Virus record (IMG/VR): IMGVR_UViG_3300045993_000286
Span: 1-21,693 of that record
Source of the DNA: a virus
Reading direction: 5' to 3' (one strand)
DNA: 21,693 nt
Positions 1 to 21,693 of the stretch are shown here, piece by piece; the first letter of the stretch is position 1; every line of letters starts with the position of its first letter. A program made the translations under genes and the position numbers. Under the pieces are notes generated by a model. That model did not search any database and was not told the origin of the DNA. It saw only the letters and a list, made by a program, of their open reading frames with translations.

Positions 1-11
1 GACATTTAATC

Positions 12-1499
12 CTACTCCCAGCCGTAGTCGAATGTAGTATGGTAGTAGATAGACTGTAGAGCTGTGGCTGTACCTGTGATGAACTTCATACATGTAGCTA
101 TAAATTCACCAGAGTTCACATATATAGGTTGGGAGAAAAACATGTATATATCACCGTCTGTGGCTGTTTGCCCGATTACTGCTCCGATAGGCCAGTATCT
201 TATGCCTAGGGCTTCACGGCGTGGGGCTTTTGTAGTAGCTGTGGCGAATGAAGCTGTTTCAGCGGTTGCCATTGATACTGCTGTGTGACCGTAAGCAAGT
301 GAAACCGCAACAGTTGTAGCTGTAGTACCAACTGCTGCACCCAGGTTAGCAAGTGAGATTTTTACTCCGTAAATTACTAGCCTACGACCCTGTACTGCAA
401 CTGTTCCTGCTGGTACTTGGTATGAGGTCATAATGTTATCTGCTGTACCTGTAACTTGAGCTGTGATATGCCCCTGTCCACCTAAACCAGTCACGTTAGC
501 TGCCGTGTTAGAACCTGCCGCTGTTGCTGGAGTAGTTGAGTTAGCGTAAATTGCAAGTGAACCTTGTGTGCCACCACCTAGACCTTGGTGTGAACCGATT
601 GAACGGTTACCTACCTGTGACCACTGTGATGAGTACATAGAACCACCGTAAGATAGGGTGTAGTCGGTTACTAAAGCTGTGAGTGCAGATGCAGGCGTGC
701 CAGTGTTGGCTTGACGGATTGACCAAGGAAGTGTATTTCCTAAGATAAGCTGTGGGTTGGTAGATGGGGTTGGTATTGATGCATACCTCACATTATCTAT
801 CCAAAATTCTGCTTCACGCTCGGTGATAGTAATCTGGTAAAGGTGCATTTCGTTGGCTAAGATTCCTGATACACCAGTAAGTACTGTGCTAGTTTCAGAG
901 GCGTTACGGTTAATTACTGCCGTAATACCAACACTTGAGAAGCGGAAGTATACACCGTCTATAGGTGCGAAAGCTGCCGTCACACCCCTACGGAACATAC
1001 CAACATCAATTACTACGTTTGTAGGAATAGATGCTATATTCGTATTAAGTGACATCGTGGTTTCTGAATAAACCGAAGCTGCTGCGTGGGCTACTGGGAA
1101 TTCTGCATGTGTACCAAAGGTAAACCCTGTTGTTGTGGTAGTGATTGCACCTGAGTTCATCAACAGACCGTTAGCTGATACTGTAGCAGTCATAGTCGTT
1201 AGTGTGTGGGAATGCTTACCAGTGTTCTGGGCTGCGTAGTTAAATGTTTCTCTGTCTAAGATGTGGTCGTGGGATACACGAATTTGGTAATCTTCTGTTA
1301 CTTCGGGTGATTTAAGATATGATGTCCCCGTTATTGTACCTGGGTCATTTTCACCAAAGAACCTGACTGCACCAACATTATTTGGTGCTTCAACTCCTGC
1401 GGTTGTTGTTACTTGTGGTTGGGTAGTTTTAAGGTTATTGCCTGAATCAACCTCTGCTACGTTACCTGATGTATTTCCTTCTACTCTAAATCCTGCCAT
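12..1499 (-). CDS. Probable virion/tail-surface structural protein (495 aa)
   Basis: I do not recognise a named family. The product is rich in Thr, Ala, Gly, Ser and Val with few charged residues, the composition of a beta-structured virion protein. An N-terminal stretch (residues 1-60) resembles the start of phage tail or adhesin-type proteins, the middle holds long beta-like segments with aromatic residues, and the C-terminus ends in an aromatic YHTTFDYGWE. It is the last gene seen in a leftward run that begins with terminase and passes through portal and coat, so a late structural role is likely. An ATG start follows GAAAGG about 8 nt upstream, and the gene lies 15 nt after the preceding gene. 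It could be a receptor-binding or baseplate-surface protein, but no catalytic motif is visible. Confidence 0.6.
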   Translation of the reverse strand: MAGFRVEGNTSGNVAEVDSGNNLKTTQPQVTTTAGVEAPNNVGAVRFFGENDPGTITGTSYLKSPEVTEDYQIRVSHDHILDRETFNYAAQNTGKHSHTLTTMTATVSANGLLMNSGAITTTTTGFTFGTHAEFPVAHAAASVYSETTMSLNTNIASIPTNVVIDVGMFRRGVTAAFAPIDGVYFRFSSVGITAVINRNASETSTVLTGVSGILANEMHLYQITITEREAEFWIDNVRYASIPTPSTNPQLILGNTLPWSIRQANTGTPASALTALVTDYTLSYGGSMYSSQWSQVGNRSIGSHQGLGGGTQGSLAIYANSTTPATAAGSNTAANVTGLGGQGHITAQVTGTADNIMTSYQVPAGTVAVQGRRLVIYGVKISLANLGAAVGTTATTVAVSLAYGHTAVSMATAETASFATATTKAPRREALGIRYWPIGAVIGQTATDGDIYMFFSQPIYVNSGEFIATCMKFITGTATALQSIYYHTTFDYGWE

Positions 1500-1514
1500 T
1501 GTATTTGCCTTTCG

Positions 1515-1793
1515 TTATGCCCACACCCAGTGGACGTTAAAATTATTCGTTAATCTGAGGTCTGATGAGGCATAAATATCAAAGCCTGTGCCTGGTACAA
1601 TATTACCACAAGTAATATTCAGTGGAACGACTGAATGCTCATAGGCATTATGTGTTGCCGTAGCCTCTGCCATTAGATACGCTTCGACCTGCGAACCACT
1701 TAATATACCAGCTTGGCCCGTAATCGTTGTAGTTACGAGGTTTGTGCCTGGTATTGCCCCAAAAGCTAGGGTTGCTGTTCCTGTTGCACCCAT
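1515..1793 (-). CDS. Small structural-type protein (92 aa)
   Basis: Unrecognised family. The sequence is beta-prone and Thr/Ala/Gly-rich, with a single Cys and a terminal NFNVHWVWA. Its start codon overlaps the stop of the 625-aa gene upstream (TAATG), so the two are very probably translationally coupled. The lack of a signal peptide, membrane helix or catalytic motif, together with its place between two large beta-rich proteins, suggests a small virion component such as a tail, fibre-adaptor or decoration protein. That role is inferred from context only. Confidence 0.6.
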   Translation of the reverse strand: MGATGTATLAFGAIPGTNLVTTTITGQAGILSGSQVEAYLMAEATATHNAYEHSVVPLNITCGNIVPGTGFDIYASSDLRLTNNFNVHWVWA

Positions 1794-3670
1794 TATATTG
1801 TCCCCCAGTTCACCACTATTTCGGATAGCGCCACACCAGTACTTCCGACATCTGTAGCCTCGGTAGTTAATGCAAGTGCTATCCCTGTTGAAAAGTTAAG
1901 CCCTTGAGGTGGGATAGGTATGTTAGTACCTGCACCTGATGTATTACCTGGAATTATAAAAGTAAAGACTGGTACATCTGTTCCTACGGTTGGAGCAGAA
2001 GCTTTATTATAGAGTTTTACATATCTTGGTGAGGCGTTGACGTTTGAGGCTGTTAGAAAGCCGAGTGTACCAGCGCTTGCTTTTATAGAGGTCGCGTTTG
2101 TCGTAGCTGCTGATACTAATTTGCCTGGAGTGTATCCCCCAGTTGTTGAGGCTGTTACCTGAGTAGCGAATGTTCCTGCATTAGTAACTGCATGTGATCC
2201 TACTGTGACTGTTCCTGTGATAGTGGTAGAGGTTAGGCTAACAGGGACTACAGAAGCTCTTAGCTGTGTATCAGTAAGTGGGCCAGTAACTGCTACTGAA
2301 CCTGTTATTGTAGTTGAAGTTAATGATACTGGTACGGCAGTTGCACGAAGTTGAGTATCTGTTAATGGCCCCGTTACGGCCACTGAACCAGATACGGCTA
2401 CTGTTCCATCTACTGTTATGGAGTTCCCACCGTCTTGTATGTTTACTGCACTAGCGCCTGATGCGTTGTTTATAGTCACATCACCTATATCTACACCTGG
2501 TTGAGTTTGTAGCGCTGAGGTGGCTGCGCCTGTTGGTAGTGGAAGTGATACAGCACTGACTGGTTGAGTAGCCTGAAAGAATGCCCCATCTACAGTTATA
2601 GAACCACCATTATCTTGAATAGCCATTACACCGGACGTATCTACCTTGACTGATTGTACGTTTGTACCATCGTCACCAATCATCATCGTTCCAGTTGCGG
2701 TACCTCTCGCTGCACCGTCAGCATATTGAGTACCACCACCTACAGCTACGGCTGCGCCAGAGGTATCTCTTAGAGTAACGTCTAGTAGTTGTCGGTCTGC
2801 GCTAGCAGTAGTAGAGGTTGGATAACCAGCGGCAGTTGCTCCCTTTGCTTGGGTATGTAGATCACCAGCACCTCCACCACCACCTGCTATGTTTGAACCA
2901 TCAGGGTTTACGACTGCTACGGCTGTTATTGTAGGGGTTGCAGACGATACTACTGCATTAGGGAATAGTGGAATGGTGTCAGTCCCTTGATAAGGTGTAG
3001 CACGTCCACCACCTCCACCACCTCCACCTACAGGCTTTTCAAGTATCTTTGTAAGTAGTCCGTTAGAGGCTTTGATTAGTTTCTCTATTCCTGTTGTATC
3101 GGTAGGATCAGGCATAGCTATAGCATTGACGGCCTTTGCTACATCTTTAATGTCTTTTTGTAGTGGTTTAAGGTCTGGAGCATCTACTTTAACTACTGTC
3201 TCCGGCAAATTGATAATAGGCGCTTCTGCTACTAGTTTCTGAGCTTTGATTACCTTTTCTACAGCCTTGACTGCATCGCCTAGTGAATTGAGTTGCTTTG
3301 TATAATCAATAAACTTTTCTTCTTTTTCTTTTGGTAACTCTTTAGGAATCTTTTTAGCTTCGTCTAGTATACCGTGCATGAGCTTTGTTAGCTCAGTTAG
3401 GTCTGTGTTTTTATGTGTCTTTAGAGTAGCGTGTAGTTCATTAAGCGCTTTTACAACTTTAAGCGCGTCTGGAGTGCCTATAGTCTTGAGTTGGTTCACA
3501 ACCTGCGTCTTGGTTGTATGCCCCTCTAGATACTTTATTAGCGACGTGGTAGCCGACAAAACAGTATCCGAAGTCTGCGCCGATGCCTTTAGTAGGTCTC
3601 CGTGGCGAGTCTCAGATAGTGCTTTATCAGCTTTTACCTCGTTAATTTGTTTTAGACGGCTTAAATCCAT
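1793..3670 (-). CDS. Long modular fibre-like structural protein with coiled coil and TDTQLRA repeats (625 aa)
   Basis: Three parts can be seen. Residues 1 to about 200 are Lys/Glu/Leu-rich and predicted helical, probably a coiled coil. A hinge of eight consecutive glycines follows (around residue 216). The rest is Ser/Thr/Val/Gly-rich and beta-like. The C-terminal half contains two near-identical 29-residue repeats with the core VTGPLTDTQLRA followed by VPVSLTSTTITG. TD(A/T)QLRA-x-PVPVS motifs recur in phage tail and fibre-type proteins. The product is probably an elongated trimeric fibre or a fibre-attachment protein of the virion. The start ATG lies 5 nt after the stop of the preceding gene. 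Collagen-like or adhesin-like spacer functions are possible; no enzyme motif is visible. Confidence 0.65.
   Translation of the reverse strand: MDLSRLKQINEVKADKALSETRHGDLLKASAQTSDTVLSATTSLIKYLEGHTTKTQVVNQLKTIGTPDALKVVKALNELHATLKTHKNTDLTELTKLMHGILDEAKKIPKELPKEKEEKFIDYTKQLNSLGDAVKAVEKVIKAQKLVAEAPIINLPETVVKVDAPDLKPLQKDIKDVAKAVNAIAMPDPTDTTGIEKLIKASNGLLTKILEKPVGGGGGGGGRATPYQGTDTIPLFPNAVVSSATPTITAVAVVNPDGSNIAGGGGGAGDLHTQAKGATAAGYPTSTTASADRQLLDVTLRDTSGAAVAVGGGTQYADGAARGTATGTMMIGDDGTNVQSVKVDTSGVMAIQDNGGSITVDGAFFQATQPVSAVSLPLPTGAATSALQTQPGVDIGDVTINNASGASAVNIQDGGNSITVDGTVAVSGSVAVTGPLTDTQLRATAVPVSLTSTTITGSVAVTGPLTDTQLRASVVPVSLTSTTITGTVTVGSHAVTNAGTFATQVTASTTGGYTPGKLVSAATTNATSIKASAGTLGFLTASNVNASPRYVKLYNKASAPTVGTDVPVFTFIIPGNTSGAGTNIPIPPQGLNFSTGIALALTTEATDVGSTGVALSEIVVNWGTI
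2216..2389 (-). repeat. Tandem 87-nt protein-level repeat inside the fibre-like gene
   Basis: Two adjacent 29-codon units (about 2303-2389, then 2216-2302 in reading order) encode almost the same peptide, GSVAVTGPLTDTQLRA plus VPVSLTSTTIT, but differ at many synonymous positions. For example, the codons for the TGPL segment differ between copies. The copies are therefore not a recent duplication, or have diverged under protein-level selection. Confidence 0.75.
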
Positions 3671-3674
3671 CGTA

Positions 3675-3947
3675 CTACCTATACGAAACAGTTATGTCCG
3701 AAGCACCTGCTGTAACGATAGTCAGTCCTGTAGCAAAAGCAACGTCATAGTCAAATGTAGAGCCTATTGTTGGTGAGGCTGCTATAGTTGCAATCTTTGT
3801 ACCTGAGCCAGTCAAACTGTCGAAGATAGTAATTGTTGCAGCTGCAGTTGTATTGATTGTGATTGTGTTCAAAATACCTACACCGGACTTAACTAATGTA
3901 GTAGTAGCGGTAGTGATATTGTTATATGAAAATGCTGAGTCTGCCAT
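3675..3947 (-). CDS. Small beta-rich structural-type protein (90 aa)
   Basis: Unrecognised. The protein is almost entirely Thr, Ala, Ile, Ser, Val and Gly with only a handful of charged residues. It has short alternating hydrophobic stretches typical of a small beta-barrel, as in head-decoration or tail-accessory proteins. It lies two genes downstream of the coat protein, 5 nt before the fibre-like gene, and its leader contains an RNA structure (3974-4035). The ATG is preceded by GAAGGAATAAC, an acceptable ribosome-binding site. Its position between coat and fibre genes makes a virion role likely, but the specific function is unknown. Confidence 0.55.
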   Translation of the reverse strand: MADSAFSYNNITTATTTLVKSGVGILNTITINTTAAATITIFDSLTGSGTKIATIAASPTIGSTFDYDVAFATGLTIVTAGASDITVSYR

Positions 3948-3973
3948 GTTATTCCTTCTTTATTTATTATGGT

Positions 3974-4035
3974 GGGGTCTTTTCTCTCCTTGACAGTCAT
4001 GCCTTTGGCCCTGTCATCGTTGGATATATGACCCC
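3974..4035 (-). promoter_or_regulatory. Structured RNA leader, nested hairpin
   Basis: In the 99-nt gap between two structural genes the minus-strand RNA can form an outer stem GGGGTC/GACCCC (4030-4035 with 3974-3979). Inside it is a stem TGACAG/CTGTCA (4011-4016 with 3991-3996) capped by a GCC/GGC mini-stem with a 3-nt loop. No T-run follows, so it is not a classical intrinsic terminator. A role in mRNA processing, stability or translational control between coat-level and lower-level structural genes is inferred. Confidence 0.4.
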
Positions 4036-4046
4036 TATTAGTGAAA

Positions 4047-4439
4047 CTAAGGAGCTTTAGTAACTGCTGTACTTACGCCACCTGCGTCAAGACGCACGAT
4101 TGACCAAGTTCCAGTAGCAATTCCATTAGACTGTAACTGTACATAGCTTCCAACTGGGGCTGTTAAACCGAAGATTAGAGCTTTGTTAGCTACTGCTGTA
4201 AGTTGTGCGCCGGTAATGCTGTCTGCTGCTGCTGGAGCAATAGTTACAACGATACCGTCAGCACCAACACGAATGATTGGTGCTAGAGCTACGTTACCTG
4301 TACCAGTTGCCGGTAGAGTGATAGTAGCTGTTGCAGTTACGTTTATGATTGTGCCTGAGTCTGCGTTTACAACAGTATAGTTACCAGACTTGGTAATTAC
4401 TTCGTTGTAACCAAATGACTGTAGGTTTGATTGAGCCAT
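4047..4439 (-). CDS. Possible capsid decoration/head-accessory protein (130 aa)
   Basis: The family is not recognised with confidence. The product is rich in Ala, Thr, Val, Ile and Gly, with the stretch TIINVTATATITLPATG followed by alternating hydrophobic beta segments and a TGTWSIVRLDAGG near the end. Short beta-sandwich proteins with this composition next to coat genes are commonly head decoration proteins. Here the gene is separated from the coat gene only by a 49-aa charged gene, whose stop codon overlaps this start (TAATG). A tail-fibre-associated role is the main alternative. No Cys, membrane helix or enzymatic motif is present. Confidence 0.5.
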   Translation of the reverse strand: MAQSNLQSFGYNEVITKSGNYTVVNADSGTIINVTATATITLPATGTGNVALAPIIRVGADGIVVTIAPAAADSITGAQLTAVANKALIFGLTAPVGSYVQLQSNGIATGTWSIVRLDAGGVSTAVTKAP

Positions 4440-4588
4440 TATTTATCCTTTCCTGAATCCTTAACTTTAAGTTGCTTTTTTTCTAGCTTTTCTTTTTCGC
4501 GAGTATATTCTTCCATCTGGTCTCTAAACCGACGTTCAGCGATATATATTGCGTCTTCTTCTACTTCTGCTAGTTTTCCTGTTGCCAT
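4439..4588 (-). CDS. Small highly charged helical protein (49 aa)
   Basis: This short frame runs from an ATG at 4588 to a TAA that overlaps the next start (TAATG). The product is MATGKLAEVEEDAIYIAERR followed by a Lys/Glu-rich helical tail. It carries roughly 60% charged or polar residues, looks like a single amphipathic helix or coiled coil, and has no known motif. Its location directly behind the coat protein gene and its overlap with the following structural gene support expression as part of the head operon. The upstream ribosome-binding site is weak (GAGAAAGACC). Function unknown; a head-assembly accessory peptide is plausible. Confidence 0.55.
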   Translation of the reverse strand: MATGKLAEVEEDAIYIAERRFRDQMEEYTREKEKLEKKQLKVKDSGKDK

Positions 4589-4638
4589 TTTATTGGTCTT
4601 TCTCGTTTATTAAACGGATTAATTACTATTCAGTGTCA

Positions 4639-5499
4639 TCAAGATGTCTTGTGAATTGCTAGAGTGTTCAACTTAGTCAAGTCAAAGAAAGCATCGTATC
4701 TGATACGGTACTCAATCAAGTAACCGTTTACGCCTGGTGGGTTTTTGTGAACTGTGTAGTCACGCAACTTTTCAGGTGCAACCATGTTATCTGGGTGAGT
4801 GATGATTAGATCTGTTGCAGCTGGCATACGAGAGCTAGGGCAAACAACAACTTTACAGTTGTCAACCATTCCTAGGTCGCCACTTTGTCGGTCTTTGTAT
4901 GCACCTTCAGAAGCAAGTACGAAACCAGACTGTTTAAGTAGGTTGTAGTATGCAGGGGTCATTACAGCGACACGACCGTCATCTGGGCCTTCACCATCAG
5001 TGATAGCAGCAGTCAAAACTGTGAAGTTTGTGAATGCGTTAGCACTAGTGGTTGCACCAGCTACGACAATAGCGTTACGGGCAGTGACAGTTGTTCCTAA
5101 GAAGTCAGTTGTCAATGCACCAGCAGTTGATAGTGTTGCAAGTCGGTATGTGTCAATTTCAGGTACAAGGACGTTCTTTGTAGCTTGTGCTAAGAATTTA
5201 GCAGGCTTTCGGATTTCCATTGTGTCTTGGTAGTTCAACATATCAATTGTGTTCGTCCATGAACGGTCACGTGATAGTGTGAATAGTTGCTTTTTGTCCT
5301 GTACTTCGTTTGGTGAACCGTAACGGTTTGCGCCGTTAGGTGCATAAGTGTTCATAACAGGATCAGTAAGTGTGTATACGTTGATTGCGTTTACGCCGTC
5401 CCAACTCCAATAGTTGTTCACTATAGAGCTAGTCTTTGCAACCGCTTTCAAAAGTTCAGAGGTTTTGCTCTCAAACTTTGTTGCTAGGTTAATAGCCAT
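4639..5499 (-). CDS. Major capsid (coat) protein, HK97-fold type
   Basis: At 286 aa this is typical in length for a compact HK97-fold coat protein. It directly follows an acidic scaffold-like gene and lies four genes after the portal, the classical portal-scaffold-coat order. The N-terminal MAINLATKFESKTSELLK helix, the central segment around DGEGPDDGRVAVMTPAYYNL, and the late PPGVNGYLIEYRIRYDAFFD resemble coat proteins in which a beta-hinge core is followed by a DxF/DL segment. It probably assembles into the icosahedral shell. The ribosome-binding site AAAGGAATAAG precedes the ATG, as expected for a highly expressed gene. The gene ends TGA TGA followed by a further in-frame TGA two codons later, a redundant stop arrangement. 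The family call rests on synteny plus composition, not a profile match. Confidence 0.8.
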   Translation of the reverse strand: MAINLATKFESKTSELLKAVAKTSSIVNNYWSWDGVNAINVYTLTDPVMNTYAPNGANRYGSPNEVQDKKQLFTLSRDRSWTNTIDMLNYQDTMEIRKPAKFLAQATKNVLVPEIDTYRLATLSTAGALTTDFLGTTVTARNAIVVAGATTSANAFTNFTVLTAAITDGEGPDDGRVAVMTPAYYNLLKQSGFVLASEGAYKDRQSGDLGMVDNCKVVVCPSSRMPAATDLIITHPDNMVAPEKLRDYTVHKNPPGVNGYLIEYRIRYDAFFDLTKLNTLAIHKTS

Positions 5500-5516
5500 T
5501 TCTTATTCCTTTTCCT

Positions 5517-6284
5517 CTACCTGTAGGCTTCTTCGTCAAACGCTAGTAAGTCTGGGTCAACCTTCGGCTCTTTTGGAGCTTTACTTGGAGGTGTAAAAGC
5601 TTTAGATTTCTCTTTGCTCTTATCCTCGACCTGTTTTCTAGCGCCGATTCCGGTCAGCTTCTTGATAGATTCTGCTTTACTTTGTAAATGTTGATACAAG
5701 TCTCCACGTACATCGCTAGGGTTACCGTAAGCGTCAACTGTAACGTACATAGCCTGGAATGCATCAAGTGCTGCGTCAACTTCGGCTTTTATCTCAGGAG
5801 TATTGTCTGCTAAGATGTCGAAATCTTTTAACGCTCGCTCGTAAGCATTGGTTAGTTTGTTACTGTTAGCTTCGACCTTATTGTCGTACGCATCAATTTG
5901 TAGTTGTCTGACTGCAAGTTCTTGGTCATTCTCTGCCTCAACAAGATATTCCTGTTGACTAGCTTTGAGTGACTGCTCACGTTGCTGTTTTTCTTGGATT
6001 CGCCTTTCAGCCATTTCTCTATTGAATGACTTTTGCTTGTCCTCCTCGGATTCTTTTGTGTCCTCTGACTCATTAGTTTCTTCGGTCACATCATCTTCGG
6101 TTTCTTTCTCAGATTCACTCGGTTCGGTGTCCGTAATCTCGTCTTTAGTATCCTCGATTTCCTCACCTAGTTCTTCGGGGGTTACCTCGATTTCTTCTAG
6201 GCTAGTTTCCACGTCTGTTAATGTGTTTGTCGCTTCGTCTACCGATGTATCTTCTGCGACTGTGGTTGATTCTTCATCAGCCAT
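5517..6284 (-). CDS. Capsid scaffolding protein
   Basis: A 255-aa protein whose first 85 residues are extraordinarily acidic (runs of Glu, Asp, Thr and Ser). A long charged helical or coiled-coil middle (residues 85-200) follows, then a Lys/Pro-rich tail ending PKVDPDLLAFDEEAYR. This acidic-then-helical composition immediately upstream of the coat gene is typical of phage scaffolds, which occupy the procapsid interior and leave before or during packaging. The basic C-terminus would be the coat-binding end, as in P22-type scaffolds. A near-perfect ribosome-binding site (AAAGGAGGATAAT-ATG) predicts very high expression, matching scaffold stoichiometry. No protease motif is seen, so a protease-scaffold fusion is unlikely. 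Confidence 0.8.
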   Translation of the reverse strand: MADEESTTVAEDTSVDEATNTLTDVETSLEEIEVTPEELGEEIEDTKDEITDTEPSESEKETEDDVTEETNESEDTKESEEDKQKSFNREMAERRIQEKQQREQSLKASQQEYLVEAENDQELAVRQLQIDAYDNKVEANSNKLTNAYERALKDFDILADNTPEIKAEVDAALDAFQAMYVTVDAYGNPSDVRGDLYQHLQSKAESIKKLTGIGARKQVEDKSKEKSKAFTPPSKAPKEPKVDPDLLAFDEEAYR

Positions 6285-6299
6285 ATTATCCTCCTTTAA

Positions 6300-6395
6300 T
6301 TATTTCTGCCGTAAGTGGCGAGCTCTCCCGTAAAGTGGGGTATCCTTGGAAAAGGGATTTCCTGTGAAGTCTAGTACCGCTAGACCTCGCAGCAA
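6300..6395 (-). promoter_or_regulatory. Scaffold/coat leader with two hairpins and a direct repeat
   Basis: This gene-free stretch upstream of the scaffold gene holds, as minus-strand RNA, hairpin AGGTCTAG/CTAGACTT with a 5-nt loop (6368-6387, one G-U pair). It also holds hairpin GGAAA/TTTCC (6348-6362) and a near-repeat of CCGTAAGTGG (6309-6318; 6328-6338 with one inserted A). The strong Shine-Dalgarno site follows. It may be an mRNA stabiliser or processing site that raises output of scaffold and coat over portal. No sigma70-type promoter is evident. Confidence 0.4.
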
Positions 6396-6560
6396 CTACC
6401 TTTTGTATAAGAAGTGTCTGTGGCTTGGATGACTTGCACCCTCACAACTGACGACAGCTCCTCTCTTAACAAAGTTATGCACAGTTGTGGGTAAGCTAGA
6501 TATATCAAAAGAACTCTCAACTATAGGCTCATCCTCTACTGGTTCTACCTCAGTCATCAT
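6396..6560 (-). CDS. Small head-cluster protein (54 aa), unknown
   Basis: The frame opens with two consecutive ATG codons inside the end of the preceding gene and ends with TAG ahead of the structured leader. The product has an acidic N-terminus (MMTEVEPVEDEPIVESS) and a basic, His-rich C-terminus containing VKRGAVVSCEGASHPSHRHF, with one Cys and three His close together. The overlap with the upstream frame and its place between portal and scaffold argue that it is real. The Cys/His cluster might bind metal, but the spacing matches no zinc motif known to me. Function unknown; a head-completion or virion-minor role is possible. Confidence 0.55.
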   Translation of the reverse strand: MMTEVEPVEDEPIVESSFDISSLPTTVHNFVKRGAVVSCEGASHPSHRHFLYKR

Positions 6561-6867
6561 GTGACCTCAGTATGTTGTCGAACCTATTTTGTAGGGCTAT
6601 AAGTTTCTCTAGGAACTTCTTACGTGCCATCATCTCAGACTTGAAATGCTCATCAGTTAGCATAGATTCAATGTTTAGATAGTCTATGCTTCTGACTTCA
6701 TCAATCTCTTTTTGTATCTCAGCTCTGACTATTTCTCCGGCTGGTAATAGACCAGCTCGCTTCTCAATCTTCTGCTCTCTTTTGTCTACACGTATCTTCT
6801 GCTCTTGGGTCGTACCGAAGCTAGCACTTGATGAACCTGTATTTAGTATGCTGTCATCTCGGCTCAT
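6550..6867 (-). CDS. Helical portal-adjacent protein (105 aa), unknown
   Basis: The start ATG overlaps the portal stop (ATGA), indicating coupled translation. The protein is charged and mostly helical: a Lys/Arg/Glu-rich segment (QEQKIRVDKREQKIEKRAGLL, residues about 20-40), then heptad-like stretches up to the C-terminal FLEKLIALQNRFDNILRSHDD. Small helical proteins next to portals can be head-tail connectors, internal virion proteins or assembly chaperones, but nothing here discriminates between these. It has no Cys and no membrane segment. The confidence refers to the gene being real, not to a role. Confidence 0.65.
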   Translation of the reverse strand: MSRDDSILNTGSSSASFGTTQEQKIRVDKREQKIEKRAGLLPAGEIVRAEIQKEIDEVRSIDYLNIESMLTDEHFKSEMMARKKFLEKLIALQNRFDNILRSHDD

Positions 6868-8852
6868 TGTGCGACCATGCCTTGCTGTGATTTCTGAAGC
6901 TCAACTATGATATCTTCCATAGGATAGCCTTGATGTTCAGCGGCTAGTGCGGTCAATGCAGTCTGCTCATCTACCCCGTACTGTTGCATAACGGCTTGAG
7001 TGTTAGCTTGCATTTCCTCTGGGCTTGGCTGTCCCTGTGGTTGCTGTTCCATATTCTCTTGTGGCATTTCTGGGCCGGCATCTTGCATTTGCTCTTGTGG
7101 TAGTTCTTGACCCATTCCCTGCATAGGTAGTCCAGTCATAGGGTCTACACCCATTTGATTCTGTGCCATTTCCTCTGGGCTTATATCTACAATGATTTTA
7201 TCGTTGTCTGATGTTAGACCTATAATCTCAGAGAATAACTCGCCTTTGTTTAGCTTCTTGCCGGACATAGCTAGGCTTTGGTCAATAGTTGGGTCTGCTG
7301 CAGTTAGTTCTGCGACTTTCATAAGTCCCTCTAGTTTGTCTGCATCATCTTGGGCTTTGTCTTGCTCTGGGTCTACGGTAAAGTCAAAGGTAGCTCGGAT
7401 AGTATCCCATTCAACCTCAACCTCATTGCTTAACTCGCCTTCTTCATTCTCTTGGAACTCCATACCGGCTTTCATAAGTATCTCGCGCTCGTCGTCGGTT
7501 AGCTTAACTAGGTCTTTGCCGTCCATGTTTGCGAAGTGAGTGTTTATCATAGACTTGGCTACTGCTGCGTAGGTTATGTACAGGTTGTCTTTGAAGTCCT
7601 CATCATCTATTGATAGGCTTGCTGCTTGAAACTTAACACCTGCTGGGGTCTTAGAATATTGCGGATCACCTGCACCGGCAGCTATTGAAGTGTCACCTGT
7701 AGGGATAAGTTGGTTTAGTGAAGTCTTGTACATTGCCATGCGTTCAGGTAAGGCTTGGTATATCTGATTACTCATCTCCATGCGCTGTACTTGGGCATTG
7801 CCAGTAAACCATAGTGCGTCTTGTGAGTAGACTAGTGATTCAAGGTCTGCGCTATCAGCATCGCCGGCTACTTCAATTGGTGGTCGTAGGCCTAGCTGGG
7901 TGGCTAGAACATCTGCCTGTCTCATATAATCAAGCACGTTCTGCGTGCCACCAGCTAGCTTTACAATACCAGTTCCGTATGGGTTGATAAAGTCTTGGTA
8001 ACAATATAGGAAGTGTATGCATGAGTCACCAGTTGGATCAGGGTTAGACCACTCACGAACTGTTGAGTCTGTAGCTTTGTGGTACATGTAGAATGGTGCT
8101 TCTATTCCTTTCTGTACAGCAATACAGAACTTGAAACCTTTAGGTCTGGTGTTCTTTTCGTTTTCCTGTCTAGGTGTGTCTTGTGGGTCTCTTTCTTCTT
8201 TATAGTTTCCAGCTAGAATTTTCTCAAGAGCAGTGATATCCCACTTGTTTACACTATCATCTTTCTCGCCTTCAGCTTTGTCTTCTTTATGGTCGGCATT
8301 CTCTTTCTTGGCCTGTTCAATCATGTTTTCAAGCTGGAGCTTTGTGTAGTAGATGTCCCAGAACTGTACGTCTGAATCATAGTCAGATACTTTGCCTGGT
8401 TCAAGTACTACGTCTTGAGGTTGTGCAACTATAAAGTCAGCGTGTCTACGGCCGTCTTTGTCTACAAATATTGTTATAAGAGGGACTGAACCGTATATAG
8501 CTGCTTTACGTACTGCGTCTTTCCATTTACGAATAAAGGGTGCTTGAGTGTTAGCATAAGGGATTATTTCATTCTGCCAGATAATGTTAGCGAGTTCACC
8601 AACCCATGCTTCATCACGGTCAATAGCTTTGGCTGTGCCGGTAAGCTTGCTGGATACAATTCTTTTAGGGAGCTTAAATAATGCAGCAGATAGACTGCCA
8701 TCATTGACTTCGGGTAGGTTAGTATCTAAACCCTCCATTAAACCGTTGTCGGCTAGTCGTTCATAAGATGGGTAGTCCTCACGCCATATCTTTGCTTCGA
8801 TCTTGGATTCGGTATATATCTGCTTAAGGTCTGAGGTCTTGAGGTATGCCAT
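6864..8852 (-). CDS. Portal protein
   Basis: A 662-aa protein of the size of large tailed-phage portals, forming the dodecameric ring at one capsid vertex through which DNA enters and leaves. Supporting features are the N-terminal helical domain (YLKTSDLKQIYTESK), a mid-protein segment YCYQDFINPYGTGIVKLAGG followed by QNVLDYMRQADVLATQLGL, and TPAGVKFQAASLSIDDEDF. The last is the type of long stem-helix region after a TPxG motif seen in portals. The C-terminal 110 residues form a Gln/Met/Pro/Glu-rich low-complexity tail, unusual and perhaps an internal barrel or flexible extension. I chose the ATG at 8852, four bases after AAGGA, over a GTG at 8867. Position between terminase and scaffold is canonical. 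The exact portal subfamily is not resolved. Confidence 0.85.
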   Translation of the reverse strand: MAYLKTSDLKQIYTESKIEAKIWREDYPSYERLADNGLMEGLDTNLPEVNDGSLSAALFKLPKRIVSSKLTGTAKAIDRDEAWVGELANIIWQNEIIPYANTQAPFIRKWKDAVRKAAIYGSVPLITIFVDKDGRRHADFIVAQPQDVVLEPGKVSDYDSDVQFWDIYYTKLQLENMIEQAKKENADHKEDKAEGEKDDSVNKWDITALEKILAGNYKEERDPQDTPRQENEKNTRPKGFKFCIAVQKGIEAPFYMYHKATDSTVREWSNPDPTGDSCIHFLYCYQDFINPYGTGIVKLAGGTQNVLDYMRQADVLATQLGLRPPIEVAGDADSADLESLVYSQDALWFTGNAQVQRMEMSNQIYQALPERMAMYKTSLNQLIPTGDTSIAAGAGDPQYSKTPAGVKFQAASLSIDDEDFKDNLYITYAAVAKSMINTHFANMDGKDLVKLTDDEREILMKAGMEFQENEEGELSNEVEVEWDTIRATFDFTVDPEQDKAQDDADKLEGLMKVAELTAADPTIDQSLAMSGKKLNKGELFSEIIGLTSDNDKIIVDISPEEMAQNQMGVDPMTGLPMQGMGQELPQEQMQDAGPEMPQENMEQQPQGQPSPEEMQANTQAVMQQYGVDEQTALTALAAEHQGYPMEDIIVELQKSQQGMVAQ

Positions 8853-8893
8853 AGTGTCCTTGAACACCCATAGCGCAATGGCCAGACCTGTGT

Positions 8894-9187
8894 CTATGCC
8901 GTTATAATAGCACTAATGTCTTCTCTAGTCAAAGTTTTCATTTCCGTCAATCGTATCTCCATTGCATTCATTTCTGTTGCATATACTCGGTCTTCTGCGG
9001 AATAGTAGTTGCACTCTTTGAGGTGTCCCATTTCAGGTACTTTTTTGAGTAGTTCATACTGTTCTGGAAACATAACCAGCACGTCTGGTAGAATATCCTG
9101 TTCTGCCATCTGCTCTACAGCTTTTCTTATAAGGGTTCTTAGCTTTTGTGTCTTGCCGTCAAAGTCGGTAATGTTTAGTTCAGTCAT
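8894..9187 (-). CDS. Small protein between terminase and portal (97 aa), unknown
   Basis: I place the start at the ATG at 9187, overlapping the end of the 44-aa gene upstream, rather than at the TTG one codon earlier. The product begins MTELNITDFDGKTQKLRTLI and continues with a mixed helix/strand pattern, ILPDVLVMFPEQYELLKKVP, and an acidic end. One Cys is present and no known motif is recognised. Its neighbours on both sides are tiny genes overlapping by a few bases, forming one polycistron from TerL to portal. It may be a head-assembly accessory or an unrelated small protein. Confidence 0.6.
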   Translation of the reverse strand: MTELNITDFDGKTQKLRTLIRKAVEQMAEQDILPDVLVMFPEQYELLKKVPEMGHLKECNYYSAEDRVYATEMNAMEIRLTEMKTLTREDISAIITA

Positions 9188-9314
9188 CAAATATACCTAG
9201 TTCTTCCATCTTCTTTATTAAATCTTTGAATTCAAGATAACACCAAGCACGTTCTTCGTACAAGAGTTCCCACAGATAAGTCGTGCCTGCAGAGTACACA
9301 CCGTATTCTTTCAT
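9180..9314 (-). CDS. Tiny protein (44 aa), unknown
   Basis: This short frame starts at the ATG overlapping the TGA of the gene before it (ATGA) and ends inside the next gene's start. The product begins MKEYGVYSAGTTYLWELLYE and ends KKMEELGIFDD. It is aromatic-rich (five Tyr, two Trp in 44 residues) and probably helical. An in-frame ATG four codons earlier would give 48 aa. Stop-start overlaps at both ends are the main evidence that it is translated. No function can be assigned. Confidence 0.55.
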   Translation of the reverse strand: MKEYGVYSAGTTYLWELLYEERAWCYLEFKDLIKKMEELGIFDD

Positions 9315-9544
9315 TGAATTATCCATTTCTTGATTACACGATATCTCCCCTGAGAATCAATTTGTACGATAATATCTAGCTTATGGGTCTCGCCACTACT
9401 AATAACAGATAGTGACTCTATTACATCTTTCAGTATAGTCTCTTTGCTTGAGAATAGACTAACTTCTATCTCTTGTTTGGTACTCGCTAGTGAGCTGTCG
9501 TAGTAGGATTCGGTGGTTATACGCTTGCCGTGTTCTATGTTCAT
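9311..9544 (-). CDS. Small protein downstream of TerL (77 aa), unknown
   Basis: The ATG overlaps the terminase TGA (ATGA) and the stop overlaps the next ATG, placing it in the packaging operon. The product has a polar N-terminus (MNIEHGKRITTESYYDSSLA), then a strand/helix pattern through EVSLFSSKETILKDVIESLS and a strand pair around KLDIIVQIDSQGRYRVIKKW. This could be a compact alpha/beta fold. No Cys, signal or catalytic motif is visible. Its constant position between TerL and portal suggests packaging or head assembly, but that is guilt by association only. Confidence 0.6.
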   Translation of the reverse strand: MNIEHGKRITTESYYDSSLASTKQEIEVSLFSSKETILKDVIESLSVISSGETHKLDIIVQIDSQGRYRVIKKWIIQ

Positions 9545-10971
9545 ACGTGAAACCTCATTCTTGGAGCGCGTTTAGGTTGTTTACGTTCTTTCGGTGCTTT
9601 TATGTAGCTTATTAGAAAATACGATAATGCTCTCATGCCATCAAAGTGGTGTCCGAATCTACGGTGGTCATCCCATTTAGGCACTATCTGCTCGCCTTGC
9701 TTTGATACTTTCTCTAACCATACAAGGTTTTCAATCTCTTGTACCATCCAGTTCTGTTCTTTGCCGGATGTTTCGTTAATCTCAACCAGGTTATCTGACA
9801 CGTAGAGTCTAGGCTTACCTGTTCCTGCTTGGACATGTCCGTACTCGTCTAACTTATTGGCTAGGGTTTCATCCCAACTCGCGTCCTCTCCTGGCAACTT
9901 CTCTACAGGATCAAGCCTCATGCCTAGTTTAGCTAGTGACTCTTGCAGTCTAGGGTCATCATTATCTGTCCAGCCTCTTGTTAGAGTAAGTCCACCTATC
10001 TTTGAGTCTCTAAGCTCTTTTATACGCTCAGTGGTTAGTTGCTTCTGTCTAAACCCATTGACTATATGGACTGAGTTATCGCTGTCTACTCCAATCAGTA
10101 GCCATGCTGCAGGGTCAGAATAACCCCCATCGAATACTTCGTACCAAGTCCATGAGCGGTCTAATGAATCGTAGTGCCTCAAGTGTATAGTTCTATCCCA
10201 CCATGCACAGACAAGTCCTACACGCTTGACGAACTTGCCCTCACGCCTTACCTGCAACGCTTGAGCTGATAGACCTCTCGACATCTGTTCCTTCTGCACC
10301 TCGGTTAAGAATGGGTTATCGTCCCATCCAGCCTCTGACACGAATAAGTCGGGGTTGCTAGTGTTTAGATATATCTCATCATAAACCCACGTCATACCCT
10401 TGACGGCTGTCATGGTTAGAATAACATCGAGTTGCTGTCCGGCCTCAACACGCACAAAACATTCTTCCCATATATCTTTAGGTGGTTCTTCGTCAAACCA
10501 TATAAGTCTTTTACCTGTACCTTGAAACTTCTCTCGTCCTTGATCGTATGATTTGAAGTCTATGATTGTGCCATTCTTCATACGAATCTTCTTGATAATT
10601 CTGCCTCTTAAGTAGCTGATACTCTCAATGTCTTTGGCTGGTATGTATGATAATAGCTTCTTTTGAGTAGTTTCTTCTTGCACCTCATAGGACGGGCAGG
10701 CACACCATATCTCTACTGGCTCTCCTATAGTTCTAGTAGGATGGTTGTTGGTGGCGTACCGTGCAGTTTCACTTGCTCCCCATTCAGTCTTGCCAACACG
10801 GTTTCCCCAGAACAATGCTCTGACTGCTTTATCGTTTGCAGTGGCTTCCTTTTGTTTATCGTGTTGCTTGGCATACTTCAATGGGTCGTCTTGATGCCGG
10901 CGTTCTTTCTCTGCCAACACTTCAAGATAATCTATCTTGTCTTGCCTTGATAACTGCGTCGAGTTGCTCAT
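9541..10971 (-). CDS. terL: Terminase large subunit (TerL)
   Basis: A 476-aa DNA-packaging motor and headful/cos nuclease. The N-terminal ATPase shows a Walker A-type P-loop GNRVGKT (residues 56-62) and Walker B RLIWFDEE (155-162) with the catalytic Glu. Coupling-type sequence LTMTAVKGMTWVYDEIY follows. The C-terminal RNase H-like nuclease shows acidic positions at FDGGYSDPAA (D281), the GWTDNDDP segment (around 334-340) and HHFDGMRAL (D444), matching the DxxxDAL-type end of the family. It docks on the portal and translocates DNA into the procapsid. The ATG start lies inside the end of the upstream gene (50-nt overlap), an unusually long overlap that nonetheless keeps a continuous packaging operon. 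Confidence 0.93.
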   Translation of the reverse strand: MSNSTQLSRQDKIDYLEVLAEKERRHQDDPLKYAKQHDKQKEATANDKAVRALFWGNRVGKTEWGASETARYATNNHPTRTIGEPVEIWCACPSYEVQEETTQKKLLSYIPAKDIESISYLRGRIIKKIRMKNGTIIDFKSYDQGREKFQGTGKRLIWFDEEPPKDIWEECFVRVEAGQQLDVILTMTAVKGMTWVYDEIYLNTSNPDLFVSEAGWDDNPFLTEVQKEQMSRGLSAQALQVRREGKFVKRVGLVCAWWDRTIHLRHYDSLDRSWTWYEVFDGGYSDPAAWLLIGVDSDNSVHIVNGFRQKQLTTERIKELRDSKIGGLTLTRGWTDNDDPRLQESLAKLGMRLDPVEKLPGEDASWDETLANKLDEYGHVQAGTGKPRLYVSDNLVEINETSGKEQNWMVQEIENLVWLEKVSKQGEQIVPKWDDHRRFGHHFDGMRALSYFLISYIKAPKERKQPKRAPRMRFHV

Positions 10972-11290
10972 CGGTCATGTCCTCATATTTATGGGTTATT
11001 TCGCCTGTGCTTTCTACTGACACTGTTGGCCTACCTTCTAGTCTGTCCAATAACTCCCTAACTGCTTTTAGATTGCCCTTCCTGGCCTGACTTATCATTA
11101 TCATGTCTATCTGCTCCATGACACTAAAGTCCTCTAACTCTCCGGTTACGGGGTTCTGCATCTTCTCCGTTAGCTTTAGTAATCTCTGCAATCTAGTCTT
11201 GCTGTGTTCTATACCCTTTGGCTTACCGGCTGGGTTGCCCGATTGACCTGGCTTGAACTTGTGACCGACTATATTTTCTGGATTAGGCAT
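10922..11290 (-). CDS. DUF5681-type protein, putative small terminase/packaging subunit
   Basis: The N-terminus contains KFKPGQSGNPAGKPKG (residues about 12-27), the signature of DUF5681 proteins, which usually sit directly upstream of phage terminase large subunits as here. The rest (EHSKTRLQRLLKLTEKMQNP to the Arg/Asp-rich C-terminus) is helical. A role in DNA recognition during packaging, replacing a classical small terminase, is inferred from synteny. The start ATG overlaps the methyltransferase stop by a few bases, and the end overlaps TerL by 50 nt, so expression is coupled to both. It has no Cys and no membrane segment. Confidence 0.75.
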   Translation of the reverse strand: MPNPENIVGHKFKPGQSGNPAGKPKGIEHSKTRLQRLLKLTEKMQNPVTGELEDFSVMEQIDMIMISQARKGNLKAVRELLDRLEGRPTVSVESTGEITHKYEDMTDEQLDAVIKARQDRLS

Positions 11291-12059
11291 TTCGCTGTTC
11301 CTTCGCTGATATTGCCGGTGTTAATTCTTCCCAATTCTCGGGCAGTTGATTGTCTGGTTGTATAAACTTAGCGTAGCGTTTGCGTATAACGTCCACATAC
11401 TTAGGGTCAAGCTCCATACCATAACAAGTACGGTCTGTTTGTTCACAAGCTATTAGGGTAGAGCCGGAGCCGAGGAATAGGTCAACTACAGTCTTTGCTT
11501 CTGGGTGATTGTGTATAGCCTTGGCCATTAGCTCTAGTGGTTTCATTGTTGGGTGAACATCGTTGGTGTTGGGTCTTTTATATTCCCACACGTCAACTTG
11601 TGTCCTATCTTTCAAATGCTCTATCTTATCTCCCTCAAACCAACCATAAAAACAAGCTTCATACCTTTTTTGATAATCTGAACGACCTGGTACTAGCCTG
11701 TCCTTATACAGTATTAGTGTTGATGACCAATGTATACCACTCTCTATAAATGCAAGTGTCATCTTCATACCATCAGGGCCTGGAGCATGACAGGCGTATA
11801 TAGGGCCATTGGTAACAAGTCGAAGTGATGTTGCTATCCCTTTGCAGAAATCTACCCATGCGTCAGCACCCATCTTGTCATTCAAAATGACCCCATCCTC
11901 CTCGTTTCCATTCCATTTACTACCCCATATTGGATTCTTGCTAGAGCCGTAGGCTACGTTGTACGGTGGGTCTGTAAAAACCATATCAGCGACAGTACCA
12001 TCCATGAGCTTAGCTGTATCGTTGAGGCTATCCCCACACATAACCCTATGCCTCCCCAA
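11283..12059 (-). CDS. DNA methyltransferase domain (N6-adenine/N4-cytosine), 3' half of a split ParB-methyltransferase
   Basis: Motif IV DPPY is at residues 30-33 and precedes the SAM-binding motif FLGSG (about 195-199) and HPTMKP (169-174). This is the beta-group order of amino-methyltransferases that act on DNA bases in the exocyclic amino group. The first residues, LGRHRVMCGDS, are the standard entry into this domain after a ParB-like N-domain in fused phage and plasmid methylases. Here that N-domain is encoded just upstream in another frame. The reading frame is open back to a TAG at 12102-12104, right at a run of nine G. No good independent start codon or ribosome-binding site exists; TTG at 12059 is only nominal. 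It likely protects phage DNA or regulates it; no cognate restriction enzyme is seen. Confidence 0.85.
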   Translation of the reverse strand: MGRHRVMCGDSLNDTAKLMDGTVADMVFTDPPYNVAYGSSKNPIWGSKWNGNEEDGVILNDKMGADAWVDFCKGIATSLRLVTNGPIYACHAPGPDGMKMTLAFIESGIHWSSTLILYKDRLVPGRSDYQKRYEACFYGWFEGDKIEHLKDRTQVDVWEYKRPNTNDVHPTMKPLELMAKAIHNHPEAKTVVDLFLGSGSTLIACEQTDRTCYGMELDPKYVDVIRKRYAKFIQPDNQLPENWEELTPAISAKEQRNA

Positions 12060-12510
12060 CTGATAAACAGTGCCTAGGACACTTAAGGCAACGCCCCCCC
12101 CCTACTTCAGGTGCTTCATCTTCTTCAACTTCTTCATCGTTAAATCCAGCCGGTAGGTCTAAGCCCCAGTCATCAAGTAGTTCTGTATCCCATTCGTTAG
12201 CTAGGACATCCCAGTCCCACTCACCACCTGATACGTTGTCTTTTATAATGAATTCGTTTTGCTTTTCCTCTGACCAGTCCACTATCTTGACAGGCACTTC
12301 TTTAATCCCTGCTTCTTTAGCTGCTTTAAACCGCATGTTACCACCTAGGATAATATGGTCTTTGTTTACTACTATCTCTCGTGCTTCAAGCATTTCTGGG
12401 AAGTCTTTTAGTGACTGTACTAGCTTTTTGAATTTATCGTCTTTGATAAGTCTGGGGTTGTTCGGGTTAGGTTTGATCTCTGTAACTTTGAGAGTCTCAG
12501 GTATCGGCAT
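12046..12510 (-). CDS. ParB/Srx-like N-terminal domain, 5' half of a split ParB-methyltransferase
   Basis: The 154-aa frame starts at an ATG with AGGAAA upstream. Residues 1-90 match the ParB/sulfiredoxin-like domain: NPRLIKDDKFKKLVQSLKDF, then the hallmark ILGGNMRFKAAKEAGIKEVP. An acidic linker DEEVEEDEAPEV follows. After three glycines encoded by the nine-G run the frame goes astray into RCLKCPRHCLSVGEA and stops. One base skipped in the run would instead read GGGVALSVLGTVYQLGRHRV straight into the methyltransferase, the expected fused architecture. The foreign 15-residue tail is therefore probably a consequence of the shift. In such fusions the ParB-like part is thought to contribute DNA binding or nuclease-like activity. 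That function is inference. Confidence 0.85.
   Translation of the reverse strand: MPIPETLKVTEIKPNPNNPRLIKDDKFKKLVQSLKDFPEMLEAREIVVNKDHIILGGNMRFKAAKEAGIKEVPVKIVDWSEEKQNEFIIKDNVSGGEWDWDVLANEWDTELLDDWGLDLPAGFNDEEVEEDEAPEVGGGRCLKCPRHCLSVGEA
12094..12102 (-). repeat. Nine-base C/G homopolymer at the ParB-methyltransferase frame junction
   Basis: Nine consecutive C on the plus strand (G in the message) lie exactly where the ParB-like frame and the methyltransferase frame would join. Eight G (or eleven) would fuse them; nine separates them. This is the classic arrangement of a slipped-strand switch, a programmed-frameshift site, or a homopolymer sequencing error. Confidence 0.9.
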
Positions 12511-12535
12511 TGCGTGTTTCCTGTTTAATAATCTC

Positions 12536-12564
12536 AGGATAACATAAGTAGTTTAGTTAGTAAA
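12536..12564 (-). promoter_or_regulatory. Candidate promoter for ParB-methyltransferase-packaging operon
   Basis: In the 56-nt gap upstream of the ParB gene the minus strand reads TTTACT, a 17-bp spacer and TATCCT, each about 4/6 to consensus. It is the only reasonable match in a short non-coding gap preceding the packaging genes. It is weaker than the three early promoters and lacks their shared operator, as would suit a later-expressed unit. A phage-specific promoter could be different. Confidence 0.3.
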
Positions 12565-12566
12565 GT

Positions 12567-12764
12567 CTAGCTGTTACGGTTTATATCTATCTTATTCGCA
12601 AGGTCATATACTTCAACCGCTAGCCCACAATGTATACAAGCATATATGTCTTTAGGTATTATTCGCATGTACCCTTCTGTGGCTAGGATTACTTCTCGTT
12701 TGATGAATACATTGTCGTGTCCTATGCATTGGTCTACTGGTATCATTTCTGCGTATTTGCTCAT
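12567..12764 (-). CDS. Small putative zinc-binding protein (65 aa)
   Basis: The ATG follows an almost perfect ribosome-binding site (AAGGAGGGATAT) that overlaps the stop of the CAP gene upstream, so the two are co-expressed. Possible metal ligands are CIGHD (residues 13-17) and CIHC (around 44-47), spaced about 30 residues apart as in a small zinc ribbon. No DNA-binding or enzymatic family is recognised. It could be a regulator or an anti-host peptide. It lies at the junction between the replication/recombination block and the ParB/packaging block. Confidence 0.6.
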   Translation of the reverse strand: MSKYAEMIPVDQCIGHDNVFIKREVILATEGYMRIIPKDIYACIHCGLAVEVYDLANKIDINRNS

Positions 12765-12774
12765 ATATCCCTCC

Positions 12775-13272
12775 TTAGTTAGTAAAGTGCTGTACTATTA
12801 GCTTAGTTCCTCTGAAGTCGCAGATAGCATAGCCTACCTTATTGAATGCTGTGTCTACAATGTTTTCTTTGTGAAGTTGGCTACTCATCCAATTTTGAGT
12901 GACTATCTCGTTTGTTGGTTGACCATAGGCTAGGTTCTCTCCAGCTTTGTAATAAAGTGATACGTATTTCTGTATGAATGCCCAGGGTTCAGTTCCGTCC
13001 GGTGCATTATGCGCCCAGTAGTCTTTAGCTTGCATGTCTAGGCATTTATCATTAGCTGATAGGTTTAGGTCTTGATCTAGGTCTAGGGTGTCTAATCCTA
13101 GTTTTGTTCGCTCTAGGTTAGAGCCTGTCCATAGTCCTTCTATTGTTAGAGGTGGAGTTACTTGGACTATATTGGTCTGAGTCTGTATCTCAGTTATTAG
13201 CTTAGGTGCTTGGGGTATGAAATAGCCAGCAAGTACAAGTAATGGTGCTAGTAGTAGGTATTTTTTACTCAT
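12775..13272 (-). CDS. Membrane-anchored CAP (SCP/YkwD-like) domain protein
   Basis: Residues 5-20 (YLLLAPLLVLAGYFIP) after two Lys form a signal anchor or signal peptide. The CAP fold follows: LSANDKCLDMQAKDYWAHNA with a conserved His at 88, GENLAYG with Glu 112, and SSQLHKENI with His 134. These are the three pocket residues and the [GxNLA] signature of the CRISP/antigen-5/PR-1 superfamily. The protein would act outside the membrane. Bacterial CAP proteins (YkwD) occur widely in Gram-positives and, from memory, in Patescibacteria. In a phage this is an unusual cargo, perhaps altering the surface of the infected cell. It is coupled by ATGA overlap to the RHH gene upstream. Two Cys (77, 151) could form a disulfide. 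Confidence 0.8.
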   Translation of the reverse strand: MSKKYLLLAPLLVLAGYFIPQAPKLITEIQTQTNIVQVTPPLTIEGLWTGSNLERTKLGLDTLDLDQDLNLSANDKCLDMQAKDYWAHNAPDGTEPWAFIQKYVSLYYKAGENLAYGQPTNEIVTQNWMSSQLHKENIVDTAFNKVGYAICDFRGTKLIVQHFTN

Positions 13273-13457
13273 TTCTTAATCCTTGATATATCTGGTCTTA
13301 TGTTTGAACTTACTTCTAGTGGGTATAGTTCTGTGGTCATTTCTGATAGAATTCTATTTATTAAATCTGACAATGATATCTTGTTTATAACTGCGTATAT
13401 CTTAGCCTTTTGTTTGAGTTTCGGGTTCAGATAGATTGTGGTTTTCTCTCTTTTCAT
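13269..13457 (-). CDS. Ribbon-helix-helix (CopG/Arc-type) transcriptional regulator
   Basis: A 62-aa protein with the compact RHH pattern: a basic strand KREKTTIYLNPKLKQKAKIY (residues 2-21), a first helix, a turn at NKISLSDLIN, and a second helix LINRILSEMTTEL. Such proteins dimerise and use the N-terminal strand to read the major groove of short palindromic operators. It is one of two small DNA-binding candidates in the window (the other is at 14176-14520) that could recognise the repeated 18-bp operator of the three early promoters. It is tightly coupled to its neighbours (ATGA overlaps at both ends). Antitoxin activity is possible in principle, but no toxin-like partner is recognised. Confidence 0.75.
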   Translation of the reverse strand: MKREKTTIYLNPKLKQKAKIYAVINKISLSDLINRILSEMTTELYPLEVSSNIRPDISRIKK

Positions 13458-13801
13458 ATATTATCTCCTAAATACTTTATGGGGTCATCACTTATAACCA
13501 TTTGCTGTAGGTGGTGTTCCCAGTTGTCGGTGTCTACTTGACCTATTTCATCTTGAGGGCAGTTGTACATGTCGGCGCTACGCTTTGGCAGGTCGCCCCA
13601 AAGAGCTTTTGCAAAGTCGTGTGAATAGATAATGCCGAATATTGACCAAGCCGAGTATAAATCTTTATACACCCAAAAAGCCCATGGTTCGCCCGTTATT
13701 GAATCAAAGTCTACTTCAAGATACTCACCTATTGATATTGATTTCCATCCACCATCAATAGCTTTCTGTATAGCCTTTTCTAATATCTCTTGATTGGTCA
13801 T
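13454..13801 (-). CDS. Phage protein of unknown function (115 aa)
   Basis: An ATG after AAAGGAG (good ribosome-binding site) begins the frame, which ends overlapping the RHH gene. The sequence is globular alpha/beta: MTNQEILEKAIQKAIDGGWK helix, then strand-rich SIGEYLEVDFDSITGEPWAF, aromatic WVYKDLYSAWSIFGIIYSHDFAKALWG, and an acidic C-terminus with WEHHLQQMV. The unusually high Trp content (five) and pattern resemble small conserved proteins of phage early regions, whose functions are not known. No catalytic or metal-binding motif stands out. Confidence 0.65.
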   Translation of the reverse strand: MTNQEILEKAIQKAIDGGWKSISIGEYLEVDFDSITGEPWAFWVYKDLYSAWSIFGIIYSHDFAKALWGDLPKRSADMYNCPQDEIGQVDTDNWEHHLQQMVISDDPIKYLGDNI

Positions 13802-13816
13802 TATTATCTCCTTTGC

Positions 13817-14179
13817 TTAACTACTTTCTGGTAACCAATTACGTTTAACACCTTCAATATAATTTATCGCTTCTTCTGCGCCTTTGCATATAACTGCGTC
13901 TACTCCTGCATTGTTTAACGCTTCAATCCAGTCCTTTTGCTCTTGGCTGGTTGATGATCCTTTGGTTCGTTTTAGCTCAATAGCAACAAGTCGATTGTTC
14001 ACGATCACAAGATAGTCTGGGAAGCCCTTGCTTGTGCCTTGCTGCTTGTTGCGTATACCTTGAAATCTTGCCCCCCTACCACTGCCAGTTTCGTTGGCTA
14101 CGTGGGTAAAGCGATAGCCTCTGACACGTAGATAGGCTACAAGGGTTCTGGCTTCTTGGGCTTCAGTTGGTGGTTTCAC
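13817..14179 (-). CDS. VRR-NUC domain nuclease
   Basis: 120 aa, the minimal length of stand-alone phage VRR-NUC proteins (PD-(D/E)xK fold). Catalytic positions visible are GFPDYLV (Asp 55), AIELKR (Glu 68, Lys 70) and SQEQKDW (Gln 81 followed by a helix). These match the VRR-NUC order D-ExK-Q. The N-terminal helix MKPPTEAQEARTLVAYLRVRGY and the basic GTSKG loop fit DNA binding. In phages this enzyme is usually associated with recombination or resolution and with ERF-type single-strand annealing. It starts at a GTG overlapping the TGA of the HTH gene upstream (GTGA). Confidence 0.85.
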   Translation of the reverse strand: MKPPTEAQEARTLVAYLRVRGYRFTHVANETGSGRGARFQGIRNKQQGTSKGFPDYLVIVNNRLVAIELKRTKGSSTSQEQKDWIEALNNAGVDAVICKGAEEAINYIEGVKRNWLPESS

Positions 14180-14520
14180 TTATTCCCCAACTCATACTCT
14201 AATTGAACAATTGCTGTTCTTGCAGTCAGGGGTTCTTTGTAGGTGTTATCACCTTTGTCAAATGTCATCTTATGTAGTACAAGTATATGCTCCCGTAGAC
14301 TAAATTGCTTATTGTCAGGGTGTTGAGCTTTGTTTTGCTCTTGGTATGCTTCATACGTTGGTGAGTTCTTAATCTGGACTACTGTCTTATAGCTTATGCC
14401 GTGTTTGTAGGCTACGTCATTTATGTGACGCTTAGTGAAGCGTGTCCATTTCCAGGTGTTTTTTAATGACCGTCGGACTTCGGCGTAATATTCTGGTGTG
14501 ACTTTCTGTATATGTTTCAT
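14176..14520 (-). CDS. Helix-turn-helix DNA-binding protein (114 aa)
   Basis: Residues about 26-55 read RFTKRHINDVAYKHGISYKT followed by VVQIKN, a good helix-turn-helix: a helix with INDVAYKHGIS and a recognition helix YKTVVQIKNS. The N-terminus is basic (Lys/Arg/Trp), and the C-terminal part, REHILVLHKM to RTAIVQLEYELGNK, is helical and may serve for dimerisation. It sits in the leftward early operon, its start overlapping the stop of the 59-aa gene (TAATG). It is a candidate for the transcription regulator acting on the shared operator, or a replication or repair accessory protein. Confidence 0.65.
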   Translation of the reverse strand: MKHIQKVTPEYYAEVRRSLKNTWKWTRFTKRHINDVAYKHGISYKTVVQIKNSPTYEAYQEQNKAQHPDNKQFSLREHILVLHKMTFDKGDNTYKEPLTARTAIVQLEYELGNK

Positions 14521-14699
14521 TAGTAGTTCCCCAATAATTCATCAATTAGTATTCTGCACTCTACAACATCTAAATCTTCTTCTTGGTATCTTATGCTATA
14601 AAGTCTGCATAGGAACTTAATGACTGATTTGTAGTATTTGATACGCTCTGGTTCAGACACTTGACCTGTACTTCTGTATGTTCCATTTCCGTTTTTCAT
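14520..14699 (-). CDS. Small charged protein (59 aa), unknown
   Basis: The frame opens with ATG at 14699 after GGGAGGG and ends in a TAATG overlap with the HTH gene. The product begins MKNGNGTYRSTGQVSEPERI and has a helical C-terminus rich in Leu, Glu and Tyr (RLYSIRYQEEDLDVVECRIL). The strong ribosome-binding site and the exact overlap support translation. No motif is recognised. Placement between the ERF recombinase and the HTH gene suggests an early function. Confidence 0.6.
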   Translation of the reverse strand: MKNGNGTYRSTGQVSEPERIKYYKSVIKFLCRLYSIRYQEEDLDVVECRILIDELLGNY

Positions 14700-14719
14700 A
14701 GTACCCTCCCTTAATTAAC

Positions 14720-15307
14720 TTATTTAGTATCAAATGCTTTGATTATGTCTAGTACGTGCTGGTGTTCTTTAGCCATGACCTTAGACGGGTGTTTGCCGTA
14801 GGTTTCAGTCATAAAGTTCATAAACTCGTTAGGTGTAACTGTATGGTCTGGGTCGGCTTTCTTAGCAACAACTGTGTAGGCTTGTACCCACTCCTTTTTC
14901 ATTTCCCCGTCAGCTAGTCTCTGAGTTGTTGCATCGTTATCGTCATCAGTCACAATCTTAAATATAGTTTTTATGATGTAGCGCTCTGCGTAGGTTATAG
15001 CTGAACCATAGCCCTGTGGATCGTCACGGGTGATTATAAGTCTAGTATGGTAGGCACAAGCCTCGCCTGATTCGTGGTATATCTCTGTCTGTAGAAAGTC
15101 ACCCATTTGATTGCCGTCTGAGCCTACAGGTGTCTGTATAACTGTCAGACCATTCTTTTTAAGTAGTGGCTTCAATGCAACCCACATTATAGGGAATGAA
15201 GTATATTTATAGCTGAACTTTCCAGCGTCTGCAGTTGATTCACGTTTTAGAATATCTATCTCCTGCTGCACTTCAAATATTGCTTTTATAAGTTTTAGGT
15301 TTGTCAT
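14720..15307 (-). CDS. erf: ERF-family single-strand annealing recombinase
   Basis: 195 aa. The ERF signature is evident: FSYKYTSFPIMWVALKPLLK (residues 31-50), the characteristic aromatic core followed by PLLKKNGL; then GDFLQTEIYHESGE and the motif PQGYGSAITYAERYII (97-112) followed by the acidic DDDNDA (121-126). ERF proteins bind single-stranded ends and anneal homologous strands, allowing recombination-dependent replication and genome circularisation, usually alongside an exonuclease and a VRR-NUC-type nuclease. The start overlaps the upstream stop (TAATG). The C-terminal domain (QAYTVVAKKADPDHTVTPNE onwards) is variable in the family and may contact partner proteins. Confidence 0.92.
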   Translation of the reverse strand: MTNLKLIKAIFEVQQEIDILKRESTADAGKFSYKYTSFPIMWVALKPLLKKNGLTVIQTPVGSDGNQMGDFLQTEIYHESGEACAYHTRLIITRDDPQGYGSAITYAERYIIKTIFKIVTDDDNDATTQRLADGEMKKEWVQAYTVVAKKADPDHTVTPNEFMNFMTETYGKHPSKVMAKEHQHVLDIIKAFDTK

Positions 15308-15627
15308 TATTCGTTCTCCATTTCTGATCTTACTTCATTTGCTGTTTCAAGGATTCTATCTTCCATAGCTTGCATAGCTTCATCAGCTTTAGGGCAACCA
15401 ACGTGCATACCGTTAATTATTGCCCACTGATTAGTTACAAAGCTCTTGCATGTATCACAGTAGTTGCCCGTCTCCTCGATTATTGCCTCTGCATTTAATT
15501 GAAAGGCATTTAGGGCCATTACCTGCGCTCTTGTCATAGTTGTGAAGTCCATGCCCCGTACTAGTTCTAAAAGCGTCTGTGCAGTCTCTACGTCTACTAG
15601 GATTGATGTTTTACCAAAGGTATTCAT
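15307..15627 (-). CDS. Putative zinc-binding early protein (106 aa), unknown
   Basis: I place the start at the ATG at 15627, which overlaps the TAA of the preceding gene (TAATG), not at an upstream TTG. The N-terminal half is helical (VDVETAQTLLELVRGMDFTT). The C-terminal part has a Cys pair CDTC and a further Cys after HVG (HVGCPK), a partial zinc-ribbon pattern with the His as a possible fourth ligand. A Met/Glu-rich helix ends the protein. It directly precedes the recombinase gene. It could bind DNA or a replication protein, but no family is recognised. Confidence 0.6.
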   Translation of the reverse strand: MNTFGKTSILVDVETAQTLLELVRGMDFTTMTRAQVMALNAFQLNAEAIIEETGNYCDTCKSFVTNQWAIINGMHVGCPKADEAMQAMEDRILETANEVRSEMENE

Positions 15628-15842
15628 TACTGCCACTCCCAAGGTTCAGGCGCTCGGTATTCTGGGTGTCCCTCGTCATCTATTCCGTCTATATATGCAG
15701 GGGCATACATTTCACAGTCGTCACATGTCCAGCTGCTATCTTCGTCCCTGTCGATAAACTTATCTACATGAGCACATACGAAGTTATTATCCTCGTCTAG
15801 TATGTAGACTGCGTTGTCTTGTTTGATTGATATTACTGTCAT
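15627..15842 (-). CDS. Small acidic zinc-ribbon-like protein, first gene after the leftward early promoter (71 aa)
   Basis: The first gene of the leftward transcript from the promoter at 15875-15903. The ATG at 15842 follows AAAGGG within a leader also found at two other promoters; a GTG 18 nt upstream is less likely because it would lie on the ribosome-binding site itself. The protein has TVISIKQDNAVYILDEDN, then Cys at VCAHVD and CDDC, and a Pro/Glu/Tyr-rich tail EPWEWQ. The C...CxxC spacing suggests metal binding. Function unknown, but its leading position argues for early, high-level expression. Confidence 0.65.
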   Translation of the reverse strand: MTVISIKQDNAVYILDEDNNFVCAHVDKFIDRDEDSSWTCDDCEMYAPAYIDGIDDEGHPEYRAPEPWEWQ

Positions 15843-15844
15843 TT

Positions 15845-15868
15845 TTTTGTACCCTTTCACGTTAATAC
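15845..15868 (-). repeat. 24-bp leader repeat, copy 1 (inverted relative to 16818-16841)
   Basis: A perfect 24-bp match in opposite orientation to 16818-16841. Both copies begin GTATTAAC and end CGTGAAAGGGTACAAAA, and both lie directly between a sigma70-type promoter and the first ATG, so they share transcript 5' ends and the ribosome-binding site. A third transcript (20157-20168) shares CGTGAAAGGATT, and a fourth copy of CGTGAAAGG lies at 16732-16740 inside an antisense RNA unit. Confidence 0.9.
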
Positions 15869-15874
15869 TCTCTT

Positions 15875-15903
15875 ATGTTACAGCATTAGCTATAGTAGGT
15901 CAA
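15875..15903 (-). promoter_or_regulatory. Leftward early promoter P1 with operator in the spacer
   Basis: On the minus strand: TTGACC (15898-15903), 17-bp spacer, TAACAT (15875-15880). The spacer carries the sequence CTATAGCTAATGCTGTAA (15878-15895), which aligns with the 18-bp inverted repeats in the spacers of the promoters at 16782 and 20115. The transcript would read the zinc-ribbon gene, ERF and the downstream block. Confidence 0.7.
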
Positions 15904-15965
15904 GCAGATTTTGTTAGATTTTTTGTGATATATATTACATAACTGCTACTCATCACGGAACTTGA

Positions 15966-16499
15966 CTATCCCCTGACATTTAGGATTCCTTTAGACTCTA
16001 GCTTTCTTCTTGTAGCTTCTGCTGTAGCCCGTGAGGCCCTGCTTTCAACAATTTCACCTATTGTCTTTGTATTGTCTTTGTATTGTCTTATATTGGATGT
16101 ATCACTTTTGACACTTCCCTTGTACATTTTTGATACATCACTATTACGCTTTTGATACATCACTCTAGGTTTAGATGTATCATTTTTGATACTTTTGAAT
16201 GGCTTGAATGCTTTGTTGATTGTTATTACAAGTCCGGTCGGAGTCCGCAGCGTATTTATATACCCATAGTCACGGAGTCTTTTAACATAGCGTCTGTAGT
16301 TAGCCAGGGATGTAGGGACTTCTTTGTTGAAGTCATCATACACTACAGGCTTCCCTCCAAGTACTTTGCCAAGCCCCTCCTCGCTGATACTAGTCATCTT
16401 ATCCAGTAGCCATAAGTACAACCATATAGCGTTCTTTATATTATTTGCATGTTTAGGATCGAGCAGGTCGTTCTTAACATATATTCCAAAACCTTTCAT
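15966..16499 (-). CDS. Phage replication initiator with winged-helix DNA-binding domain
   Basis: 177 aa. Residues about 10-90 form a winged helix of the phage replisome-organiser type: NAIWLYLWLLDKM, then the helix-turn region GLGKVLGGKPVVYDDFNK, VPTSLANYRRYVKRLRDYGY as recognition helix and wing TLRTPTGLVITINKA. The basic, low-complexity middle is encoded by DNA that carries iterons (16096-16194). The C-terminus is Arg/Ser-rich and helical, probably a partner-binding part. It is expected to bind its own gene at the origin and load a host or phage helicase, as lambda O does. The gene is preceded by an attenuator-like hairpin and has a weak ribosome-binding site. Role inferred from domain, origin and position. 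Confidence 0.75.
   Translation of the reverse strand: MKGFGIYVKNDLLDPKHANNIKNAIWLYLWLLDKMTSISEEGLGKVLGGKPVVYDDFNKEVPTSLANYRRYVKRLRDYGYINTLRTPTGLVITINKAFKPFKSIKNDTSKPRVMYQKRNSDVSKMYKGSVKSDTSNIRQYKDNTKTIGEIVESRASRATAEATRRKLESKGILNVRG
16059..16194. other. Putative replication origin inside the initiator gene (iterons plus AT-rich unwinding repeats)
   Basis: TTTTGA(T/C)AC occurs at 16106, 16128, 16150 and 16184. The first three are spaced 22 bp, two helical turns, and two are extended to TTTTGATACATCAC. GATGTATCA (inverted orientation) precedes the first and last, at 16096-16104 and 16174-16182. Alongside lies a tandem 11-bp repeat TATTGTCTTTG at 16059, 16070 and 16081 (last degenerate), AT-rich. 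Neither 22 nor 11 is a multiple of 3, so the repetition is a DNA-level feature, not a protein one. Iterons followed by an AT-rich tract within the initiator gene match the lambda O/ori layout. Confidence 0.75.
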
Positions 16500-16519
16500 G
16501 TTGTCTTTCTGAGGGCAAG

Positions 16520-16544
16520 AAAAAACCCTCCGGTTAAAGAGGGT
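16520..16544 (-). terminator. Intrinsic terminator / attenuator hairpin upstream of the initiator gene
   Basis: Minus-strand RNA: stem ACCCTC/GAGGGT (16539-16544 with 16525-16530), 8-nt loop, then six T. It ends only 21 bp before the initiator start codon. A competing pairing of GAGGG (16526-16530 region) with CCCTC (16511-16515 region) is possible further on, so read-through could be switched. Confidence 0.7.
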
Positions 16545-16637
16545 CGAGTTCTAATCTCCTACATATTACCATACTAACATGGCTATGTCTACCCTCTAGT
16601 TATTATTCACAAAGGGCTGATTAGAACTCTTTGCTTA
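16520..16637 (-). ncRNA. Structured RNA unit, three-way junction, ahead of the initiator gene
   Basis: Runs from the promoter at 16644-16672 to the terminator. An 11-bp perfect stem GAGTTCTAATC/GATTAGAACTC (16619-16629 with 16546-16556) encloses two hairpins. One is CCCTTTG/TAGAGGG (about 16593-16616), 7 bp with two wobbles. The other is ACATAgCCAT/ATGGtaaTATGT (about 16559-16588). The terminator stem follows immediately. The pattern is that of a folded small RNA or a riboswitch-like attenuator controlling the initiator. I do not recognise a known family. Confidence 0.6.
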
Positions 16638-16643
16638 TATCCA

Positions 16644-16672
16644 ATTATAAACCAACTTGCTATTGCTTGCAA
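16644..16672 (-). promoter_or_regulatory. Leftward promoter for structured RNA / initiator gene
   Basis: Minus strand: TTGCAA (16667-16672), exactly 17 bp, TATAAT (16644-16649, perfect -10). The predicted start is near 16636-16638. It lacks the 18-bp operator shared by the three early promoters, so it is probably constitutive or regulated only at the attenuator. Confidence 0.7.
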
Positions 16673-16677
16673 CCATG

Positions 16678-16705
16678 AAAAAAGCGCCAGGGCGGGCTGG
16701 CGCTT
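16678..16705 (-). terminator. Strong intrinsic terminator
   Basis: Minus-strand RNA: 9-bp GC-rich stem AAGCGCCAG/CTGGCGCTT (16697-16705 with 16682-16690), 6-nt loop, followed by at least six T (16678-16683). It is not a plus-strand terminator because no T-run follows on that strand. It closes the short RNA that starts near 16759. Confidence 0.9.
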
Positions 16706-16759
16706 CTCGTAACAGTCTACTAAAAAGAGTCCGTGAAAGGATTGTTTATCTACTGTTAC
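16678..16759 (-). ncRNA. Putative ~82-nt small RNA with loop complementary to early-mRNA leaders
   Basis: An extended -10 promoter (16766-16774) predicts a start at 16759, exactly the first base of an 8-bp perfect stem GTAACAGT/ACTGTTAC (16752-16759 with 16709-16716). The 35-nt loop contains AATCCTTTCACG (complement of 16732-16743), and the molecule ends in the strong terminator hairpin with a U tail. That loop sequence is perfectly complementary over 12 nt to the leader at 20157-20168 and over 9 nt to those at 16825-16833 and 15852-15860, covering their Shine-Dalgarno sequences. This is the layout of a trans-acting antisense small RNA. Confidence 0.65.
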
Positions 16760-16765
16760 AAATAC

Positions 16766-16774
16766 ATTATACCA
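16766..16774 (-). promoter_or_regulatory. Extended -10 promoter for the small RNA
   Basis: Minus strand TGGTATAAT: perfect -10 (16766-16771) with a TG extension one base upstream (16772-16774). No good -35 at 17 bp, as is usual for extended -10 promoters. It lies back-to-back with the rightward early promoter; its upstream DNA overlaps that promoter's -35 and operator, so a repressor bound there could also affect it. Confidence 0.55.
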
Positions 16775-16781
16775 AACTTAT

Positions 16782-16810
16782 TTGACAATGTATAACGTTA
16801 GCTATATACT
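16782..16810 (+). promoter_or_regulatory. Rightward early promoter P2 with operator in the spacer
   Basis: TTGACA (16782-16787, perfect), 17 bp, TATACT (16805-16810). The spacer carries GTATAACGTTAGCTATAT (16790-16807), an inverted repeat GTATAAC-N4-GCTATAT that matches, in reverse orientation, the operator at 20126-20143. It drives the array of small plus-strand genes via the shared 24-bp leader. Confidence 0.85.
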
Positions 16811-16817
16811 GGTCTTT

Positions 16818-16841
16818 GTATTAACGTGAAAGGGTACAAAA
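16818..16841 (+). repeat. 24-bp leader repeat, copy 2
   Basis: Identical to the reverse complement of 15845-15868. It extends from shortly after the -10 of P2 to the A of the first ATG and contains the ribosome-binding site AAAGGG. It makes the two divergent early transcripts identical at their 5' leaders. Confidence 0.9.
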
Positions 16842-17002
16842 TGAAGATAAACTTAACACAGAAAGACATATACTATCTTTTACGTGTAACTAGCTACAAC
16901 GCTGTAGACAATACTTCAGAGGGAGTCAAAGAAGATAGGCGAGTCTATAATAAACTTAAGAAGCAGATGGAAAGCTACGACTACGTAGTGGAGAAATTTT
17001 AA
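16841..17002 (+). CDS. Small basic/helical early protein (53 aa)
   Basis: First gene of the rightward transcript, ATG six bases after AAAGGG within the shared leader. The product begins MKINLTQKDIYYLLRVTSYN and ends MESYDYVVEKF; it is helical, Tyr- and Lys-rich, without Cys. Its stop overlaps the next start (TAATG). No family recognised. Being first after a strong promoter suggests abundant early expression, typical of host-takeover peptides, but function is unknown. Confidence 0.65.
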   Translation: MKINLTQKDIYYLLRVTSYNAVDNTSEGVKEDRRVYNKLKKQMESYDYVVEKF

Positions 17003-17142
17003 TGAAATACGAGGAACATAAACCAACTAAAAGAACACCGAGGACTCAAGCCGGAGCGCCGGTACTGTTCTTGCTTGGCACGTACGCAATACTTGTTGCT
17101 GCAGTATGGGTTGTGATCGTGACAAAGGGTCGTAGTTTATGA
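17002..17142 (+). CDS. Single-pass membrane peptide (46 aa)
   Basis: The N-terminal half is polar and strongly basic (EEHKPTKRTPRTQAG). It is followed by one clear transmembrane segment PVLFLLGTYAILVAAVWVVI (residues 20-39) and a short basic tail VTKGRSL. Starts and stops overlap its neighbours (TAATG, ATGA). The positive N-terminal side would stay in the cytoplasm. Small membrane peptides of phage early regions often act in superinfection exclusion or membrane modulation; that role is only a possibility here. The stop and the next start overlap in ATGA. Confidence 0.6.
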   Translation: MKYEEHKPTKRTPRTQAGAPVLFLLGTYAILVAAVWVVIVTKGRSL

Positions 17143-17255
17143 CCTGCCACAGACTCTCATGTCAGAACTGCCAATGCGGTCTAGAACATAGAGCCTGTAG
17201 GATGATGAGTTTTCATACAGTAGGTGAGTTAGAACTATTAAGGAGTGATAGATGA
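17139..17255 (+). CDS. Cys-rich tiny protein (38 aa), possible zinc finger
   Basis: MTCHRLSCQNCQCGLEHRAC is followed by a short helical tail. Five Cys and two His lie within 20 residues (C3, C8, C11, C13, C20 with H4, H17), enough for one zinc site. Overlaps of the ATGA type at both ends support translation. I find no known family. It could bind nucleic acid or protein. Confidence 0.5.
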   Translation: MTCHRLSCQNCQCGLEHRACRMMSFHTVGELELLRSDR

Positions 17256-17482
17256 CAACAGAAAAGCTAACCCAAGATGAAAAGGTAACCATACTCAGAC
17301 GAGTCGGAGAACCGAAAGGGTTTGAAGTTGATTGGACTAGAAATCAAGCAGAGTACCAGTGCGTCATCAAAACGATAGAGTGGTATAAGAAAAGAATTGA
17401 AGAGCTAATTGAAGACTTAAAAGAGGAGAACACACCTAAGAGTTGTAATCCTGAATGTGAACTGTGTAATCCGCCAAACTAA
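17252..17482 (+). CDS. Small helical protein with C-terminal CxxxCxxC (76 aa)
   Basis: The N-terminal 65 residues are charged and helical (QDEKVTILRRVGEPKGFEVD, then WYKKRIEELIEDLKEEN, a coiled-coil-like segment). The C-terminus SCNPECELCNPPN carries CxxxCxxC, a partial metal-binding motif; dimerisation could complete it. It starts in an ATGA overlap and is followed by a 27-nt gap. Function unknown. Confidence 0.6.
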   Translation: MTTEKLTQDEKVTILRRVGEPKGFEVDWTRNQAEYQCVIKTIEWYKKRIEELIEDLKEENTPKSCNPECELCNPPN

Positions 17483-17509
17483 ACTAATCTAAGAATAGGA
17501 GAATATAGA

Positions 17510-17929
17510 ATGCCATACAACCCACGAAAACACTTAGAGCAAAAAGACATTGCAGAAGCCGAGAAAGTAATAACCCAATTAGATGATTCAAAGAACACAG
17601 GACAAACCCCTGAATATCTAAATAATCAAGGAATCACGCCAAAAACAGGAGATGTAATGGAATTGGACGAAACTCTACTCAAATATAGTAGCGAACAACA
17701 CGATGCACACTATGAAGGTAGTGACGACAAGAGAGAAAAATCATTTGAATCCGCCAAATCCAAACTCACCAAATACATAGAGGAAGAGAAGCTTAAAGCT
17801 AGGATTGAAGAAATAATAAGTGCAAAGCAGTTCGTAACTAACGAATTTTATAAAGCAGCTATGCTTGACAGAATTACACAATTTGAAAAACAAATAGCCG
17901 AGCTAAGAGGAGAATCAAATGGAAGATAA
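17510..17929 (+). CDS. Charged coiled-coil protein (139 aa), unknown
   Basis: An AGGAG ribosome-binding site and the start ATG at 17510 are clear. The protein is hydrophilic with many Glu/Lys, a Gln/Pro/Thr-rich middle (DDSKNTGQTPEYLNNQGITP) and a long C-terminal helix KLKARIEEIISAKQFVTNEF continuing to ITQFEKQIAELRGES, likely a coiled coil. The last codons overlap the next gene by 11 nt. No catalytic motif. It might be a scaffold or protein-protein interaction factor of the early region. Confidence 0.65.
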   Translation: MPYNPRKHLEQKDIAEAEKVITQLDDSKNTGQTPEYLNNQGITPKTGDVMELDETLLKYSSEQHDAHYEGSDDKREKSFESAKSKLTKYIEEEKLKARIEEIISAKQFVTNEFYKAAMLDRITQFEKQIAELRGESNGR

Positions 17930-18218
17930 TATATTGGGCGAGATACATAAACTTATAAAAAAGGGTCTTGGTAAAAGGCTAGAATCCTACCTAGAAGAAC
18001 GATGGGTTGAAACACTAGAAAAAGATTTATATAGCCTAGTAGAACAACAAGTATTGATTGGACGAAAGGCTGAGTTAGAAAGAAACGCACATTATATACA
18101 AGCTAGAATATCCGACACGCCACAAATAGCTGGTATAGACATGGACAGAACACTATTAGAGGAACGCCTAGCTGAACTAGACCGCCAAATATCTAAACTA
18201 ACAGAAGGGAAGAAATGA
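17919..18218 (+). CDS. Helical charged protein (99 aa), unknown
   Basis: The ATG at 17919 follows AGAGGAG and overlaps the end of the upstream gene by 11 nt. The product is almost entirely helical: IHKLIKKGLGKRLESYLEER, a central VEQQVLIGRKAELERNAHYI, and a C-terminal LLEERLAELDRQISKLTEG that resembles the end of the previous protein (EKQIAELRGES versus DRQISKLTEG). The two may be partners in a coiled coil or distant duplicates. Function unknown. Confidence 0.65.
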   Translation: MEDNILGEIHKLIKKGLGKRLESYLEERWVETLEKDLYSLVEQQVLIGRKAELERNAHYIQARISDTPQIAGIDMDRTLLEERLAELDRQISKLTEGKK

Positions 18219-18355
18219 AGCTTTTGATATTCGTATCACTTATGTTTTTAGGAAGCGTTCACTACGGTGACGCACAAGACACTATCTTTTGGGGGATATT
18301 GTATCTAGGCACACTTCAAATAGCAATCGCCCAAAAACAAGACAAGGATAAATAG
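18215..18355 (+). CDS. Small membrane protein with two short hydrophobic segments (46 aa)
   Basis: MKLLIFVSLMFLGSV at the N-terminus is a hydrophobic segment or signal sequence, and TIFWGILYLGTLQIAIA (residues about 23-39) is a second one, followed by a basic QKQDKDK tail. Starts in an ATGA overlap with the preceding stop; the last codons AAGGATAAATAG serve as ribosome-binding site for the next ATG. Probably membrane-inserted. Role unknown; a small phage membrane modulator is possible. Confidence 0.55.
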   Translation: MKLLIFVSLMFLGSVHYGDAQDTIFWGILYLGTLQIAIAQKQDKDK

Positions 18356-18532
18356 ATGAAATACAATATAACATTTGAACTTGAAACACCTGTAGAGATT
18401 TCAGAAGAGTTACTGGAACTAGTAGCTAGTGAAACCGTAGAATTCGCCCAAAACAGACTGAGAGGTGTAATAGCAAAACAATTATCAATACAGGCTAAAG
18501 TTACAATTACTAGGCTTGAGGAGGATAAATAG
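18356..18532 (+). CDS. Small amphipathic protein (58 aa), unknown
   Basis: ATG directly abuts the upstream TAG. MKYNITFELETPVEISEELL is a strand-helix opening, then a helix ELVASETVEFAQNRLRGVIA and a terminal strand AKVTITRLEEDK. The beta-alpha-alpha-beta pattern suggests a compact domain. The C-terminal codons GAG GAG GAT AAA TAG include a good Shine-Dalgarno sequence for the next gene. No family recognised. Confidence 0.6.
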   Translation: MKYNITFELETPVEISEELLELVASETVEFAQNRLRGVIAKQLSIQAKVTITRLEEDK

Positions 18533-18688
18533 ATGACTAATGACGAAAACAACTTTTTAATAGAAGTGACTCCAGAAGTAATGAATGAACTTAATCGGCT
18601 ATACATGCACTCAGATACAGAACCAGTAGTCAAACTTCACTACTCTCCATATTGGAAACACGCCAAATCTAAGGGAGATAAGGAATAA
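18533..18688 (+). CDS. Small protein (51 aa), unknown
   Basis: The ATG abuts the upstream TAG and has GGAGGATAAATAG as its ribosome-binding site, shared with the coding sequence of the gene before it. The sequence MTNDENNFLIEVTPEVMNEL is followed by an aromatic HYSPYWKHAKSKGDKE tail with several basic residues. No motif is recognised. Evidence for the gene is arrangement: adjacent gene boundaries, ribosome-binding site and intact frame. Confidence 0.55.
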   Translation: MTNDENNFLIEVTPEVMNELNRLYMHSDTEPVVKLHYSPYWKHAKSKGDKE

Positions 18689-18689
18689 C

Positions 18690-18842
18690 ATGAGACCATT
18701 TGAAACCCTATCTGATGAAGCTGTACACGCTATGTTGAATTTTAGTATCTTAATGCTAGACCACGCACCAAAACGCCAGCCTGTAATACAAGATATTGGA
18801 GAGCTAGTAGTAGAACAACTAATGCGAATGGAGGATAAATAG
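18690..18842 (+). CDS. Small helical protein (50 aa), unknown
   Basis: ATG at 18690, one base after the upstream TAA, with AAGGAATAAC as ribosome-binding site. The product, MRPFETLSDEAVHAMLNFSI then QPVIQDIGELVVEQLMRMEDK, is mostly helical and ends in the same EDK-stop that recurs in this array and provides the next gene's ribosome-binding site. Function unknown. Confidence 0.55.
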   Translation: MRPFETLSDEAVHAMLNFSILMLDHAPKRQPVIQDIGELVVEQLMRMEDK

Positions 18843-19012
18843 TGAGGATAGTTGGCTTCAAAAGACAGAGAACCGCCAAATGTATACGCTGTGAAAAGTT
18901 CTTTAGCCATACCTACCGTGCTGGGCCGATTAAAAAGTACTGTGATGATTGTAACTTAAAAACTAGGAGAACAGATGAGTCTACCAAACAGTCTAAGAAG
19001 CAATGCCAATGA
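18842..19012 (+). CDS. Small zinc-ribbon protein (56 aa)
   Basis: GTG start at 18842 overlapping the upstream TAG, with GGAGGAT nearby. The first half is basic (VGFKRQRTAK) and carries CIRC (residues 14-17) and CDDC (34-37), a clear four-Cys zinc ribbon with 16 residues between pairs. The C-terminus is Lys/Thr/Gln-rich and hydrophilic. The last 38 nt overlap the next gene in a different frame. Such proteins often bind nucleic acids or RNA polymerase; the partner is not known. Confidence 0.65.
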   Translation: MRIVGFKRQRTAKCIRCEKFFSHTYRAGPIKKYCDDCNLKTRRTDESTKQSKKQCQ

Positions 19013-19337
19013 ACGTAGATACGCCGACTATAAGAAATTGGGCCAAACCAAAGACATATCTAAAATAAAAGGTGAACCATTCTACGGCATGAGACAGCTC
19101 TACAATGACTTTGAACTAGACGCTAGATATGAGACATCAGACATGCTTCTCGCCAAACACAAAGGACTTATGGGCTTTATAGGCTGGTGGACTAAGCTAG
19201 GCTACGTCTACTACACCAACAAACATGAGGGATTCGACCAAATCATACTGAACTTCAAGCACTCTCAGAGCCAGCCCCAAATTGCTCACTGTCACAGATG
19301 CAGATTTTATAAAACAAGGAAAGAGAATAGATTATGA
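18975..19337 (+). CDS. Early-region protein (120 aa), unknown
   Basis: The ATG at 18975 follows AGGAGA and lies inside the end of the zinc-ribbon gene. MSLPNSLRSNANERRYADYK is basic and Asn-rich; then come an aromatic middle (DFELDARYETSDMLLAKHKG, GFIGWWTKLGYVYYTNKH) and a C-terminal CHRC pair (IAHCHRCRFYKTRK), a possible half zinc site. No family recognised. The stop overlaps the HNH gene (ATGA). Confidence 0.6.
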   Translation: MSLPNSLRSNANERRYADYKKLGQTKDISKIKGEPFYGMRQLYNDFELDARYETSDMLLAKHKGLMGFIGWWTKLGYVYYTNKHEGFDQIILNFKHSQSQPQIAHCHRCRFYKTRKENRL

Positions 19338-19912
19338 CACACGCAGAAAAACTAAAACAAGCCGGAGTAAAGAAGCCCTGTAGCATTGAGAACTGTGAGA
19401 ATCTAACACATGGTAGAGGTTGGTGCAAAAAACACCACCAACAGTGGCGGAAAACAGGTAATCCCATACCTAATATAATGCGTACTGGCGATGACTTCGC
19501 GAGAGTGAATTACAACCTAGACAAATCAGGAGATTGCTGGGTCTGGAAAAGACGACCTAATGACAAAGGCTACGGCAGAACATGGATTAAAGGGGTGCAG
19601 ACGTATGTTCATCGTTATATGTACGAACAACTTGTTGGCAAGATACCTACAGGCCTAGAATTAGACCATTTATGTAGGAATAGAGCTTGTGCCAATCCGT
19701 CCCATCTTGAACCCGTAACCCACAGCATTAATGTCAGTAGGGGATTGATAGTAACGAAAAAACTTAGCAGGACTAGTTGTGGGAATAGGCATGAGCTAAC
19801 CGATGACAATACGTACATATGGAAAGACTATAAAATGTGCAGAAAATGTCGTCATATCAATAAAATTAATTTTAGGCAAAAGCGACGTTTAGAAGGAGGT
19901 CTAGTACTATGA
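19334..19912 (+). CDS. HNH endonuclease
   Basis: 192 aa. The core is GLELDHLCRNRACANPSHLE (residues 108-127): DH at 111-112 with N121 and H124, the beta-beta-alpha metal motif. A second zinc element follows, CGNRHELTDDNTY (C149, H153) and CRKCR (C169, C172). The N-terminal part has CSIENC and WCKKHHQQW, another Cys/His site. Upstream of the core, SGDCWVWKRRPNDKGYG is the usual entry to this HNH type, common as free-standing homing-type nucleases in phages. Whether it is a homing enzyme or a packaging/recombination helper is open; HNH partners of terminases lie next to TerL, which this one does not. Confidence 0.88.
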   Translation: MTHAEKLKQAGVKKPCSIENCENLTHGRGWCKKHHQQWRKTGNPIPNIMRTGDDFARVNYNLDKSGDCWVWKRRPNDKGYGRTWIKGVQTYVHRYMYEQLVGKIPTGLELDHLCRNRACANPSHLEPVTHSINVSRGLIVTKKLSRTSCGNRHELTDDNTYIWKDYKMCRKCRHINKINFRQKRRLEGGLVL

Positions 19913-20118
19913 GCGACAAGATGACACACTCGGAGAAGTTATTAAGAGCAGGTGTGCGCCGACACGGATCAGAAGAAGCCTGGCGTGAGTCTCGTGCATC
20001 AGATGGTCGCAAAGGTGGCTATACAGTTACCGAAAAGACCAAACTTAGAGGGTTCGGTGGCAACCGTGATCTAGCGGTTCAAGGTGGTCGTATAAGCAGA
20101 CCGAGAAAATCCTCTTGA
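19909..20118 (+). CDS. Small basic Gly-rich protein (69 aa), KGG-like
   Basis: ATG in an ATGA overlap with the HNH stop, after GGAGGT. Composition is basic and Gly-rich: ASDGRKGGYTV and FGGNRDLAVQGGRISRPRKS vaguely resemble the KGG repeats of stress/conidiation-type small proteins, not a firm match. Residues 5-16, MTHSEKLLRAGV, closely match the HNH protein's own N-terminus, MTHAEKLKQAGV. The TGA stop lies inside the -35 TTGACA of the next promoter. Possibly a nucleic-acid-binding peptide. Confidence 0.65.
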   Translation: MSDKMTHSEKLLRAGVRRHGSEEAWRESRASDGRKGGYTVTEKTKLRGFGGNRDLAVQGGRISRPRKSS

Positions 20119-20143
20119 CATAATGGTATAGCTAATGTTATAC
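20115..20143 (+). promoter_or_regulatory. Rightward promoter P3 with operator in the spacer
   Basis: TTGACA (20115-20120, perfect), 17 bp, TTATAC (20138-20143), or 18 bp to TATACT (20139-20144). The near-perfect inverted repeat GTATAGC-TAAT-GTTATAC (20126-20143) fills the spacer. Leader CGTGAAAGGATT at 20157-20168 is shared with the two other early leaders and matches the loop of the small RNA over 12 nt. Confidence 0.85.
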
Positions 20144-20174
20144 TGTTCAAGTAAATCGTGAAAGGATTACAACA

Positions 20175-20429
20175 ATGAAAAACAAAGTTAAGAAAATATC
20201 AACCGTCAATAAAGTAATCATAGGATCACTTCTACTGATTGCATTAACTAACCCATTCTCTGTAGGATATATGGGTTACGCTACAGAAGTAGCACTCAAG
20301 TACTTTACGCTATACAGTAGCTACGGCTTTATCGCCGGACTAGTAATACTTGCCGGAGTAAACGTGTACATGGTGGCTAAACCACAGAAGATAAATATTC
20401 CGAAGGTTAAATCAACCAGAGAAGTTTAG
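20175..20429 (+). CDS. Small two-helix membrane protein, holin candidate (84 aa)
   Basis: The start ATG follows AAAGGATTACAACA in the shared leader. Lys-rich N-terminus (MKNKVKKISTVNK), transmembrane segment VIIGSLLLIALTNPFSVGYM (residues 14-33), a second segment YGFIAGLVILAGVNVYMVA (about 50-68), then a basic C-terminus. Length and two-helix topology match class II holins, and the endolysin follows. A regulatory membrane protein or superinfection factor remains possible; being under an operator shared with early genes is unusual for a holin. Confidence 0.5.
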   Translation: MKNKVKKISTVNKVIIGSLLLIALTNPFSVGYMGYATEVALKYFTLYSSYGFIAGLVILAGVNVYMVAKPQKINIPKVKSTREV

Positions 20430-20447
20430 ATACTTTAATGAAATGGA

Positions 20448-20471
20448 GAGAGCCAGTGGAGACTGGCTCTT
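20448..20471 (+). other. Perfect 9-bp hairpin between holin candidate and endolysin
   Basis: AGAGCCAGT/ACTGGCTCT (20449-20457 with 20462-20470) with tetraloop GGAG; a G-T pair extends it. No T-run follows, so it is not a typical terminator; a TATAAT (20476-20481) with no good -35 follows. It may slow read-through, stabilise the upstream message, or mark a processing site. Confidence 0.5.
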
Positions 20472-20551
20472 GGTGTATAATGGGTTAGTGTCTTTTAACA
20501 AGTAACATGGAGATTATCCGGCGAAACCGACCTACATAGACCGCCACCGTT

Positions 20552-21094
20552 ATGATTGAATTATTATTGACAGGGGCTTCACCTCTACCTAATAACCAGT
20601 TAATCGAAATCGTAAAAGAACCAATAGCAATAGTAGAACAAGTAAAAGAATTAAGTTTAGAAGAAAAGATAGCTAGCAACTATTATCAGTGCGACGAGTC
20701 AGTTGAATGGATTAGAGCCGATACAGCAGAATGTTTAGCAAAACGGGTAGTAACTGCGAGAACTACCCGAAACGTGACTGTAGGCGCTCGGAATAAGTCT
20801 AGTGGCGCATCTAGCGACTGGTATGCCTATGGTTACTGTACGTGGTACGTGGCCGGACGTAGGCCAGTAGGCCAATGGAATGATGCAAGTGCATGGAAAA
20901 GCCAAGCCAAAGCCGATGGTTGGACTGTATCTGCTATACCCGTAGTCGGTGCTATCGCCTGGCAGTCGGGTCACGTTGCGTATGTTGAATCTATAAATGG
21001 CAGTAACGTGACTGTATCTGAAATGAATTACAAAGGCTGGAACATAATCTCTAGCAGAACAGTCCCAGCCTCTACATTCACCTACATCTACTAG
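20552..21094 (+). CDS. CHAP-domain endolysin
   Basis: 180 aa. The C-terminal half (residues 84-180) is a CHAP amidase/endopeptidase: catalytic Cys 96 in YAYGYCTWYVAGRRP, His 141 in WQSGHVAYVES, and Glu 157 in VSEMNYKGWN. Such enzymes cut peptidoglycan stem-peptide or amide bonds. The N-terminal half (WIRADTAECLAK) is unassigned and may position the enzyme; there is no clear signal peptide. No Shine-Dalgarno sequence precedes the ATG (GACCGCCACCGTT), so translation start is uncertain or depends on upstream translation. The YGYCTWYV...SEMNY.GWN..S.RTVPAS.F.YIY pattern matches my recollection of Saccharibacteria proteins, supporting the host inference. Placed after the holin candidate. Confidence 0.85.
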   Translation: MIELLLTGASPLPNNQLIEIVKEPIAIVEQVKELSLEEKIASNYYQCDESVEWIRADTAECLAKRVVTARTTRNVTVGARNKSSGASSDWYAYGYCTWYVAGRRPVGQWNDASAWKSQAKADGWTVSAIPVVGAIAWQSGHVAYVESINGSNVTVSEMNYKGWNIISSRTVPASTFTYIY

Positions 21095-21204
21095 AACTGA
21101 TGCTCAAACATATAAGTATGTTCATCGTATAGTAGGTGTTCATTGTATAAACTATCCCAGCTATAGTCCCTTGACTGTGGTTTGTTACGTTTGTGCTTTC
21201 CCAT
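21091..21204 (-). CDS. Tiny basic-acidic protein (37 aa), unknown
   Basis: A very strong Shine-Dalgarno site (AAAGGAGG, 5 nt before the ATG at 21204) initiates this frame on the minus strand, convergent to the endolysin with overlapping stop codons (CTAG at 21091-21094). The product begins MGKHKRNKPQSRDYSWDSLY and ends EHTYMFEHQF, basic at the front and acidic/aromatic behind. No motif known. The strength of the ribosome-binding site is the best evidence. A regulatory or host-interaction peptide is possible. Confidence 0.55.
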   Translation of the reverse strand: MGKHKRNKPQSRDYSWDSLYNEHLLYDEHTYMFEHQF

Positions 21205-21287
21205 ACATGCCTCCTTTGGTTGTTACCTCTGTGCAACTAGATAATACCCTAGAATAGATACTGTTGTCTGTGCGCTTGCACACATAG

Positions 21288-21318
21288 AAAAATACCGCTC
21301 CGACAAGAATGAAGCGGT
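21288..21318 (-). terminator. Terminator hairpin between gene ends, 21205-21455 region
   Basis: Stem ACCGCT/AGCGGT (21313-21318 with 21294-21299), 13-nt loop, followed on the minus strand by ATTTTT (21288-21293). It probably ends the leftward transcript of the gene at the right edge. A smaller hairpin TGTGC/GCACA lies at 21269-21282. The rest of 21205-21455 shows no credible gene or promoter; 21340-21455 is blank to me. Confidence 0.6.
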
Positions 21319-21455
21319 TTATTTAACGTGTCTTTATTTTGATCGCGAGAGAAAGTGTGTGGAGGTTGGGAGTTGTGTTTAAGGGTGCTTATTCCTTTAT
21401 GTGTTAAGTGCGTCTTGCTACTTGAATAATACTACTTTTATACATTAGCGCAATA

Positions 21456-21693
21456 CTACTCAGGCCAAGAATCAAGGTCACTAGACTGTGAGTGTAGGAA
21501 CTGCTCCATATCAGTGTCGGTTGGTTCTGGGGTGTAGACAATCTTATATTCGCCAGAGCCGTGCATGTATTCCGCGATTCTATCGAACTCATCTTCTCCT
21601 AGTATTGACCGCCAAACAAAAGCTCCTAGTCTACGGTCTGTTTCATCTATTCGGTGGAAAATATGGTCTACTTCAGTGTACTGAAAAGAGTGA
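21456..21693 (-). CDS. Partial CDS at window edge (C-terminal 79 aa), unknown
   Basis: The 5' end lies beyond the window. The open frame reads from the edge to a TAG at 21456-21458: VDHIFHRIDETDRRLGAFVW, then EFDRIAEYMHGSGEYKIVY, ending DLDSWPE. It is acidic and globular (mixed helix and strand, with aromatic residues) rather than structural-repeat in nature. No family recognised. The terminator at 21288-21318 follows. Because the minus strand begins again here, another leftward unit must start to the right of the window. Confidence 0.6.
   Translation of the reverse strand, partial: HSFQYTEVDHIFHRIDETDRRLGAFVWRSILGEDEFDRIAEYMHGSGEYKIVYTPEPTDTDMEQFLHSQSSDLDSWPE

Follow-up and report, generated by a model that had tools for sequence, protein, structure and literature searches.

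The c4 RNA of phages P1 and P7 is processed from the transcript that carries its target. It pairs around the ribosome-binding site of the ant mRNA, probably via its loops, and underlies heteroimmunity, according to a 2025 review of phage RNAs (PMC12197685). The same review describes the sar RNA of P22, which blocks translation initiation of ant, and the lambda RNAs OOP and aQ, which have their own promoters and are antisense to one gene each (cII and Q), OOP acting through RNase III degradation (PMC12197685). It also covers VpdS of VP882 and PreS of lambda, trans-acting and Hfq-binding RNAs directed, respectively, at phage and host mRNAs and at the host dnaN (PMC12197685). In the open-access literature, each of the phage antisense RNAs that we compared (c4, sar, OOP and aQ) silences one gene.

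We analysed a 21.7-kb IMG/VR virus record (IMGVR_UViG_3300045993_000286; 21,693 nucleotides), the whole of which is called the window here and G000 in comparisons with other phages. We consider it probable that this uncultured phage encodes an antisense RNA that acts in trans on several of its operons. Like c4 (Rfam RF01695), the putative RNA has a loop complementary to a phage ribosome-binding region, and its specificity differs between related phages. Unlike c4, which is described against the ant mRNA only, it matches three separate operons, headed by the promoters P1, P2 and P3, and instead of being processed from a target transcript it is flanked by a promoter and terminator of its own (both predicted), in a unit that diverges from P1 and lies far from P3. 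The c4 model gave no match at the gathering score over the window and none to E = 5 within 16450-16900, which together with the predicted promoter and the three target operons places the RNA outside the c4 family; its logic is c4-like, but it is not a family member. At the gathering score, Rfam as a whole gave 0 matches over the window, with sub-threshold matches only. The sar RNA is likewise antisense at a translation start, but of one mRNA (ant) instead of three targets in separate operons. OOP and aQ are comparable as phage RNAs made from their own promoters (here a predicted one) and acting on phage genes, but neither reads a leader motif common to several operons. The RNA also resembles VpdS and PreS in being a trans-acting phage small RNA, here proposed from sequence, but neither of these is described as recognising a leader shared among the phage's own operons (PMC12197685). 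An earlier note on this DNA had called phage RNAs that target their own leaders little described; this is only partly fair, because single-target antisense RNAs at ribosome-binding sites are known from P1/P7 (c4) and P22 (sar) (PMC12197685).

Among 50,697 deposited phages we found no near relative of the window, the best matches to its terminase being ~24-29% identical. Its left-going genes encode structure, packaging and replication functions (terminase, ERF, DnaD-like), and its right-going genes comprise small ORFs, an HNH protein, a small protein with a hydrophobic stretch and a CHAP lysin. The RNA locus is a divergent region of ~340 bp, from 16500 to 16840. P1 leads into small ORFs, P2 into replication and recombination genes (ERF), and P3 into an 84-aa protein with a hydrophobic stretch and then a CHAP-domain lysin, so the P3 unit may be a lysis cassette. 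The 'three early operons' proposed previously are therefore only partly upheld, and the wording is loose. Searches for an integrase, a serine recombinase and an HTH_3 repressor returned nothing above cut-off in ten records. Elsewhere in the window, a gene with a ParB-like N-terminal domain adjoins an N6/N4 DNA methylase gene (11283-12510, minus strand).

The predicted small RNA unit has the following features:

16766-16794, minus strand: predicted small RNA promoter, TATACA-17-TATAAT with TGG before the -10; its -35 overlaps the P1 operator-like site
16678-16760, minus strand: predicted small RNA of ~82 nt, with the 5' end near 16760 and the 3' end in a T run at 16678 (folding)
16752-16759, minus strand: 5' arm of the closing stem, GTAACAGT (folding)
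16732-16743, minus strand: anti-leader loop segment AATCCTTTCACG, exact complement of 20157-20168
16709-16716, minus strand: 3' arm of the closing stem, ACTGTTAC (folding)
16678-16706, minus strand: intrinsic terminator, GAAGCGCCAG-CCCGCC-CTGGCGCTTTTTT (folding)

The promoter matches the consensus at 10 of 12 positions and has an extended -10. In the 10 kb scanned, the four best promoter-like sites were P1, P3, that of the small RNA and that of the next unit; in total there were 20 such sites versus 26.2 in shuffled sequences, which is no excess. The closing stem is 8 bp long, and together with the terminator it folds at -30.4 kcal/mol (z = -5.85). The terminator scored -14.9 kcal/mol in a folding scan and was missing from the listing of a standard terminator scan. 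The hairpin without the terminator is less striking and only mildly unusual (z = -2.11), so the structural claim leans mainly on the architecture and its recurrence. These values agree with the extended -10 promoter, 8-bp stem and strong terminator first proposed for the locus, which is predicted to be a short non-coding unit with its own promoter and intrinsic terminator.

The three operons begin with these promoters (promoter scan) and leaders:

16782-16810, plus strand: promoter P1, TTGACA-17-TATACT
16825-16835, plus strand: leader 1 target, CGTGAAAGGGT, including the Shine-Dalgarno of gene 16841-17002
15875-15903, minus strand: promoter P2, TTGACC-17-TAACAT
15851-15861, minus strand: leader 2 target, CGTGAAAGGGT, including the Shine-Dalgarno of gene 15627-15842
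20115-20144, plus strand: promoter P3, TTGACA-18-TATACT, extended -10
20157-20168, plus strand: leader 3 target, CGTGAAAGGATT, including the Shine-Dalgarno of gene 20175-20429

The loop pairs with leaders 1 and 2, which have 22 nt in common, over 9 Watson-Crick nt each (11 with one G-U) and with leader 3 over 12 nt (13 with one G-U). The motif CGTGAAAGG occurs four times in the window, at 16825-16833 (plus), 20157-20165 (plus), 15853-15861 (minus) and 16732-16740 (plus), the last copy being the complement of the RNA loop, and the 12-nt CGTGAAAGGATT is exact at 20157-20168 and 16732-16743. The complementarity to three leaders that the earlier note had reported is thus present at the positions it gave, except that 15852-15860 should read 15853-15861. 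Shuffled sequences predict 0.12 copies of CGTGAAAGG, and 0 of 100 shuffles reached four. Only 3 of the 43 genes carry the motif, all of them promoter-proximal, and the remaining genes have varied Shine-Dalgarno sequences, so it is not simply the usual Shine-Dalgarno of the phage. When the 156 Shine-Dalgarno-bearing starts of the window were ordered by duplex energy, the leaders ranked 1, 3 and 4, rank 2 being a short ORF that lies antisense to a large gene. The summed pairing run was equalled by 1 of 20,000 shuffled loops in G000 and by the same proportion in G006, one of the relatives described below; judged on energy only, the G006 loop stands out less, being equalled by 126 of 5000 shuffles. 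Co-folding of the full RNA with a leader cannot represent the pairing of a loop within a closed stem. The complementarity between loop and leaders is genuine and clearly exceeds what chance would give.

The spacers of P1, P2 and P3 also hold a 16-bp imperfect palindrome:

16791-16806, minus strand: operator-like site TATAGCTAACGTTATA in P1, inverted relative to P1 and touching the -35 of the small RNA promoter
15879-15894, minus strand: operator-like site TATAGCTAATGCTGTA in P2
20127-20142, plus strand: operator-like site TATAGCTAATGTTATA in P3

None of 100 shuffles reached the three copies present in the window. The site is likely the operator for a regulator without a recognisable gene in this fragment. 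Because the three promoters share this site and its P1 copy covers part of the small RNA's own -35, transcription of the operons is probably coupled to that of the RNA; the overlap suggests a single DNA-binding protein that connects the small RNA with its targets.

Next, we compared the locus with G006 and G007, two closely related IMG/VR phages whose terminase is 76% identical to that of the window. Both have the same layout in different letters, with three promoters that share an operator-like site (A[CT]TAGCANNTG), a shared leader (CAGTAGAAAGGATT) and a divergent RNA. When these genomes were searched for the best complement outside the leaders themselves, a single location emerged: ATAATCCTTTCTA, which lies ~120 nt upstream of the first leader on the minus strand. 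This sequence is located in a hairpin loop closed by a 14-bp stem (one G-U), behind a predicted promoter (TTTACA-17-TGG-TATTAT) divergent from the first operon and with a terminator-like hairpin ~190 nt downstream; the anti-leader hairpin has a z of -4.93. The G006 loop pairs with its own leaders over 13, 12 and 13 nt. Leaders with a start codon top the ranking of the 266 starts of G006, and in G007 they rank 1, 2 and 4 of 293 starts, one leader being counted at two alternative starts. One of the three leader sites in these phages has no start codon nearby. This copy of the operator and leader (G006 29763 and G007 26525, plus strand) is followed by small ORFs and a lysozyme-like gene, and it may represent an extended leader or serve as a sponge for the small RNA.

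When loops and leaders were swapped between the phages, perfect pairing went from 9, 9 and 12 nt to 9, 9 and 9 nt for the G000 loop, and from 13, 12 and 13 nt to 6, 6 and 10 nt for the G006 loop; in energy, two of the six foreign leaders are almost as good partners for the G000 loop as its own leaders. The closing stems of the G000 and G006/G007 RNAs are unrelated in sequence, and both pair along their length. Since GAAAGGATT is common to both phages it was not counted as covariation, and the truly compensatory base-pair positions, in the differing flank, number about two. Moreover, G006 and G007 barely differ in this RNA and count as one independent lineage. Short complementarity to targets elsewhere in the genome is thus kept by covariation in G000 and G006/G007, with one independent change; loss of complementarity in relatives had been proposed as the refuting outcome, and here both loop and leaders changed with the complementarity kept. 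This matched layout, like the operator-like sites, the stem, the terminator and the complementarity in the window, is directly seen or computed.

A further contig, 3300017780_003413 (G043), has a Rad52 80% identical to that of G007, together with an operator-like GCGTWAGCTTGTG, the leader GAAAGGACAA before several genes and a divergent hairpin-plus-terminator RNA. Its RNA has only 7 nt of complementarity to the leaders, so we do not count G043 as support, and the layout is more widespread than the demonstrated pairing. Upstream of its first operon (L146, 4900-5560) there are at least two, probably three, tandem terminated units on the minus strand, which resemble the tandem units of the window. 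The CGTGAAAGG set was found in no other terminase relative by exact motif search of 43 records, nor was a system of the G000/G006/G007 type; DNA similarity of the region to relatives yielded nothing useful, and a scan of the collection found no exact loop-plus-terminator pattern. The 17-nt G006 leader, used as a collection pattern, was found only in G006, G007 and three contigs in which it does not precede a gene. A general scan that matched terminators to all starts produced largely noise. We also used a stricter scan over ~1.4 Mb, requiring a promoter, a closing stem and a non-self complement of at least 9 nt; an earlier version of it was dominated by self-antisense matches. G000 and G006/G007 were among its top rows, the others being mostly intracoding or antisense to the leader itself.

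Other structured units lie near these RNAs. Immediately downstream of the small RNA, and directly followed by the DnaD-like gene (15966-16499), is:

16518-16637, minus strand: second structured unit, with a promoter at 16672-16644 and a terminator at 16545-16520

It has an 11-bp closing stem with two inner hairpins (-43.7 kcal/mol, z = -6.16) and could be a second RNA or an attenuator. The AGAGGGT of an inner hairpin could pair with the ACCCTCT of the terminator. A comparable two-hairpin structure follows the anti-leader hairpin in G006/G007. These two phages also have, at 26600-26765 in G006 and 22790-22955 in G007 (plus strand), a promoter and then a long inverted repeat (AAATAGCATAGGAAGTAACGG / CCGTTACACATCCTGTGCTATTT) with a second promoter-like site and a terminator after it. 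Finally, similar stretches (TACCCCCTACTyGrACTATC...) follow short terminated units in G006 (~27345-27385, plus) and G012 (~7590-7640, minus), otherwise diverged phages, and are possibly another small RNA family.

The main rival to an antisense RNA is a DNA operator, in which CGTGAAAGG and its G006/G007 counterpart would bind a phage regulator, the copy in the divergent unit would be a fourth operator and one protein would drive the covariation. The leader sites do lie at a similar distance (+7 to +9) from each predicted start site, and all copies changed together in G006/G007, as a shared DNA-binding site would also do. However, the site coincides with the Shine-Dalgarno, where a ribosome-binding constraint is already present, and each promoter already has a separate operator-like element. 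In both phages the divergent unit carries its copy in reverse orientation, inside the loop of a closed stem, and the position differs between the two (~+17 versus ~+35), as would not be expected of an operator bound at a promoter. Taking both sides together, we regard a DNA operator as unlikely. There is still less to recommend the idea that the RNA works on ribosomes or host RNAs, whether as a sponge, a decoy or an imitation of the 16S anti-Shine-Dalgarno, with the leader match a by-product of CCUUUC. This short motif resembles the 3' end of 16S rRNA, and anti-Shine-Dalgarno loops match some leaders anyway; on the other hand, the match runs past both ends of the Shine-Dalgarno and, from one phage to the other, varies along with the leaders, and a typical 16S tail reaches only -4.8 to -6.0 kcal/mol with the leaders versus -14.6 to -18.4 for the loops. 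We give similarly little credence to chance or shared ancestry, by which an inverted leader fragment would have been copied into a terminator-bearing spacer with no regulatory role: the same leader letters do recur around the genome, most extensively in leaders 1 and 2, but the similarity ends at 12 nt with unmatched flanks, the arrangement recurs with other letters in G006/G007, and the shuffled loops rarely do as well in either phage. An antitoxin of a type I toxin-antitoxin system, with small membrane toxins as targets, would suit the hydrophobic stretch of the target 3 protein and the further small ORFs after P1, but it is most improbable for three unrelated targets on two strands, as opposed to one pair, which include the start of a replication and recombination operon.

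In the antisense model that we favour, transcription of the small RNA would start at its own promoter, proceed divergently from P1 and stop at the intrinsic terminator. The closing stem of the RNA would present a loop of ~35 nt, which would base-pair across the Shine-Dalgarno in the short 5' leader of each of the P1, P2 and P3 transcripts. Such pairing would most likely lower ribosome entry, and translation of the three operons would fall together. We infer transcription, pairing in the cell and timing from the sequence, and repression rather than activation from the position of the target sites at the Shine-Dalgarno.

It is also conceivable, although doubtful in our estimation, that the locus is a two-layer module, in which a repressor-type operator and an antisense RNA common to several operons drift in specificity as a unit, serving as an RNA-level regulator of immunity or timing. 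If this is true, the operator and the loop/leader pair would change together between phages. The loop/leader pair is short and modular. A single RNA reading a leader common to several operons would be a post-transcriptional regulon in a small phage genome, and would suggest a means by which phages could re-specify immunity or timing through a dozen base changes.
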